A stretch of DNA of 64,000 bases. Source: Dyadobacter sp. CECT 9275. GTDB lineage: Bacteria > Bacteroidota > Bacteroidia > Cytophagales > Spirosomataceae. The stretch is from positions 1,922,001 through 1,986,000 of the forward strand of contig NZ_CAJRAF010000002.1 in the NCBI RefSeq assembly GCF_907164905.1, written 5' to 3'. Position 1 is the first letter of the stretch. Each line of letters opens with the position of its first letter. Below the pieces are notes generated by a model. The model made no database searches, was not told the origin of the DNA, and worked only from the letters and a program-made list of their open reading frames with translations. The translations under genes were made by a program, and so were the position numbers. This document shows, in pieces, positions 1 through 64,000 of this stretch.

Positions 1-1475
1 TCAGCTTTATCATCTCCATCTGTATCCGTTAATAACACAAGATTGGTTCCCTGAGAAACGTATACGCCTTCGGCAGCTATTTCAAATCCAACCGGAAGAT
101 GCAGGTGATCTGCAAAGACGGTTTGTTTGTCAGCTTTGCCATCATTATTGGTATCCTCCAGAATGATGATTTTGTCATTTGGCTTGGAATCTCCCGGTTT
201 GTAATGCGGATAGCTTGGCATGGTAGCAATCCATAACCGACCTTTGTTATCAAAAGACATCTGCATGGGTTTGGCAAGATCTGAGAACTCCTCTTCGGAT
301 GCAAAAAGCTCAATTTTATAACCTTCCGGCATTTTCAATTTTTTGAGGGCATCCTGTCCATAAAGATATTCCAGACTTCCGTTTTTCTCCGGGTTGAAAT
401 TGGTTTTTACGGGAGGAAGCGGAGTGGTATGTTTATCCGCTATGGAGAGATCCAGCTTTTCTCCTTTGGAAGCTGCCAGCCAGATGGCCGTATCACGGAT
501 GGCCGTAAGCTCCCGTATCTTTTGAATTTCAGCAGGATAGTTATCCTGCCCAAAAGGATTGTATCGGCGTCCATACACATGCACACCGTTGGGTACCTTG
601 ATATCGTTGTGCCACATCCAGTTTTTTTCAAGTACTGCCGCGTCGACCAGCCCTCTGTTTGCCTCCGCCTTGGGGGTTACTTTACCGAAGAGCTGGTCGG
701 CCAGCAATATCCCAAGTTTTTTATATCCTTCTTCGTTAAGCTGTGAACCGTCAATCGTCAGGTACTCTTTGGTATCGGCATACCATTTCTTTGAAGGTGT
801 GAAAGCATCCACAAACAATACGTTGTTCTGGGCTGCCACTTCTTTCATCGCTTTGGTATAAAGGGCAAGGTTTATATTTTCCTTTTTCCCGTCTGGCAGA
901 TCATATTTTGCGGTAAGATCCTCAAAAGCGATCGGGGATACGATGGCAAGCTGCGGGGCCGTACTTCCATTGTATTTCTGACTGAGCGTGTATTTGATAA
1001 ACGCGTCAAGTTCAGCTTTATAATTGGCCAGCCCGGCAGGTCCCTGAAAAGATTCATTATAACCAAAAAAGGCAACAATCACGTCGGTTTTAAGGCGGGT
1101 CAGCCATTGGTCAGGATATTCAAAATGACCTTCGCTGGCAGAGTTATTGGCATACTCGGTCTGAAATTTTTCGGCCCCTGGGAATGCCCACGGCGAATTA
1201 CGGCTGGCATGGGGCCTGAATCCCGGGGTATCGCCTCCATCGCACATATTTCGGATGAAAAGAGAGCGATCCGGATATCTCACCTGCATTTCGGTTTCAA
1301 ACGAACCGTAGTTCATCATCCTGGATCCGAGGTTATTACCTAACAATACAATACGGGACCCATTACCAATTTTCAGTCCGCCGGGTTCACTGGACTGAAA
1401 AGCACTGAATGCAATAATCGTTAGTCCGACAACGATGATTAAGAGGTTAAGGCTGATTCTTCCGGGTTTAGTCAT
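1..1475 (-). CDS. SGNH hydrolase fused to DUF7133-type dehydrogenase-like propeller (partial, 3' end outside window)
   Basis: One uninterrupted minus-strand frame runs from an ATG at 1475 to the window edge with no stop, so the protein exceeds 491 residues. It opens with an N-terminal hydrophobic signal/anchor (MTKPGRISLNLLIIVVGLTI). A GDSL/SGNH-like domain follows: IVLLGNNLGSRM near residue 36 and a VIVAFFGYNES block. After about residue 390 comes the start of a 'PVC-type' membrane-bound dehydrogenase domain (MPEGYKIELFASEEE, then GRLWIATMPSYP and a calcium-like DTNNDGKAD and DTDGDD). Families of this architecture are common in Bacteroidota and Planctomycetes and usually end in a c-type haem domain, which lies outside this window if present. 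Role inferred: extracytoplasmic carbohydrate processing or oxidation, consistent with the ThuA neighbour. Substrate unknown. Confidence 0.8.
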   Translation of the reverse strand, partial: MTKPGRISLNLLIIVVGLTIIAFSAFQSSEPGGLKIGNGSRIVLLGNNLGSRMMNYGSFETEMQVRYPDRSLFIRNMCDGGDTPGFRPHASRNSPWAFPGAEKFQTEYANNSASEGHFEYPDQWLTRLKTDVIVAFFGYNESFQGPAGLANYKAELDAFIKYTLSQKYNGSTAPQLAIVSPIAFEDLTAKYDLPDGKKENINLALYTKAMKEVAAQNNVLFVDAFTPSKKWYADTKEYLTIDGSQLNEEGYKKLGILLADQLFGKVTPKAEANRGLVDAAVLEKNWMWHNDIKVPNGVHVYGRRYNPFGQDNYPAEIQKIRELTAIRDTAIWLAASKGEKLDLSIADKHTTPLPPVKTNFNPEKNGSLEYLYGQDALKKLKMPEGYKIELFASEEEFSDLAKPMQMSFDNKGRLWIATMPSYPHYKPGDSKPNDKIIILEDTNNDGKADKQTVFADHLHLPVGFEIAAEGVYVSQGTNLVLLTDTDGDDKA

Positions 1476-1536
1476 TTTGATTTTTTTATAATTTTCGCCA
1501 GATATTCTAGTAACACTTTATATTCAATGCGGCGCG

Positions 1537-2403
1537 CTATTTTGCCTCGCGGTACGGAACTTCAATATTAAGTTTCCCTTTCCATGTTTTCGGAATTTTC
1601 AATCCCAAATCCCAGTGAATGGCATTAATCACCAGCCTTTGGAAGGATTCCTCACGGAAGTCTTCTGGATGGCCAAGAGTGGTCATGAATACCTTTCCTC
1701 CAAAAGAATTGGTACCCGTCCATGCCACAGGGTTCTCGATGGCCTCTTTATCGGGATTAACCGACTTCCCCATGAGCAGCCAGGTTGAACCTTTTACCGG
1801 ATAATCGGGAAGTACCCTGTATAACCATGAGCGTGCATGGAAAGGACCTACGCCGGTGAGGATCGGATTTTTGGCTTCACCAGGAATAACGGAAACATCG
1901 GTACTGCTGCTGTGGCCGTAATGCGTATGTTTGGCGGCTCCACCCCAGCCCGGAGGCGAATTCAATGCAAACTCCCCGAACGCATTCCACTTCTCACTTT
2001 CATGTCCTTTGGGGAAATTGAATGCATGGGTGGTGGTCCGAAAGCCCATGACCGGTTTGCCAGTTTTCAGATAGGCTTCAATATGCGCCAGCTGGTCGGG
2101 TGGGAGTTGGCGCCACCTCAGATAAAAAACCGCAAGATCGGCATCCTTCAGGGCTTCAAGGCCGGGGATATTTTTTTCACTGTTATGATCAGGATAGGCT
2201 TTGAGTACTATAGTTCTCATTCCATAGTTTTTTTCAAGTTCCTTGGCAATGAGCGGCAGGGTTTCTTCACCACTGTATTCGTGGTCTCCGGTTACAAAAA
2301 CCACCAAAGGTTTCTTTGCCAGCTTCCTGGGCGGGGTTCCGGAATAGGAACTAGCCCCGGTCAGCATCAGGGAAAGGACCAAGGCTAAAAATTTACATTT
2401 CAT
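1537..2403 (-). CDS. Secreted ThuA-domain protein (trehalose-utilisation-like)
   Basis: 288 residues. An N-terminal signal peptide (MKCKFLALVLSLMLTGASS) is followed by a single ThuA fold: VVFVTGDHEYSGEET at about residue 34, a DLAVFYLRWRQLP block, a central GFRTTTHAF, a GHSSSTDV segment, and a C-terminal FMTTLGHPEDF with VINAIHWDLG. These are the class I glutamine-amidotransferase-like landmarks of the ThuA family. The family is linked to sugar or glycoside catabolism, but the reaction is not settled for most members. It lies 61 bases upstream (in transcription) of the SGNH/DUF7133 gene on the same strand, and the two are probably co-transcribed. In Bacteroidota, ThuA-like domains are also frequently joined to DUF7133-type dehydrogenases, which supports a shared pathway. 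Confidence 0.85.
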   Translation of the reverse strand: MKCKFLALVLSLMLTGASSYSGTPPRKLAKKPLVVFVTGDHEYSGEETLPLIAKELEKNYGMRTIVLKAYPDHNSEKNIPGLEALKDADLAVFYLRWRQLPPDQLAHIEAYLKTGKPVMGFRTTTHAFNFPKGHESEKWNAFGEFALNSPPGWGGAAKHTHYGHSSSTDVSVIPGEAKNPILTGVGPFHARSWLYRVLPDYPVKGSTWLLMGKSVNPDKEAIENPVAWTGTNSFGGKVFMTTLGHPEDFREESFQRLVINAIHWDLGLKIPKTWKGKLNIEVPYREAK

Positions 2404-2641
2404 GATTTCTGGATTAACTTCTGGGCTGGTAATATGAAAAAACGAACTTCCTCAGAATAGTGAAGTCAATCATGGCTGCTTTCTACCTGTAATTGCAGGC
2501 AGAAATAAGATTGGCTTATTCTGGATTAATGACAAGACTTTTTTATCCAAATTTTCCCTTATCAAGTACTATCCTGAATAAGTCAGCATGAACCTGTCAT
2601 CACCACTCATTTTGAGCCTGACTCGGGCCAGATCAAGCTGG

Positions 2642-3562
2642 CTAATTGAATTTCAAACCCAGTGTCAGAGAGGCGCGTGAAAGGTCTTCGAAGCGATCTG
2701 AGGAAAAAGTTATTACTTCAGTAGTGCCCCCCACTTCCCTTTTTAATTTATAAGAGGAGCTCAGAAAACATTGTCCAGACAGGCTAACGGCGCATTTTTT
2801 ACCAATACGCTGTTCCAAACCTATGGATATTCCCCAGGCCATGGTGTTGGCGGAGAGCCGTGTATCCACTCCATCGACAACTGCATTGTTTCTGAAAGGC
2901 TGGTACCCAAGCCAAAAACCTGTCAGTACGGAAGTCTTCTGAAATTTCAAAGGCGCACGGTAAAGCAGACCGGACCCGAGAAAACTGATCATGATATTGT
3001 CTTTATTCCGGGCGTCGCGGGTTCCTGTACTGAAATAAGTATCGTACCTCCATCCTATCCCTATTTTCCGGCATGGAAAATAACCGGCATCCAGACCAAA
3101 GGATACTCCAGACCTGAGTTTTTTATGATAATTGAGCGCTGCTTTGCTCATTCCAATGCGGGAGCGGTTGAGCCGGTATCCTAAACCACCGTAAAATCCA
3201 AATTGCCATTTCGGAAGTTTTTTCCAGGAAAGCAGCGTATCCGCCAATGTAGTGCCATGCAGAGGAATTTCTACTTTTACGGGATGGGCTTCAACCATTT
3301 TTGTTGTATCATGTACCATGGTATTGCTTTTCTGAGTGTAGTACCCGGGTGCCAGGGTGCTGATCTCGCCCTTTTTAAGTTCCTGAACGGAGTCAGGTTT
3401 GCTAGCTAAAAAAAAACGAACGAGTTCCGTTGTTTGCTCCAATATACTACAATTGATTGAATCCTGTCGGACCGTCACGATCAGATCCTGTGAAAAGGCA
3501 TGAGCGGTCGAAAGAAAAAATAGGACAATGAGCGTAAAACAGTTCTTCACGTATTCCAGCAT
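2642..3562 (-). CDS. Predicted outer-membrane beta-barrel protein, function unknown
   Basis: 306 residues with a signal peptide ending near residue 25 (LFFLSTAHAFSQ). The early mature part (DLIVTVRQDSINCSILEQ) resembles the short 'DxIxTxxGDSIxCxI' leader domain seen on many Bacteroidota envelope proteins. From about residue 115 the sequence alternates aromatic/glycine strands (FGFYGGLGYRL, GVSFGLDAGYF, IGWRYDTYFS, LTGFWLGYQPF) and ends in LTLGLKFN. This is typical of a small outer-membrane barrel with a C-terminal aromatic targeting strand. I cannot assign a ligand or enzyme activity. It stands alone between short intergenic gaps on the minus strand. Confidence 0.65.
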   Translation of the reverse strand: MLEYVKNCFTLIVLFFLSTAHAFSQDLIVTVRQDSINCSILEQTTELVRFFLASKPDSVQELKKGEISTLAPGYYTQKSNTMVHDTTKMVEAHPVKVEIPLHGTTLADTLLSWKKLPKWQFGFYGGLGYRLNRSRIGMSKAALNYHKKLRSGVSFGLDAGYFPCRKIGIGWRYDTYFSTGTRDARNKDNIMISFLGSGLLYRAPLKFQKTSVLTGFWLGYQPFRNNAVVDGVDTRLSANTMAWGISIGLEQRIGKKCAVSLSGQCFLSSSYKLKREVGGTTEVITFSSDRFEDLSRASLTLGLKFN

Positions 3563-3766
3563 TCCATGGTTGAATATAGGCTCAAAGATAAAAGAATATC
3601 ATTGCCAGGTTATATCCGTTTACCAGGAAATTGCTTGCAAACAAACACAACACGTATCTTTTTTCATTTTTTGCAGGATAATAACAAACATCCTCAGCCT
3701 CGGGGAGACCCCGTTCACGGAGCCGCCGGAAGCAAAAAAAAGATATGTCCATTTTAACAATTAATA

Positions 3767-4180
3767 TTATTCATACTTACGCCACGCTCCGATGACGGCC
3801 CCGTTTACCCCATAAACCAATATGCTGGAGCCTCCGTTGATTACTGACAGCAGCAGCGGTTTCATTGCAAACATATCTTTAACAGTACCTTCAAAACCAA
3901 TAAAAACAGTCCCGATGAGTACCCCGGTAATGAATCCCGAAAGCATGGAACGGACAGGTATTTTGGTATACAACCAAGCTAGGGTATACATGGAAAACGA
4001 TGTGGAGACGATACTGGCAAGGTAGGGCACCGGGCTGGATGCCGATTTGACCTGCTCAGGCGAAAGACCGCTCAGGCTTACCCAAATTTCGGAGAAGGCA
4101 TTATACCACAAAGCAGGTATGACCTGGCCAAGCACCACACACACCACAACAGCCCACAAATTGACAGCTTGTTTTCTCAT
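3767..4180 (-). CDS. DUF1761-like small membrane protein
   Basis: 137 residues with four hydrophobic segments, at about 8-26, 48-68, 78-98 and 108-130. The opening (NLWAVVVCVVLGQVIPALWY), the SLSGLSPEQ loop and the later tract beginning FITGVLIGTVFIGFEG match the layout of the DUF1761 family (Trp-Tyr after helix 1, then a 'SGLt.e' loop). Family function is unknown. Located in the inner membrane. It reads in the same direction as queG, with 77 bases between them; nothing links the two functionally. Confidence 0.6.
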   Translation of the reverse strand: MRKQAVNLWAVVVCVVLGQVIPALWYNAFSEIWVSLSGLSPEQVKSASSPVPYLASIVSTSFSMYTLAWLYTKIPVRSMLSGFITGVLIGTVFIGFEGTVKDMFAMKPLLLSVINGGSSILVYGVNGAVIGAWRKYE

Positions 4181-4257
4181 TTCAGAACGATTATCGCGTT
4201 ATAAAAAAGAACCAGTGAGAGCCAAATATAATGTATTTATGAATGGGTGGTATTTTT

Positions 4258-5202
4258 TCAAACAGGTTTAACAAAATCTATATTCCGTTTCAGCCCCTGG
4301 TATTTGGATCGTTTCACCGGCGATTTCCTGAAAACTTCCCGGAAAACTTCTTCTGTGATTTCTTCCCAATCTGATTTCGTAAAGCCAGCCAGTTGCTCCG
4401 ACAACGAAAACGCATTGGTCTTATGCGGTGTGGCAAAGCGGTTCCACGGACACACATCCTGGCATATATCACACCCGAATATCCAGTTATTGAATTTTCC
4501 TTTGACCTCTTCCGGAATCGCCTCTTTCAGTTCAATGGTAAAATAACTGATACACTTGCTCCCATCCACAACGTAGGGTTCTGCTATGGCGTCGGTAGGG
4601 CACGCATCTACACAGCGGGTGCAGGTACCGCAGTAATCCTGGATCTCCCTGTCGGGTTCCAGATCAAGGTCACAGATAATTTCCCCTATAAAAAAGAAAC
4701 TACCCATATCTCTGTTCAATAAATTGGAATGCTTCCCCACCCAGCCGAGCCCGCTCCTGGCCGCCCATACCTTATCCATCACGGGAGCAGAATCTACAAA
4801 AATCCGCCCGGAAACCTCCCCAATCTCTTCCTGGATCAGGATGAGTAATTGCGCCAGTTTTTCTTTCAGGACATAATGATAGTCAGTCCCGTAAGCATAT
4901 TTGGATATTTTCAGATCGTCGGCACCTTCCGCAAGTTTTTCTTCCGGGTAATAATTCAGGAGAACCGAAATAACACTTTTTGCCCCATCTACCAGCCGGG
5001 TGGGGTCAAGGCGTTTGTCAAAATGATTAGCCATGTACCCCATAGCCCCATGGCGGTTCTGGTTCAGCCAGTTCTCCAGCCTTGGAGCCTCTTTTTCAAG
5101 GAATTCCGCTTTTGAAATACCACAGAAATCAAAGCCTGCCTCGGCAGCTTTCACCTTCACAACCGCACTCCTTTCCTGGCGTATTATATCCGCTGTAGTC
5201 AT
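4258..5202 (-). CDS. queG: Epoxyqueuosine reductase QueG
   Basis: 314 residues, the usual length for QueG. It catalyses the last step of queuosine formation, reducing epoxyqueuosine to queuosine in the tRNA anticodon, with cobalamin and two [4Fe-4S] clusters. Visible motifs: [15 protein letters not shown] at the N terminus, [10 protein letters not shown], the first ferredoxin motif [16 protein letters not shown], and the second C-x2-C-x3-C set ([16 protein letters not shown]). The start ATG at 5202 is divergent from grpE, with 114 bases between. A second queuosine gene, queD, lies at about 39.4 kb, so the pathway is dispersed in this genome. Confidence 0.95.
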
Positions 5203-5281
5203 GCTCCAAAGTTACAAATTGCTCTTTAAAATGTCATCTTGTCAGTTTTTTAACTTCTGGCAAAGTAATTTAGCAGGCAGA

Positions 5282-5297
5282 AACATATTAATATGTT
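5282..5297. promoter_or_regulatory. 16-bp perfect palindrome in the queG-grpE divergent region
   Basis: AACATATTAATATGTT is a perfect 16-base palindrome 20 bases upstream of the grpE start and inside the divergent queG/grpE gap. It could be an operator or just AT-rich chance. No CIRCE element (TTAGCACTC inverted repeat) is present, so HrcA-type control of grpE is not supported. Confidence 0.35.
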
Positions 5298-5316
5298 ATC
5301 AAAATTGTGGTGAATT

Positions 5317-5895
5317 ATGCCGGAAAATACAGAATACAACCTCGATAAAGAGGAACTGAACGAAGATACTGACAAGATTACCAGCGAGGGGGAAATAATA
5401 GACGCCGAATTTGCGACGGCGGAAGAAGAAGCTCCACAGGAAAAAAATACGGACGAGAGCCACAAAGCCGAAGTGGCAGAGCTGAAAGAGAAATATTTAA
5501 GGCTCTATGCCGACTTCGAAAACTTCCGCAGAAGAACTGCCAAAGAAAAACTTGAGATGATTTCCGGTGCAGGAGCCGAAATGATGAAAGCAGTACTTCC
5601 TGTAGTAGACGACTTTGAGAGAGCAAAAGTTTCTTTTGATTCCTCTACAGACATAGATGCGTTACGGGAAGGTGTGGACTTAATTTACACCAAACTCTTG
5701 AAAACACTGGAATCAAAAGGACTGAAAGCCATGGCGTCAAAAGGAGAAAGTTTTGATGCAGATCTGCATGAATCCATTGCCCAGTTCCCTGCCCCTTCGG
5801 ATGATCTGAAAGGAAAAGTGATTGACGAGATCGAAAAAGGATACTATCTCAACGACAAGGTAATCCGTTACGCCAAGGTAATCGTTGGTTCGTAA
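5317..5895 (+). CDS. grpE: Nucleotide exchange factor GrpE
   Basis: 192 residues. Acidic, low-complexity N terminus (residues 1-50, many E/D). Next comes a long coiled-coil (HKAEVAELKEKYLRLYADFENFRRR, given here as its core: LRLYADFENFRRRT) and the C-terminal beta domain with VVDDFERA, LLKTLESKGL, FDADLHESIAQ and VIRYAKVIVG. GrpE releases ADP from DnaK in the cytoplasmic Hsp70 cycle. It is followed at 190 bases by dnaJ on the same strand; dnaK is not in the window. Start chosen at the only ATG before the acidic region. Confidence 0.95.
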   Translation: MPENTEYNLDKEELNEDTDKITSEGEIIDAEFATAEEEAPQEKNTDESHKAEVAELKEKYLRLYADFENFRRRTAKEKLEMISGAGAEMMKAVLPVVDDFERAKVSFDSSTDIDALREGVDLIYTKLLKTLESKGLKAMASKGESFDADLHESIAQFPAPSDDLKGKVIDEIEKGYYLNDKVIRYAKVIVGS

Positions 5896-5953
5896 GAAAA
5901 AATTATGGCAATAGGTTTATGCCTGGGGCTAATGAGAAGTTCAGTAACAATTT

Positions 5954-5977
5954 GCCTGCCGGGGTGATCCGGCGGGC
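5954..5977. other. GC-rich hairpin between grpE and dnaJ
   Basis: A 9-bp stem (GCCTGCCGG with CCGGCGGGC, one mismatch) closes a 6-base loop about 60 bases after the grpE stop. No T-run follows, so it is not a standard intrinsic terminator. It may stabilise the grpE message end. Confidence 0.4.
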
Positions 5978-6011
5978 AATCATAATAATATCAAAACTAA
6001 ATGCATGATGT

Positions 6012-6038
6012 AATGATGACCACTCATCATTAATTTTT
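6012..6038 (+). terminator. Possible weak terminator between grpE and dnaJ
   Basis: An 8-bp perfect AT-rich inverted repeat (AATGATGA, 4-base loop, TCATCATT) is followed by AATTTTT. Weak stem, hence low confidence. If it works, grpE and dnaJ would be partly uncoupled. Confidence 0.3.
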
Positions 6039-6085
6039 CATGATGACAGATTACTTCGTTACATTATACATTTGATCATATTACA

Positions 6086-7249
6086 ATGGCTAAGAAAAGA
6101 GATTTTTACGAGGTGTTGGGTGTAGACCGCGGGGCTTCGGCTGACGAAATAAAGAAGGCTTACAGAAAACTTGCTATCAAATTTCACCCTGACAAAAATC
6201 CTGATGACCCATCGGCTGAGGATAAATTCAAGGAAGCAGCCGAGGCATATAGTATACTGAGCGATGAAAGCAAACGTCAGAGATATGATCAGTATGGTCA
6301 TGCCGGTGTGAGTGGTGCAGGCGGTGGGGGAGCTGGCGGGTTCAGCGGCGGATTTTCAATGGATGATATCTTCTCTCAATTTGGAGATATCTTCGGAGAC
6401 AGCAGCCCTTTCGGAGACATTTTCGGACGCGGCGGAGGTGGTGGCGGACGCCGCATGAAGAAGGGCTCAGACCTCCGCATTAAGCTTAAGCTGAATCTGG
6501 AAGAAATCGCCAATGGGGTTGAGAAAAAAATAAAAGTAAAACGCCACGTTACCTGCAACACTTGTGGCGGAAACGGTGCCAAAAACGGAACATCACTTAC
6601 CAACTGCGGCAGCTGTAACGGTACGGGTCAGGTTAGGAAAGTAGTGAGCACCATGCTTGGGCAAATGGTATCTACCAGTACCTGCCCCACTTGTAACGGG
6701 GATGGTAAAATCATCAGTGAAAGATGTGACTCCTGTGCAGGAGAAGGTCGTTTATTACAGGACGACCTGATCACCCTGAATATTCCCGGAGGGGTTGCCG
6801 AAGGTATGCAGCTCTCCATGTCTTCAAAGGGGAACGTACCTCCCCGTGGCGGCATAGCAGGTGATCTGCTCATTGTGATCGAGGAAGAGGAAGACAGCCA
6901 GCTGAAGCGTGATGGCAATAATGTGGTATTTGATATGCACCTCAGCTTTATAGATGCAACGCTGGGAACGTCTACCGAAATACCCACTATTGACGGGAAA
7001 GCCCGCATTACCATTGACGCCGGAACACAGGCCGGGAAAATTTTAAGGCTGAAAGGAAAAGGAATCAAGGATATTAACGGATATGGAAAAGGGGATCAGC
7101 TGGTACATATCAATGTATGGACTCCTCAGCAACTTACCTCGGATGAGCGGCAAACGCTGGAATCACTACGGCACTCACCGAACTTCCAACCCAAACCGGG
7201 TAAAAACGAAAAGGGATTTTTTGACAAAATGAAAGATTTCTTCCACTGA
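6086..7249 (+). CDS. dnaJ: Chaperone protein DnaJ (Hsp40)
   Basis: 387 residues in full class I layout. The J domain (1-70) carries the HPD motif ([12 protein letters not shown]). A Gly/Phe-rich linker follows at about 73-120. The zinc domain has four CxxCxGxG repeats ([32 protein letters not shown]) at about 152-220, and the C-terminal substrate-binding domains follow. It stimulates DnaK ATPase and delivers unfolded substrates. It follows grpE in the same direction. A TACATTTG -7-like element sits only 12 bases before the start without a good upstream partner, so a separate promoter is uncertain. Confidence 0.97.
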
Positions 7250-7265
7250 TGATCCCAGACTATAC

Positions 7266-7297
7266 GAGCCGCTTTTCACAAGGCGGCTCTTTTTTTG
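7266..7297 (+). terminator. Intrinsic terminator after dnaJ
   Basis: A 7-bp GC-rich stem (GAGCCGC / GCGGCTC) with a 10-base loop is followed directly by eight T's, 17 bases after the dnaJ stop. Confidence 0.85.
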
Positions 7298-7376
7298 TCA
7301 CAGGCTCTGTTCCATCATACTGCGTTTGTTAACTTGCCCTTGATATAACCTGTTCATCAATAATGGTATCCCAAAT

Positions 7377-8585
7377 ATGAAAATCATCAAAAAATTCCGT
7401 TCCGGATGTATGCTCCTTTCCGGCATGCTGTTTTCTCTCCCTATGTTATACGGCCAAAATCAGACAGAAAAAGATGTTGTGACCTTTGCTACCTACAACG
7501 TAAGTATGGAAGCGCAGAACTACGTAAAAAGTAAAGACATCACGTTATCGGAACAAATTTTGGTGAACGAACTTGCCAAAGGCACCAATGAACAAATCCG
7601 CAACATCGCCTCCATTATCCAGACCGTAAGACCTGACGTTATTTTACTGAATGAATTTGATTACATCCAGGACCCAAAGTCCGGTATCCTGCAATTTATA
7701 GAGGGGTATCTGAATCAGGGACAAAACGGCAAACAGGGTATCGACTATCCCTATTATTATTACACCACCGTAAACACGGGCCAGCCGAGCCCATTTGACC
7801 TGGATAACAATGGCAAGTCCGAGAAATTTGGGTCGGACGCCTGGGGCTTCGGTCTTTTCCCAGGACAATACGGAATGGTACTCCTGTCAAAATTCCCCAT
7901 CCTGACCGACCAGGTACGTACCTTCCAGCACTTTAAATGGAAAGATATGCCAGGAGCACTGCAGACAAAAAAAGCAGATGGTACCGACTGGTATTCACCT
8001 GAGGCCTGGAACCAGTTTCCGCTTTCTTCCAAATCTCACTGGGATATACCTGTCGGGATAGGGAAGAAGGTAATACATATACTGGCAAGCCATCCCACCC
8101 CACCCACTTTTGACGGTGCCGAGGATCGTAACGGCAAACGGAATCACGATGAGATCCGGTTTTGGCAGGATTACATCCACCCGGCAAAAAGCAGTTATAT
8201 TTATGACGATAAGGGAAAAACCGGTGGACTGGCAGAAAAAACAAGGTTCGTGATCCTGGGTGATCAAAACGCCTCACCGGATGAAGGAAATGCCATCTCC
8301 TCAGGAATCCGATCCTTACTGGCAGATTCTAAAATTAATGCAGAAAATAGTCCCGCTAGCACGGGCGGGGCGCAGCATTCGGCCAACAACGTATTTGCCA
8401 AAAACCATACTGCTTTCTGGCGGATGCGTGCCGATTACGTTCTTCCCTCCCGATGGGGATTTAAAGTCCGGGAAAGCGGGGTTTTCTGGCCTGCCAAGGG
8501 AGAACCGATGGCTGAGCTGGTTGAGAAACGGGAAGCCAGTTCGGATCACCGCATGGTATGGGTAAAAGTGGCACTAACCGACTAA
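7377..8585 (+). CDS. Secreted endonuclease/exonuclease/phosphatase-family protein
   Basis: 402 residues. Signal peptide at 1-26 (SGMLFSLPMLYGQ). EEP-fold motifs appear in order: FATYNVSME (Asn of the metal site), VILLNEFDY (metal-binding Glu), ILASHPTPPTF (catalytic His region), VILGDQNASPDEG (Asp and Asn pair) and the closing SSDHRMVW (catalytic Asp-His). The family includes phosphodiesterases acting on nucleic acids, phospholipids and inositol phosphates. The substrate cannot be read from sequence, but the secreted location argues against DNA repair. Flanked by terminators on both sides, so it is a single-gene unit. Confidence 0.85.
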   Translation: MKIIKKFRSGCMLLSGMLFSLPMLYGQNQTEKDVVTFATYNVSMEAQNYVKSKDITLSEQILVNELAKGTNEQIRNIASIIQTVRPDVILLNEFDYIQDPKSGILQFIEGYLNQGQNGKQGIDYPYYYYTTVNTGQPSPFDLDNNGKSEKFGSDAWGFGLFPGQYGMVLLSKFPILTDQVRTFQHFKWKDMPGALQTKKADGTDWYSPEAWNQFPLSSKSHWDIPVGIGKKVIHILASHPTPPTFDGAEDRNGKRNHDEIRFWQDYIHPAKSSYIYDDKGKTGGLAEKTRFVILGDQNASPDEGNAISSGIRSLLADSKINAENSPASTGGAQHSANNVFAKNHTAFWRMRADYVLPSRWGFKVRESGVFWPAKGEPMAELVEKREASSDHRMVWVKVALTD

Positions 8586-8600
8586 CAGGCAACAGTCCAT

Positions 8601-8648
8601 AAATGAAAAAGTGCCGGAAGCATCATTTGCTCCGGCACTTTTTCATTT
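8601..8648. terminator. Bidirectional terminator between convergent genes
   Basis: An 18-bp perfect inverted repeat (8601-8618 with 8631-8648; core AAAAAGTGCCGGA / TCCGGCACTTTTT) has a 12-base loop. A-tract and T-tract flanks let it work on both strands, between the phosphatase-fold gene (+) and the DUF2723 gene (-). Confidence 0.9.
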
Positions 8649-8684
8649 ACATGTATCTTTCCAATCGCGAACCGCTATTCCTTT

Positions 8685-11654
8685 TTACTCACCTCCGTAC
8701 ATGTTAAAAGCGGCAAGGTGTTTCTGGAAGATGGCCTCATACTTTTTGGCCGCCGCTTCCTGTTTAGCTTCCCTGCTTTCCTGAACGATGGTCTGTAAAA
8801 TGTATAGATGAATCCGGAATTCCCCTCTTTTGGTAGTATTGTGATCTCTGGACCAGGTCAGCATTTCGTCTGCTCTGCTGGCCATAACTTCAGATATTTC
8901 CAAAGCACGTTTGGTTTCACCCATGTCAAACAACGGACCAATGAAACTGGCCGAAATCTGGTCATAAGGTATGCTCTTGTCCGGCATGACAGCCAGCGCC
9001 TTGTCTACTACTTTCTTAGCATCCGCCTTCCTGCCTTCCGAAATAAGCTGCCCGGCAAGTTTCAGGAATGCAATACGCGCCGTGTAGACCGGTGAACCCA
9101 GGTAAGTTGCATCATAATAAACTTTTGGGTTATCCAGCTCTCTCCAGAACATCTTGTTCATCATATTGCTGTACATCACATTCGAATTGATATAGCCGTC
9201 GGTTGCTCCGGGCACTTTCACAGGAAGCAGACGGTACGCATACCCTTCCAGCTGCATGAATTCCTTTAGATTCAGGTAACTTGAGCCGCCCAGGGTTGAC
9301 GAAAAGTAAATAGGGCGCTTCCATTCGTTGGTTGAAATGATATCAAGCATGATCAGGTCAGACTTGTAAAGGTTGCCCTTCCCGATTGTCCAGCTGATAG
9401 AATCGCTTACAAACGGCAGCAGCTCAGGTTTGATGATATTCATCTTCTTGACGGCGTCCGTATTGACGGATAGAAGCAGTACCGAGGATGGAAGTATGGA
9501 GGTCATGTCACCACCAACCAGGGGAACCTGAATCGCCTTGTTTTCCTGTTTTACCAGCTCCAGGTACTCTTTCAGGTTAATGCCACTCTTTACGCTTTCT
9601 ACTTCGTAAAACGGAACGTAATCATTTTTCCCGAATGCGTAATTATTCTTTTCCAGAGAGATCGGCAAAGCCTCGGACTCATAGGTCTTTCGTTTCATCT
9701 GGTCGATATACCAGTCGGTTCCGAGCAGGCTCAGGTTACAAACCCTTACGTCAGTGCGGAAACCTTCTACCTCCTGTACATACCACAGAGGGAAAGTATC
9801 GTTATCACCACCCGTAAAAAGTATAGCATTGGGTGCACAGGAATTCAGAAGATTCTTGGCAAAATCAACCGAATGGTACCGGTGATTGCGGTTATGGTTA
9901 TCCCATCCTTTCAGCCCCATAATGGCCGGAACAACAAGTCCGATTGCCGTGGCGACTCCTGCACTGACGGTGTCTGTGAAGAACTTGCGGAGACCATCAG
10001 CAACAGCTACCACCCCCATGCCGATCCAGATACAGAAAATATAAAACGATCCTACATAGATATAGTCCCTTTCACGGGGTTCGGTCGGCGGAGAATTAAG
10101 GTAAACCACCAGGGCCACACCAGTCAGCAAAAATAAAAGACCTAATACGAGTAAATCCTTCTGGCGTTTGAAAAACTGGACCACCACCCCGAGCAAACCC
10201 AGGATAAAAGGCAGCATAAAAAAGTTGTCGTGTGCTTTGTTATTCTCGATTGGCTCCGGAAATTTCTTGAACGCATCCACCGGAAGCAGGTTGCCCGCAC
10301 CTTCCTCGTCACTTTCTCTTCCCACAAAGTTCCAGAGGAAATACCGCCAGTACATGTGCCCGATCTGGTACGAAAACATGAATTTCAGGTTATGCGCCAT
10401 CGTAGGCTTTTCACCTTCTCTCAGCCCCGTGAGCTGGTAATATAGCTGTGCATGCCCCGGCTGTGTACTGTACATCCGTGGCAGCAGCATGCTACTGCCT
10501 GGTTCGTATTTGTATTCGGTGCGGTAGTCATAAATGGCGTATTTTCCATTCAGCTTACGGTACATGGGTGCCCCACGCTCCTGGTCAACCGGACTGGATA
10601 CAAACGAAGGGCCGTATAATAAAGGCCGGCTGCCATATTGTTCCCGTTTAAGATACGACACAAAACTCAGTACATCGTCCGGATTGTTCTCATTGATCGG
10701 CGGATTGTATTCCGCTCTTACCAGCACCAGTAAATAACTGGCATAACCTACCAGCACAAATGCAAGTGACAGCAGGCCTGTATTGAGCAGTACCTTTTGT
10801 TTTTGATGAGAATACCTGATTCCCCAGGCCAACAGTCCCAGGAACAATATGATAAAGAAGATCACACCCGACTTATAAGGAAGCCCCAGGCTATTGACGA
10901 AGAAAATCTCAAATTTCCCGGCAACACTCGGAAGCCCGGGGATAATACCCGAGTTGATAATACCCAGGATAACTAAACCTCCAATAAAAGCGAAAGCTCC
11001 TCCCCAAAATGAATGCTTGTTATATTTCTTGAAATAATAAACCAATGCAAGTGCGGGAATGGTAACGAGGTTCAGCAAGTGAACACCTATGGAAAGACCC
11101 ACCAGATAGGCAATAAAAATCAGCCAGCGATTTTCAAAAGCAGGGTCTTCAATTTTTTCCCATTTGAAAACAGCCCAGATCACAATGGCTGTAAAAAATG
11201 AAGACATACCATAAACCTCCGCTTCCACGGCAGAAAACCAGAACGAGTCGGACCAGGTGTATGCCAATGCGCCAACTACTCCTGAGCCGATCAGCAGGAT
11301 GATATCTCCGGTTGTAAGTTCTTCATCTCTTTTGCCTATGAACTTACGAACCAATAGTGTTATGGTCCAGAACAGGAACAGGATGGTTAGCGCGCTGCTC
11401 AAAACCGAGACCATGTTGATCCAGTACGCCACGTTAGTGAGGTCTCCGAAGGCAAATAATGAAAACAATCTGCCTATCAAAAGAAAAAATGGCGCCCCCG
11501 GCGGGTGCGGAACCTGCAGTTTAAATGCACAGGCAATGAACTCACCGCAATCCCAGAAACTGGCCGTGCGTTCAACAGTCAATGCATAGGTGATGAATGA
11601 AATCGCGAAAACAATCCAACCCGCAAGGTTGTTGGAACGGTTGAAACGGGTCAT
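8685..11654 (-). CDS. DUF2723 membrane protein (GT117 protein O-glycosyltransferase-like)
   Basis: 989 residues. The N-terminal half has about 12 membrane helices. It starts with AGWIVFAISFITYALTVE and the family hallmark WDCGEFIACA followed by VPHPPGAPFF, where the acidic pair is the expected GT-C catalytic site in the first periplasmic loop. The C-terminal half (from about 570) is soluble, with FTGGDNDTFPLWYVQE and helical TPR-like stretches. Bacteroidota members are classed as GT117 and proposed to add the first mannose in protein O-glycosylation. This assignment rests on the DUF2723 signature. Inner-membrane, active face periplasmic. Single gene. Confidence 0.85.
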   Translation of the reverse strand: MTRFNRSNNLAGWIVFAISFITYALTVERTASFWDCGEFIACAFKLQVPHPPGAPFFLLIGRLFSLFAFGDLTNVAYWINMVSVLSSALTILFLFWTITLLVRKFIGKRDEELTTGDIILLIGSGVVGALAYTWSDSFWFSAVEAEVYGMSSFFTAIVIWAVFKWEKIEDPAFENRWLIFIAYLVGLSIGVHLLNLVTIPALALVYYFKKYNKHSFWGGAFAFIGGLVILGIINSGIIPGLPSVAGKFEIFFVNSLGLPYKSGVIFFIILFLGLLAWGIRYSHQKQKVLLNTGLLSLAFVLVGYASYLLVLVRAEYNPPINENNPDDVLSFVSYLKREQYGSRPLLYGPSFVSSPVDQERGAPMYRKLNGKYAIYDYRTEYKYEPGSSMLLPRMYSTQPGHAQLYYQLTGLREGEKPTMAHNLKFMFSYQIGHMYWRYFLWNFVGRESDEEGAGNLLPVDAFKKFPEPIENNKAHDNFFMLPFILGLLGVVVQFFKRQKDLLVLGLLFLLTGVALVVYLNSPPTEPRERDYIYVGSFYIFCIWIGMGVVAVADGLRKFFTDTVSAGVATAIGLVVPAIMGLKGWDNHNRNHRYHSVDFAKNLLNSCAPNAILFTGGDNDTFPLWYVQEVEGFRTDVRVCNLSLLGTDWYIDQMKRKTYESEALPISLEKNNYAFGKNDYVPFYEVESVKSGINLKEYLELVKQENKAIQVPLVGGDMTSILPSSVLLLSVNTDAVKKMNIIKPELLPFVSDSISWTIGKGNLYKSDLIMLDIISTNEWKRPIYFSSTLGGSSYLNLKEFMQLEGYAYRLLPVKVPGATDGYINSNVMYSNMMNKMFWRELDNPKVYYDATYLGSPVYTARIAFLKLAGQLISEGRKADAKKVVDKALAVMPDKSIPYDQISASFIGPLFDMGETKRALEISEVMASRADEMLTWSRDHNTTKRGEFRIHLYILQTIVQESREAKQEAAAKKYEAIFQKHLAAFNMYGGE

Positions 11655-11899
11655 TTTAAGTATTGTAAGATGTAAAATGGAACAGAGGATAAACGGTAAT
11701 TCCCAACCTCCTGTGAATACACATAACTATGGTTCGCCCAAAATTAGCAAAATAACCTCAACCACAAGGTTCAGGTTATCTTAAAAAGTGTTAATTGACC
11801 AGAAAAGACGTTGTAAAGCTGTTAAGTCTGACCATGTGATGGTCTGGAAATCGGAGGAGAGAGAGGATAACGGAAGATGGAGAATGAAACTGCCGGTCG

Positions 11900-13222
11900 C
11901 TACTTATAGAATATCCACTTGGCTAATTCTTTGTAAGTTACCTTTTTACCGTACATCAGAATTCCAACCCTGTAAATCCTGGCCGCTATCCAGATGGTTC
12001 CCGCAAAACCCATTACAAGCAATACCATCGAAAGTATTAATTCCCAGGCGGGCACACCAAACGGGATACGCACCATCATGACGATCGGTGAAGTAAAAGG
12101 AATAATGGATGTCCAGAACGCCAGGCCGCCATCGGGATCCCTGAGCACAAACTGGGCAAATACGAATGAAAAGATAATGGGCATGGTGATGGGAAACATA
12201 AACTGCTGTGTATCCGCATCATTATCCACAGCGGCGCCAACTGCTCCAAAAAGAGCACTATAAAGCAAATATCCACCGATAAAATAGAATAGGAAAGTAC
12301 CGATAATCAGCGGGATATTAAGGCTGTTCACTGCTTTCATTACTTCGGCCACAGGATTATCCACACCGCCCGCCTGCTGCACAGCCATTTCAGCACTTTT
12401 CACTTTATCCATTCCCTGCACCATCACTTTGGAATTTTCGGGCACCCGTTTCGCAATCAGGCTGGACGAGACACTGCTGATCGCAATGGTGAGCAATATC
12501 CATAACGAAAACTGGGTAAGCCCCACCAGCGCCACACCGATGATCTTGCCCATCATCAGCTGAAAGGGTTTCACCGATGAGATGATGACTTCCACAATCC
12601 TGTTGGTTTTCTCTTCCGTAATGCCACGCATTACCTGGGTTCCATAGATCAGTACGGAAAGGTAAATCAAAAATCCGCAGATCACTCCAATGGCGGTGGC
12701 AGCGCCCGAACTGCTCGTTTTTTCGCCTTCATCACTCAGGCTGATGGTTTCCGAACTTACGTTCACGCGGGAATCTTCCAGAATTTTATGCGTAATTCCC
12801 GCCCGCGACAATTTTATGTTCTCAATTTCCCGCTCTATCGTCTTTTCAATATCTCCTTTGAGCTCCATGCTCACATTTTTAGCAGCATAAATCCGCACAC
12901 CTTTAGGTTCCCGGATCACCTCCCGGGGAATGTATACCAGTGCGTTTGCACCACTTTTCTGAAAATTTGATTTTGCCGAATTAATCGTACTGCTGAGGTA
13001 TTTGAATTTTATAGCTTCGGAATCCTTAAATTCATTTTTAAAAAGTCCGCTTTCATCAATAACCTGCACCGTTTTGGTATCCACAGAGCCCATCGCAATC
13101 CATATCACTGCGGCATAAAATCCGGCAAAAAGCAAGGGGCCCAGAAATGTCATAATCAGAAATGACTTTTTCTTAACCCGTACCAGATATTCTCTTCTGA
13201 TGACTAAAAATATATTACGCAT
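11900..13222 (-). CDS. ABC-2 type transporter permease (NatB-like)
   Basis: 440 residues. The N-terminal anchor (REYLVRVKKKSFLIMTFLGP, first helix about 20-42) is followed by a large extracytoplasmic domain to about residue 170. Five or more helices then fill the C-terminal half, including VTQFSLWILLTI-type segments and the FGVPAWELILSMVLLV region. The layout matches NatB/YhaP exporters of the ABC-2 family. The stop is 53 bases from the next gene's end and the upstream ATPase gene is transcribed just before it, so the two form one exporter. Substrate is unknown; Na+ export is only the family precedent. Confidence 0.85.
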   Translation of the reverse strand: MRNIFLVIRREYLVRVKKKSFLIMTFLGPLLFAGFYAAVIWIAMGSVDTKTVQVIDESGLFKNEFKDSEAIKFKYLSSTINSAKSNFQKSGANALVYIPREVIREPKGVRIYAAKNVSMELKGDIEKTIEREIENIKLSRAGITHKILEDSRVNVSSETISLSDEGEKTSSSGAATAIGVICGFLIYLSVLIYGTQVMRGITEEKTNRIVEVIISSVKPFQLMMGKIIGVALVGLTQFSLWILLTIAISSVSSSLIAKRVPENSKVMVQGMDKVKSAEMAVQQAGGVDNPVAEVMKAVNSLNIPLIIGTFLFYFIGGYLLYSALFGAVGAAVDNDADTQQFMFPITMPIIFSFVFAQFVLRDPDGGLAFWTSIIPFTSPIVMMVRIPFGVPAWELILSMVLLVMGFAGTIWIAARIYRVGILMYGKKVTYKELAKWIFYK

Positions 13223-13274
13223 GCATTTGTCTGATTAATTTTAAGATATCAATTTTACCAAAGTAATAATTGCT

Positions 13275-14189
13275 TTACGCTTCCGGAACTTCGTTTACAG
13301 CCTTCATAAAAATCTCACTCATCGTCGGAATATTTTCTCCGAATGACCGTATTTCAACCTTGTTCACCAGATGTTTCAGCAAATCATTTGAGGTAACCCC
13401 TTCCGACAAATGGATATCTGTGCGGTAATAATTACTTTCGAGTTCCCTGGTTTTCCTGACCGTATACCAGGGCTCCGAATCATCTATAATACCTCTGTAT
13501 TCAACAAAATAGGTATTCGTTTTAAAATCCTCTTTAATTTGCAGTTTCGGCCCGTCCAGCACCTTTTTCGACTTGTGTATCAATGCAATATGATCACAGA
13601 GCTCTTCCACAGTTTCCATCCGGTGTGTTGAAAAAATAATGGTACTGCCTTTTTGTTTCAGCTCAAGAATTTCGTCCCGGATCAGATTGGCGTTGATAGG
13701 GTCAAACCCTGAAAACGGCTCATCCAGAATAATGAGGTCAGGCTCATGCAAAACTGTAGAGACGAACTGCACCTTCTGCTGCATCCCTTTAGAAAGATCC
13801 GATACCGTTTTATCCCACCAACTCTTAATGTCAAATTTCACAAACCATACCTTGAGTTTTTCCATGGCTTCTTTTTGCGACAAACCTTTGAGCTGTGCCA
13901 GGTACAGAAGCTGCTCACCCACCTTCATTTTTTTATACAGGCCGCGTTCCTCCGGCAAATATCCTATTCTTGAAATATGACTTTCGTTCAGCAGCTTACC
14001 ATCAAACAATATCTGTCCCTGGTCCGGTCCTGTGATCTGATTGACAATACGGATCAGCGAGGTTTTACCGGCTCCGTTTGGTCCCAAAAGACCAAAAATA
14101 CACCCTTTGGGAACCTGAATACTTACATCATCCAGAGCCCGGTGGCTTGCATAGTCCTTTGTAATATGCTGAATATCAATAATGTTCAT
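13275..14189 (-). CDS. ABC transporter ATP-binding protein (NatA-like)
   Basis: 304 residues from the ATG at 14189. A longer in-frame reading exists to 14270, but its extra 27 residues precede the normal MNIIDIQHITKDY opening and are unlikely to be translated. Walker A is LGPNGAGKTSL, signature LSKGMQQKVQF, Walker B LIILDEPFSGFDP, H-loop STHRME. A C-terminal extension (about 220-304, DUF4162-like) is typical of exporters of this class. It energises the permease encoded 52 bases downstream. Confidence 0.93.
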   Translation of the reverse strand: MNIIDIQHITKDYASHRALDDVSIQVPKGCIFGLLGPNGAGKTSLIRIVNQITGPDQGQILFDGKLLNESHISRIGYLPEERGLYKKMKVGEQLLYLAQLKGLSQKEAMEKLKVWFVKFDIKSWWDKTVSDLSKGMQQKVQFVSTVLHEPDLIILDEPFSGFDPINANLIRDEILELKQKGSTIIFSTHRMETVEELCDHIALIHKSKKVLDGPKLQIKEDFKTNTYFVEYRGIIDDSEPWYTVRKTRELESNYYRTDIHLSEGVTSNDLLKHLVNKVEIRSFGENIPTMSEIFMKAVNEVPEA

Positions 14190-14470
14190 AGGCTGATTAT
14201 GAAGAGCAAAACTAAAATTTCCCACTTTCAGATAACCCCGATGAAAGGTAAAAGTGAGAATAAACCTCAATGGAGCTCAAAGATGCAAAGTATCTCATAT
14301 TTTCCAAATGCCAGAAATGATAAATAACCCGATTCCAGAGATAAGCGGTATATGGAAGCAGTTTAGCGGAGGACAGTATTTGATCCACCTGTTCTGGAAA
14401 CGATTACTTGACTAGCGAAATTCCGTTTTTTTTAAATAACCCGTGGAAATAAGCTAAAAGGAGCTGTAGC

Positions 14471-14515
14471 AAAAAAAGGTTGCCTCCGGCACACAACCCG
14501 TGCCAAAGACAACCT
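14471..14515 (-). terminator. Intrinsic terminator, minus strand
   Basis: A 16-base stem (14477-14492 with 14500-14515) closes a 7-base loop. Its three mismatches are G.U pairs only when read on the minus strand, and seven T's follow on that strand (14471-14477). This orients it as the terminator of the membrane-protein gene ending at 14533. Confidence 0.8.
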
Positions 14516-14532
14516 CTTCGTCTTAGTATATC

Positions 14533-14967
14533 TCAAATATATTTCTCCCTGATCTGAAAAAGGATCCAGAAGCCGATCAGGCCACCTATGATAAACGAAA
14601 GGATCTGAAGCTGGATCAGGCTGCTTACCAGGCTGATCAGCATAGCATAGTAAATCAGATTCCACCCCGCTCTTTTCCTTGCCCTCAGCGGACTGAACGC
14701 CATCAGGTAAAGTATAATAGTTACCACTGCGATGATGATACCAAAATAAAAGTAAAAACCACCGCCGTAGGCAGTAGCTCCTAATCCGATTGCAGCTCCT
14801 CCCAAACCTGCTGCGGTAAGCAGCCCGATCAGCCCCAGTATGGAGAAAATCAGCATCAGATAAGGCCCATACTGAACCAGTACTTCTTTCACATTGTCGG
14901 GAAAAGCAGGAAATTTCTCAAGAAAAATCGGTTCGAGTTCTTTTTCTAATATTAGTTTAGGCTCCAT
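14533..14967 (-). CDS. Small integral membrane protein, function unknown
   Basis: 144 residues. A cytoplasmic-looking N-terminal segment (ILEKELEPIFLEKFPAFP) is followed by four hydrophobic helices (about 33-60, 64-92, 104-122, 124-140). One Gly/Ala-rich tract (AAGLGGAAIGLGATAYGG) lies between helices 1 and 2. The end is IREKYI. No family recognised with certainty. It has its own terminator and stands between the ABC exporter and the ald region. Confidence 0.6.
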   Translation of the reverse strand: MEPKLILEKELEPIFLEKFPAFPDNVKEVLVQYGPYLMLIFSILGLIGLLTAAGLGGAAIGLGATAYGGGFYFYFGIIIAVVTIILYLMAFSPLRARKRAGWNLIYYAMLISLVSSLIQLQILSFIIGGLIGFWILFQIREKYI

Positions 14968-15105
14968 GTACTGTAAGTATTTGAGTTTGAATTAAAAATT
15001 TCTGAAAGCTATGGAAATTGCCCTGAACTTTCAATTTTACACCCTGCCTTACACTAATTATCGGGTCTTTACTTATCCATCGGCTGGATATTGAGTACCA
15101 ATATG

Positions 15106-15510
15106 TTAATCCTCAGGATAAGGTACGTAAATAAATCCCGAGAATTCACCAATCAGCGCAAAGAGACAGCAGTATTCGTCAGGCTCTTTGTAATTCTCCT
15201 TAAAAAGCAAAACCGACTCCTCTCCGATCAGTTTACGTCCCACAAATTCTTCCATATAAGAAGCACGGTACTCATAACGATTCCCGAGTTCACCGGGGCC
15301 GATCAGCAGAAGGCCCAGATCCACGTCACCATTGGCTATCACAAATACCGGGTTTTCTGAAAATTTTCTCTGACGTATCTGATAAGAAGCCTCCTTCAGC
15401 TGGTCCGAAACTTTCACAAAATCTGCGGACACCAGGCCCATAATTTTGATGTTCAGCTCCGGAGAGTTGGCATCGTCCATCAGGGCATTTTCATTACTAT
15501 TGTTAATCAT
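15106..15510 (-). CDS. Conserved-looking soluble protein of unknown function
   Basis: 134 residues with no signal peptide or membrane segment. It shows alternating strand/helix pattern with VKVSDQLKEASYQIRQRKF and GDVDLGLLLIGPGELGNRY, and an acidic C terminus (YVPYPED). I do not recognise a family. It follows ald by 74 bases on the same strand and may be the last gene of a tsaE-ald-this transcript. Codon use looks like its neighbours. Confidence 0.55.
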   Translation of the reverse strand: MINNSNENALMDDANSPELNIKIMGLVSADFVKVSDQLKEASYQIRQRKFSENPVFVIANGDVDLGLLLIGPGELGNRYEYRASYMEEFVGRKLIGEESVLLFKENYKEPDEYCCLFALIGEFSGFIYVPYPED

Positions 15511-15584
15511 ACTGTTATTTTAAACTGTCAGCCGCTGGGTATTAGCTCTTTTTATTAATACTGTTAAAGTCCGGCAGGAAATGC

Positions 15585-16811
15585 TCACATTCTGGCTGCC
15601 ATCAGCAACGCAAGATCTTTGTAACGCATATTAAAACTCCGTGCAATATGCGAGTTTGTCAGTGTACCCTTGTGCGCGTATACCCCTTTCATAAACCACC
15701 GATTGGCGTAAATCATTTCTTCTATGCCACCAATGGTACCTGTTCTTAACAAAAAAGGCAGAAAAACGTTGCTCAGTGCTGTACTTGCCGTGTGCGACAC
15801 CCGGGACGGGATGTTGGGTACGCAGTAGTGGATCACATCGTTGTACTTAAAAACAGGGTCTTTGTGTGTGGTCATCCGGGAAGTTTCAAAAGAGCCGCCC
15901 TGATCAATACTCACGTCGATTACCACCGATCCGGGTTTCATCTGATCAATCATCTCGCGGCTTACCACCATGGGACTGAAAGAATTCTCCGCACGCATCG
16001 TACCGATCACCACGTCTGCCCGGCTGATGGCTTCGGACAACGTATCCGAGTCGATGATGGAGGTGTACAGGTTCTGCCCGACGGCATATTTCAATCTTTG
16101 TAACCTGTATATATGTTTATCAAAAACCTTTACATCGGCACCCACTCCCAGGGCCGCCCGGGTTGCGAATTCGGCAACGGTACCTGCACCCAGTATCACA
16201 ATTTTTGTTGGAGGTACTCCTGTAATTCCACCGAGTATCACCCCTCTGCCACCATTGGAATTGGAGAGATATTCCGCCGCGATCAGCAGCACCGTGCTGC
16301 CGGCAATCTCTCCCATGGCACGGATAATCGGCTTCCCTCCTACCTTGTCCTCAATAAGCTCATAGCCGATGCCGGTTATTTTTGCTTCGTTCAATTTTTC
16401 AAAATATTTCTTCTCAAGAGAAGGCAGGTTCAAAGCGGAGATTACGGTGGTTCCGGCTTTGACGTGCACAAATTCCTCCTCCACCAATGGCTCCACTTTA
16501 AGGATCAGATTGGCCTGATACACCTCTTTTGGACTGTGCACAATACGCGCACCCGCTTCGCTGTAGTCATGGTCCGAGAGGTTTGCCCCGTTACCTGCAC
16601 CACTTTCTACCCACACCTCATGACCATTACGAACCAGTATTCCAACAGCGTCCGGCGTAAGCCCGATCCGGCTTTCCTGCAACGATACCTCCCGCGGCAA
16701 TCCGATGTGCAATGAGTTCTGATCCTTCTTTACTGCCACCATGGATTCCTGAGGATACAAAACCGACTGTTTTGCAAGTTCTTCAAAACCGGTTATCTGT
16801 TGCTGCGCCAT
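15585..16811 (-). CDS. ald: Alanine dehydrogenase (AlaDH/PNT family)
   Basis: 408 residues from ATG 16811 (MAQQQITGFEEL). A longer frame reading starts at 17024, but those 71 residues overlap tsaE and look non-coding. N-terminal AlaDH/PNT domain: GLPREVSLQESRIGLTPDAV and VWVESGAG. NAD-binding core: VILGAGTVAEFATRAALGVGADV, then GSVVIDVSIDQGG and the C-terminal catalytic region CVPNIPSRVSHTAS. It interconverts alanine with pyruvate plus ammonia; the related transhydrogenase alpha subunit is less likely without a beta subunit gene nearby. It follows tsaE by 79 bases. Confidence 0.88.
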   Translation of the reverse strand: MAQQQITGFEELAKQSVLYPQESMVAVKKDQNSLHIGLPREVSLQESRIGLTPDAVGILVRNGHEVWVESGAGNGANLSDHDYSEAGARIVHSPKEVYQANLILKVEPLVEEEFVHVKAGTTVISALNLPSLEKKYFEKLNEAKITGIGYELIEDKVGGKPIIRAMGEIAGSTVLLIAAEYLSNSNGGRGVILGGITGVPPTKIVILGAGTVAEFATRAALGVGADVKVFDKHIYRLQRLKYAVGQNLYTSIIDSDTLSEAISRADVVIGTMRAENSFSPMVVSREMIDQMKPGSVVIDVSIDQGGSFETSRMTTHKDPVFKYNDVIHYCVPNIPSRVSHTASTALSNVFLPFLLRTGTIGGIEEMIYANRWFMKGVYAHKGTLTNSHIARSFNMRYKDLALLMAARM

Positions 16812-16890
16812 TTTTAAATAATAAGTATCGGATGATTTATGATGTGTAGTTTCCTTAAAACTGTTCCATAGATGTTGTCTGTACTTTCCG

Positions 16891-17328
16891 TTAACCGATC
16901 CTTTGGGCTTCCAGAAGCCTTTCACCGTTTTGGAGCAAATGAAGATTAATAAGCAAATACCGCTGCGGCCAAAGTGATTCAATATTTTCCGGCCATTCGA
17001 CAAAACAAAAATGCCCCGAGTCAAAATACTCTTCTATTCCTATATCCAGTGCCTCCGTCTCGTCCTTGATACGATAAAAGTCGAAATGATAAACAATTTC
17101 TTTTTCAGGACCGCTGTATTCGTTCACCAAAGCAAAAGTGGGACTATGAACCAGCGTTGTAATTCCAAGATTTTGACAGAGTGTTTTGATGATCGTCGTC
17201 TTCCCGGCCCCCATCTGCCCTTGAAAAAGCCAGACATGATAATCCTTACCCCATGCCATTAAACCTTCACAAACGGCATCCAGATCTGTCAGTTCTTTGA
17301 AGCGAAAGGTTGCGGGTGTTAAGTTCAT
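16891..17328 (-). CDS. tsaE: tRNA threonylcarbamoyladenosine biosynthesis ATPase TsaE
   Basis: 145 residues from ATG 17328 (MNLTPATFRFKEL); a longer in-frame reading to 17364 adds 12 residues that look untranslated. P-loop GQMGAGKTTIIKTL near residue 36, then HSPTFALVNEY and YHFDFYRIKDETEALDIG, and FCFVEWPENI. These are the defining TsaE motifs. TsaE drives turnover of the TsaB-TsaD complex in t6A37 formation on ANN-decoding tRNAs. In cytoplasm. Transcribed ahead of ald. Confidence 0.93.
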   Translation of the reverse strand: MNLTPATFRFKELTDLDAVCEGLMAWGKDYHVWLFQGQMGAGKTTIIKTLCQNLGITTLVHSPTFALVNEYSGPEKEIVYHFDFYRIKDETEALDIGIEEYFDSGHFCFVEWPENIESLWPQRYLLINLHLLQNGERLLEAQRIG

Positions 17329-17539
17329 GATACAAAAATACCATATTTTGGAAACAGTAAACACTTTTTGGAAACCTCATTTCTACCGGCATCCATACAA
17401 AGGGCATACAATAATCCTGCCATGACTTTTCCGCAGGCAGAATGCAGGAAAATCATGGCAGGAAAATAGGTGTATGATGTACATTATAAGTAGCCTCCAG
17501 AGAACCGCCATCAACCACTTGCCTTCCCTCCGGAAACGG

Positions 17540-18838
17540 TTAAACCCTCCATTCCTTTTTCATATCGCGGCCCAGAAGTTTGTCCGCTTCTTTGTCATTT
17601 ACAAATTTCTCCTTTGCCGGATCCCACTTAAGTGAACGCTGAAGCTGATACGCAATATTCCCAAGGTTACAAACAGAAGCCGTCCGGTGACCTGTCTCCA
17701 CGTCACAGATGGGTGCCTTCCGGGTTCGGATGGCGTTCAGGAAATCTTTATAATGACTATCACTTACATACACACCATCCTGGGTATCTGTGAATACTTT
17801 GTCTTTCATTGTTTCCGGTGTTACTTTCAGGTCGCCGCGGGCCACCCAAACCTCCCCGTCCGAACCCACAAAATGACAATGCTGCTTTCCTTCTACCGGC
17901 CTGTGAATCACCTCAACCCCATTGGCATATTTATAAACCAGCCCTTTGCCCGGTTCCGAGTAAATCAGCTCTTCAGGCCCGCTGTTATCCATGTTCAGTC
18001 CCCACTGGGCAATGTCAAACATGTGCGCGCCCCAGTCTGTCATACCGCCACCTCCAAATTCACGGTAATCTCTCCATTTGGGCCAGAAGGTGGCGTCCAT
18101 TGCGGGTGCCAGTTCGTTGTTATAGGGTCTGGAAACCGTGTTGGGCCCCATCCACATATCCCAGTTCAGCCCCTGCGGCTTCACTTCTTCCTGAAGGTTC
18201 CAGGCTTTTGGCGGCCCGCCCACGTTGACGTACACCTTCTGCACCTTGCCTATGATGCCATTTCTTACCAACTGAACTGCCTGCCTGAATTCCTTTGCCG
18301 ACCGCTGCATGCTTCCCGTTTGAAAAACACGGTTATGTTTCCGGGTTGCATTCACCATAGCCCTTCCTTCCTTAACCGTGAGGGATAACGGCTTTTCACA
18401 ATAAATATCCTTTCCTGCCTCGGCAGCACGGACGGCCATGGCCGCATGCCAGTGATCCGGCGAGGCGATGACCACGGCATCAATATCCTTCCGGGCTAAC
18501 AACTCCCGGAAATCAGCAATACCCACTGCTGATTTATAATTACCTTGCCCTATTTTGTCGGCATACCATTTGTTGGTGGCGTTCACGAAAGTATCCAGTT
18601 TTACGGCATATACATCCGATGCCGCCACAATCTGGGTTTCGTTGGTATCCAGAAACCGGTTTTTCAGCCCCCCGCTCTGGCGTCCGCACCCTATAAATCC
18701 TAATGTAATTTTGTCACTGGGTGCTAAAAAACCCTTTCCCCCCAAAACATGCCTAGGCACAATGTAAAACGACGCAAGGGCAGCGCCGGATTTCAAAAAA
18801 TCACGTCTGTTAAAATTTTTGGCAGATTCCATTGTCAT
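17540..18838 (-). CDS. Secreted Gfo/Idh/MocA-family oxidoreductase with Tat signal
   Basis: 432 residues. A twin-arginine signal (NFNRRDFLKSGAALASFYIV) is followed by the NAD(P)-binding Rossmann fold (ITLGFIGCGRQSGG) and VIASPDHWHAAMAVRAAEAG. Next come the family EKPLSLTVKEG and the C-terminal sheet domain with EFGGGGMTDWGAHMFDIAQWG, which carries the usual substrate Asp/His. The Tat signal implies export folded with cofactor. Substrate is probably a sugar or cyclitol derivative. It is divergent from the isomerase-like gene at 18963, which also carries an RR signal, so both may act on the same periplasmic compound. Confidence 0.88.
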   Translation of the reverse strand: MTMESAKNFNRRDFLKSGAALASFYIVPRHVLGGKGFLAPSDKITLGFIGCGRQSGGLKNRFLDTNETQIVAASDVYAVKLDTFVNATNKWYADKIGQGNYKSAVGIADFRELLARKDIDAVVIASPDHWHAAMAVRAAEAGKDIYCEKPLSLTVKEGRAMVNATRKHNRVFQTGSMQRSAKEFRQAVQLVRNGIIGKVQKVYVNVGGPPKAWNLQEEVKPQGLNWDMWMGPNTVSRPYNNELAPAMDATFWPKWRDYREFGGGGMTDWGAHMFDIAQWGLNMDNSGPEELIYSEPGKGLVYKYANGVEVIHRPVEGKQHCHFVGSDGEVWVARGDLKVTPETMKDKVFTDTQDGVYVSDSHYKDFLNAIRTRKAPICDVETGHRTASVCNLGNIAYQLQRSLKWDPAKEKFVNDKEADKLLGRDMKKEWRV

Positions 18839-18962
18839 AAAACAGTAGTTTTAATGTAAAAACAGCATTACTAATAAAGAGTAGCAGGCAAGTTTTTACC
18901 CCTTTTTTGCATTTTAAATTGCCGAAATTGTATTGCATATCTCATTTCTCCTAAATAATACT

Positions 18963-19916
18963 ATGCTTTCAACACTTTCCAGACGAGACTTTCTGATCAG
19001 ATCGGTGGCCGCCGGAGCTGCGCTTCCGCTCATGGCGGAAGAATCATTTTCAGCTTCCAAACCAGCTCCAGACGGGATGCCCAAGGTCCATATTTTCTCC
19101 AAACACCTGCAATTCCTGAATTACAAGGAGATGGCTGAAGTGGCCAGAGAGCTGGGTTTTGATGGTATCGATCTGACCGTAAGACCGAAGGGACATGTAC
19201 TGCCGGAACGTGTTGAAACAGATTTACCTCTGGCTGTTGAGGCGATGAAAAAAGTGGGATTCTCTCCCGCTCTTTTTTGCACCGCCGTGGAAGATGCTCA
19301 GAATGCTGTGGATAAAAAGCTGCTTGAAACTGCGGCTTCCCTGGGTTTTAAATATTACCGCATGAACTGGTACCGGTATGGCACCGAGAAAACCATGCCT
19401 GCCTATATTGATGAATTCCGGGACAAAGTGACCGGGTTGAGCCACCTCAACAAAAAACTGGGCATAACGGGCTGTTACCAGAACCATGCGGGCCGTATGG
19501 TAGGTGCATCACTCTGGGAGATCTGGGCGATGCTGCAAAAAGCAGATCCCGCGCACATGGGTTCTCAGTATGATATCCGCCATGCCACACTAGAGGGTAA
19601 CCTTTCCTGGCAAACCGGCTTTGAATTGATTCAGCCCCATATTAAAACCCTCGTAATGAAAGACTGCGTTTTTGAAAAAAACAATGGAAAATGGGCTGCT
19701 AAAAGTGTTCCGCTCGGTCAGGGTATGGTAGATTTCAAAACCTATTTCAAGTTGCTGAAAACTTACAAAGTTGATGTACCGGTATGTCTTCACCTGGAAT
19801 ATCCGCTTGGCGGAGCCGATCAGGGAGCCTTTAAAATTACGGTTGAAAATAAAGTAGTGTTTGATGCAATGAGGCGGGATTTACAAAAATTAAAAGAACT
19901 TTGGGCTGAGGCCTGA
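18963..19916 (+). CDS. Secreted sugar phosphate isomerase/epimerase-like TIM-barrel protein
   Basis: 317 residues from ATG 18963 (MLSTLSRRDFLIRSVAAGAA). An ATG at 18933 would add 10 residues ahead of an already complete signal. RR-type export signal at about 6-30. AP-endonuclease-2-like TIM barrel: MAEVARELGFDGIDLTV, YYRMNWYRYG, GITGCYQNHAG, SQYDIRHATLEG and HLEYPLGGAD, with His/Glu/Asp metal ligands spread as in xylose-isomerase-like proteins. Reaction unknown. It lies 36 bases ahead of the PQQ dehydrogenase in the same direction and is divergent from the Tat-exported oxidoreductase. Confidence 0.82.
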   Translation: MLSTLSRRDFLIRSVAAGAALPLMAEESFSASKPAPDGMPKVHIFSKHLQFLNYKEMAEVARELGFDGIDLTVRPKGHVLPERVETDLPLAVEAMKKVGFSPALFCTAVEDAQNAVDKKLLETAASLGFKYYRMNWYRYGTEKTMPAYIDEFRDKVTGLSHLNKKLGITGCYQNHAGRMVGASLWEIWAMLQKADPAHMGSQYDIRHATLEGNLSWQTGFELIQPHIKTLVMKDCVFEKNNGKWAAKSVPLGQGMVDFKTYFKLLKTYKVDVPVCLHLEYPLGGADQGAFKITVENKVVFDAMRRDLQKLKELWAEA

Positions 19917-19952
19917 CATCTGATTATACTTAGCTGAAACGATTACAGGCAA

Positions 19953-22049
19953 ATGTCGTACAAACTTATTCTGGCCTTATCACTACTGATAATCACCGGT
20001 TTCTCCTTTATCAGAATAGCTGATCAGAAAGATTGGCCGGAATATAATGGTGATGGAGCAAGAAGCCATTACTCAACGCTGGATCAGATCAATACCCAAA
20101 ACGTGGGGAAGCTGAAAATCGCCTGGACTTATGCCTCCGGCGGTGCGGACACCGTGGGGAGCCGCACCCAGATCCAGTGCAACCCGATCATTATCAACGG
20201 AATTCTTTACGGAGTATCTGCGGATATTCAGGCATTTGCCCTGGACGCAGCCACCGGCAGGGAAATATGGAAAACCGAAGTTACCGACAACAGTGGTACC
20301 CTCAGCCGCGGTGTTACCCATTGGGAAGACGGAGACGACAAACGAATCTTTTTTGGTGCAGGAAAGTGGCTCAACGCACTGGACGCCAGAACAGGAAAAC
20401 TGATTGAAAGCTTTGGAGAAAATGGCCGCATCAATCTGCTGAATGACATTCAGCGACCTGGTTCGGACGAATATATTAAAGCCAATACCCCCAACACGAT
20501 CTATAAAAACCTGATCATCACCGGGGCACGGGTAAATGAAAACGAAACTTCTCTGCTTGGGGATATCCGGGCTTTTGATACACGTACGGGTCGAAAAATC
20601 TGGACTTTTCATACCATTCCTGCCAAAGGAGAGGCCGGGTATGAAACCTGGGCGCAGGGAAACCCACGTGCCCATATAGGAGGGGCTAATGCCTGGGCAG
20701 GTATGGCCATAGACCGCCAGCGGGGAATCGTGTACATACCAACGGGCTCTGCCGCGTATGATTTCTACGGAGGAAACCGGCTGGGAAATAATCTGTATGC
20801 AAACTGTTTACTGGCCCTGGATGCAGCAACGGGTAAAAAACTATGGCATTACCAACTGGTACACCATGATATCTGGGACCGCGACCCTCCCTCGCCTCCC
20901 AATCTTCTGACCATCACCCACAAGGGCAAGGCCATTGATGTGGTATCACTTGTCACCAAACAGGGCCATATTTTTGTGTTTGACAGGGTAACAGGTAAAC
21001 CCGTATTCCCGATCACTGAAAGGCCTTTCTCTTCCGCCGGAGCAGTACCTGGTGAAAAACCAAGCCCCACACAGCCCATTCCCACATTACCTGTCCCTTT
21101 CACGCGCCAGGGTTTCACAGAAAAGGACCTGAGCCCTTTTGTAGCCGACCGGGATTCCATTGTGAAGATCATCCGGAAGTCGAAATCCGGGTCACCTTAT
21201 ATCCCGATCGGTTTCGACAGAACCATTTTCTTTCCCGGGACCGATGGAGGCGCGCAATGGGGCGGCGCTGCAACGGATCCGGAAGGTATAATCTACATTC
21301 CAGCCAAGGAAATACCGGTGTATACCTCTCTGATAAAAAAACAGGAAACCAAAGGCAAAGAGCTGACAGGAAATAAATTGTATCAGCTTTATTGTGCTGC
21401 CTGCCATGGCGCCGACCGTATGGGCAATCATGACGGATCCTACCCTTCCCTTGCGGGCATCAGCAAACGGCTTACCGAACCACAAATCCGGGATCTGCTT
21501 GCCAAAGGCCGTGGCATGATGCCTTCGTTTACGCACATCTCGGAGGCCGAAAGAAAAGGCATCATTGATTTCATATCTGATAAACAAAGCAGCCAGGCCG
21601 TCAGCGTTTCGGCCAAAAGCGAAGTACCTTACCAGCATACGGGTTATAACCGGTGGTACGACAGCAACGGTTACCCCATCAGCCAGCCTCCATGGGGCAC
21701 ACTCACGGCTGTTGATATGAATACCGGCCAGCGGCGCTGGCAGATCCCGCTTGGAGAATATCCCGAACTTACAAAAAAAGGTATACCACCAACGGGTACG
21801 GATAATTATGGCGGTCCGCTGGTGACCGGCGGCGGCCTCATTTTTATTGCTGCCAGCCGCGATGAACAATTCAGAGTTATTGATAAAAAAACCGGGCGAA
21901 TCTTATGGAGTACCCGACTTCCCGCTGCGGGTTATGCTTCGCCAAGTACATATATGCTCAACGGGAAACAGTATGTGGTCATAGCCTGCGGTGGAGGGAA
22001 ACTCAATACCAAATCCGGCGACAAGTACCTGGCATTTTGTCTGGATTAG
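19953..22049 (+). CDS. PQQ-dependent quinoprotein dehydrogenase with inserted cytochrome c domain
   Basis: 698 residues. Signal peptide 1-23 (LILALSLLIITGFSF), then an eight-bladed PQQ propeller with DWPEYNGDGARSHYS, WTYASGGAD, the W-docking blades (ALDAATGREIW, AFDTRTGRKIW) and WHYQLVHHDIWDRDPPSPP. A c-type haem site CAACHG occurs near residue 482, inside the propeller sequence rather than at the end, after which the propeller resumes (WGTLTAVDMNTGQRRW). It oxidises a sugar or alcohol in the periplasm and passes electrons through its haem to the respiratory chain. The nearest known type is membrane-type glucose dehydrogenase, but its anchor helices are missing. Follows the isomerase-like gene. 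Confidence 0.9.
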   Translation: MSYKLILALSLLIITGFSFIRIADQKDWPEYNGDGARSHYSTLDQINTQNVGKLKIAWTYASGGADTVGSRTQIQCNPIIINGILYGVSADIQAFALDAATGREIWKTEVTDNSGTLSRGVTHWEDGDDKRIFFGAGKWLNALDARTGKLIESFGENGRINLLNDIQRPGSDEYIKANTPNTIYKNLIITGARVNENETSLLGDIRAFDTRTGRKIWTFHTIPAKGEAGYETWAQGNPRAHIGGANAWAGMAIDRQRGIVYIPTGSAAYDFYGGNRLGNNLYANCLLALDAATGKKLWHYQLVHHDIWDRDPPSPPNLLTITHKGKAIDVVSLVTKQGHIFVFDRVTGKPVFPITERPFSSAGAVPGEKPSPTQPIPTLPVPFTRQGFTEKDLSPFVADRDSIVKIIRKSKSGSPYIPIGFDRTIFFPGTDGGAQWGGAATDPEGIIYIPAKEIPVYTSLIKKQETKGKELTGNKLYQLYCAACHGADRMGNHDGSYPSLAGISKRLTEPQIRDLLAKGRGMMPSFTHISEAERKGIIDFISDKQSSQAVSVSAKSEVPYQHTGYNRWYDSNGYPISQPPWGTLTAVDMNTGQRRWQIPLGEYPELTKKGIPPTGTDNYGGPLVTGGGLIFIAASRDEQFRVIDKKTGRILWSTRLPAAGYASPSTYMLNGKQYVVIACGGGKLNTKSGDKYLAFCLD

Positions 22050-22163
22050 ATGGACAAATAGCATCGCAGAACCTAATTCCGTTGCGAGACGTATTATTCA
22101 AATAACTTGAAGCGGGCGCGTTGTAAAACCATAGCGCACCGCTAATTTTGTCATTGGATATAT

Positions 22164-22706
22164 ATGACTATGCAAAAAATAGACCTTTTTTCGAGACCCG
22201 ACCTTTCCCTGTTTTTTGAATCCAGGCGGGAAGATATTATTCGATATATCAAAGCGCTTCCTGATAAACATTTTGGCAATGATCAACTGGAAGAAGAAAC
22301 CAAAAAGATCAGAAAAGAATACCTCGTCAGAATGCCGGAGCTGGATTTTGGAAATCGGAAAAGAACCGAATCCGCCGATGCCCGGGGTACACGAATGGAG
22401 ATACCTTATTCCGGATCCGCCGATCTGCTCGCTTATAGTCCTTCTCAAACCAGCGACCATCAGCTGACTGATTATTTCGATGACGATGAAGAAATGTTGC
22501 TCATCAAAGAAATACCACTTTCAACTGAAAATATAACCGCTTATTTCGATGAACAGCTTGCCCTGATTCAGAAGAAGCATAAAGAACTGTCAACCATTGT
22601 TTGGGAAGAAACAGACAACCTGAGTGATCTCATCGACTCGGAAATTAAAAAAAGGTCCAGGAAAATCCGTGATAATAGAGATTTCCTGGACGGCCTTGCC
22701 AGCTGA
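22164..22706 (+). CDS. Uncharacterised acidic/helical protein
   Basis: 180 residues, no signal peptide or membrane helix. Highly charged, mostly helical N and C thirds: LFFESRREDIIRYIKALP and AYFDEQLALIQKKHKEL, then IDSEIKKRSRKIRDNR. A low-complexity centre (DDDEEMLL) lies between. I do not recognise a family. It sits alone between the PQQ gene and a convergent phosphatase gene. A second ATG is six bases downstream of the chosen start. Confidence 0.5.
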   Translation: MTMQKIDLFSRPDLSLFFESRREDIIRYIKALPDKHFGNDQLEEETKKIRKEYLVRMPELDFGNRKRTESADARGTRMEIPYSGSADLLAYSPSQTSDHQLTDYFDDDEEMLLIKEIPLSTENITAYFDEQLALIQKKHKELSTIVWEETDNLSDLIDSEIKKRSRKIRDNRDFLDGLAS

Positions 22707-22732
22707 TGGAAAATCTGAGCATTTTCCATCAG
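22703..22732. other. Perfect hairpin in convergent gap, overlapping a stop codon
   Basis: A 12-bp perfect inverted repeat (CTGATGGAAAAT / ATTTTCCATCAG) has a 6-base loop and contains the TGA stop of the gene at 22164. No U-run follows on either strand, so it may be a 3'-end stabiliser or a weak bidirectional terminator. Confidence 0.5.
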
Positions 22733-22742
22733 AAAAATCATA

Positions 22743-23828
22743 TTATTTGTCAGCCACAGGCAGCGCCGGAAGAACCGGATGATCGGTTTTGAACTCTTTC
22801 CCGAGCAACTTGGCAATGGTAGCTGCAATTTGTCCCTGATAGAACTGGACTTTGTTTTTGCTCTCTCCTTCTGCATTTATGGCAGGGCCTATGGCCGCAA
22901 TCCAGATTTCTCCGGAGCCTGGTATTTCAGTCCCATGGTGTTTCCATTCGCCACCTTTTGCCTGTCCGCGGCCATGATCTGTGGTAATGATCAACGTGGT
23001 TTTGTTGGCATATTGCTTGCTGGACTGGATATATTCCCATATCTGACGGATCCAGGCATCCGATTTTTTTGCAGCATCCAGGTACAGATCGTACACGCCT
23101 GCATGGGCAAATTCGTCGGTATCCCCCAGCGCAAAATGTATTAATCTTGGCTTATTAACCTTCATATATTCAAAAGCGATGTTAAAAGTAGCTGCATCCA
23201 GCCGCTCGCCGCCATGAAAAAGATCGGGTACTTCATGTTGTAATTTATTGAAAATGACCTGATTTGGAGTCAACTTACCTTCTACATCCTTAAAACCATC
23301 GTTGACCGGAAAACCGCATCGCTGCGCGTTGTAGATGGAAGAAAAAACATCCCAGGAGCCAAATACTGCCGTTTTTCCTTTAAAATCGGGCAGTTTGTTG
23401 AGATACTCAAAAACCGTTTCGTTTTTATTCGGGATTTTGTCATTTGAGTTGACGGCCGTATCAGGATATCCCGTAGCGATTTCATTGTAACCTGGATATG
23501 AAAACCAGTAAGGGTTGGCATTGTTTACATGATTTTCAAATTTGCGGTTGCCCAGTAAAAGGCCTTCTTTGGATAGCACCGTCCAAAAAAACGGCATCAG
23601 CCTGCTCCTTCTTTCCGTGGCTGTTGGTGCCCAAAAACGGTTCTGCACATAAGTTTTATTATATGCCGCTGCGCTGTCGAAAGTCAAAAGGCTGTCTGCG
23701 CCACCGAAAACTTCCTGCCAGCGTAATCCGTCCATGGTTACCAATACCACATTTTCGGAAATCCGGGTTTGTGAGAAACCTGCGCCGGAAATGCAGCTCC
23801 AGAAAACAATAAGTAAGAGTTTTTTCAT
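22743..23828 (-). CDS. Secreted alkaline-phosphatase-superfamily protein (phosphodiesterase-like)
   Basis: 361 residues from ATG 23828 (MKKLLLIVFWSCISGAGFSQ, a clear signal peptide); a longer reading to 23849 is unnecessary. AP-superfamily metal motifs: NVVLVTMDGLRWQEVF (Asp and Thr nucleophile region), HFALGDTDEFAHAG (Asp, His) and IITTDHGRGQ with WKHHGTE (Asp-His, His). Closest to the type I phosphodiesterase / sulfatase-like branch. Substrate not deducible. Convergent with the orphan gene at 22164. Confidence 0.8.
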   Translation of the reverse strand: MKKLLLIVFWSCISGAGFSQTRISENVVLVTMDGLRWQEVFGGADSLLTFDSAAAYNKTYVQNRFWAPTATERRSRLMPFFWTVLSKEGLLLGNRKFENHVNNANPYWFSYPGYNEIATGYPDTAVNSNDKIPNKNETVFEYLNKLPDFKGKTAVFGSWDVFSSIYNAQRCGFPVNDGFKDVEGKLTPNQVIFNKLQHEVPDLFHGGERLDAATFNIAFEYMKVNKPRLIHFALGDTDEFAHAGVYDLYLDAAKKSDAWIRQIWEYIQSSKQYANKTTLIITTDHGRGQAKGGEWKHHGTEIPGSGEIWIAAIGPAINAEGESKNKVQFYQGQIAATIAKLLGKEFKTDHPVLPALPVADK

Positions 23829-24190
23829 CGTTAAATTAAGTTTAGACAATCCCAGTATATTTCCAAAGACAACTCCCGGGTACCGGCACTCAATTTAGTC
23901 AATTAAGCCATGCATCGGAGGAATTCAGAGGAACATCTTTTTATTTTACAAACCTTCCGAACCATACATTTGACCGGAGATATTCATATTCTTTCAAATT
24001 ACAGTATGGCCAGAAATAAGCCGTTTGATTTATATACTCCATCTTTTGTAATGGACAACCAACGTAAAACCAGTCTGACCTGTACCGGGCCGCCGCATCG
24101 CTAGTATTTGAACTCTTGCCGCAATGCACATATCCCGTACCTTTGTAAGTAACAACATCCTGGACTCTATTTTTCAACTAATTTAATACT
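23829..24190. other. Intergenic region with no gene (362 bases)
   Basis: Divergent gap between the phosphatase gene (-) and the Gfo/Idh/MocA gene (+). Short open frames here have no recognisable features. The only clear signal is the promoter-like pair at 24116-24145. Confidence 0.6.
24116..24145 (+). promoter_or_regulatory. Bacteroidota-type promoter for the Gfo/Idh/MocA gene
   Basis: TTG at 24116-24118, 19 bases of spacer, then TACCTTTG at 24138-24145, matching the -33 TTTG / -7 TAnnTTTG primary sigma consensus of Bacteroidota. It lies 45 bases before the start codon at 24191. Confidence 0.7.
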
Positions 24191-25231
24191 ATGTCTTCCA
24201 GAATTCTCAATGTAGGTTTAATAGGTTTCGGATTATCCGGCCGTTATTTCCATTCCCCGTTCCTGTCGGTCAATCCACGTTTCAAACTTAAAAAAGTTGT
24301 GGAGAGAAGCAAAAATGAAGCGCAGGAATTTGACCCCGACATCGAAAACGCACGTTCTGTGGATGAACTTCTGAGTGATAAGTCGGTGGATCTTGTTTTT
24401 ATCTGCACGCCCAATGACACCCATTTTCAGTATGCCATGGATGCGCTGGAAAATGACAAACATGTGGTTATTGAAAAACCGTTTGCCAATACTGAAGCAG
24501 AAGCCCGGCAGCTTGTTGCACTTGCGGAAAAGAAAGGATTGGTACTCACAGCTTATCAGAACCGTCGCTGGGACTCAGACTTCCTGACGATCAAAAAGCT
24601 GATGAACGAAGGCAAGTTGGGTGATATCATTGAATACGAATGCCGCTATGACCGTTATCGTCCCGTTGCGCAGGCCGCTAATTCATGGAAGGAGCAGCCT
24701 GGCGTCGGATATGGCAACATCTATAACCTGGGTCCGCACCTGCTTGACCAGGCACTGGTTTTGTTTGGCACGCCCGAATCCGTAACTGCAGATATCCGCA
24801 CGGTACGCCCGGGAAGTGTTATTGACGATTATTTCGATGTAAGGCTTACCTATGCCGACAAGCTGGTGATCGTCAAGTCGAGCCTGATGGTTTATGGAAA
24901 TTTCCTGCGATATAACCTCCATGGCACCAAAGGTTCCTTTATCAAGGGCGGCCTGGATCCTCAGGAAGAAACATTGCGCAAGGATATTTTGCCCAATGTG
25001 CAACCTTGGGGCGTTGAACCCGAGGACCGATGGGGCAAACTGTACAGCGACGATTTCACAGGTGTTATCCCGAGCGAAGCCGGTGATTATATGCCATTCT
25101 ATGACAATGTTTACGAGGCGATTGTGGAAGGTACCGAGCTGGCCGTGAAGCCTTCGGAAATCCTGAGAACAACCCGCGTCATTGATCTTGCTCTGGAAAG
25201 CAGCCGAGATAAAAAGGTCATGACTTATTAA
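24191..25231 (+). CDS. Gfo/Idh/MocA-family oxidoreductase (cytoplasmic)
   Basis: 346 residues without a signal peptide. N-terminal Rossmann fold: LNVGLIGFGLSGRYFHSPFL, then VFICTPNDTHFQYAMDAL and VVIEKPFANTEAEARQL. The C-terminal domain has TAYQNRRWDSDFLTIKKL, YNLGPHLLDQAL and the late GTKGSFIKGG. The PHLLDQAL histidine/aspartate pair is the usual catalytic position. It resembles YdgJ/scyllo-inositol-type dehydrogenases, but the substrate is not provable from sequence. Own promoter at 24116. Followed by an unusual inverted repeat and then ccoI. Confidence 0.88.
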   Translation: MSSRILNVGLIGFGLSGRYFHSPFLSVNPRFKLKKVVERSKNEAQEFDPDIENARSVDELLSDKSVDLVFICTPNDTHFQYAMDALENDKHVVIEKPFANTEAEARQLVALAEKKGLVLTAYQNRRWDSDFLTIKKLMNEGKLGDIIEYECRYDRYRPVAQAANSWKEQPGVGYGNIYNLGPHLLDQALVLFGTPESVTADIRTVRPGSVIDDYFDVRLTYADKLVIVKSSLMVYGNFLRYNLHGTKGSFIKGGLDPQEETLRKDILPNVQPWGVEPEDRWGKLYSDDFTGVIPSEAGDYMPFYDNVYEAIVEGTELAVKPSEILRTTRVIDLALESSRDKKVMTY

Positions 25232-25235
25232 AATT

Positions 25236-25298
25236 ATCGGTGGCACGGCTGCGTCACCTCGCCCAATGGGGCTATGTTGCCTCAGCCGTGCCACCGAT
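25236..25298. repeat. 16-bp perfect inverted repeat with 31-base loop
   Basis: ATCGGTGGCACGGCTG at 25236-25251 is mirrored exactly at 25283-25298. It starts four bases after the stop of the oxidoreductase gene. No T-run follows, but the strength of the stem suggests it ends that transcript or is a dispersed palindromic element. Confidence 0.7.
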
Positions 25299-25319
25299 CC
25301 ACCCGGACTCCCCCAAAAC

Positions 25320-25331
25320 TGACCAAAGTCA
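25320..25331 (+). promoter_or_regulatory. Crp/Fnr-type operator candidate upstream of ccoI
   Basis: TGACCAAAGTCA fits the palindrome TGACnnnnGTCA found three times in this respiration island. Its centre (25325.5) lies 51.5 bases before a CAATTTTG -7-like element at 25377. Confidence 0.6.
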
Positions 25332-25376
25332 CAATTTTTTCCGTCCGTCGTCATCTTTCCTGGTGGCTTTTTCCGG

Positions 25377-25384
25377 CAATTTTG
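25377..25384 (+). promoter_or_regulatory. -7-like promoter element upstream of ccoI
   Basis: CAATTTTG is one base off TAnnTTTG and lies 83 bases before the ccoI start. Weak on its own; supported by the operator spacing. Confidence 0.4.
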
Positions 25385-25467
25385 AACCGATATTCAAACT
25401 GAGTGTCAGATTCATTTCATCTTTTGCTCTAGGAAACCAGCAACACCATCAAAGACCAGCCCCAGCC

Positions 25468-27915
25468 ATGGAAACTGACGAATATATATTGCCGGACAAA
25501 ACGCAAACCTCACACCATTGCTATCACTGCGGTGAAGAAATAAAGGAGGAGGTCATCACTTTGGACGAACATCAGTTTTGCTGCCAGGGCTGTTCTTTGG
25601 TTTATGATGTTTTAAAAGAAAACGACCTTTGCCGTTATTACACCATTGATGGCTCCAATGGCAACTCCCCGGACGGATCCTACTTCCAGGGTAAATATGA
25701 TTACCTCGATTTGCCCGAAATCTCAGCCAAAATACTTGAGTTCAGTGATGGGAAATTATCCCGGGTCAACTGGTATATCCCCAAAATGCATTGCAGTTCG
25801 TGTATCTGGCTGCTGGAACAGTTGCACAGGCTCAACCCTGCCATCCGGAGTTCCGTTGTTAATTTCCCGGAAAAAAAGGTCAGGATTACCTTTGACGCTA
25901 CCAGTGTACAGCTAAGCCAGCTCGCCGCACTCATTACAAGTATCGGATACGAACCCTACCTCAGCCTGAACGACATTGAAGGCAAACAGCTCAGCCGATG
26001 GAACAGGACCCGCTTGTATAAAATAGGAATTGCTGGCTTTGCCTTTGGGAATATCATGATGATGAGTTTTCCTGAATACTTCCATTTAGGAAAAAATGGT
26101 ACCGACCACCAGCTGAAAATGATGTTCAGCGTGCTGAATATTGCATTGAGTATCCCGGTATTTTTTTATTGTGCTGCCGACTTTTTCAAATCTGCCTGGA
26201 CCGCCCTGAAAGCCAGGTACTTTAATATTGAAGCCCCTATTGCACTGGCCCTGAGCTGTGTTTTCCTGACCAGCCTTTACCAGGTCGCCACCGGAACCGG
26301 CCCGGGTTATTTTGATTCGCTGGCAGGTGCTGTCTTTTTTATGCTGATCGGCCGGTATTTTCAGGATAAAACCTATGCTGGTATATCCTTTAACCGCGAC
26401 TACAAATCGTATTTCCCTGTTGCCATTTCGGTACTAAAAGACGGACAGGAACAACGGACACCCATTACAGAGCTAAAACAAAATGATCGGATGCTGGTTC
26501 GTAACGAGGAGCTTATACCGGCAGATTCGGTTTTGTGCAGCCCGAGAGCCATGATCAATTACAGCTTTGTTTCCGGCGAAGCAGAACCTGTATTAAGGCA
26601 GAAAGGAGATACCATTTATGCCGGCGGAAAACAGAACGGCCCTTCCATTGAGCTGGAAGTATTACGCCCTGTGGCCCAGGGATATCTTACGCAACTATGG
26701 AATAATGATACTTTCACCAAAGAAAAGGAGGATCAGCAGCAGACACTGGCAGCACGCATCAACAGGTATTTTTCGGCAGCGGTACTGTCACTGGCTGTAA
26801 TTACCTTTCTTGTCTGGCTTTTGATTGCACAGAAACCAGAAACAGCCTTTAACGCTTTCACTACCATTTTGCTAGTGGCATGCCCGTGTGCTCTGTTGTT
26901 GTCTTCTACGTTCACCAATGGCAACCTGCTCGGCCTCTTTGGAAAACACCGTTTTTATCCCAAAAACGCGCATGCCATTGAAAGGCTATCGCATATCAAC
27001 ACCATCGTATTTGACAAAACCGGTACCATTACGCTCGGAGATGAAGCGGAGGTAAATTATGTGGGAAGAGAGTTGTCAGACACTGAATTGGTAATGATAA
27101 AAACGATAGCTTCCCAATCTTCACATCCCCTCAGCCGGACCCTGGCGAAAAGCTTGCCGCACGTCCAGGCCAGCAAACGGGTCCTGAGTGAATATGAAGA
27201 AACCGGAGGTGCGGGAATTAAAGCATTATGGGGAAAGACCGAGGTAAAGCTGGGTTCGGCCAGGTGGGTGGGAGCAGATACTGACAAACTCCCGGGAACC
27301 AACTCCCTGGTGTATGTATCCATTGACGGCCAGGTTCCGGGATATTTTACATTTAAAAGTAAATATCGCCCCGAACTCGCGGAAACAATCAGTGTATTAC
27401 AAAAATCGGGATATGAAACTTACTTGTTATCAGGTGATAAACCAACGGATAAAGAATTCCTGAAAACCATTTTTCAGGACGAAACCAGAATTTTTTTCGA
27501 ACAGAAGCCCGAAGAAAAGCTTAGGTTCATTGAACAGCTTCAAAAAAACAGGAATGCCAGGGTACTCATGGTAGGCGACGGGCTGAATGATGCCGGGGCG
27601 CTTAAACAAAGTGACGTCGGCCTTGCCGTATCCGATGATATCAACAATTTCTCTCCTTCCTGCGATGCCATCGTGGAAGGCGCACAATTAGCTGCCCTGC
27701 CCGGTTATATCAATCTGGCAAGATCCGGGCAACGTACCATTAAGATCAGCTTTGCCATTTCGCTGTTGTACAATGCCATAGGTGTTTCCTTCGCCGTTGC
27801 CGGAAAACTGTCTCCGGTGATCGCGGCCATACTGATGCCCGTCAGTTCTATTTCTATTGTTGCATTTACGACGCTCGCCACCAACCTTGCCGCGCGCAAA
27901 TGGATAAAAAACTGA
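25468..27915 (+). CDS. ccoI: Copper-translocating P1B-type ATPase CcoI (FixI)
   Basis: 815 residues from ATG 25468 (METDEYILPD); an in-frame extension to 25240 overlaps the operator and inverted repeat and is rejected. The N-terminal zinc-ribbon-like region (CYHCGEE, CCQGCSLVYD) is typical of CcoI. An HMA domain with MHCSSCIWLLEQL follows. Then come eight helices, including the CPC metal channel (VACPCALLLSS), phosphorylation motif FDKTGTI, the HP motif (SSHPLSRTL), and MVGDGLNDAGAL. In the inner membrane it supplies copper for the CuB site of cbb3 oxidase. First gene of the cbb3 island, with ccoS 95 bases downstream. Confidence 0.92.
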   Translation: METDEYILPDKTQTSHHCYHCGEEIKEEVITLDEHQFCCQGCSLVYDVLKENDLCRYYTIDGSNGNSPDGSYFQGKYDYLDLPEISAKILEFSDGKLSRVNWYIPKMHCSSCIWLLEQLHRLNPAIRSSVVNFPEKKVRITFDATSVQLSQLAALITSIGYEPYLSLNDIEGKQLSRWNRTRLYKIGIAGFAFGNIMMMSFPEYFHLGKNGTDHQLKMMFSVLNIALSIPVFFYCAADFFKSAWTALKARYFNIEAPIALALSCVFLTSLYQVATGTGPGYFDSLAGAVFFMLIGRYFQDKTYAGISFNRDYKSYFPVAISVLKDGQEQRTPITELKQNDRMLVRNEELIPADSVLCSPRAMINYSFVSGEAEPVLRQKGDTIYAGGKQNGPSIELEVLRPVAQGYLTQLWNNDTFTKEKEDQQQTLAARINRYFSAAVLSLAVITFLVWLLIAQKPETAFNAFTTILLVACPCALLLSSTFTNGNLLGLFGKHRFYPKNAHAIERLSHINTIVFDKTGTITLGDEAEVNYVGRELSDTELVMIKTIASQSSHPLSRTLAKSLPHVQASKRVLSEYEETGGAGIKALWGKTEVKLGSARWVGADTDKLPGTNSLVYVSIDGQVPGYFTFKSKYRPELAETISVLQKSGYETYLLSGDKPTDKEFLKTIFQDETRIFFEQKPEEKLRFIEQLQKNRNARVLMVGDGLNDAGALKQSDVGLAVSDDINNFSPSCDAIVEGAQLAALPGYINLARSGQRTIKISFAISLLYNAIGVSFAVAGKLSPVIAAILMPVSSISIVAFTTLATNLAARKWIKN

Positions 27916-27924
27916 CCAATGTCA
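27913..27924 (+). promoter_or_regulatory. Crp/Fnr-type operator candidate upstream of ccoS-ccoNO
   Basis: TGACCAATGTCA overlaps the ccoI stop codon (TGA, 27913-27915) and fits TGACnnnnGTCA. Its centre (27918.5) lies 52.5 bases before a TAGTTTTG -7 element. Confidence 0.65.
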
Positions 27925-27970
27925 TATTTGAACACAGGTAGTTATCATGCGCCGGAGCAACTTCGGACAG

Positions 27971-27978
27971 TAGTTTTG
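27971..27978 (+). promoter_or_regulatory. -7 promoter element upstream of ccoS
   Basis: TAGTTTTG matches TAnnTTTG exactly and is 33 bases before the ccoS start. Confidence 0.55.
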
Positions 27979-28010
27979 AACCATCAAACAATCCAAGAAA
28001 ATCACTAGCT

Positions 28011-28154
28011 ATGAGTGCCTTATATCTGTTAATCCTGGCCAGCCTGCTTGTGGCACTGGGATTCCTGGGAGCCTTTATCTGGTCTGTTAAAAAAGGGCAT
28101 TTTGATGATGACTACACTCCGTCTGTCCGCATTTTACTGGACGACAAAGAGTAG
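28011..28154 (+). CDS. ccoS: cbb3 oxidase maturation protein CcoS
   Basis: 47-residue protein: a single N-terminal helix (LYLLILASLLVALGFLGAFIW), then VKKGHFDDDYTPSVRILLDD. The family hallmark is one helix followed by an 'aK..QFdD' acidic stretch, and the length is normal for CcoS. Needed for inserting haem and copper into the catalytic subunit. It sits between ccoI and ccoNO, the classic position; 81 bases separate its stop from the ccoNO ATG. Confidence 0.9.
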   Translation: MSALYLLILASLLVALGFLGAFIWSVKKGHFDDDYTPSVRILLDDKE

Positions 28155-28235
28155 TTGTCCTTTTTGACCTCCTTCCTGTCCACCATTCCAATCATACCTA
28201 TTACCCATATTTATTCACCATTCTTTCTCAATATT

Positions 28236-30389
28236 ATGTCTAACATTCCCCATCCCAATATCGCATCGGTAGAGCTGGATGAGTTCGAGTATGACAACAA
28301 GATCGTCCGGGATTTTGCAATTGCCACGATTTTGTTCGGTCTGATCGGTATGCTCGTTGGATTACTGGCAGCGTTTCAGCTGGTTTTCCCCAACCTCAAT
28401 TTCGACCTCCCCTACACCACTTTCAGCCGCATCAGGCCACTGCATACCAACGCCGTTATTTTTGCCTTTGTGGGCAACGGCTTTTTTACAGGTCTCTATT
28501 ACTCAGTACCCCGGGTACTCCGCACACCTGTGTGGAGCCCAGTGTTGAGCCGTTTTCACTTCTGGGCCTGGCAGCTGATCATCCTCGGTGCAGCCATCAC
28601 CTTACCTATGGGTTTTACTTCATCCAAGGAATATGCGGAGCTTGAATGGCCCTTTGACATTGCCATTGCAGTTGTTTGGGTTTCTGCCCTTGTTAATCTG
28701 ATCATGACCACTATTAACCGCCGGGTGGAACACATTTATGCAGCTGTGTGGTTTTACATTGCTTCATTTGTAACAGTGGCTATGCTTCATGTGGTTAACA
28801 GCATAGAACTGCCCATTTCTTTCCTGAAAAGTTATCCGGTTTACGCTGGCGTGCAGGATGCGCTCGTGCAGTGGTGGTACGGACATAATGCAGTCGCATT
28901 TTTTCTGACCACCCCCTATCTCGGGCTGATGTACTATTTTCTCCCGAAAGCTGCCAACAGGCCCATTTACTCCTACCGCCTGTCCATTGTTCACTTCTGG
29001 GCATTGATATTTATCTATATCTGGGCTGGGCCACACCATTTGCTTTACACTGCACTTCCCGAATGGGCACAAACACTCGGTACCATATTTTCAATTATGC
29101 TGATCGCGCCTTCCTGGGGAGGTATGATGAACGGGCTGATGACGCTGCGCGGGGCCTGGGATAAAGTGCGGGAAGACGTGGTGCTAAAATTTATGGTGGT
29201 TGCAATTACCGCGTACGGTATGGCCACTTTTGAAGGCCCCATGCTTTCGCTAAAAAATGTAAACGCTATTGCACACTACACCGACTGGATTGTCGCACAC
29301 GTTCACGTAGGTGCGCTGGGCTGGAACGGCTTCCTTACTTTTGGAATACTGTATTGGCTTTTCCCACGCCTATATAACCGACCGTTATATTCTCAGAAAG
29401 CTGCCAACTTTCACTTCTGGATCGGTACGTTAGGTATCCTGTTTTACACCATTCCTATGTATTGGGCCGGTTGGGTACAAAGTTCGATGTGGAAAGAATT
29501 CACGCAGGAAGGCTTGCTCAAATACCCCAACTTCCTCGAAACTGTTACGCAGCTAGCCCCGCTATATTTTATGCGCAGTGTGGGAGGTACCCTTTACCTG
29601 ATTGGTTTTGTGGTGATGATCTATAACCTGTGGATGACTGCCCTGAACGGCAAACTTGTTGCGACGGAAACCGCCAAGGCTATGCCGCTGAGCGCAATCT
29701 GGCAGGCGTCCAAAAGTGAATACTGGCACCGTCGCTTTCTGGAACGTAAACCGATGGCACTTACAATTTTCTCTCTGATCGCCGTAGCCATTGGTGGTAT
29801 GATTGAAATGATTCCTACGTTTTTGGTAGAGTCCAATATTCCAACCATTGCCAGCGTGAAACCCTATACTCCGCTCGAACTCCAGGGAAGGGACATCTAC
29901 GTACGGGAAGGCTGTTATGTGTGCCATACGCAAATGATCCGTCCGTTCCGCTCCGAAATCGAAAGATACGGCGACTACTCCAAATCAGGAGAGTTTGTAT
30001 ACGACCACCCTCACCAATGGGGTTCAAAACGCACCGGTCCGGACCTGCACCGTCTCGGAGGCAAATATCCCGACTCGTGGCATTACAATCACATGGAAGA
30101 CCCTACTACCATGTCGCCCGGTTCCATTATGCCAAGATATGGCTGGTTATTGGAAGATGACCTGGATACAACCACCACAGGAGCGAAAATCAGAGCGATG
30201 CAGCAACTGGGCGTCCCCTACGAAGAAGGATATGACAAAATTGCCAATGTACAGTTGCATAAGCAGGCCAAGGAAATCCAGGCAAGGCTGAAACAGAGTG
30301 GAATAAAAACCAGCGAAGACAAGGAGATCATTGCACTCATTGCCTATCTGCAGCGGCTCGGAACCGACATAAAAGCTGAGAAAAACTAG
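28236..30389 (+). CDS. ccoNO: cbb3-type cytochrome oxidase, fused subunits I and II (CcoN-CcoO)
   Basis: 717 residues from ATG 28236 (MSNIPHPNIASVELDEF). Residues about 1-500 are CcoN, with 12 helices and the haem/CuB histidines in HTNAVIFAFVGNGFF, WWYGHNAVAFF, AGPHHLLYT and DWIVAHVHVGALGWN. After a linker and a further helix (about 515-535), the CcoO part carries one c-type haem site, CYVCHTQM at 560-567, and GSIMPRYGWL with the distal Met. In proteobacteria CcoN and CcoO are separate proteins; a fused form is a recognised Bacteroidota variant. Terminal oxidase with high oxygen affinity, inner membrane. Confidence 0.95.
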   Translation: MSNIPHPNIASVELDEFEYDNKIVRDFAIATILFGLIGMLVGLLAAFQLVFPNLNFDLPYTTFSRIRPLHTNAVIFAFVGNGFFTGLYYSVPRVLRTPVWSPVLSRFHFWAWQLIILGAAITLPMGFTSSKEYAELEWPFDIAIAVVWVSALVNLIMTTINRRVEHIYAAVWFYIASFVTVAMLHVVNSIELPISFLKSYPVYAGVQDALVQWWYGHNAVAFFLTTPYLGLMYYFLPKAANRPIYSYRLSIVHFWALIFIYIWAGPHHLLYTALPEWAQTLGTIFSIMLIAPSWGGMMNGLMTLRGAWDKVREDVVLKFMVVAITAYGMATFEGPMLSLKNVNAIAHYTDWIVAHVHVGALGWNGFLTFGILYWLFPRLYNRPLYSQKAANFHFWIGTLGILFYTIPMYWAGWVQSSMWKEFTQEGLLKYPNFLETVTQLAPLYFMRSVGGTLYLIGFVVMIYNLWMTALNGKLVATETAKAMPLSAIWQASKSEYWHRRFLERKPMALTIFSLIAVAIGGMIEMIPTFLVESNIPTIASVKPYTPLELQGRDIYVREGCYVCHTQMIRPFRSEIERYGDYSKSGEFVYDHPHQWGSKRTGPDLHRLGGKYPDSWHYNHMEDPTTMSPGSIMPRYGWLLEDDLDTTTTGAKIRAMQQLGVPYEEGYDKIANVQLHKQAKEIQARLKQSGIKTSEDKEIIALIAYLQRLGTDIKAEKN

Positions 30390-30467
30390 CATCCGGATGA
30401 AGGTATCTATCCAGGTATCTTCATCCCGCTCAAAAATACAGACCTATCATTTCATTATTAAGGTATT

Positions 30468-31493
30468 ATGAAATTCAGAAATTATTTAGAAAGCATAGCG
30501 GGAGTGGGGATCTTCCCACTCGTCTCGCTGATCATATTTTTTGTCTTTTTTCTCCTGCTGCTGGTTTATGTGATCGGGATTGATAAAAAGAGCCTGAACA
30601 ATATGAAGAATATTCCGCTTAATGACGGAAGCATCAGAAAAACCGTATTATCTCTTGTGTTCCTTTTCATCGGCACCATCCCGGCCTGGGCACAGGAACC
30701 GGAAAAAGGAAGAGCCATCACCGGAACCGACCTCCTACTTTATGCCCTGCTGGCGATCCTGGTTTTTCTCATTCTCCTGGTTTCAATATTATTGTTTGAA
30801 GCCCTGGCCATTCTGAAACAGTACAATACCAAATCCACCTCCGGGGCAGCGTCCCAATCTCTGTTCAGCAGCAACTGGTGGAATAAATTCCGGGGTATTA
30901 ACGTCGCGCTCGGAGAGGAAGACAAGCTCCTCATTCAGGGACACGATTACGATGGTATTCATGAACTGGACAACCGGATGCCGCCATGGCTGCAGTCCCT
31001 CTTTATAATGACCATCATTTTCGGAGTTGTGTATGGTATCTACTATTTCGGCGGTATCGGAGATATGCAGATAGCCGAACTAGACAAGGAAATTGCACAG
31101 GCAGAAACTGAAAAGAAAATTTATATGGAAAAAGTAGGCGCCAGCATGGATGAAAATACCGTTACCATCCTGACCGACGCCGCAGGACTTGGCCAGGGAA
31201 AAACCATTTTCACCGAAAAATGCGCTGCTTGTCACGGGCCAGAAGCCGGTGGCGCGGTAGGCCCCAACCTCACCGACGCATACTGGCTGCATGGTGGCGG
31301 TATCAAAAATGTCTTTAAAGTAATTAAGTATGGCGTACCCGAAAAAGGCATGATCTCATGGGAAAAACAGCTGTCTCCAACGGATATCCGGAAAGTGGCC
31401 AGTTATGTTTTGTCTTTGAAAGGAACCAAACCTGCCAATCCTAAAGAGCCACAGGGAGAGCTGGTGGCGGATGAGAATGTGGCTGTGAAGTAA
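30468..31493 (+). CDS. ccoP: cbb3 oxidase CcoQ-CcoP fused subunit, mono-haem
   Basis: 341 residues. Residues 1-55 look like a complete CcoQ (one helix, then DKKSLNNMKNIPLNDG). Residues about 60-77 look like a signal peptide ending in AWAQ (SLVFLFIGTIPAWAQ), now internal. CcoP follows: helix about 88-112, a cytoplasmic N-terminal domain with WWNKFRG and DNRMPPWLQSLFIMT, and a second helix. One haem-c site CAACHG is at 252-257, with GMISWEKQLSP providing the axial Met. Typical proteobacterial CcoP has two haems, so this is a reduced form. It passes electrons to CcoNO. 78 bases after ccoNO. Confidence 0.88.
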   Translation: MKFRNYLESIAGVGIFPLVSLIIFFVFFLLLLVYVIGIDKKSLNNMKNIPLNDGSIRKTVLSLVFLFIGTIPAWAQEPEKGRAITGTDLLLYALLAILVFLILLVSILLFEALAILKQYNTKSTSGAASQSLFSSNWWNKFRGINVALGEEDKLLIQGHDYDGIHELDNRMPPWLQSLFIMTIIFGVVYGIYYFGGIGDMQIAELDKEIAQAETEKKIYMEKVGASMDENTVTILTDAAGLGQGKTIFTEKCAACHGPEAGGAVGPNLTDAYWLHGGGIKNVFKVIKYGVPEKGMISWEKQLSPTDIRKVASYVLSLKGTKPANPKEPQGELVADENVAVK

Positions 31494-31601
31494 AGGCTGT
31501 TAGCTGTTAGAGCAAATCTGACCTTTACCTAAGCTACTCTTTTATTACGCTTTTTTGAAAGGCATTGTGATTACAAAAGCCGTTTACCAACGGCACATAC
31601 T

Positions 31602-33014
31602 ATGAATACTTCAAACACTTCCCTTTTTGAACCCGACGACACCTTCCGCGATCATTTCAGCGCGGTGAATGAGGATGGAAAAAGGAACTGGTTTTATCCC
31701 CAGAAACCCAGCGGCAAATGGCATAACCGAAGAGTATGGTTTACGATCCTGATTCTGACGTTGCTTTTTGTTACCCCGTTTCTGAAATTAAACGGCCAAC
31801 CCCTGCTGCTGCTGAATGTGATTGACCGGAAATTCATCATTTTCGGACTGTTCATAGGGCCGCAGGACTACTGGCTTTTCGGGCTTACGATGTTATCCTT
31901 TATGTTATTCATCGTACTCTTCACCACTATTTTCGGAAGGCTGTGGTGTGGCTGGGCCTGTCCTCAGACGGTGTTTATGGAAATGGTTTTCAGAAAAATC
32001 GAGTATGCCATCGAAGGAGACGCCGGCAAACAAAAACTGTTAAACAAAGCCCCCTGGACTTCTGACAAAATATTAAAGAAGGGGTTGAAATACACTGTGT
32101 TTCTGACGGTTTCCTTTCTGATCGCCAACCTGCTGTTGTCTTATGTCCTGGGTGTGGACGAGCTCGCGAAAATTATCCGGGAACCTATTCAGGAACATTT
32201 ACCGCTTTTTACGGGAATCGTAATTTTCACCCTGGTATTTTATTTCAATTTTGCCTGGCTGCGCGACCAGGCCTGTACCGTGGTGTGCCCATACGGGCGC
32301 CTTCAGGGGGTACTGATGGACCGAAATTCCATTGTGGTTGCCTATGATTACAAAAGAGGGGAACCCAGGGAAAAGCTGCACAAGGGGCAAAGCCGCAGTG
32401 CCGGTGACTGCATCAGTTGCTTTCAATGCGTAAATGTATGTCCCACCGGGATCGACATCCGCAATGGTACCCAAATGGAATGTGTAAACTGCACGGCATG
32501 TATTGACGCCTGCGACAACATCATGGACAAAATCGGGTTTGATAAAGGGCTCATCCGATATACCTCTGAAAATGCGATTGTAAACGGAACCAATAAGCTG
32601 ATCACCAAAAGGGTAATAGCCTATATTGCGGTACTGGTATTGCTCTGGTCTGTACTGGCCTATACCATCGCAGTCAGGACAGATACGCAAACCACCCTGT
32701 TCAGGGCACCGGGAAGCCAGTACATTGAAAACAACGACGGTACGGTAAGCAATCTGTATACGTTCAAAATTTTCAACAAGACCAACCGTCTTGTGCATCC
32801 TGAAATCCGCATTGAAGCGGCTGGCGGAAGACTACAGTTTGCCGGAAATCCCGATCTCACGCTGGAAGGTGCAGGGATGTCCGAAGGTACCGTCTTTATC
32901 ATCATGCCAAAAAGCCAGCTAAAAAAACGAAAAACAAAACTGCAGTTATCGGTATATCAGGGAAATCAGAAACTCGAAACTTTTGAAACCACGTTTGTGG
33001 CGCCGGAAGAATAA
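31602..33014 (+). CDS. ccoG: cbb3 oxidase accessory protein CcoG (FixG/RdxA)
   Basis: 470 residues. Helices occur at about 45-62, 86-110, 160-185, 200-218 and 330-350. The WCGWACPQTVFME motif is near 116-128. Two ferredoxin-like [4Fe-4S] sets follow (CISCFQCVNVCP and CVNCTACIDACD at about 268-305), then an immunoglobulin-like C-terminal domain (about 380-470). CcoG is a membrane Cu(II) reductase for oxidase copper delivery in studied species. It starts 108 bases after ccoQP and 33 bases before ccoH. Confidence 0.95.
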   Translation: MNTSNTSLFEPDDTFRDHFSAVNEDGKRNWFYPQKPSGKWHNRRVWFTILILTLLFVTPFLKLNGQPLLLLNVIDRKFIIFGLFIGPQDYWLFGLTMLSFMLFIVLFTTIFGRLWCGWACPQTVFMEMVFRKIEYAIEGDAGKQKLLNKAPWTSDKILKKGLKYTVFLTVSFLIANLLLSYVLGVDELAKIIREPIQEHLPLFTGIVIFTLVFYFNFAWLRDQACTVVCPYGRLQGVLMDRNSIVVAYDYKRGEPREKLHKGQSRSAGDCISCFQCVNVCPTGIDIRNGTQMECVNCTACIDACDNIMDKIGFDKGLIRYTSENAIVNGTNKLITKRVIAYIAVLVLLWSVLAYTIAVRTDTQTTLFRAPGSQYIENNDGTVSNLYTFKIFNKTNRLVHPEIRIEAAGGRLQFAGNPDLTLEGAGMSEGTVFIIMPKSQLKKRKTKLQLSVYQGNQKLETFETTFVAPEE

Positions 33015-33047
33015 CACAGTAGAAAAAATATTAAGCAAACGTATCAG

Positions 33048-33500
33048 ATGAAAACTTTAAAACTAAACTGGGGAGCGGGTATCGCAGTTCTTTACATGGG
33101 ATTTGTGGCGATGATCGTCCTGCTGGTAGTGATGAGCATGCGCCAGAAAATTGATCTGGTTACGGATGAATATTATGCAGAGGAGCTACTGTTTCAGGGC
33201 AAAATTGACAAAATCAAAAGAGCCAAAGCATTATCCGAACCTTTAAAATGGGAGTTAACCGACGATGCCATCGTGATTCGGTACCCCGGTAATTTAGCAG
33301 CAAACACGTTGTCAGGCTCTGTCAGGTTATACTGTGCCTCCGACAACAAAAAGGACAGAAGTTTTGCCGTCAACGCTGAAAACCACCTGCAGGTTATCCC
33401 GCTCAGCAGCATTCCCGAAGGCCGCTTCGCACTTCAGATCGACTGGAAACAGGGAGAAAATCTTTATTGGGATGAAGGTGTCGTTGTAATTAAGCCGTAA
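33048..33500 (+). CDS. ccoH: cbb3 assembly protein CcoH/FixH
   Basis: 150 residues. One N-terminal helix (GIAVLYMGFVAMIVLLVVMS), then the FixH hallmark VTDEYYAEELLFQGKIDKI, and a small periplasmic beta domain to the end. FixH proteins associate with the oxidase during assembly and may help CcoI-dependent copper loading. Between ccoG (33 bases) and the SafE-like gene (26 bases), so surely co-transcribed. Confidence 0.9.
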   Translation: MKTLKLNWGAGIAVLYMGFVAMIVLLVVMSMRQKIDLVTDEYYAEELLFQGKIDKIKRAKALSEPLKWELTDDAIVIRYPGNLAANTLSGSVRLYCASDNKKDRSFAVNAENHLQVIPLSSIPEGRFALQIDWKQGENLYWDEGVVVIKP

Positions 33501-33526
33501 TACGGGCCAGTAACCCGCCAATTCTG

Positions 33527-34249
33527 ATGAATTCTTCACTTCCCTTACTGGCTTTATCCATGGGGCTTCTCAGCAGCTTCCATTGTATCGGCATGTGCGG
33601 TCCTATTGCCCTTGCGCTACCGGTTCATCGGGGGAATAAATTTCAGCAGTTTGCCGGGCTGACTGCCTACAACACCGGTCGGGCCATAACCTATTCCGCA
33701 TTGGGCATCCTCACGGGAACCCTGGCTACCTCACTGGTCTGGATCGGCTATTTCAGGTACATGTCGGTGGGTGCCGGGGTACTTCTCCTCTGCTACGTTC
33801 TGTATTCTTCCCGCCTCGAAAAGCATTTCAACCCGCCATTGTTCTGGCAAAAACAGATCAATCGCCTTAAAAGCGGTATGAAAGCAATGCTGGGCAGTAA
33901 ATCATTTGGCGGCTGGTTTCTATTGGGAAGCCTCAACGGACTGCTTCCATGTGGAATGGTATATCTGGCGCTCGTCAGCTCCATGGCGACCGGAAGTATC
34001 TCCGGCTCCGCCACTTTTATGCTGCTCTTTGGGGTAGGTACATGGCCTATGATGATGCTGACCGGATATTTTAAAAATCTGATAACACCCGCCCTTCGCA
34101 CCCGGATGCGGCGCTTAGTCCCTGTCATGCTCTCCGTGGCGGGTATCTGGCTGGTAGTAAGAGGCCTGGCCATTGAATACCCCACCACCACAAAAAACAA
34201 CAGCATACCTGTTTGTCATTCCTCGGCGGCTGAAATCGGGAATAAGTAA
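33527..34249 (+). CDS. SafE/DsbD_2-type membrane protein in cbb3 operon
   Basis: 240 residues, six predicted helices. The first helix ends in FHCIGMCGPIALAL, a Cys-x3-Cys pattern with preceding His. A LNGLLPCGMVYLAL motif with another Cys lies near 141-154. Pfam-type DsbD_2 / 'sulfite exporter TauE/SafE' proteins with these Cys pairs are often found after ccoGH in Bacteroidota. The likely role is metal or thiol handling in oxidase assembly rather than sulfite export; this is inference from context. Confidence 0.8.
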   Translation: MNSSLPLLALSMGLLSSFHCIGMCGPIALALPVHRGNKFQQFAGLTAYNTGRAITYSALGILTGTLATSLVWIGYFRYMSVGAGVLLLCYVLYSSRLEKHFNPPLFWQKQINRLKSGMKAMLGSKSFGGWFLLGSLNGLLPCGMVYLALVSSMATGSISGSATFMLLFGVGTWPMMMLTGYFKNLITPALRTRMRRLVPVMLSVAGIWLVVRGLAIEYPTTTKNNSIPVCHSSAAEIGNK

Positions 34250-34259
34250 GTTTTTTTCG

Positions 34260-34271
34260 TGACGAAGGTCA
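34260..34271 (+). promoter_or_regulatory. Crp/Fnr-type operator candidate upstream of hemN
   Basis: TGACGAAGGTCA fits TGACnnnnGTCA. Its centre (34265.5) is 29.5 bases before the TAGTTTTG element. With a start point about five bases past that element, the site would be near -41.5, the class II activator position. Confidence 0.65.
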
Positions 34272-34294
34272 TGTTTTAACCGCACTTACATTTC

Positions 34295-34302
34295 TAGTTT
34301 TG
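34295..34302 (+). promoter_or_regulatory. -7 promoter element for hemN
   Basis: TAGTTTTG, an exact TAnnTTTG match, 35 bases before the hemN start. It has no good -33 TTTG partner, as expected for an activator-dependent promoter. Confidence 0.55.
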
Positions 34303-34336
34303 GGTAAATATCTCATGCATCAAAATATTTATTCTT

Positions 34337-35701
34337 ATGGATAAGGATTTGTTGTTTAAATACAATACCCCCGGACCGCGATACACCAGCTATCCAACGG
34401 TACCCTATTGGCAGAAAACACCCCCGACCGAACAAAAGTGGAAAGAGCTTGTGCAGGATGCTTTTCTGATGTCCAACCAAAAAGAAGGTATCAGTTTATA
34501 TATTCATTTGCCTTTCTGCGAAAGCCTGTGTACCTATTGCGGCTGTAACACCAGAATTACCATTAACCATGCAGTGGAAAAAAAGTACATCAACGCCCTT
34601 CTTAAAGAATGGAAAATGTACTTAGCCGTCTTTGGTGATGAAAAACCCATTATCCGGGAACTACACCTGGGAGGTGGTACCCCAACATTCTTCAGCCCTG
34701 AAAATCTTAAAATATTAATAAACAACCTCTTAAAGGATTGCAAAATACATCCCGACGCGCAATTCGGTTTTGAGGCCCACCCCGGAAACACAACCGACGA
34801 ACATTTGCAGGCGCTGTATGAAGTCGGTTTTCGGAGGATCAGTATCGGCGTGCAGGACTTCAATCCGATTGTACTGGCAGTAATCAACCGACATCAGACA
34901 TTTGAGCAAGTGAGTCATCTGACTTCCAAGGCCAGGGAAATCGGGTATGATTCGGTCAACTATGACATTGTTTATGGCTTGCCCATGCAGAAAAGCTGTT
35001 ACATGATGGAAACCATGATGAAAGTAGTACGTCTGCGCCCTGACAGGATCGCCTTTTACAGTTACGCTCACGTTCCGTGGATCAAACCCGGCCAGAGAAG
35101 TTATACCGAAAAAGACCTGCCTGATGCCGACAAAAAAATGGCCATATACGAAACAGGGAGAAATGCGCTGGAAATGGCAGGTTACAAAGACATTGGTATG
35201 GACCATTTTGCGCTGGAAACGGACGGCCTTTACCGGGCCAATCAAAACGGGAAACTGCACCGGAATTTTATGGGATATACCGATACACACACGCAATTAC
35301 TCATCGGACTTGGGGCGTCGTCCATCAGCGATACCTGGTGGGGATATGTCCAGAACGAAAAGAAGATTGAGGATTACTACCAACAGATTGAAGAAGGCCT
35401 TCTCCCCATTGCCCGCGGACACGAGCTTACCCGGGAAGACCTGATTATCAGAAAACACATCTTGCGCCTGATGACGCAAATGGAAACCTCATGGAGTAAC
35501 CCAAATGAAGTATGCGAAGATTTTTACAGGGGACTTCAGAGACTGGATGAACTCGAATTTGACGAACTGATAACCATGGAACCCTATCATCTGAAAATTA
35601 CAGAAAAAGGGAAGGCCTTTATACGAAACGTATGTATGGCATTTGACGCCAGGCTCTGGGCAGACCTACCGCAGACCAGTCTCTTCAGCCAAACGGTTTA
35701 A
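34337..35701 (+). CDS. hemN: Oxygen-independent coproporphyrinogen III oxidase HemN
   Basis: 454 residues, full HemN length. N terminus YNTPGPRYTSYPTVPYW is the HemN (not HemW) signature. The radical-SAM motif CESLCTYCGCN (C-x3-C-x2-C, plus the fourth HemN Cys) is near residue 62. LHLGGGTPTFFS follows, and GIGVQDFNP-type and YGLP segments. It decarboxylates coproporphyrinogen III without O2 to support haem synthesis when oxygen is low. Own promoter with a Crp/Fnr-like box, next to the cbb3 genes that need haem. Confidence 0.95.
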   Translation: MDKDLLFKYNTPGPRYTSYPTVPYWQKTPPTEQKWKELVQDAFLMSNQKEGISLYIHLPFCESLCTYCGCNTRITINHAVEKKYINALLKEWKMYLAVFGDEKPIIRELHLGGGTPTFFSPENLKILINNLLKDCKIHPDAQFGFEAHPGNTTDEHLQALYEVGFRRISIGVQDFNPIVLAVINRHQTFEQVSHLTSKAREIGYDSVNYDIVYGLPMQKSCYMMETMMKVVRLRPDRIAFYSYAHVPWIKPGQRSYTEKDLPDADKKMAIYETGRNALEMAGYKDIGMDHFALETDGLYRANQNGKLHRNFMGYTDTHTQLLIGLGASSISDTWWGYVQNEKKIEDYYQQIEEGLLPIARGHELTREDLIIRKHILRLMTQMETSWSNPNEVCEDFYRGLQRLDELEFDELITMEPYHLKITEKGKAFIRNVCMAFDARLWADLPQTSLFSQTV

Positions 35702-35776
35702 AAAAATTCAGCAGTAAAAAAATCTTTTCCGACGGTATCTGAACCTGTTTACCCGTGATTCCTGACACCAGACCTG

Positions 35777-35809
35777 TTGTGCCCCAGCCTTTAATATTTG
35801 CTACCTTCA
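35777..35809 (+). promoter_or_regulatory. Weak promoter candidate for the kinase-regulator pair
   Basis: TTG at 35777-35779 and TACCTTCA at 35802-35809 with a 22-base spacer, 20 bases before the kinase ATG. Approximates the Bacteroidota consensus. No TGACnnnnGTCA box is present here. Confidence 0.35.
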
Positions 35810-35829
35810 ACTATGTCCTTTAACTTGGT

Positions 35830-37104
35830 ATGTTTGAAACGTTATTATTAAAACATACGAAAGAAATGACACGGCATATTGAAATGCTGGACGCCCTGTT
35901 TAAGCATGCAACAGAGGGAATTGTGGTAGTGAACAAAGACGGGGTCATTGTAATGCTCAACCCTAAAGCCAAGGAGTTGTTTGGTTATTCGGATAAGGAA
36001 CTCATCGGAAGGAAAATAGAAACGCTCATTCCCCAGAGGCTCGCCGGGCACCACGTACATTACAGGGATACCTATTTCGAATCGCCGAAGGCACGCGGGA
36101 TGGGCCATGCAATGGACCTGTTCGCCAGAAGAAGCGACGGTACCGAATTCCCGGTTGAAGTAAGCCTTAGCCCTTTCACAACCAGCGAAGGGGAGTTTGT
36201 TGTAAGTTTTGTGATTGATATTACCGACCGGAAGAAACAGGAGAACAGGATCAGGGAAGCCAATCAGGAAATACAAAAATTAAACGAAGAACTGGAGGAA
36301 CGTGTGGTACAACGTACCGAAGAACTTGCCAAAGCAATTAGAAAAGTGGAACAATCGCAGGAAGAGGTAATGCGTGCCCTGAAAAAAGAACGGGAACTGA
36401 ACAATATGAAGAGCCAGTTTGTTACCATTGCCTCACATGAGTTCAGGACACCGCTGGCTACCATCCTCTCATCAGCGTCTCTCATCGGCAGGTATTCAAG
36501 GAGTGAGGAAGAAGACAAGCGGCAGAAACACGTATTAAGGATTAAATCAGCCGTTACCAACCTCACCGAAATCCTGAACGACTTCCTGTCCATTGGCAAG
36601 CTGGAAGAAGGCAGGGTGCACAGTGTACCCGTAGCAACTGACCTGCTCGAATTTTGCGGAGGACTCACTGAGGAAATAAAAGCACTATGTAAGGAAAGCC
36701 AGCAGATCGAATTCATTTACAAGGGTTTAAGTGAAGTATGGCTCGACAAGCAACTCCTGCGTAATGTACTTTTCAATCTGCTTTCCAATGCGATCAAATA
36801 CTCGGAATCCGGCAAAAAAATCTTTTTCAGGGTTCAGTCCAGCGCAACATCCGTGAACATTGAAGTCGAGGATCAGGGCATTGGCATACCGGAGGCCGAT
36901 CAGACGCACATTTTCGACCGCTTTTACAGAGCCAAAAATGCCGGAAATGCGCAAGGGACAGGTCTGGGCTTAAACATTGTGCAAAATTACGTGGAGCTGA
37001 TGACAGGCCAGATATCCTTCAAAAGTGAGATTGGAAAGGGAACCACTTTTTCTATTCACATTCCCAATCAGGTACCCTCCGAATCCAAAGACAGTGCCAT
37101 TTAA
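35830..37104 (+). CDS. Soluble PAS-domain sensor histidine kinase
   Basis: 424 residues with no membrane helix, so cytosolic. PAS domain at about 18-135 (GIVVVNKDGVIVMLNPKA and ARRSDGTEFPVEVSLSP). A coiled coil at about 140-195 leads to the HisKA box with SHEFRTPLAT (H203). The ATPase domain has the N-box (NLLSNAIKYS, N320), G1 (DQGIGI, from D348) and G2 (GTGLGL, 377-382). Histidines H74, H75 and H77 lie on the PAS helix where FixL holds its haem histidine, and H75 has the same offset from the preceding proline. Many non-haem PAS domains also carry a histidine there, so haem sensing is unproven. 50 bases before the REC-Crp regulator, its evident partner. Confidence 0.9.
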   Translation: MFETLLLKHTKEMTRHIEMLDALFKHATEGIVVVNKDGVIVMLNPKAKELFGYSDKELIGRKIETLIPQRLAGHHVHYRDTYFESPKARGMGHAMDLFARRSDGTEFPVEVSLSPFTTSEGEFVVSFVIDITDRKKQENRIREANQEIQKLNEELEERVVQRTEELAKAIRKVEQSQEEVMRALKKERELNNMKSQFVTIASHEFRTPLATILSSASLIGRYSRSEEEDKRQKHVLRIKSAVTNLTEILNDFLSIGKLEEGRVHSVPVATDLLEFCGGLTEEIKALCKESQQIEFIYKGLSEVWLDKQLLRNVLFNLLSNAIKYSESGKKIFFRVQSSATSVNIEVEDQGIGIPEADQTHIFDRFYRAKNAGNAQGTGLGLNIVQNYVELMTGQISFKSEIGKGTTFSIHIPNQVPSESKDSAI

Positions 37105-37154
37105 ATTGTTACGGTCATTTACTAAAAATCAAACCCGGCTTAACGCTCTTACCA

Positions 37155-38219
37155 TTGGAAACCAAGAAAATTCTATTAATTGAAGATAACCCCGAAATGC
37201 GGGAAAACACAGCTGAGATTCTTGAGCTGGCCAACTATAAAGTCCTGACGGCTCAAAACGGAAAAGAAGGCTTACAGCTTGCGCATCAGGAAGATCCGGA
37301 CCTGATCATCTGTGATATTATGATGCCCGAACTGGACGGATACGGGGTCCTCCACATGCTTGGCAAAGACGACCTGACGGCCGGTATCCCTTTTGTTTTC
37401 CTGACCGCCAAAGCAGAGAAAGATGATTACCGCAAGGGCATGACAATGGGTGCGGACGACTACCTCACCAAGCCTTATGACGACGTAGAGCTTTTGAACG
37501 CTGTGGAAATGCGGCTAAAAAAAAGTGAAAGACTTAAAAAAAAATTCGATCGTACAGCAGAGGGCCTGGAAGATTTCATCAAGGAAGTAAAGTCATTTGA
37601 CCTGCTTGCCAAGCTGGCGGAAGATAAAAAAATAAAAACCCTGAAGAAGAAAGAAACGGTCTATACCGAAGGGAGTTATCCCTCCAATATCTTTTTTCTC
37701 CAAAAGGGAAAAGTGAAAGCGTACAAGTCTAACGACAGCGGCAAGGAATATATCACTGACCTGTACAAGGAGGGAGATTTTTTCGGGTATCTGGACCTTT
37801 TGCAGGGAGAGTCCTACCAGGAAACCGCTATAACGCTTGAGAATTCCGAAGTGGCCATGATACCCAAAGAGGACTTTTTCAATCTTTTGCAGGGCAACAG
37901 GGAGGTATCTTCCAAATTCATCAAAATGCTGTCCAACGAAATTAAAGATCGTGAAGAGAGGCTCCTTCAGCTGGCGTACAATTCGGTCCGGAAAAGGGTT
38001 GCCCAGGCACTGGTAATGCTCGTACAACGGTATCAGGAAGATCGTCAGAAGCCGTTTTCAATGTCCATCACGCGGGAGGATATTGCGTCCATGGCAGGTA
38101 CGGCCACAGAAACCGTGATCCGCACGTTGTCAGACTTTAAAGATGAAAAACTTGTGGATATGAAAGGAAGCCTGATCACCGTAATGGAATACGACAAGCT
38201 AGCCCGGATGCGGAATTAG
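37155..38219 (+). CDS. Response regulator with Crp/Fnr-type DNA-binding output domain
   Basis: 354 residues, TTG start. No in-frame ATG precedes the receiver, and the receiver begins at residue 4, so the TTG is required. Receiver (4-120): acidic E10/D11, phospho-acceptor D54, T84, K106. cNMP-binding-fold beta-roll at about 145-260 (VYTEGSYPSNIFFLQKGKVK, YKEGDFFGYLDLL). Winged helix at about 285-345, with recognition helix TATETVIRTLSDF (E319, R323, the E..R pair that contacts G:C in Crp/Fnr boxes). The only cysteine is C53, so no Fnr-like iron-sulfur cluster; signal input must come through phosphorylation. Likely controls the TGACnnnnGTCA sites nearby (inference). Confidence 0.88.
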   Translation: METKKILLIEDNPEMRENTAEILELANYKVLTAQNGKEGLQLAHQEDPDLIICDIMMPELDGYGVLHMLGKDDLTAGIPFVFLTAKAEKDDYRKGMTMGADDYLTKPYDDVELLNAVEMRLKKSERLKKKFDRTAEGLEDFIKEVKSFDLLAKLAEDKKIKTLKKKETVYTEGSYPSNIFFLQKGKVKAYKSNDSGKEYITDLYKEGDFFGYLDLLQGESYQETAITLENSEVAMIPKEDFFNLLQGNREVSSKFIKMLSNEIKDREERLLQLAYNSVRKRVAQALVMLVQRYQEDRQKPFSMSITREDIASMAGTATETVIRTLSDFKDEKLVDMKGSLITVMEYDKLARMRN

Positions 38220-38222
38220 ACG

Positions 38223-38254
38223 GCAGGCAGTTTTTGGTATGCTGTACTGCCTGC
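38223..38254. terminator. Hairpin between convergent regulator and lpxB genes
   Basis: A 9-bp perfect stem (GCAGGCAGT / ACTGCCTGC) with a 14-base loop begins four bases after the regulator stop. T-runs are poor, so efficiency is uncertain. Confidence 0.5.
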
Positions 38255-38271
38255 TAAAAAGTGCATACGGC

Positions 38272-39387
38272 CTACCCTTTCCTAAGATACTGAACCATTA
38301 GTTTTCCGGCCCGCTGCGATGCCCCCTTCCCTCCTACCTTCCGGTGAAGTTCGGCATAATCGCGAAGCAAGGTATCCCGTTTTGCGCCCCCCGGCAAAAT
38401 CGATCTCAGCTCAGACACCAGATTCTCTTCATTCAGCTCATCCTGAATGAGTTCTCTTACTACCTCCCGGTCCATGATCAGGTTCACCAGCGAAATAAAC
38501 CGTACCCGGATCAGCCATTTGGCAATGCGGTAGGAAATGGCACTTGTTTTGTAGCAAACTACTTCGGGTACATTCAGCAGTGCCGTTTCAAGCGTGGCCG
38601 TACCCGATTTCACAAGCGCTGCGTCAGCAACGGACAACAGGTCATACGTAGCCTCGTAAACGATACCTGCCCTCCCATCCTTAAGGTACTCCTCGTACAA
38701 AGAAGCCGGAAGATTTTTCACCCCTGCAATCACAAACCGGTATTCCGGGAAATGCGGCTGCACTCCCAGCATCAGGTTCAGCATATTGACAACCTCCTGT
38801 TTCCGGCTTCCGGGTAACAAGGCGATAACAGGCCTGGAACTATCTCCGAGATACTTTTCACGGAAAATAGGATCGGCGTTAAATTCCTCAATGGCATCCA
38901 TCAAAGGATTTCCCACATAGTCAACGGGGTAGTGGTACTGTTTGTAAAAATCAATCTCGAATGGGAAGATCACAAACATGCGGTCTACATCCTGTTTGAT
39001 TTTCAAGGCCCTTTTCTGGTTCCAGGCCCACACTTTGGGAGAGATATAATAAAAAACCCTGATACCGCTTTTCTTTCCAAAAGAAGCAATCCTGAGGTTA
39101 AAACCAGGGTAATCGATCAAAATGATCACTGCAGGCTCATAAGCCCGAATATCTTGTTTACATTTTTTCAGAAACCCACTTATTTTCCTGATATTCAGGA
39201 CCACCTCCAAAAAACCCATGAAAGCCGTATCCTGATAGTGCGTCACCAGTTCCATTCCTTCGGCCACCATCATATCTCCTCCCCATCCCCTGAACACCGC
39301 TTCAGGGTCACTCTCTTTAATACCCTTGATCAGATTCGAACCGTGTAAATCGCCCGAACGTTCGCCGGCAATCAGATAGTATTTCAT
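38272..39387 (-). CDS. lpxB: Lipid-A-disaccharide synthase LpxB
   Basis: 371 residues, normal length. GERSGDLHGSNLIKGI at the start, VFRGWGGDMM, FLEVVLNI, YYISPKVWAWNQKR, ALLPGSRKQEV and SGTATLETALLNVPEVVCY are all GT19 landmarks. Joins UDP-2,3-diacylglucosamine with lipid X to give the lipid A disaccharide at the inner-membrane surface. Transcribed after queD with a 38-base gap. Together with hldD this confirms a Gram-negative envelope with lipopolysaccharide. Confidence 0.95.
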   Translation of the reverse strand: MKYYLIAGERSGDLHGSNLIKGIKESDPEAVFRGWGGDMMVAEGMELVTHYQDTAFMGFLEVVLNIRKISGFLKKCKQDIRAYEPAVIILIDYPGFNLRIASFGKKSGIRVFYYISPKVWAWNQKRALKIKQDVDRMFVIFPFEIDFYKQYHYPVDYVGNPLMDAIEEFNADPIFREKYLGDSSRPVIALLPGSRKQEVVNMLNLMLGVQPHFPEYRFVIAGVKNLPASLYEEYLKDGRAGIVYEATYDLLSVADAALVKSGTATLETALLNVPEVVCYKTSAISYRIAKWLIRVRFISLVNLIMDREVVRELIQDELNEENLVSELRSILPGGAKRDTLLRDYAELHRKVGGKGASQRAGKLMVQYLRKG

Positions 39388-39425
39388 TTTAGCTGCTGCG
39401 CAAAGCGGTTAGGTGGGGATTGCAA

Positions 39426-39845
39426 TTATTCTCCGTAGTATTCTACAAAATTCTTGGGAGTTTCTACCAGTTTAATGTAGTGAAGCCTGGCATGAGGGGC
39501 AGCTTCCGCGATGGCTGGTTCCAGGATTTTCCATATTTCATAAACAAAAATTTCACAGGAAGCCATTTTACCAGCCATAAAATCAACGTCCAGATTCAGG
39601 TTTTTGTGGTCCACCTTGTCAATGATCCTTTTCTTCACAATATCACCCAGTACTTTAAGATCAATCACAAAGCCCGTGTCCGCATCGGGTATCCCTTTCA
39701 CAGTTACAATCAATTCAAAATTGTGCCCGTGCCAGTTATTATTGGCACACGGACCAAACACCTCCTGGTTCTTCTCCTCAGACCAGGATGGATTGAATAA
39801 CCTGTGTGCCGCATTAAAATGCTCTTTTCTAGTTACGTAAATCAT
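39426..39845 (-). CDS. queD: 6-carboxy-5,6,7,8-tetrahydropterin synthase QueD
   Basis: 139 residues from ATG 39845 (MIYVTRKEHFNAAHRL); a longer frame to 39860 adds five residues. Zinc ligands: His of FNAAHRL and the HGHNF pair (NNWHGHNFELIV). The catalytic Cys is in FGPCANNNWHG. Terminal half has CEIFVYEIWKILEP. Converts dihydroneopterin triphosphate to carboxytetrahydropterin in queuosine synthesis. PTPS-family sequence alone cannot fully exclude a biopterin-type role, but queG in the same window supports QueD. Confidence 0.88.
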   Translation of the reverse strand: MIYVTRKEHFNAAHRLFNPSWSEEKNQEVFGPCANNNWHGHNFELIVTVKGIPDADTGFVIDLKVLGDIVKKRIIDKVDHKNLNLDVDFMAGKMASCEIFVYEIWKILEPAIAEAAPHARLHYIKLVETPKNFVEYYGE

Positions 39846-40064
39846 AAAACTTTCCTTCACTCAAAAAATTGAATACAAAATTACACCTTGTATTGGTAGT
39901 TTTGCGATTATTCAGCGTATTAAGTATATTATTAAAAAATATTTTTTAACAAACAACAACAGGTTATTGACCGGCCATTGGAATTTATGCACTTGATAAT
40001 CAAATCATTAAACATAGCACTCCAATCATCCCGATCATAACCGATTGATATAAAAAAAGCCATT

Positions 40065-41030
40065 ATGATTATTGTAACAGGTGCTGCCGGATTTATCGGA
40101 AGCGGGCTTATCAGCCAGCTCAATAAAGAAGGTTTTAAAAGTATTATTGCCGTTGATGATTTTTCTAAAATCGAAAAAGCTGAAAATCTGGAAGGCAAAA
40201 TTATTCAGGAAAAAGTCGAGAGAACAGAACTTTTTAACTGGATCGACGCAAATTACCGCGACGTAGAGTTTATTTTTCACATAGGCGCCAGAACGGATAC
40301 TACCGAATTCAGCAAGGAGATTTTTGACGAGCTGAACGTCAACTTTTCCAAAGATATCTGGCACAAATGTGTAGCATATCAGATTCCGCTCGTATATGCT
40401 TCTTCCGCCGCAACCTACGGACTGGGCGAACTTGGGTACGACGACAATGAGGCTACCATCCCCCAGCTGAAACCGCTGAACCCTTACGGTGACTCCAAAA
40501 ACGATTTCGATATCTGGGCGCTGGAGCAGGAGAAAAAACCGCTCTTCTGGGTGGGACTTAAATTCTTTAATGTTTACGGGCCAAACGAATATCACAAAGG
40601 CCGGATGGCGTCAGTTATATTCCATGCCTACAACCAGATTAAGGCAACGGAAAAAATGAAGCTTTTCCGTTCGCACAATCCCGAGTACAAGGATGGCGAG
40701 CAAATGCGGGATTTCATCTACGTGAAAGATCTCATCAACGTCTGCATATTCTTCATGCATCATCGTAAAAATTCGGGTATCTACAACCTCGGAAGCGGAA
40801 AGGCCCGTACCTTCAAGGATCTGGTTACCAACACTTTCCTTGCAATGGGCAAAACGCCGGATATATCCTTTGTGGACACCCCGGAGGATATCCGCGACAA
40901 GTACCAATATTTCACCGAAGCCAATATGGCCAAGCTGAAATCAATTGGCTACCAACAGCCGTTCCATACTTTGGAAGAAGGCGTTGAAGATTACGTAAAA
41001 AATTATCTGAGTACGCACAGCTATTTATAG
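40065..41030 (+). CDS. hldD: ADP-L-glycero-D-manno-heptose 6-epimerase (HldD/RfaD)
   Basis: 321 residues. SDR-family NAD(P) motif IIVTGAAGFIGSGLISQLN, the HIGARTDTTE segment characteristic of RfaD, catalytic Y and K in NPYGDSKNDFD (HldD uses YxxxK), and KFFNVYGPNEYHKGRMASV. Makes the heptose nucleotide for the LPS inner core. Divergent from queD, with a 219-base AT-rich gap. Followed by a strong hairpin (41107-41153). Confidence 0.92.
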   Translation: MIIVTGAAGFIGSGLISQLNKEGFKSIIAVDDFSKIEKAENLEGKIIQEKVERTELFNWIDANYRDVEFIFHIGARTDTTEFSKEIFDELNVNFSKDIWHKCVAYQIPLVYASSAATYGLGELGYDDNEATIPQLKPLNPYGDSKNDFDIWALEQEKKPLFWVGLKFFNVYGPNEYHKGRMASVIFHAYNQIKATEKMKLFRSHNPEYKDGEQMRDFIYVKDLINVCIFFMHHRKNSGIYNLGSGKARTFKDLVTNTFLAMGKTPDISFVDTPEDIRDKYQYFTEANMAKLKSIGYQQPFHTLEEGVEDYVKNYLSTHSYL

Positions 41031-41106
41031 CATAAAGGATAAGCCGCCGATTCCGCCTCAGCAGGACTTATTTCCAGATACATCCTTTTTTTGAATGAAT
41101 AAGCGT

Positions 41107-41155
41107 AAATGCTGACATAACTTATGATATTCGTCATAAGTTTGTCAGCATTTTT
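41107..41155. terminator. Long hairpin between hldD and sufB
   Basis: A 20-bp stem with one bulged T (41107-41127 with 41134-41153) and a 6-base loop, ending in five T's. Works as an hldD terminator; A-rich and T-rich ends make it near-symmetric, so it could act on both strands. It lies 83 bases before the sufB start. Confidence 0.75.
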
Positions 41156-41237
41156 CCATATTTTTGGGGTTCTTATTAAACTCAATATCGTTTCCCGGTG
41201 TTACCCTACAGTGATACAGCGCGATAATCATTAGACT

Positions 41238-42683
41238 ATGAGCAAAGAAGAAGAATTGTTGGAAGAGATCACCAGTTCGGAATATAAATATGGTTTTGTA
41301 ACTGATATTGAAGCAGACGAAGCCCCTCCGGGACTGAGTGATGATATAGTCCGTTTCATTTCGGCCAAGAAAAACGAACCCGAATGGATGCTGCAATGGC
41401 GGCTGAAAGCCTATCATTACTGGCTTACGCTGGCAGAACCGAAGTGGCCGAATGTTCACTACCCCGAAATTGATTTTCAGGCTATAAAGTACTACTCTGC
41501 GCCTAAAAAGAAAAAGGCCGTTGACAGTATCGAAGATATTGATCCTGAATTACGTAATACTTTCGAGCGGCTGGGTATATCCCTCAATGAGCAAAAAAGG
41601 ATTTCCGGAATAGCAGTAGATGCTGTAATGGATTCAGAGTCGGTGTTTACCACCTTTAAAGGAACGCTGAAGGAAAAGGGAATTATTTTCTGTTCTATCA
41701 GCGAAGCCATCCGGGAACATCCCGACCTTGTAAAAAAATACCTGGGCTCCGTTGTCCCGGCGCGCGATAACTTTTATGCCGCGCTTAACTCGGCTGTATT
41801 CTCGGACGGATCTTTCGTATATATTCCAAAGGGAGTACGCTGCCCCATGGAACTTTCTACTTATTTCCGTATCAACGCGGCAGGGACAGGCCAGTTTGAA
41901 CGGACACTGATTGTAGCCGACACTGATAGCCATGTGAGTTATCTGGAAGGATGTACTGCTCCCATGCGTGACGAAAACCAGCTGCATGCAGCAGTAGTTG
42001 AAATTTTCGCCCATGAAAATGCCAATGTGAAGTATTCTACCGTGCAAAACTGGTATCCTGGCGACAAAGAAGGAAAAGGCGGGATTTATAATTTCGTTAC
42101 AAAACGCGGGATCTGCGACGGCGCCAACTCCAAGATTTCCTGGACACAGGTGGAAACGGGCTCTGCCATCACCTGGAAATATCCCTCGGTGATTCTGAAG
42201 GGCGACAATTCAATCGGTGAGTTTTATTCGGTTGCGGTTACCAACAACATGCAGCAGGCTGACACAGGCACCAAAATGATCCATATAGGCAAGAACACGA
42301 AAAGTCGTATTGTATCTAAAGGTATTTCTGCCGGTAAAAGCCAGAATTCGTACCGCGGTCTCGTTGAGGTGTTTAAACGCGCCGATAAAGCCAGAAACTT
42401 CTCACAATGTGATTCTCTGCTACTGGGTGATAAATGTGGTGCGCATACCTTCCCTTATATTGAGGTAAGCAACCCAACCGCCACCGTGGAACACGAAGCC
42501 ACTACTTCAAAAATTGGAGAAGACATACTTTTCTATTGTAACCAAAGAGGTATTCCTACGGAACAGGCTGTGGCGCTGATCGTTAACGGATATGCAAAAG
42601 AGGTGCTCAATCAGCTTCCCATGGAGTTTGCCGTAGAAGCACAGAAGCTGCTTGAGATCAGCCTTGAAGGCAGTGTAGGATAG
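41238..42683 (+). CDS. sufB: Fe-S cluster assembly scaffold protein SufB
   Basis: 481 residues. Motifs in order: [37 protein letters not shown], the [17 protein letters not shown] patch, YLEGCTAPM, and the C-terminal helical stretch [16 protein letters not shown]. The Cys in [19 protein letters not shown] (SufC-facing / cluster Cys) is present. SufB works with SufC and SufD to build Fe-S clusters in cytosol. Odd: no sufC or sufD follows; the next gene is an antiporter behind a terminator, so the suf set is split. Confidence 0.96.
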
Positions 42684-42765
42684 GATAAGATACAGGAGGT
42701 AAAAATCCAGTAACTGTCCTGACATTTTACAGCACGGTTTAAGCTGAAATCGATTTTATAAGTGA

Positions 42766-42795
42766 AAAGCCTTTGATTCGTCAAGGGCTTTTTGT
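42766..42795 (+). terminator. Intrinsic terminator after sufB
   Basis: An 11-bp stem with one mismatch (AAAGCCTTTGA / TCAAGGGCTTT) and a TTCG tetraloop, ending in a T-run. Separates sufB from the antiporter gene. Confidence 0.85.
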
Positions 42796-42836
42796 ATTTT
42801 ATTGGTTTCCATCATTGCAACAAACACCAAACCTTC

Positions 42837-45107
42837 ATGACCCACGTTCCTCAATTAATCGTTGACCTTTCACTTATTCTTGCAATGGCGGGTATTATAA
42901 CCCTCATTTTCAAGAAGTTGAAACAACCGGTGGTACTTGGGTATATACTTGCAGGCCTCATCGTGGGCCCCAACTTTTCAGTATTTCCCACCATCACTGA
43001 CATCAAAACCATAGAGATATGGGCAGAAATAGGCGTTATCTTTCTTTTGTTCAATCTTGGACTGGAATTCAGTTTCAAAAAGCTGGTCAAGGTCGGCAGT
43101 ACCGCTGCTATTACCGGCCTTTTTGAAGTTGGACTGATGCTGGTAACCGGCTTCGTTACCGGGCAGCTTTTAGGCTGGACCAAAACGGATAGCTTATTTC
43201 TCGGTGGCATTATTGCCATATCTTCCACTACCATTATTTTCAGAGCGTTTGAAGAACTGGGACTCAAAACGCAGCAGTTCACCAAAGTTGTTTTCGGAAT
43301 ATTGGTCATTGAAGATCTGACAGCCGTTTTACTCATGGTATTGCTGTCCACGCTTTCCATCAGCCAGCAGTTTGCAGGTATGGAATTACTTCAGTCCATC
43401 CTGAAACTCTTCTTTTTTCTGATCATTTGGTTTTTAGGCGGGATCTTTATTTTCCCCACGCTCCTGCGCCGTTACAGAAAGCTGATGAACGACGAAAGCG
43501 TCCTGATCACCTCCATCGCCTTATGCTTCGGTATGGTCCTTCTGGTAACGCAGGCTGGTTTTTCCGCTGCGCTCGGGGCTTTTATCATGGGTTCAATACT
43601 GGCAGAAACGACACATGCCGAGAAAATTGAACACTTGCTCAAGCCTGTTAAAGATTTGTTCGGTGCAATTTTCTTTATTTCAGTAGGTATGCTCATCAAC
43701 CCGGCATTACTGGTAGAATATGCGCTCCCCACGGCCATCCTTGTTTTTGTGGTGATATTGGGAAAAACGCTGTACGTCACCCTAGGGGCGCTGATATCAG
43801 GCCAGCCGCTCAAAAAATCGATGCAGGCGGGTATGAGCTTATCGCAGATAGGTGAATTCTCGTTTATTATTGCCAACCTGGGCTTATCTCTGAAAGTCAC
43901 CAGCAACTTCCTCTACCCGATCGCCGTTGGGGTTTCCGTACTCACTACGTTTACCACGCCTTACATGATGCGGGCGTCGGAACCACTATACGACTGGCTG
44001 AGTAAAATGCTGCCTGAGAGATGGAAAGTGTATCTGAACCGGTACAGTACCAGCACCGAAACTATCGTAAAAACAACACACTGGAATGAGATCCTGAAAT
44101 CCTACGCGCAAACTGTGCTGCTCAATTCCGTTGTGGTGATCGGCGTCACGCTGTTGTGTTCTCGTCAGCTGGCCGACCTGCTTCATGCCCGGGTTCCGGA
44201 AAACTATCTGACCAATTCAGTCATGGCATTTATCACTTTCCTGCTGGTCGCCCCTTTCCTCTGGGCATTGGTTTTTAAACGATCGAACCGCAAAGCATAT
44301 TCCGCCCTATGGCTTAACCGGAAATTCAGCCGGGGACCGCTTCTGTTGCTCGAACTTTCAAGGGTACTCATTGCCATTCTCTTAATGGGATACCTGCTGA
44401 GTTGTTTTTTTGCAACACCCACTGCACTTTCAGTAGCCGGTGGTATAATGGCCATATCCTTTCTTGTGTTTTACCAAAGGCTGCAAAATTTTTACAACAA
44501 AATCGAAGATCGTTTTCTTCAGAATTTGAACGCGCGGGAGCTGGAAGGCAGTGGTAAGTCAAAGCGAATTTTGCTCCCATGGGATGCGCATTTCGCATTT
44601 CTGGAAGTAAGCCCGGACTCAACCCTGATCGGTAAAAACTTACAGGAACTTGCTATCCGCGAAAAATTCGGAATCAACGTAGTACTGATAGAAAGAGGCA
44701 GCAAAACGATACACCTCCCCCGGCCAACGGAAGTACTGTATCCCTATGACCGCATTGAGGTAATCGGTACCGACGCCCAGCTTGAAACTTTCCGAGGCCA
44801 TGTGGAGGTAAGTGCGAACGGAGATGTTTACCTGGCACCTGTGGACGATATCGTGCTTGAAAAAATAGAAATTAAAAGCGACTCAAGAATTCATGGGCAG
44901 ACCATCCGTGCCAGCCAGATCAGGGAAAAAACGCATTGCATGATCGTTGGTCTTGAACGGAACGGAGAACGTATACTTAATCCTGATTCCAATATGATCA
45001 TCGAAAAGCAGGATATTCTGTGGATAGCCGGAAAAAGGGATCTGATTAAAGAATTCCTCAAAAACAAACCTCAGACAGACGAACTGGAAGTTTTGGCCGA
45101 AGGTTGA
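42837..45107 (+). CDS. CPA2-family monovalent cation:H+ antiporter (KefC/KefB-like)
   Basis: 756 residues from ATG 42837 (MTHVPQLIVDLSLI); an extension to 42792 overlaps the sufB terminator and is rejected. N-terminal ~390 residues are the Na+/H+ exchanger domain with 12-13 helices (VVLGYILAGLIVGPN and FNLGLEFSFKKL; ALGAFIMGSILAET). A second hydrophobic section lies at about 440-560. Two RCK_C-like domains close the protein (LIGKNLQELAIREKFGINVVLIERG and IIEKQDILWIAG). There is no RCK_N NAD-binding domain, unlike E. coli KefC. Exports K+ or Na+ for protons. Confidence 0.88.
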   Translation: MTHVPQLIVDLSLILAMAGIITLIFKKLKQPVVLGYILAGLIVGPNFSVFPTITDIKTIEIWAEIGVIFLLFNLGLEFSFKKLVKVGSTAAITGLFEVGLMLVTGFVTGQLLGWTKTDSLFLGGIIAISSTTIIFRAFEELGLKTQQFTKVVFGILVIEDLTAVLLMVLLSTLSISQQFAGMELLQSILKLFFFLIIWFLGGIFIFPTLLRRYRKLMNDESVLITSIALCFGMVLLVTQAGFSAALGAFIMGSILAETTHAEKIEHLLKPVKDLFGAIFFISVGMLINPALLVEYALPTAILVFVVILGKTLYVTLGALISGQPLKKSMQAGMSLSQIGEFSFIIANLGLSLKVTSNFLYPIAVGVSVLTTFTTPYMMRASEPLYDWLSKMLPERWKVYLNRYSTSTETIVKTTHWNEILKSYAQTVLLNSVVVIGVTLLCSRQLADLLHARVPENYLTNSVMAFITFLLVAPFLWALVFKRSNRKAYSALWLNRKFSRGPLLLLELSRVLIAILLMGYLLSCFFATPTALSVAGGIMAISFLVFYQRLQNFYNKIEDRFLQNLNARELEGSGKSKRILLPWDAHFAFLEVSPDSTLIGKNLQELAIREKFGINVVLIERGSKTIHLPRPTEVLYPYDRIEVIGTDAQLETFRGHVEVSANGDVYLAPVDDIVLEKIEIKSDSRIHGQTIRASQIREKTHCMIVGLERNGERILNPDSNMIIEKQDILWIAGKRDLIKEFLKNKPQTDELEVLAEG

Positions 45108-45120
45108 TGGGGGGGAGTTA

Positions 45121-45453
45121 AAAGTAGGCAGTTTAGAGTGGGCAGTAGGCGCAGTTGGTAGCGCTGTGAACTGTGAACTCAGGTGATTTTTAGTTCAAAG
45201 TGGGTAGTTCAGAGTGGGCAGTAGGCGGAGTTGGTAGCGCTGTGAACTTTGAACTCAAAACTGTGAACTCAGATGATTTTTAGTTCAAAGTGGGCAGTTC
45301 AGAGTGGGCAGTCGGCGCAGTTGGTAGCGCTGTGAACTTTGAACTCAAAACTTTGAACTCAGATGATTTTGAGTTCAAAGTAGGCAGTTCAAAGTAGGCA
45401 GTAGGCGGAGTTGGTAGCGCTGTGAACTGTTAACTCAAAACTGTGAACTCAGG
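45121..45453. repeat. Four tandem copies of a 90-bp repeat
   Basis: Unit 1 at 45121-45196 (76 bp, lacking 14 internal bases), unit 2 at 45197-45286 (90 bp), unit 3 at 45287-45376 (90 bp), unit 4 at 45377-45453 (partial). Constant core GTTGGTAGCGCTGTGAACT. Each unit has internal direct sub-repeats (AGTGGGCAGT) and an inverted pair (GAGTTCAAAG / CTTTGAACTC). It fills the 322-base gap between two convergent genes, and unit 4 runs into the deaminase coding end. No other gene here. Confidence 0.9.
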
Positions 45454-46344
45454 AAGCAGGCCTTGTAAACCACCCGTATGTACAGCCACAATAGTGGTGC
45501 CAGGTACAAAATAATGCTGCAAAATGAGCTCATAAAGCCCGAAAAACATCTTGCCGGTATATACCTGTTCCAGCTGTATGCCATGCTTTTGTTTAAATGT
45601 ATTGATAAACGTGATCAGTTCAGGTTTCCATTTCCCGTATCCGCCAAAATGATACCCGGTTTGCAAAATCAGCTTTTCCGGATACACGGAATTTCCAGCC
45701 AGCGCAAGGATATCGTCCCTCAGAAAATCGCCTCCTTTTAATGCAGAAAAGGCAATTACCTTTTCATGCACACTTAAAATTCCGGCAGAGGTACCACCCG
45801 TACCTGCTGCAACGGCATAATAATCCGGCGAATGTCCAAGTTGAGCGGAGACTTCCATCACCATTTCATTTACTCCTTTTAAAGCCAATGGAGAAGTACC
45901 TCCTTCGGGGATAATAAAAGGCTCATCCCATTTCTTACTTACATCACGCAAATATTCGGCCTCACTCCTTTGCCGGTATTCCTGGCGGGAAACAAATTGC
46001 AGCACCATACCCTGTTCCCGACAGAAAGCCAGCGTTGGGCTGACTTCCCGGATGGTATGTTCTTCCCCCCTCACTATACCAATGGTCGACAAGCCCAAAA
46101 TCCGGCCTGCGGCGGCAACTGCAAACAAATGATTGGAAAATACTCCTCCGAAAGTGAGTATGGCCCTGCTGTTTGTTTGCCGGGCTGCCAGCAAGTTATA
46201 TTTTAGCTTCCGCCATTTATTACCCGAAACCAGCGGATGTATTAAATCATCACGTTTCACAAAAAGCCTGATCCGCGCATTTTTGATAATATCATCAGAA
46301 ATTTCCTGCAAGGGTGTCGGCAAAGAGGCAGTAAGTAAATCCAC
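45430..46344 (-). CDS. PLP-dependent D-cysteine desulfhydrase / ACC deaminase family enzyme
   Basis: 304 residues, GTG start at 46344 (no nearer ATG before FVKRDDLIHPLVSGNKWRKLKYNL, which contains the PLP lysine). Later: LTFGGVFSNHLFAVAAAGRILGL, FIIPEGGTSPLALKGV, AAGTGGTSAGIL and VHTGGLQGLLPEF. Fold-type II family; D-cysteine to pyruvate, H2S and ammonia, or ACC cleavage. These two cannot be separated by eye. Odd: the final residues (EFTVLS) and the stop codon lie in unit 4 of the tandem repeat, so the C terminus has been overwritten. Confidence 0.85.
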   Translation of the reverse strand: MDLLTASLPTPLQEISDDIIKNARIRLFVKRDDLIHPLVSGNKWRKLKYNLLAARQTNSRAILTFGGVFSNHLFAVAAAGRILGLSTIGIVRGEEHTIREVSPTLAFCREQGMVLQFVSRQEYRQRSEAEYLRDVSKKWDEPFIIPEGGTSPLALKGVNEMVMEVSAQLGHSPDYYAVAAGTGGTSAGILSVHEKVIAFSALKGGDFLRDDILALAGNSVYPEKLILQTGYHFGGYGKWKPELITFINTFKQKHGIQLEQVYTGKMFFGLYELILQHYFVPGTTIVAVHTGGLQGLLPEFTVLS

Positions 46345-46428
46345 TTAATTTAATAATTTTACTGATCAGAAAGGTAGTACCGACTATCATGTGAAGGTAC
46401 CCCTTTTCCAAACTTATTTGATCTTTTG

Positions 46429-47469
46429 ATGTCTGCTGAGAATATTGAAATTGCTTCCGAAGAAGACGACCTGTTTGAACATTACCGTATTGTAGCCGAC
46501 AAAGGCCAGAGCCCGATGCGCCTGGATAAGTTCCTGAGCCTTCACGTAGCCAATGCTTCCCGCACAAAAATACAAAACGGAATTGAGGCCGAAGCTGTAA
46601 AAGTAAATGGCCTTCCAACAAAGGCAAGTTACAAGATCAAACCCGCAGATGTGATCACCCTGTCTCTTCCCGAACCGCCACGGGATACAGAGATCATTCC
46701 AGAAGACATACCACTTGACATTATTTACGAAGATGATGTTTTGCTGATCGTCAACAAGCCAACCGGTATGGTGGTACATCCTGCGTTTGGCAACTGGACC
46801 GGTACGCTGATAAACGCCCTGGTCCATCATTTTCAGCAACTTCCCACGGGCAGAAACGGAGAAGGACGGCCTGGTCTGGTTCACCGGATCGACAAAGATA
46901 CCTCGGGCCTGCTGGTGATCGCAAAAACGGAATTTGCGATGTCGTTTCTCGCCCGGCAATTCTTTGATCACACCATCGAAAGAACCTATATGGCCTTGAT
47001 TTGGGGCGAACCGCAAGAAGAAAAGGGGACAATTACGGGTAATATCGGAAGGAGCGCCAAAGATCGGCGTGTGATGGATATCTTTCCTGATGGCTCTCAG
47101 GGAAAACATGCCGTTACCCACTACGAAACGGTCCAATCCTACAGGTATGTATCCTTGGTGAAGTGCAACCTGGAAACCGGTCGCACGCATCAGATACGCG
47201 CACATATGCGGCACATTGGGCACCCGATTTTTAACGACAATATGTATGGAGGTGATAAAATCCTGAGAGGCATTTCCAGCGGCAGTTACAAAACCATGGT
47301 ACAAAATTGTTTCAGTTTGTTACCCGGGCAGGCGTTGCATGCGAAGTCTCTTGGCTTTATTCACCCTACCACCAAAGAGTGGATACAATTCGATACCGAT
47401 CTGCCTGCAAACTTCCGGCATATACTGGATAAATGGGAGACGTTCGTAAACTATCAGCAAAATATATAG
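46429..47469 (+). CDS. rluD: RluA/RluD-family 23S rRNA pseudouridine synthase
   Basis: 346 residues from ATG 46429. S4 RNA-binding domain at about 30-85 (MRLDKFLSLHVANASRTKIQ), then the synthase domain with IIYEDDVLLIVNKPTGMVVHP, the catalytic-Asp motif GLVHRIDKDTSGLLV, and ETGRTHQIRAHMRHIGHPI. Length and S4 domain fit RluD, which modifies helix 69 of 23S rRNA; an RluC-like target cannot be excluded. Divergent from the deaminase gene, 85 bases apart. Confidence 0.9.
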   Translation: MSAENIEIASEEDDLFEHYRIVADKGQSPMRLDKFLSLHVANASRTKIQNGIEAEAVKVNGLPTKASYKIKPADVITLSLPEPPRDTEIIPEDIPLDIIYEDDVLLIVNKPTGMVVHPAFGNWTGTLINALVHHFQQLPTGRNGEGRPGLVHRIDKDTSGLLVIAKTEFAMSFLARQFFDHTIERTYMALIWGEPQEEKGTITGNIGRSAKDRRVMDIFPDGSQGKHAVTHYETVQSYRYVSLVKCNLETGRTHQIRAHMRHIGHPIFNDNMYGGDKILRGISSGSYKTMVQNCFSLLPGQALHAKSLGFIHPTTKEWIQFDTDLPANFRHILDKWETFVNYQQNI

Positions 47470-47509
47470 TAAATTTCGCAGGATTCGATGTTTAATAAAA
47501 AACTCCACT

Positions 47510-47953
47510 ATGAATATAACCACCCGCCAAGGAACAGCCGAAGATATCACAGCCGTTTTTGAACTTGTAAAAGAGCTTGCCATTTACGAAAAGGCACTCA
47601 ATCAGGTAACGAATAATGTGGATAAAATGACCCGGGATTACCATCAGAAACTCTATGATTTCTTTGTGGCCGAAGTGGATGGGAAAATCATCGGGCTGTC
47701 GCTTTATTACTTCCGCTATTCAACCTGGAAAGGAAAAAGACTCTATATGGAGGATATCATCGTAACGGAGGAAATGAGGGGTAATGGCATTGGTAAAATC
47801 CTTTTCGATGCTACCGTTTCAGCAGCAAAAAAATCCGGCTGTTCCGGTATGATGTGGCAGGTACTGGACTGGAATACTTCTGCTGTTGGCTTTTACCGAA
47901 AATACGGCACCAATTTTGATAATGAATGGATTAACTGCAATCTGGACTTTTAG
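47510..47953 (+). CDS. GNAT N-acetyltransferase (diamine/spermidine acetyltransferase-like)
   Basis: 147 residues. GNAT fold: N-terminal TRQGTAEDITAVFELVKELAIYEKA, central YMEDIIVTEEMRGNGIGKIL (acetyl-CoA pyrophosphate loop, R-G-x-G-I-G), and C-terminal WNTSAVGFYRKYGT. The ELAxYEK and YFRYSTWKGK pieces match the SSAT-like group that acetylates polyamines or thialysine. 40 bases after the pseudouridine synthase gene; convergent with trmD. Confidence 0.83.
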   Translation: MNITTRQGTAEDITAVFELVKELAIYEKALNQVTNNVDKMTRDYHQKLYDFFVAEVDGKIIGLSLYYFRYSTWKGKRLYMEDIIVTEEMRGNGIGKILFDATVSAAKKSGCSGMMWQVLDWNTSAVGFYRKYGTNFDNEWINCNLDF

Positions 47954-47993
47954 TATAGGCCATAACCGCGATGATCTTTATTACATCAACAAT

Positions 47994-48668
47994 TTACTTA
48001 AGAAGGTCAGGCCTTCTGGCTTTTGTTCTTGAAACTGACTGCTCGTAACGCCATTCTTCTATTTTAGCTTCATGCCCCGAGAGCAATATTTCCGGCACCT
48101 TATGGCCTTCAAAATCCGCAGGCCTGGAGTATACCGGTGGTGCCAGAAGGTTATCCTGAAAAGAATCAGTCAGGGCAGAAGTTTCGTCGTTAAGTACACC
48201 CGGAATCAGCCTGATGATGGCATCTGCCAAAACTGCCGCTGCAAGCTCCCCGCCAGACAGCACATAGTCGCCAATACTTATTTCTCTCGTGACAAACAAA
48301 TCCCTTACACGCTGATCCACCCCTTTATAATGACCGCATAGGAGGATAAGATTCCCCTTCAGGGACAGTTGGTTGACAATTTTCTGGTTCATCTGTTCGC
48401 CGTCCGGTGTGAGATAAATAACCTCATCATAAACCCGCTCGGCCTGCAGTGCCCGTATACACCTGGCAATAGGCTCTATCTGCAGCACCATGCCCGCGCC
48501 TCCTCCAAAAGCATAATCGTCTATGGTCCGGTGTTTATTGACTGAGTAATCTCTGATGTCAGTAATCACAACCTCCGCATGACCAGCCTGCTGCGCCCTT
48601 TTTAAGATAGAATGCGCAAAGAAGCTGTCCAGTAAATCGGGAACACAAGTGATAATATCAATCCTCAT
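47994..48668 (-). CDS. trmD: tRNA (guanine-37-N1)-methyltransferase TrmD
   Basis: 224 residues from ATG 48668 ([19 protein letters not shown]); a longer frame to 48719 lies inside rimM. Trefoil-knot motifs: [65 protein letters not shown]. Forms m1G37 on tRNAs reading CNN and GGG. Start overlaps the last 11 bases of rimM. Confidence 0.95.
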
Positions 48669-49218
48669 CATCAGGATTATTTTCGGATGCTGGGTCCAGG
48701 TACACTTCAAGCAAGCCATCAGGTAACCTGACGTGAAGTTTTTTGTTTTCCTTATCCGCTTTTAAAACAATGTCCTCAGCCGTGGGTATCAATACCTCCG
48801 CCCCTTTGTACAACATCGAAATAAGATCCTGACCGTTGAGGGAATATACTTCCTGTACCATTCCGAGCGCTCCATTGCTTTCATCTACTACCTGAAACCC
48901 CTTAATGTCATGATAATAAAAAGCGTCTCCGTCCAGCTCCTCTAGAGATTCAAGAGGAAGATACAGCGAACTTCCCACAAGCGCCTGTGCTTTTTCGATC
49001 GTATTAATATCTTCAAAAGTAACAATTGCGTTGCTTTGTTTCTGAAGATTAAGGCTTTCTATAAAATACGGCACCAGTTCCCCTTTTATTTCGACAAATA
49101 CGGATTCAAGATCCTCGTAGTCATCGGGATAATCTACATCGAGGTAAATAACCACATTACCGGAAGTTCCGTGGGTTCGGACAATATAGCCAAGCAGGTA
49201 ACAATTTTCCTGAGTCAC
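48658..49218 (-). CDS. rimM: Ribosome maturation factor RimM
   Basis: 186 residues, GTG start at 49218; no ATG lies ahead of the conserved [12 protein letters not shown]-terminal RimM domain (about 1-90, [23 protein letters not shown]), then a PRC-barrel domain ([13 protein letters not shown] through [14 protein letters not shown] and [14 protein letters not shown]). Assists 30S maturation by binding uS19. Between rpsP and trmD, the usual operon order. Confidence 0.92.
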
Positions 49219-49309
49219 TGTAATAGCGGTTTAAAAATCTGCCTTAAACAAATATGAGTCTGACGGAAACCGGCAGACCCATACTGATGGAAATTTCTTT
49301 CCTGAATAA

Positions 49310-49858
49310 TTATGCTGCAGGTTCTTCCTCAGGAGCTGAACCCTCAGTTTCCGCAGGAGCTTCTTCAGCAACCTCCTCTTCCGCAACTTCCGCTACGGGA
49401 GGTGCGTTTTTCTTAGCAATGGCTTCTGCACGAGCCTCATTTACCTGGCGTTCTGCGGCAAGCTTAGCTTCCTTATCTGCCTGTTGTTTCTGAGCCAGCG
49501 TTCCGGCTGCTGATTCTTTACGATCGGCTTTTGAGCCTTTCCATTCTTCGAAACGAGCATCAGCAACTTCCTGGGTGATTGCACCTTTTAATACGCCTAT
49601 CTGCAAGTGCTTGCGCAACATTACACCTTCATGCTGAAGGATGGAACGGGTGGTATCCGTTGGCTGAGCACCTTTCAATAACCAATCGACAGCTTTTGCT
49701 GATTCCAGCACAATAGATGCAGGATTGGTTCCAGGGTTATAACTACCCAATTTTTCGATGAAGCGACCATCACGTGGTGCTCTGGCATCTGCGACAACAA
49801 TATCGTAAATCGCTTTCTTTTTGCGTCCCCGACGCGCTAACCTAATTTTAACTGCCAT
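49310..49858 (-). CDS. rpsP: 30S ribosomal protein bS16 with long C-terminal tail
   Basis: 182 residues from ATG 49858 ([20 protein letters not shown]); an upstream frame to 49942 runs over the promoter and is discarded. Core bS16 at 1-80 ([22 protein letters not shown]). The tail, about 85-182, has a charged helical part ([16 protein letters not shown]) and an acidic Ala/Glu/Pro-rich end. Many Bacteroidota bS16 have extensions. First gene of rpsP-rimM-trmD. Confidence 0.95.
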
Positions 49859-49904
49859 TTTTGAAAATAATTTGCGGGATCTCGTCCCTTTTTTAAATAG
49901 GGTG

Positions 49905-49912
49905 CAAATGTA
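49905..49912 (-). promoter_or_regulatory. -7 promoter element for rpsP
   Basis: On the minus strand TACATTTG matches TAnnTTTG, 46 bases before the rpsP ATG. The upstream -33 element is weak (TTTTTA only). Confidence 0.5.
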
Positions 49913-49962
49913 CAGTTTTTTCCGTAAAAACCTGTACATCATCTACAAAAGATTGAAATCCC

Positions 49963-50271
49963 CTATTGCGGCAATTCCACAGGCTTTTCCTCTGTTACGC
50001 TTTTCACCCACCGCAAGCCTTTTATCAACAGGTTCCTGCCTTCCTCAACACCATGCTTCATGATAATTTTTTCTGCGACAAAAGGCGCTACCACATTAAA
50101 CGGGACCGGCAATCTCCGCAGAATCGTCTGCCCGAGTACCGTACTCAGCCCTAGTTCAAGCCCTTTCCCTGCGGGACCTTCGGGACCCGCGTAAAACAAA
50201 TCCCGTGCATAAGAGAAGGCATTTCTCAATGGTGGGTTCACTTTTTCCGATAATCTGACAGGCGCTTTCAT
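49963..50271 (-). CDS. Small conserved-looking protein of unknown function
   Basis: 102 residues. Basic and mildly amphipathic: ARDLFYAGPEGPAGKGLELG, then TILRRLPVPFNVVAPFVAEKI and a helical EEGRNLLIKGLRWVKS. No membrane helix strong enough to call. Follows the YtxH gene by 50 bases and is likely co-transcribed, so it may share an envelope or stress role. No family recognised. Confidence 0.6.
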   Translation of the reverse strand: MKAPVRLSEKVNPPLRNAFSYARDLFYAGPEGPAGKGLELGLSTVLGQTILRRLPVPFNVVAPFVAEKIIMKHGVEEGRNLLIKGLRWVKSVTEEKPVELPQ

Positions 50272-50321
50272 TGATGAATTTTATAATGGTTTTTAGTCTG
50301 CAACGGGTGTAATTTTGTTTT

Positions 50322-50594
50322 CTAACGATAGGAGTTTACCTCCTCAGCTACCTCGTTTACTTTGAAGGCAGCTTTATCTGCATATTCCTGCCCTTTATTT
50401 TTTAATTCACTGGCAGCTTGGTCAGCCTTTGCTTTACTTTTTTCCAGGGCGTCCAGCAGTTCGCTGGCAAGGCTGTTTGTTTTCCTTTTGATTTTTTTCC
50501 TTGTCTTATCTCCGTCCTCAGGAGCAAATAACAATCCTATCACCGCTCCCACAGCCGCAGCTGTTACAATTCCCCAAAATGCTTTGTTGTTCAT
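50322..50594 (-). CDS. YtxH-like (gas-vesicle/stress-type) small protein
   Basis: 90 residues. N-terminal helix with the YtxH pattern (VTAAAVGAVIGLLFAPEDGDKTRKK: glycine-rich helix, 'LFAP..G..TR'). A long Lys/Ala/Glu coiled-coil tail follows (LLDALEKSKAKADQAASEL). YtxH proteins are often general-stress-induced and membrane-associated. Divergent from the stand-alone receiver gene. Confidence 0.85.
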   Translation of the reverse strand: MNNKAFWGIVTAAAVGAVIGLLFAPEDGDKTRKKIKRKTNSLASELLDALEKSKAKADQAASELKNKGQEYADKAAFKVNEVAEEVNSYR

Positions 50595-50929
50595 AATCTT
50601 AAATGTTTAAGTACTATGTTGATACAACGCTTAAGTCCAAAACCCGTTCCATTAAAAGCTACATTCTGCATTAAAAATATAATTTATTGATTAACAGAAA
50701 ATTAATTGCAAAATCTATGACTTTTTCATATCCCGCCGGTCCCCATTTCTGCCGATATAAGGGAGAACATTCCACAGTTTGCACGCCCACTCCTATTCCG
50801 GCAAGGGTTTGTACCCGCGCAGCACTTGGCAAGGTTGTTGTAATTTTTGGAGCAATGAATAAATCTTTCGGACTTACCAGGATACCAGGCCCTCTTCTCT
50901 GAATTCACATCAACCACGTAAAAGCTGTC
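50595..50929. other. 335-base divergent gap without a recognised gene
   Basis: Lies between the YtxH gene (-) and the receiver gene (+). Contains the near-palindrome CTTAAATGTTTAAG (50598-50611) four bases from the YtxH start. A possible small reading frame at 50687-50902 has no features of a real protein. No clear -33/-7 pair seen. Confidence 0.5.
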
Positions 50930-51298
50930 ATGAATATTGTAATTATTGAAGATGAACAAGATTTAGGAGTACTGATGCGCAATTTTCTGGTGAGAAGGCT
51001 GAATATAAAACTCCCTGACAAAACAATTAAAATTGCAACATCTATCTCGGAAGGGATGCATTTTATAAAGGAAATGAAACCAGACTGGATTTTTCTGGAC
51101 AATAATCTGCCTGATGGTAAGGGTATTAATGAAATTACGTATATTAAATCGATGACAGGCGAAAAGACAGTAAAAGTGGTGATGATGAGTGCAATGACCA
51201 ACCTTAAGGAAGAAGCATTCCGTAACGGTGCGGATTACTTTCTTGACAAACCTATCAGTTTCGTTGAAGTTTCCAGAATCATTGGTAGCCCAGCCTGA
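50930..51298 (+). CDS. Stand-alone response regulator receiver domain
   Basis: 122 residues, receiver only, no output domain. Acidic cluster EDE (7-9), phospho-acceptor Asp in WIFLDNNLPDGKG (D57 region), Ser/Thr switch in VVMMSAMT, and the conserved Lys in YFLDKPIS. No kinase gene is adjacent. Such Spo0F/CheY-like receivers act as phospho-relays or protein-protein switches. Partner unknown. Confidence 0.85.
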   Translation: MNIVIIEDEQDLGVLMRNFLVRRLNIKLPDKTIKIATSISEGMHFIKEMKPDWIFLDNNLPDGKGINEITYIKSMTGEKTVKVVMMSAMTNLKEEAFRNGADYFLDKPISFVEVSRIIGSPA

Positions 51299-51452
51299 TA
51301 CCGCAGAAGTCAAAAAGCCAAGTTCCACGATTAGAGAAAAATAATCATCAAAAAGTAGCGCTTCAGTGAAAGCTCGTGGAGAGTTTTACACACGCCAGGC
51401 ACCTCAACCTTGGCCTCATCCCAGGCTCAGCCGAATATTTATCAGTACAGAC

Positions 51453-53732
51453 TTACCTAAATACGGGACATTTGGTTCCAGACTTACTCTTCACGCCTGG
51501 CATTTTTACTTTCTGCGACCGGTACCTGCTGGTTCTGAGTTTTTTGTGATCTGTCTTTTCTTTTTCGTACGGCACCAGTTTGAAATCATATTCAGGAATG
51601 AAATAATCCTCCCGATATTCCGCTACCGGCAGTGGCATGAAATGACGTCCCGGAAACGATAACCTGTCGTAAACATAATCATACAAGTAAATGGTCACGA
51701 ATCCATCTCTGCTGTACTTTAAGCTGATATCCGAAAAGGGGCCATCGTCACCGGAAGAAGCGACGAGTTTCATCATTTCTTTCTGTTTTCCTTTCACAAG
51801 GACATTCATATTATACTGAAATACGCGGTGTAAAGAATCCATCTTGATGGCTACCCCCAGATAGTACTTCGCATCCTTTATTCTATCGATCCCGGCATAC
51901 ATGACGGCGGTATTGTTCAGGGCGCTTTTATCCTGATAACTCTGATAACTCAATTTTGCCTCATCATATTTTTCCCAATACCGGTAGACATTTCCCTGGT
52001 TAACGTTATAGAGTTTCCTGGCTGGTGCGGTATCCATCGCTTTCCGGAAATCCTCGTATGCGCCATCATAACGGGCGTTAGCCTCATTCACCTGATGCGC
52101 CTGCTCGTGCCTGTTACCAATATACGCCTGTACAATCCCGTGATTGTTGTGCAGGAAAGATAACTGGGGCTGCTCTTTCACCAAACTGTCAAAAAGAGAC
52201 ATGGAACGATCGAGCTGATCGTTCTCCAGCAGCACTATACCCCAACCATTCTGCGCATTGATATTCCGCGGATTTAACGCCACCGCTTTCCTGAATACCT
52301 GAAAGCCCTTTTTATACATATCAAAATGTAAGAGGAGATTCCCGTAATTACTCCACATGAGGTCATCATTCTGATGGTAGCGCAAAGCGTTGGCAAGGTA
52401 CTGCCCGGCTTCTGCAAATCTCTTTTCTTCTATCAGAATATTACTCATTCCGGCCAGCGCCTCGTATCGGGTGGGATCCAGGTGGATCGCTTTTTCAAAA
52501 TCGGCAGCAGCATCCTTGGTTTTTCCAAGATAATATTCCGAATAAGCCTTGGTTACGAAAAGGTCCGCATAAAATTTATTGTCCGCGTCCATCGCTTTTT
52601 CAGCTGTTTTAAAATCCTGCAGGGCCAGATCATATTTTTTCATACCAAAATAAGCCACCGCACGTCCCAGATAAGCAGGCAGGAAACTGGAGTCTTTTTT
52701 CAGGACTTTGTCAAACATATTAAAGGCGAACTGATACTCATGTCTGGAAAGATGCACATTCCCAAATCCGCAGATCAGCGAAGGGCTTTCCCTTTTTAAC
52801 GTCGAACTGAGCTTGTAATACCGCTGCGCTTCTCCAAACTGCATCAGTCCGTAATAAGAATGGGCAAGCCCCAGGTAGGCATCTCCTCGGAAAACCCGGT
52901 CACCGCTTTCCAGATAGGTTTCGAAAACAGCCTTCGCGTTAGCAAACTGATTGAGAGATAACAGTGCGTTAGCATAACGGATCTGCGCTTTCGGATGCTT
53001 CCGGGCCACTTTTTCAAAGTCTTTAACAGCCTTTTTCTGATTTCCCATTTTCATCAAAATATCCCCTCGCTGTAGACGATAGGCCACAATTTCGTCTTTT
53101 TGCTTAACAGCAGCTGATAATTCATCTGCTGCTTCTTCCCATCGTCCGTTGAATTTATGCACGAGACCTAGATTGTAATTCCACTTACCTGCTGTATTGC
53201 GGGCGCTGTTGCCCATTGCAAATGCAGCAGCCTCCTGATATTTTTTTTCTCTTCCGAAGGAATAAAGGATGTTCAGATTTGCATGAGCGCCCGCGCCCCC
53301 TTCCCACTCCTTTCGCGCCTGCTGATATTTCCCTCCCAATAAGCTCAAAAGCCCCCTGTTATTCATCATCAGGTCCTGCTGCTCCGATGATATGTCAAGA
53401 CTTTCCATAATACGCAGGCCTTTATGATAACTGCCCGAGAGCGCCAGGATAACGGCTTCGTTGTTCATCCTCCGGACGGAATCTGAGGGCTGGAAATGTT
53501 CGTTATGGTATTTGAGATAGGCAGACTGAAGTTCATGTAATTTTCTCTGATAGGCATCTTCCCGCATCAGTAAAGGATTATTTTCCTCGAAGACCTGATT
53601 AAAAAGGGGTAGAATCTCCTTCACCAGCCGCTGGCACTCGTTAAAGTCCTGAGCCAAAGCAGGCTGTACCATCACTGTGAACAGCAAGGGCATAAACTTC
53701 CGCAAGAACCGCCTGTAGATTTCTAGGATCAT
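51453..53732 (-). CDS. Large secreted TPR-repeat protein
   Basis: 759 residues from ATG 53732 (MILEIYRRFLRKF); the residue before it is a TTG codon. Signal peptide to about residue 28 (PLLFTVMVQPALAQ). Roughly 15 tetratricopeptide-like repeats span 100-650: FNGRWEEAADELSAAV, GNQKKAVKDFEKVARKHPKA, KKYDLALQDFKTAEKAM, GKTKDAAADFEKAIHLDPTR and others. The C-terminal 100 residues (about 660-759) are not TPR and end in basic residues. Probably an envelope scaffold or protein-binding protein; partner unknown. No neighbour gives a clue. Confidence 0.85.
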   Translation of the reverse strand: MILEIYRRFLRKFMPLLFTVMVQPALAQDFNECQRLVKEILPLFNQVFEENNPLLMREDAYQRKLHELQSAYLKYHNEHFQPSDSVRRMNNEAVILALSGSYHKGLRIMESLDISSEQQDLMMNNRGLLSLLGGKYQQARKEWEGGAGAHANLNILYSFGREKKYQEAAAFAMGNSARNTAGKWNYNLGLVHKFNGRWEEAADELSAAVKQKDEIVAYRLQRGDILMKMGNQKKAVKDFEKVARKHPKAQIRYANALLSLNQFANAKAVFETYLESGDRVFRGDAYLGLAHSYYGLMQFGEAQRYYKLSSTLKRESPSLICGFGNVHLSRHEYQFAFNMFDKVLKKDSSFLPAYLGRAVAYFGMKKYDLALQDFKTAEKAMDADNKFYADLFVTKAYSEYYLGKTKDAAADFEKAIHLDPTRYEALAGMSNILIEEKRFAEAGQYLANALRYHQNDDLMWSNYGNLLLHFDMYKKGFQVFRKAVALNPRNINAQNGWGIVLLENDQLDRSMSLFDSLVKEQPQLSFLHNNHGIVQAYIGNRHEQAHQVNEANARYDGAYEDFRKAMDTAPARKLYNVNQGNVYRYWEKYDEAKLSYQSYQDKSALNNTAVMYAGIDRIKDAKYYLGVAIKMDSLHRVFQYNMNVLVKGKQKEMMKLVASSGDDGPFSDISLKYSRDGFVTIYLYDYVYDRLSFPGRHFMPLPVAEYREDYFIPEYDFKLVPYEKEKTDHKKLRTSRYRSQKVKMPGVKSKSGTKCPVFR

Positions 53733-53964
53733 CAAAAATTATTATAGCACTATTGCTAACTTACTATGAATGAATGATATTATCAAATCCAGTCACTAGC
53801 AAAAATACAAATTATTGAATATCTTTGACTTATGTTTATCTAACGGCTGCTAAATTTATTTAACGTGCTGGCCCTCCATTACGCTGCTACTCGTACTTCG
53901 TGCCGATCTTTCATGATATCATTAATTTCCAGAAATATTTCAGATTGATACGCCATTTTCAGTT

Positions 53965-53998
53965 TTTGTTTCCCAATATTCAGCTTCTTTTACCTTCA
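53965..53998 (+). promoter_or_regulatory. Promoter-like pair before the 54019 fragment
   Basis: TTTG at 53965-53968 and TACCTTCA at 53991-53998, 22-base spacer, 21 bases before the ATG at 54019. Suggests that the fragment was or is transcribed. The rest of the 286-base gap upstream shows no gene. Confidence 0.4.
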
Positions 53999-54018
53999 TA
54001 TCACAGCACTGAGAAGAC

Positions 54019-54282
54019 ATGCCGGAACAATTGATAAAATTTGGATTATCCTGCTCCTTGGTCTGCCTCATGCTGGTAACAGCTTTTCATAAAAAAACGG
54101 ATATTGGTGTCGCGCAAGGCATGTCCTTTTTTCGTACCGATTCAAAGATTTTCGCCCGGAGTATTGTTGCCTTGGGTACCGTTCTGGAGCAGGTCGACTC
54201 AAAAGAACCCGAAACAATTGTAAAGGCAAAAAATGCGCTTCTTGCCAGCAGGATCGCCTACAAACGTATTGAGGCTATGTAG
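54019..54282 (+). pseudogene. Truncated remnant, resembles the N-terminal extension of a cytochrome-c peroxidase
   Basis: 87 residues with a signal-like start (LSCSLVCLMLVTAFH), then a helical part ending KNALLASRIAYKRIEAM and a TAG stop. The frame past the stop continues plausibly (YDSLPEIHKPVTLKFITGPA) before meeting the end of the maltose phosphorylase gene on the other strand. 'Kxx(L)xxxRxxYKxxE...NGPA' is the look of the N-terminal extension on Bacteroidota di-haem peroxidases. No CxxCH is present. Could instead be a real small secreted protein. Confidence 0.4.
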
Positions 54283-54348
54283 TATGACAGTTTGCCGGAA
54301 ATTCATAAGCCCGTAACTCTGAAATTCATTACAGGGCCTGCAACCGCG

Positions 54349-56670
54349 TCAGACCGGCAAGGTAACGGTCTGACCGGCACCGGCAAATATTTTTTCTTCG
54401 TGCACAACCACAGTAATATCCGTTTCAGAAATATTATCGACAAAAATGGCTTCTTTGGTCACCCGGATCCTCAAAAGAGCACCTCTGAAACCGATCCTGA
54501 AAGAATACGACGTCCACTGGTCCGGAATATAGGGAGCCAGCGACAGGAGCCCGTCTTTCACGCGCTGCCCGGCAAACCCCTTCACTACGCTCATCCAGGT
54601 GCCTGCCATAGAAGTTATGTGCAGGCCATCTTCCGTATCATTGTTATAATCGTCAATATCCAGGCGTGCCGTTCTTACGTACATTTCATACGCCTTGTCT
54701 TTCAGTCCTATTTTTGCCGCCAGGATCGCATGCACGCAGGGTGACAACGAAGATTCATGGACGGTCATGGGTTCGTAAAACTCAAAATTACGCCTGATCT
54801 CATCCACTGTAAAATCATCTTCGAACAGATAAAGCCCCTGCAGAACGTCCGCCTGTTTGATAAAACAGGAACGGAGTATCCTATCCCACGACCACTTCTG
54901 GTTGATAGGCCGGTGATCCGCAATGTCATCAACCGTCAGAATTTCTTTATCCAGAAAACCCTGCTGCTGAAGGTATACCCCGCGGGTCCCGTCAAAAGGA
55001 TAATACATATTTTCAATAATATGCTTCCAGTCGCCCATTTCTCTATTCAGGTCAAAATGGGTAGTCAATATGATTTCGTTGAGACGGGTTCCGTCCGTGA
55101 TCCAGAGCTTATTGATAATTTCCAGTGTATAACGCAAAGTCCAGCAGGCGATGTAATTGGTATACCAGTTGTTATTGACGTTATTTTCATATTCATTAGG
55201 CCCGGTAACACCCAGCATCACATATTTCCCTTTATCGGCCGACCAGGTGATCCGCTGTTTCCAGAACCGTGAGATACCGATCAGTACTTCCAGCCCGAAC
55301 TCTGAAAGATACGTTTCGTCACCCGTGTATCTGGTATAATCATAGATCGCAAATGCAATGGCACCGTTACGGTGTATCTCTTCAAAAGTGATTTCCCATT
55401 CGTTATGACATTCTTCACCATTCATGGTCACCATCGGGTAAAGTGCCGCGCCGTTTGAAAAACCCAATTTTTCAGCATTCTCTATGGCTTTCCCCAAGTG
55501 TTTGTACCGATATACCAGCAGGTTCCTCGCCACTTTTTGCTCTGAGGTGGAGAGGTAAAACGGAATACAGTATGCTTCAGTATCCCAATAAGTACTGCCT
55601 CCATACTTTTCCCCCGTGAACCCTTTTGGACCTATATTTAGCCTTTCGTCCTCCCCGGTATAGGTCTGCTGTAAATGGAAAATGTTAAAGCGGATGCCCT
55701 GTTGCGCGGCAATATCGCCTTCAATGGTGATATCATTTTTTTCCCATTTTTCGGCCCAGGCCTTACGGTGTGCAGCAAACAGTTTTTCAAAACCCGTCTG
55801 ACAAAGCATTTTAATATATTCCTTACTGGCCGGCAGCAGCCCGTCCGAAGTATAATTGGCCGACGATAAGTTAACGCCGTACTTATAGATCACCAGTTCC
55901 TGCCCTTCCCTTACGTCGATCATCACGGTACCGGCAACATATTTTTCACGCTTCACGGGAAGCGACTGATAGTCCGTCTTCAGGTCATTGATCCGGATAT
56001 CGAATGCCATGCCTGTAGCAACCTTGAACTGTTCTACGCCATAGGGGTTTGCCTTGGTTTCCAGGATGAGATATCCTTCGGAAAAACTTGTTTCTTTTTG
56101 GATTTCGTTCCAGAATGTCTCATCATAATTGGAATCCCTGTTACGGATATTCCCGTCGAGGTAAGGAGTTACGGTGATTACATCGTCAAAATCCAGCGGG
56201 GTAATGCTGTAACGGATCGCGCCCGACTCGTCGTGGGCCATGCTGCAGAAACGTTTCGAATGAATCTTCACTTTTCTTCCCCCGGGCAGGGTTACGGTTG
56301 CAGTTCTTTCCAGATAACCTTCCTTCATGTTCAGCACCCGCCGGAAATCCTCTACGCTTCCCGTATGCAGGTCGAGCACTTCATCGCCAATTTTAATATC
56401 AATACCCACCCAGTTACAGGCATTTAGCACTTTGGCAAAATAATTGGGATATCCGTTTTTCCACCAGCCCACGCGCGTTTTATCGGGAAAATATACGCCG
56501 GCTACATAGTTCCCCAGGAGTGTTTTGCCCGAAAAGGTCTCTTCAAAATTACCGCGCTGCCCCATTCGGCCATTCCCCAGGCTCATGAGGCTTTCTGTTA
56601 TTTCGTTATGCCCGGCATGAAATCCGTTTTCAACGATGCACCATTCATCGTGCGTTATATAATTTTTCAT
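54349..56670 (-). CDS. GH65 glycoside phosphorylase (maltose phosphorylase-like)
   Basis: 773 residues, normal for GH65. N-terminal beta-sandwich (about 1-270; MSLGNGRMGQRGNFEE), then the (alpha/alpha)6 barrel with GGSTYWDTEAYCIPFYL, the general acid E493 in VTGPNEYENN, and the phosphate-binding region ITSMAGTWMSVVKGFAG. Splits maltose with phosphate to beta-glucose-1-phosphate and glucose. A trehalose or kojibiose specificity cannot be ruled out. 36 bases after pgmB in the same transcript, which fits maltose use exactly. Confidence 0.92.
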   Translation of the reverse strand: MKNYITHDEWCIVENGFHAGHNEITESLMSLGNGRMGQRGNFEETFSGKTLLGNYVAGVYFPDKTRVGWWKNGYPNYFAKVLNACNWVGIDIKIGDEVLDLHTGSVEDFRRVLNMKEGYLERTATVTLPGGRKVKIHSKRFCSMAHDESGAIRYSITPLDFDDVITVTPYLDGNIRNRDSNYDETFWNEIQKETSFSEGYLILETKANPYGVEQFKVATGMAFDIRINDLKTDYQSLPVKREKYVAGTVMIDVREGQELVIYKYGVNLSSANYTSDGLLPASKEYIKMLCQTGFEKLFAAHRKAWAEKWEKNDITIEGDIAAQQGIRFNIFHLQQTYTGEDERLNIGPKGFTGEKYGGSTYWDTEAYCIPFYLSTSEQKVARNLLVYRYKHLGKAIENAEKLGFSNGAALYPMVTMNGEECHNEWEITFEEIHRNGAIAFAIYDYTRYTGDETYLSEFGLEVLIGISRFWKQRITWSADKGKYVMLGVTGPNEYENNVNNNWYTNYIACWTLRYTLEIINKLWITDGTRLNEIILTTHFDLNREMGDWKHIIENMYYPFDGTRGVYLQQQGFLDKEILTVDDIADHRPINQKWSWDRILRSCFIKQADVLQGLYLFEDDFTVDEIRRNFEFYEPMTVHESSLSPCVHAILAAKIGLKDKAYEMYVRTARLDIDDYNNDTEDGLHITSMAGTWMSVVKGFAGQRVKDGLLSLAPYIPDQWTSYSFRIGFRGALLRIRVTKEAIFVDNISETDITVVVHEEKIFAGAGQTVTLPV

Positions 56671-56706
56671 TTTGTAGTAGTCAGCTTTGGGTTAACAAAA
56701 TTTCAT

Positions 56707-57369
56707 TTAAATCAGGCCAAGCTGGCTGCGAAGGTCCGTCAGACTGAAATTCTCAAATCCTGGAATAACAATGTCGGCTACCGTCAACACAGTCCTTTCG
56801 CCGATACCCACTGCCAGCATACCGCCAGCCTTAGCTGCCTGAACCCCCGCCACTGCGTCCTCAAACACCACCGTAGCGGCAGGTTCAGCATTCAAATCCC
56901 TGGCTCCCAAGAGGAACACTTCGGGATCTGGCTTGCCTTTGGTAATCCGGTTCCCATCGACGATGGTTTCGAAGTAATCCAGCATATCGAGCCCCTGCAG
57001 GATCAGCCGTGCATTTTTGCTCGCTGACCCTAACCCTATCCGGATAGCATCCGCTTGTAACTCATCCAGAAAAGCCCTCACGCCAGGCAGTGCATCTTCC
57101 GGTTTCATTTGCTGGCACAGTTCCAGATACCTTGCATTTTTGATTGTTGCCCTGGCTATCTTCTCCTCTTCACTCAAAGTAACATGGCCGATCGCCAGAA
57201 TAATATCCAGGGATTCCATCCGGCTGATCCCCTTAAGAAGTTCATTTTGCTCGGGAGTCAAATCAAAACCAAGGTCCTGCGCCAGCTCACGCCATGCAAT
57301 GTAATGGTATTTGGCTGTGTCCACGATTACTCCGTCCAAATCAAAAAGGCACGCTTGTATTGCAGGCAT
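56707..57369 (-). CDS. pgmB: Beta-phosphoglucomutase
   Basis: 220 residues, HAD superfamily. Nucleophile motif ACLFDLDGVIVDTAKYH (Asp and acid/base Asp), cap domain with GISRMESLDIILAIG (the substrate Arg is in this loop), LGSASKNARLILQGL (motif II Ser), KPDPEVFLLGA and the metal-binding FEDAVAGVQAAKAGG. Converts beta-glucose-1-phosphate from the GH65 enzyme to glucose-6-phosphate. Transcribed before the GH65 gene. Confidence 0.95.
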   Translation of the reverse strand: MPAIQACLFDLDGVIVDTAKYHYIAWRELAQDLGFDLTPEQNELLKGISRMESLDIILAIGHVTLSEEEKIARATIKNARYLELCQQMKPEDALPGVRAFLDELQADAIRIGLGSASKNARLILQGLDMLDYFETIVDGNRITKGKPDPEVFLLGARDLNAEPAATVVFEDAVAGVQAAKAGGMLAVGIGERTVLTVADIVIPGFENFSLTDLRSQLGLI

Positions 57370-57533
57370 ATTATTTCAAATTTAATATCTTGCAAAATAG
57401 TAAAAGAAGAACAAAAAGCTAGAATCTGGCCCCGGAGGAACCTGTTATATTCACCATGAGCCCTCTAAACAGTAACATATCACCTTGTTTCTCTTTCACT
57501 TACATCACTTTTATTACATGACGAAACTCAACT

Positions 57534-59273
57534 ATGTCTGCTTCCAAGAACGACAAGCTAGTTATATATCAGATATTCACCAGACTTTTTGGCAACCGGA
57601 ATACCACCAACAAGGTATATGGGACGATTGATGAAAACGGTTCGGGAAAATTTAACGACATCACCGACGCTGCACTGACCTCCATCAAGGATTTAGGTGT
57701 AACACATCTTTGGTATACGGGCATCCTTGAGCATGCCACCCTGAGCGACTATAGCGCATTTGGTATCACACCCGACCATCCGCTGATCGTGAAAGGTATT
57801 GCCGGGTCGCCTTATGCGGTTAAGGATTACTATGATGTTGATCCGGACCTGGCCGAAAATGTCCCCAACCGCATGCAGGAATTTGAAGCACTGGTGAAAC
57901 GTACTCAAAATCACAATCTCAAGGTAATCATTGACTTCATCCCCAACCACGTTGCCCGCCAGTACCATTCGGATTGCAGGCCGGACGGGATAGATGACTT
58001 TGGTGAAAAGGACGATACAGGCATCACTTTTAGCCCCCAGAATAACTTCTATTACATTCCCAATCAAGACTTTATTGTTCCGGAAGGGCATAAACCTCCA
58101 GTAACTGTAACCGGCCCCTACCTGGAAAGACCTGCCAAAGCAACCGGTAACGACGTTTTTCAGGCGCAGCCCAGCCAGTATGACTGGTATGAAACAATCA
58201 AGCTGAATTATGGCGTGGATTACCTCAGCAACGGAAACCGGTACTTTGACCCGATACCTTCCACCTGGCTGAAAATGTATGATATCCTTGCGTTCTGGGT
58301 AAATAAAGGGATCGACGGTTTCAGATGTGATATGGCGGAAATGGTCCCTGTAGAATTTTGGGGCTGGGTAATCAGGAAGATCAAAACCCTCAACCCGGAC
58401 ATAATCTTTATCGCTGAGATTTATAACCCGTATGAATATCACAACTATATTACCAACGGCCTGTTTGATTATTTATATGACAAGGTAGGCCTTTATAATT
58501 CTCTGAGAAAACTGGTGGAGGGCTACGGAACCGTGGAAGATATCACACGCATCTGGCAGCAGGAATCGGGTGATATCAGCAGGAACATGCTGCGTTTTCT
58601 GGAAAATCATGATGAGCAGCGGATTGCCTCAAGATATTTTGCCGGAGATCCCTGGCTGGTGGTTCCGGCAATAACGCTGAGTGCAACGCTTCATACGGGT
58701 CCGTTTATGCTGTACTTCGGCCAGGAGCTGGGGGTTGATCCCAATATTTCGGAAGGGTTTCAGGGAGAGGATGGCCGCACTACTATTTTTGACTACTGGG
58801 GGATACCCGAAATGCAGCAATGGATCAACGTTGGCCAATTTGACACGGAAATAATGGACGCTGATAAAAAAGCGCTACGTGATTTCTATCAAAAGCTGAA
58901 CCGGTTTATAACCGAAAATGAAGCTGTGGCAGATGGAGAATTTTATGATCTTCAGTATGTAAACATCGATGGCCAAAGTCCTAACTACGATAAAACCAGG
59001 ATATACAGTTATCTTCGGTACACTGGAAATCAAAAACTTTTATTCGTATATAATTTTGACAGGAACCGTTATTTTGAAACCAACGTCCGGATACCGCAGG
59101 GTGCCTGGACAGATACCCTTGGCCTGAAAAGTACCAGTTTCTACAAGCTTAAACCAGTTTTTCCGCTGTTCAGCCCGATGCCATCGGTTAAAGCGGACGT
59201 CATTACTTCAACGGGAATCCAGTTAACCTTGCCGCCGGTCTCAGCTCAGGTATTCGAAATTATCGGGGAATAA
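57534..59273 (+). CDS. GH13 alpha-amylase-family enzyme
   Basis: 579 residues, no signal peptide, so probably cytoplasmic. (beta/alpha)8 barrel: VIDFIPNHVARQYH (conserved region I), GFRCDMAEMVP (nucleophile D266), IFIAEIYNPY (acid E295), ENHDEQRIAS (D360), then a C-terminal beta domain (about 480-579). Hydrolyses or transfers alpha-1,4-glucans; the exact product needs tests. Divergent from pgmB by 164 bases; works with GH65 and pgmB to turn maltodextrin into glucose-6-phosphate. Confidence 0.9.
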   Translation: MSASKNDKLVIYQIFTRLFGNRNTTNKVYGTIDENGSGKFNDITDAALTSIKDLGVTHLWYTGILEHATLSDYSAFGITPDHPLIVKGIAGSPYAVKDYYDVDPDLAENVPNRMQEFEALVKRTQNHNLKVIIDFIPNHVARQYHSDCRPDGIDDFGEKDDTGITFSPQNNFYYIPNQDFIVPEGHKPPVTVTGPYLERPAKATGNDVFQAQPSQYDWYETIKLNYGVDYLSNGNRYFDPIPSTWLKMYDILAFWVNKGIDGFRCDMAEMVPVEFWGWVIRKIKTLNPDIIFIAEIYNPYEYHNYITNGLFDYLYDKVGLYNSLRKLVEGYGTVEDITRIWQQESGDISRNMLRFLENHDEQRIASRYFAGDPWLVVPAITLSATLHTGPFMLYFGQELGVDPNISEGFQGEDGRTTIFDYWGIPEMQQWINVGQFDTEIMDADKKALRDFYQKLNRFITENEAVADGEFYDLQYVNIDGQSPNYDKTRIYSYLRYTGNQKLLFVYNFDRNRYFETNVRIPQGAWTDTLGLKSTSFYKLKPVFPLFSPMPSVKADVITSTGIQLTLPPVSAQVFEIIGE

Positions 59274-59277
59274 CAGC

Positions 59278-59300
59278 AGGAATATTCAAATTCCTTTTAG
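59278..59300 (+). terminator. Weak terminator after the amylase gene
   Basis: A 6-bp stem (AGGAAT / ATTCCT) with a 6-base loop and only four T's. Low confidence. Confidence 0.25.
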
Positions 59301-59474
59301 GATATTAAAGACATCGGCAGGCTAGCCCGGGTTAAAATGCCTACATTCAATTCTGAAAATAGCTGAAGAGTAGTGAGGGTTAGTTAAAATGGTCCGTAAC
59401 TAATTATAGAAGTAAGTGATGGAAACATTCCCCATCAGCCTGGTCCAGGAAGTTGCTAAAGTTAATCTCAGCCT

Positions 59475-61448
59475 ATGAAAAGTACCTTTTTACCCAACCG
59501 TATTGACTATCCGGGTAAGTTCATAGAACTGGTCAGAAACCGGTGGAAAGAAAAGGAAAACAGCGGACAGCCATTCGAAGAAGTGTTTCAGCAAATATAT
59601 CTGGACCGGCGTGAGAAGGACCTGATTGCCGAACAGATCCTGTCCGTCCTGTTCTCAACCAAATTTGTTTCCCTGCTTACCGAATCCGAGATAGGTTCCA
59701 ACAGAGGCTTTTTCTCCGACTTGTCCGAAAGGATGAGTTACAAGTTTTTGCCTCCAATTAACGAGCCCGACGAACTCAGGACCCAGTTTGGGCAGCTTTT
59801 TTCTGACAAGAAGGATTACCGCTGGGTGAAAGCCATTCCGGATGAAAACTGGGCAGCGTTCCTGGATACCCTTTTCCCGCATATTCAGGCGCCTATCAGA
59901 AATTATATTGAAAAGGAATTGCTCAATGCGATACTGATTCTGGCACAGCGGGCTACCAATCTTGGCATTGAACCAGAAATTGTTTCAAAACTTCCCCGTG
60001 TAGATGACCTGGACTCCCCCTTCCTGGGATTAAACCGCGAAGTGATCTTATATGTGGAAAACACGCTGAACAATCCGGATTATTCAGCAAAAGACAAAGA
60101 CAACGACTACCGGCATATCCTGGTCATGATCAGCCAGTGTAACAGCCAGGTACTGCAGATCTACCGCCACAAAGACCAGTTCGGTATCAGCCTCCAGCTC
60201 ACCTATCTGATGCGGCAACTGGAACAATACCTGAAAAGGCTTACGCAGCTCCTCGATCTTTTACAAACCAGTGAAAAAAGCAGGCAATGGATCATCATCA
60301 CGCAGTTGCTAAAGGAGTTTGTTTATGCAGAGAATACAAAATACAGTATCAGAAAGCACGTCAATACCAACCTGCAGCTGCTCACTTTCAAGGTGATTGA
60401 GAATACTTCCAAAACCGGCGAGCACTATATCGCAGCAGACAGGAATGACTACTGGAAACTTTTCCGGAAGGCGGTGGGCGGCGGAATCATCGTTGCTTTT
60501 TTATGCTGCAATAAAACGCGGCTTTATTTTCAGCATTTCCCAATCTTTTGGGAAGCGTTTTTTTACAGCCTCAATTATTCCCTGGGATTCATGCTAATCC
60601 ATATTCTTGGATTTACGCTGGCAACAAAACAGCCCGCCATGACCGCATCCACTATTGCAGCCAACCTCAGCAACAACGGAGAAAATCCGAACTGGCTTCA
60701 AAAAACTACGCTGTTGCTCATCCGCCTGATCCGTAGCCAGTTCATTTCGCTGGTTGGCAATGCAATCATTGCCTTTCCCGTAGCTTTTGGTTTTGGATGG
60801 CTTTATTTTTTCACCTTCGGATACCACATAGCCGATCCCGCCAAAGCGCTACGGCTCATTCGCGAACTGAATATATGGGAGAGCCTTGCCATTCCTCATG
60901 CAGCTATTGCAGGGGTATACCTGATGGTGTCGGGACTGATTTCCGGCTATTACGAAAACAAATGGATCTATAACAAATACTCCCTCCGGATCAGAAAACA
61001 TCCGCGGCTGATCCGTTTACTGGGCCATCAAAAACTGGACAAAACTGCCCGTTATCTGGAGAGCAACATAGGTGGACTTGCCGGCAATTTTTTTCTGGGG
61101 TTATTCCTGGGCTCAACCAGTGCAGTCGGCTTCACCATTGGGGTACCTTTGGATATCAGGCACATCACCTTTGCCTCCGGAAATTTCGGAATTGCCGTAG
61201 CCAGCCTTCAAAACAATATCACAACTGAATTATGGGTTAATTCAATCATTGGTATCTGCGCCATCGGGATGATGAATGTGCTGGTAAGTTTTGGCCTGAG
61301 TATAGTTTTTGCACTAAATTCACGCAGTGTCGGATTCAGAGAGGTGAAGAGCCTGGTTGCCAATTTGTCCTGGCAGTTTTTCAATAATGGTACAGCCTTC
61401 TTTTTCCCCGTTGGTGCGAAGGAAGAAGAAGAAACAACCAATACCTGA
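59475..61448 (+). CDS. Gcr/'SpecificRecomb'-family membrane protein
   Basis: 657 residues. N-terminal 330 residues are soluble and helical (DRREKDLIAEQILSVLFSTKF; YLKRLTQLLDLLQTSEKSRQW). The C-terminal half has about seven membrane helices, including LNYSLGFMLIHILGFTLATKQPAMTA, YYENKWIYNKYSLRIR and GNFFLGLFLGSTSAVGFTIG. The 'TKQPAMTA' and 'LDIRHITFASGNFG' blocks are those of the family annotated 'site-specific recombinase, Gcr' (PF10136). Nothing in it looks like a recombinase: no Tyr or Ser recombinase motif, and a strongly membrane-bound half. True role unknown. The preceding 201 bases hold no gene. Confidence 0.7.
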   Translation: MKSTFLPNRIDYPGKFIELVRNRWKEKENSGQPFEEVFQQIYLDRREKDLIAEQILSVLFSTKFVSLLTESEIGSNRGFFSDLSERMSYKFLPPINEPDELRTQFGQLFSDKKDYRWVKAIPDENWAAFLDTLFPHIQAPIRNYIEKELLNAILILAQRATNLGIEPEIVSKLPRVDDLDSPFLGLNREVILYVENTLNNPDYSAKDKDNDYRHILVMISQCNSQVLQIYRHKDQFGISLQLTYLMRQLEQYLKRLTQLLDLLQTSEKSRQWIIITQLLKEFVYAENTKYSIRKHVNTNLQLLTFKVIENTSKTGEHYIAADRNDYWKLFRKAVGGGIIVAFLCCNKTRLYFQHFPIFWEAFFYSLNYSLGFMLIHILGFTLATKQPAMTASTIAANLSNNGENPNWLQKTTLLLIRLIRSQFISLVGNAIIAFPVAFGFGWLYFFTFGYHIADPAKALRLIRELNIWESLAIPHAAIAGVYLMVSGLISGYYENKWIYNKYSLRIRKHPRLIRLLGHQKLDKTARYLESNIGGLAGNFFLGLFLGSTSAVGFTIGVPLDIRHITFASGNFGIAVASLQNNITTELWVNSIIGICAIGMMNVLVSFGLSIVFALNSRSVGFREVKSLVANLSWQFFNNGTAFFFPVGAKEEEETTNT

Positions 61449-61707
61449 CGTAATCAATACTAAAATAGCAGTTTATAGAAATGACCATTAAATTTGCGAA
61501 AAGATTTACAGATATCCGGTAGCGACTGAATCAGACCTGGCACCTTGACTTACATTTAAATTACTAACAAACCGATAATATGCCCTTTCTACTTTATTTT
61601 CAGCACACCGGTAGCTCTTATTAACCTGACACTAATCCAGGAGATACCGGCGATCCTATTACACGTTTTCTGACATGCCATTTACCACTTCCGAAATTAC
61701 AACGTTT

Positions 61708-62568
61708 ATGAAAAAATCTGCAAGGCCGGCATCTTCCGTGATCCGTTTGGCTCTGATCCCGCTATGTTGGCTTCTTTCACTAACGATCCAGGCACAATCC
61801 GGCATTCACCGGCTTTTTGAGCAAAAAATGGACTTACCCGAAAGCGGCAGTATTGGTACCCAGATGCTGAGAATGAGTGAAACATTTCTGGGAGTTCCCT
61901 ATGTTGCGGCTACGCTGGAAGGAAACCCAACGGAAAAACTGGTCTGTAAATTTGATGGACTCGACTGTACCACGCTGGTGGAAAGTTCGGTTGCACTGGC
62001 CGTAGCAAAGATGGAAAACCCGACATTTGAAGGCTACAAAAATGAATTGACCAACCTAAGATACCGCAACGGAGACATTGACGGCTACGCTTCACGGCTA
62101 CATTATTTTCTGGATTGGCTGTACGAGAATGAAAAAAGAGGCCGTATGGAGGATATCACCGCAAAACTTGGCGGTGTACCCTACCGTAAAGAAATCAATT
62201 TCATGAGTAACCATGCCAATCTATATCCGGCGCTGGCACCCACCGAAGTTTGGGAAAAAATAAAAGAACAGGAAAACGAGATCAACAAAAGAGAACACAG
62301 CTACATCCCGAAAACCGAAATCCAGAAAGCGGAACCCATTATGAAAAACGGTGATATCGTAGCGTTTACATCGTCCATTGCCGGACTGGACGTGAACCAC
62401 ATGGGGGTAATAACCAAGATAGGCAACAGGGCCTATCTGCTTCATGCCTCCCTGGCTGACAAAAAAGTGATCTTATCCAAATTACCACTGGCCGAGTACG
62501 TGGCGTCTGTACCCAAACATACCGGGATTATTGTGGCCCGCTTGTCAGAACCAAAAACGCATGAATGA
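61708..62568 (+). CDS. DUF1460 secreted protein (NlpC/amidase-like)
   Basis: 286 residues from ATG 61708 (MKKSARPASSVIRLALIPLCWLL, signal peptide, cut near AQSG); an upstream ATG at 61675 only lengthens the signal. DUF1460 landmarks: FLGVPYVAATLEGN, the Cys of DGLDCTTLVESSVALA (likely nucleophile), the HYFLDWLYENEKRGRMEDI helix, and the late His of VNHMGVITKIGNRAYLLHAS. Cys-His pair and export suggest a periplasmic murein-peptide amidase. Stop overlaps the MscS start by 8 bases, so translation is coupled. Confidence 0.88.
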   Translation: MKKSARPASSVIRLALIPLCWLLSLTIQAQSGIHRLFEQKMDLPESGSIGTQMLRMSETFLGVPYVAATLEGNPTEKLVCKFDGLDCTTLVESSVALAVAKMENPTFEGYKNELTNLRYRNGDIDGYASRLHYFLDWLYENEKRGRMEDITAKLGGVPYRKEINFMSNHANLYPALAPTEVWEKIKEQENEINKREHSYIPKTEIQKAEPIMKNGDIVAFTSSIAGLDVNHMGVITKIGNRAYLLHASLADKKVILSKLPLAEYVASVPKHTGIIVARLSEPKTHE

Positions 62569-63622
62569 TTTTCTGGAATTACTGGATTATAAAAATACAC
62601 CCTGGCTAACCATCCTGCTGGCTGGCCTGCTAGGTATTTTCATCAGTTTCGCCGTTATTCAATTTATCCGTATCACAGCCAGTAAAAAGGACTGGACAAT
62701 CATAAAAGCGGTTCGTCAGAACCTGACCAACGTCTTGTATTTCTTTATTCCGCTGGTAATGGTTACGATTGTCACCAATACCTATTCCAGGCAGCATGCA
62801 GCCTACGGATGGACCCACGGTATCAGCAAAATCTGCCTGATTGCGGTAAGTACCTGGCTTGCCGTCCGCATCATCATCATTATTGAAAAATTACTGATCG
62901 ATGATCTGGATTTTGAAACTCCGGATAATAACCAGGCCCGGCGATTATTTACCAAAATCAAGTTTATCAAGCGTATCGTAGTGATCCTGGTCATACTGGT
63001 GGGGGTTTCCATATTGCTTCTGAGCTTTGAGAGCGTCCGTCAGTATGGTGTCGGAATACTTACTTCGGCTGGTATTGCGAGTGTGATCATCGGATTTGCC
63101 GCGCAAAAATCGTTGTCGAACCTCCTCGCAGGTATCCAGATCGCCTTTACGCAGCCTATCAAAATTGATGACGTCGTGATTGTGGAGGGAGAATGGGGAA
63201 GAATTGAGGAAATCAACCTCACGTATGTTGTGGTGAATATATGGGACCTCCGCAGGCTGGTGCTGCCCATTACTTACTTTGTGGATAAGCCCTTCCAGAA
63301 CTGGACGCGCAATGAAAGCAATTTATTAGGGGTTGCCTTTTTTCATCTCAATTACGATACCCCGGTTCAGAAACTAAGGGACAAGCTGGAAGAAATCCTT
63401 CAGAATACGCCGCTCTGGGATGGAAGGTCCTGGGCACTTCAGGTAACCGATACCCAGGAACAATATATGATTGTGAGAGCTCTGATGTCTGCCCGTAGCT
63501 CGGCCCAGGCTTTTGACCTTCGCTGCCTTGTCAGGGAACAGCTGATCGAATTTATTGTCAGGGAAATCCCCTCCGCTTTGCCAAGCTACCGGATACAGGG
63601 TGTGGATAAACCCATCATCTGA
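62561..63622 (+). CDS. MscS-family mechanosensitive ion channel
   Basis: 353 residues from ATG 62561 (MNDFLELLDYKNTPW). Four helices at about 15-35, 55-75, 90-115 and 135-165, then the pore helix TSAGIASVIIGFAAQKSLSNLLAGIQ, the MscS beta domain IKIDDVVIVEGEWGRIEEINLTY, and a C-terminal alpha/beta domain. Opens on membrane tension to release solutes. Overlaps the DUF1460 gene by 8 bases. Confidence 0.93.
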   Translation: MNDFLELLDYKNTPWLTILLAGLLGIFISFAVIQFIRITASKKDWTIIKAVRQNLTNVLYFFIPLVMVTIVTNTYSRQHAAYGWTHGISKICLIAVSTWLAVRIIIIIEKLLIDDLDFETPDNNQARRLFTKIKFIKRIVVILVILVGVSILLLSFESVRQYGVGILTSAGIASVIIGFAAQKSLSNLLAGIQIAFTQPIKIDDVVIVEGEWGRIEEINLTYVVVNIWDLRRLVLPITYFVDKPFQNWTRNESNLLGVAFFHLNYDTPVQKLRDKLEEILQNTPLWDGRSWALQVTDTQEQYMIVRALMSARSSAQAFDLRCLVREQLIEFIVREIPSALPSYRIQGVDKPII

Positions 63623-63628
63623 ACAAAA

Positions 63629-63659
63629 AAATTGGTTTCCGGAAGCCGAAAACCAATTT
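63629..63659 (+). terminator. Intrinsic terminator after the MscS gene
   Basis: A 14-bp stem with one mismatch (AAATTGGTTTCCGG / CCGAAAACCAATTT), 3-base loop, six bases after the stop codon. The T-run after it is short (TTTCTCC). Confidence 0.75.
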
Positions 63660-64000
63660 CTCCTTACTACTCACCTAACTCAATTTAATAATTACCATCG
63701 TGCTAACTACTCATTAACACCTGACTATTATTACCCCCTCGCACTAACTCATTACTGTTACGCGTTGGCTCTTGCTGGATGCCCGAGTATACTCCGGCAT
63801 TGCCATTTAACATTCAATATTTTAATTACCCTTCCCATCATTATATTCCGTGTAATGCTTCGGCAAACCTTTGTAAATCAACAAAAAACTTCCTTTTCCA
63901 GGCCATGAAAAGGCACAGAAAGATTCAACAACGTCATCCCCGTTACGGATGAACTGTTGCTGATACAAATGACATGGAAAAGGGTTAAAGTGAAATTAAC
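63660..64000. other. AT-rich region with no recognised gene (341 bases)
   Basis: No reading frame with coding character. One imperfect hairpin at 63926-63959 (CAACA..TCATCC with GGATGA..TGTTG) is the only structure seen. It may be the promoter side of a gene beyond the window. Confidence 0.5.

Follow-up and report, generated by a model that had tools for sequence, protein, structure and literature searches.

The closest described systems are the FixL-FixJ-FixK2 cascade of Bradyrhizobium and the FixLJ-FixK cascade of Sinorhizobium. They combine a PAS kinase of the FixL/DosP type, a phospho-receiver and a Crp-type activator. The output domain of FixJ is of the NarL/LuxR type, and the targets of FixK2 include the genes for cbb3 oxidase and hemN. 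Fnr, Anr and FnrN have a recognition helix with an E..R pair, TGA-type half-sites in the class II position, and cbb3 and hemN among their targets. The hFixL-FxkR-FixK pathway of Rhizobium leguminosarum is described as a low-oxygen kinase, a further regulator and a Crp-type protein acting on fixNOQP (PMC7888657). Strong induction of cbb3 and heme genes under oxygen limitation is reported for Flavobacterium psychrophilum, with no regulator named there for them (PMC9723704). In the titles and abstract openings of the open-licence papers brought up by our searches we found no description of a receiver-Crp regulator of cbb3 in Bacteroidota, nor of the control of the high-affinity oxidase in this phylum.

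We analyzed a stretch of 64 kb (the window) from the 7.2 Mb genome of Dyadobacter sp. CECT 9275, whose near relatives are other Dyadobacter. All coordinates are window positions on the forward strand. The window encodes a PAS kinase and a regulator in which a receiver is joined to a Crp-type activator (REC-Crp). Our comparisons of sequences make it fairly likely that this pair is a two-component system for cbb3 and hemN, working like FixL-FixJ-FixK with the last two components merged. Unlike in the rhizobial cascade, receiver and activator are one protein, which would leave one transcription step fewer. The hFixL-FxkR-FixK pathway, as described, consists of three proteins, and FixK is itself under its control by induction (PMC7888657), whereas the system in the window has two.

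The kinase gene (35830..37104, 424 residues) begins 128 bases past the hemN stop. Domain profiles place a PAS domain at 35881-36222 (residues 18-131), HisKA at 36406-36612 (residues 193-261) and HATPase_c at 36745-37068 (residues 306-413) of the open reading frame. The phospho-accepting H203 (codon 36436..36438), placed by sequence and domain profile, sits in SHEFRTPL. The open reading frame and its domains thus bear out the first-pass annotation of a soluble PAS histidine kinase with H203, where ‘soluble’ is judged from domain content. The regulator gene follows after 50 bases on the same strand, as had been claimed (37155..38219, 354 residues, TTG start, from the open reading frame and domain profiles). 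Downstream of it, lpxB lies on the opposite strand.

Upstream of the pair are the cbb3 genes and hemN. The order is a ccoI-type copper P-ATPase (25468..27915 from its likely true start, an ATG), a fused ccoN-ccoO (28155..30389), ccoP, ccoG, FixH and DsbD_2-family accessory genes (30468..34249), and hemN for oxygen-independent coproporphyrinogen III oxidase (34337..35701). These were identified by family profiles, together with domain profiles for the fused ccoN-ccoO and the ccoP to DsbD_2 group. The pair was said to come directly after hemN and the cbb3 genes, and this is what we found.

The regulator has a Response_reg domain at 37170-37508 (residues 6-118; PF00072, 3.2e-29), a cNMP_binding fold at 37635-37895 (residues 161-247; PF00027, 9.2e-22) and HTH_Crp_2 at 37992-38210 (residues 280-352; PF13545, 2.2e-16). 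A cNMP-binding fold followed by a Crp-type HTH is the arrangement of the Crp/Fnr family. The phospho-accepting D54 (codon 37314..37316) lies next to C53, and the recognition helix (38106..38144, residues 318-330) carries E319 and R323. We aligned the protein with 12 relatives that are 42-55% identical to it. The acidic pocket, Asp acceptor and Lys typical of receivers (PF00072; D11, D54 and K106) are invariant in all 13 proteins, as are C53, E319 and R323. Residues and Pfam matches therefore agree with the proposed fusion of a receiver, a cNMP fold and a Crp winged helix, and the E319/R323 pair reads as stated. The AlphaFold model shows a barrel, a long helix and a winged helix (mean pLDDT 75), in an overall domain arrangement that is not reliable (pTM 0.40; residues 126-149 below pLDDT 50). 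All 50 matches listed in a fold search have the Crp/Fnr fold. Of 288 PDB sequence matches, 60 were listed, and in none of these does the best stretch span both the receiver and the Crp part.

The regulator differs from each of the described proteins. Its output is the cNMP fold with HTH_Crp, and Pfam finds no NarL/LuxR-type or other output domain as in FixJ. Its Crp part is joined to a receiver, whereas FixK is standalone and has no Cys cluster; the NCBIfam FixK model scores 65.6 bits against a cut-off of 300. Unlike Fnr, Anr and FnrN, which it resembles in the Crp fold and the E..R helix and in the half-sites, class II position and targets proposed below, it has no N-terminal Cys cluster, and a receiver takes the place of the Fe-S sensor. 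Its sole Cys, C53, is within the receiver, so that the N-terminal cluster and the central Cys of Fnr are both missing, in line with the earlier claim; 40 further aligned copies from family loci have one to four Cys. We make no claim that C53 acts in redox switching. The residue does not vary among the 13 proteins, but CD preceding MMP is common in receivers.

Some receiver-fused regulators function without phosphorylation. The receiver might similarly be a dimerization module in an orphan or promiscuous regulator, with phosphorylation not being the switch. We regard this as highly improbable, since D11, D54 and K106 are kept in the 13 aligned proteins and the regulator is almost constantly paired with a kinase. 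A kinase related to that of the window lies immediately before the regulator gene in 39 of 40 family loci, the copy in the window included (L044 is the exception). The same holds for 73 of 80 named loci, some of which are truncated at the end of a contig. The preferred reading thus keeps phosphotransfer from the kinase to D54, which we infer from the residues and the pairing.

The sensor side of this reading has moderate support from sequence comparison. The PAS region of the kinase matched 17 PDB sequences at E ≤ 0.001. The first is named ‘multi-sensor histidine kinase’ (10jx), those ranked 2-13 carry the name FixL, DosP or heme PAS sensor, and rank 14 is yddU, another name of DosP. H75 (codon 36052..36054) aligns without gaps with the heme-ligand His of FixL and DosP. 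In DosP the corresponding study discusses His77, Met95 and Arg97 (PMC4263535). Three sets of partner kinases, which overlap, keep H75 in 37 of 38, 11 of 11 and 56 of 60 members; the first includes the copy in the window and the third leaves out 13 of 73 named rows that have no anchoring Pro. As a control we read this column in the 22 other PAS_9 domains encoded in the window genome. None has His there, and this control is weak, with 15 of the 22 gapped at the column and four having His within three columns. The FixL/DosP-like PAS domain most likely binds heme through H75. H93 was rejected as a distal heme ligand, as it is not conserved in relatives.

Unlike FixL, the PAS domain in the window has no oxygen-gating Arg; Met95 occupies this position. 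For this reason oxygen is no more than the presumed signal here. Arg is found at the position in 11 of 38, 9 of 11 and 20 of 60 partner kinases, and the FixL-type motif GIGRE occurs in 12 distant partners (5 of 11 and 7 of 60). The pair could truly act as a two-component system on cbb3 and hemN and yet have a PAS domain that senses a quinone, the redox state of a flavin, NO or another ligand. Among 38 family kinases, 25 have Met or Leu instead of the gating Arg, and the 13 of 73 partner kinases set aside above have no alignable PAS domain of this type, both of which would fit another ligand. But H75 is almost invariant while its neighboring residues vary, the nearest solved structures are largely heme oxygen sensors, and related pairs beside cbb3 genes carry the FixL-type motif: all five GIGRE kinases of the 11-member set stand in loci with cco genes. 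We consider a different ligand unlikely, though a serious alternative to oxygen sensing through heme.

The REC-Crp fusion is an established and common family and is not peculiar to the window. The regulator is 88% identical to its D. koreensis counterpart, and 141 of 150 genomes of the family contain a match at E ≤ 1e-30. Across the phylum, 49 of 296 sampled genomes gave a match at E ≤ 1e-40, six of them a partial one (Crp part or receiver only); the full protein occurs in 43 genomes, all in the class to which the window belongs. Most of REC-Crp is also present in six plasmid records, where it is named ‘response regulator’ (five) or ‘transcriptional regulator’ (one). On a Hymenobacter plasmid the pair is found together with ccoN, ccoS and truncated hemoglobins.

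The linkage to cbb3 genes extends well beyond this genome. At least one cco gene is present in 13 of 20 diverse family loci (16-20 kb) and in 24 of 80 named loci, or 16 of the 43 of these with full 10 kb flanks. Taking the best copy per genome, FixO lies within 15 kb of REC-Crp in 15 of the 38 phylum-sample genomes that have both, compared with about 0.25 expected by random placement; it lies within 40 kb in 18 and beyond 15 kb in 23. The claimed linkage is thus well borne out. Phyletic co-occurrence with cbb3 genes, which the first-pass annotation had proposed as a check, is not significant. Both REC-Crp and FixO are present in 38 genomes, only REC-Crp in 5 (of its 43), only FixO in 25 and neither in 5 (Fisher p = 0.73), on the assumption that the 66 genomes not among the FixO matches listed, which are arranged by kinship, lie outside the class.

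Sequence analysis supports the boxes near these genes being promoter elements. Three TGACN4GTCA boxes had been pointed out, and the 64 kb window contains exactly three. We rejected the bare motif as proof of a regulon. The whole genome has 78 matches, against 85 in a control read backward, so the 12-mer alone proves nothing, and position and conservation carry the weight. Relatives also carry TGAYN4RTCA ahead of hemN, ccoNO and ccoI, with the four inner bases varying. In Flavobacterium the -7 element is reported to be TAnnTTTG at -12 to -5 (PMC9723704), and we used it to place the boxes relative to predicted start sites.

The hemN box TGACGAAGGTCA (34260..34271) is followed by the -7 element TAGTTTTG (34295-34302), giving a predicted +1 at 34307. 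In relatives, 20 of 21 hemN boxes start 35 bases before the -7 element; this set is from 23 loci, with L041 left out for low identity and L049 having no box. With this offset and the -7 element at -12 to -5, the center of the hemN box is at -41.5. The ccoNO promoter has the box TGACCAATGTCA (27913..27924), a TCA half-site (27945-27947) and the -7 element TAGTTTTG (27971-27978), with +1 predicted at 27983. The corresponding elements before ccoI are TGACCAAAGTCA (25320..25331), TCA (25351-25353) and CAATTTTG (25377-25384), with +1 predicted at 25389. The longest open reading frame of ccoI, from GTG 25240, contains this box and its -7 element, and because of this promoter geometry we think that CcoI probably begins further down, at ATG 25468.

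The boxes before ccoNO and ccoI are about 22 bp further upstream than the hemN box. The offset to the -7 element is 57 or 58 in 20 of 24 ccoNO boxes; of the 28 loci in this set, three (L032, L039 and L046) lack a box, and in L038 the sequence past the box is too short for scoring. All 14 of the 14 ccoI boxes scored have an offset of 57 or 58; they come from 22 loci after dropping seven with identity below 55% (L025, L032, L039, L041, L043, L044 and L063) and a partial match (L056). Four of these seven, L032, L041, L044 and L063, have no ccoI box. The loci are related by descent, and the counts are not independent trials. In the loci with offset 57 or 58, a proximal TCA in the -41.5 register is present in 20 of 20 ccoNO and 14 of 14 ccoI promoters, but the distal TGA is found in only 7 of 20 and 3 of 14. 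Since TCA is kept and the distal TGA mostly is not, we describe these promoters as combining a complete site upstream with a half-site that is conserved in the class II register. By sequence, Crp-type sites are at activating distance before both the cco genes and hemN.

This geometry is also enriched in the window genome. A box, 22-24 bases and TAnnTTTG gave 8 matches against none backward; a box, 45-46 bases and YAnnTTTG gave 10 against one backward. The resulting 18 candidate sites include the three boxes described here and one, TGATATTCGTCA (41125..41136) with the -7 element TATTTTTG (41159-41166), upstream of sufB (41238-42683). Among 17 loci inspected, sufB is present in five and the box in all five, two of which (L185 and L288) are very alike. 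Whether this candidate site belongs to the REC-Crp regulator is uncertain. Autoregulation of the pair was considered and set aside, as neither the window nor its nearest relatives have a box ahead of the kinase gene; a box there occurs in some distant relatives.

The boxes could be read by another protein of the Crp/Fnr family, in which case the adjoining pair would control something else. Two other Crp proteins of the window genome are above the HTH_Crp_2 cut-off. One (L083) adjoins rhodanese- and TauE-like genes and the other (L082) a nosZ-like gene, labels that were assigned by eye. The sulfur-linked type is matched at E ≤ 1e-10 in 35 of 46 family genomes; long matches to the nosZ-linked type outside REC-Crp frames (E ≤ 1e-26) occur in seven of the 46, including that of the window. 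Further candidates are cNMP-domain proteins with poorer HTH_Crp_2 matches, which could nevertheless be the readers. In each of six genomes there are 10-19 cNMP-domain matches and just one to three proteins over the cut-off. In other families, standalone Fnr-like proteins are found beside cbb3 genes, in two cases (L177 and L178) with a similar box before ccoNO or ccoI.

Several observations argue for the REC-Crp protein as the reader. In 4 of 22 genomes (G104, G108, G120 and G125) no protein other than REC-Crp exceeds the HTH_Crp_2 cut-off, and in G076 and G032 only REC-Crp proteins do. At E ≤ 1e-10, G104, G120 and G125 have neither the sulfur-linked Crp nor a full nosZ-linked Crp. Nevertheless, the boxes before hemN, ccoNO and ccoI are all kept in G120 (L050) and G125 (L052), the two of the four sole-REC-Crp genomes in which cco promoters were read, and in G076 (L047); the locus fetched from G108 (L033) has no cco gene. 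Judged by eye, an N-terminal CxxC is missing from both further Crp proteins of the window genome. The sulfur-linked protein has Arg before Glu in its helix (SREVISR), and near sulfur genes the boxes follow a different, extended motif, GTGACN4GTCAC. Together, these comparisons make a strong case, short of proof, that REC-Crp reads the boxes, the many cNMP proteins below the HTH cut-off in six genomes being the reason for this reserve. We judge another reader improbable. The weakness of the H75 control and the lack of boxes in several loci that were left out have led us to raise this alternative slightly and to lower the FixL-FixJ-FixK-like reading slightly.

The standalone proteins bear on the origin of the regulator. 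In three loci from other families (L177, L178 and L179), a standalone Crp protein beside cbb3 genes is 38-41% identical to the Crp part of REC-Crp. Each has a CxxC near the N-terminus and further Cys, as in Fnr, and they share the helix GTATETxIR, nearly identical to that of REC-Crp. Unlike REC-Crp, they have no receiver, and their loci have no matching kinase. The tandem arrangement before ccoNO is repeated in L177, and in L178 a box precedes ccoI; no such box was seen before cco in L179. A similar standalone Crp is encoded in L184, a locus with no cco gene, and both types of regulator are present in L025. In a tree of the Crp parts, where long branches meet and one row (L130) is probably in the wrong reading frame, a single REC-Crp group was not settled (2 changes; the branch side in 18% of 200 bootstrap trees). 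On these comparisons, REC-Crp may have been derived from Fnr. We saw no sign of a fusion of FixJ and FixK by descent, which is unsupported because the FixJ output is of the NarL/LuxR type and the standalone relatives are Cys-rich and Fnr-like. A tentative reading, to which we give somewhat less than an even chance, is that in several Bacteroidota families the Fnr-type switch of cbb3 was rewired. The Fe-S sensor would have been replaced by a receiver driven by a FixL-like heme kinase, with two proteins acting on the same kind of boxes, in a module that can travel with the oxidase.

The first-pass annotation had called the pair an analogue of FixL-FixJ-FixK. The pairing, the cbb3 linkage, the boxes, the missing Fnr-type Cys cluster and the FixL-like sensor uphold this view in part. 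A fusion of FixJ and FixK by descent is unsupported, and the pair is common rather than peculiar to the window. The output side has strong comparative support. In the mechanism that we propose, loss of ligand from the PAS heme (at low oxygen, or possibly through another heme ligand or a redox cue) would lead the kinase to phosphorylate D54, a direction of signaling that we infer. Phosphorylation may then allow the Crp part to bind the TGAY-N4-RTCA boxes. At hemN, one dimer at -41.5 beside the -7 element TAnnTTTG would activate in the class II manner. At ccoNO and ccoI, the full box about 22 bp further upstream would act with the conserved half-site in the -41.5 register. One protein would do the work of both FixJ, as phosphate receiver, and FixK, as Crp-type activator, in rhizobia.

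The pair probably turns on the low-oxygen respiratory enzymes of this bacterium. The analysis provides a regulator pair with candidate target sites, predicted transcription starts and a promoter geometry, all of them testable in a culturable genus. It also offers a natural case in which the sensors of Crp/Fnr activators differ, an Fe-S cluster in one and a phospho-receiver in the other, while the DNA sites stay alike. If the proposed rewiring is true, an oxygen circuit that takes three proteins in rhizobia runs here on two.

A box of the TGAY-N4-RTCA type, together with a -7 element (TAnnTTTG), is located 5' of sufB (41125-41166; sufB, 41238-42683). Among 17 loci examined, sufB was found in five, which belong to the same genus, and is preceded by a box in all five, where the site is frequently a longer palindrome, TTATGAN6TCATAA. 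Its attribution to the REC-Crp regulator is uncertain. Elsewhere in the genome, a 17-kb locus (C2:2375220-2392141) contains five extended boxes, GTGACN4GTCAC, each 5' of an ORF. These ORFs encode a peroxiredoxin, a cytochrome c, a 423-residue protein, a TauE/SafE-type exporter and an AraC-type regulator. The extended boxes probably define a separate sulfur-related regulon, which is perhaps controlled by the Crp protein encoded beside rhodanese- and TauE-like genes (L083). A further Crp protein, which is Cys-rich, shares the ETVIR helix with the REC-Crp protein; its gene adjoins one that by eye resembles nosZ (C2:1136001-1142000).

The longest ccoI ORF (from 25240) starts 5' of the predicted promoter of ccoI itself. 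The true start is probably the ATG at 25468.

By eye, the N-terminal part of the REC-Crp partner kinase is receiver-like, not PAS-like, in loci L188, L191, L193, L195, L201, L206, L208 and L212, whose hosts include Pontibacter, Rufibacter, Adhaeribacter and Rhodocytophaga, among others. The kinase–REC-Crp pair is also carried by a Hymenobacter swuensis plasmid (NZ_CP007144.1, 1062-14102), where its neighbors encode two truncated hemoglobins, a P-type ATPase, CcoS and CcoN. This plasmid set is possibly a mobile module that combines an oxidase with its switch.
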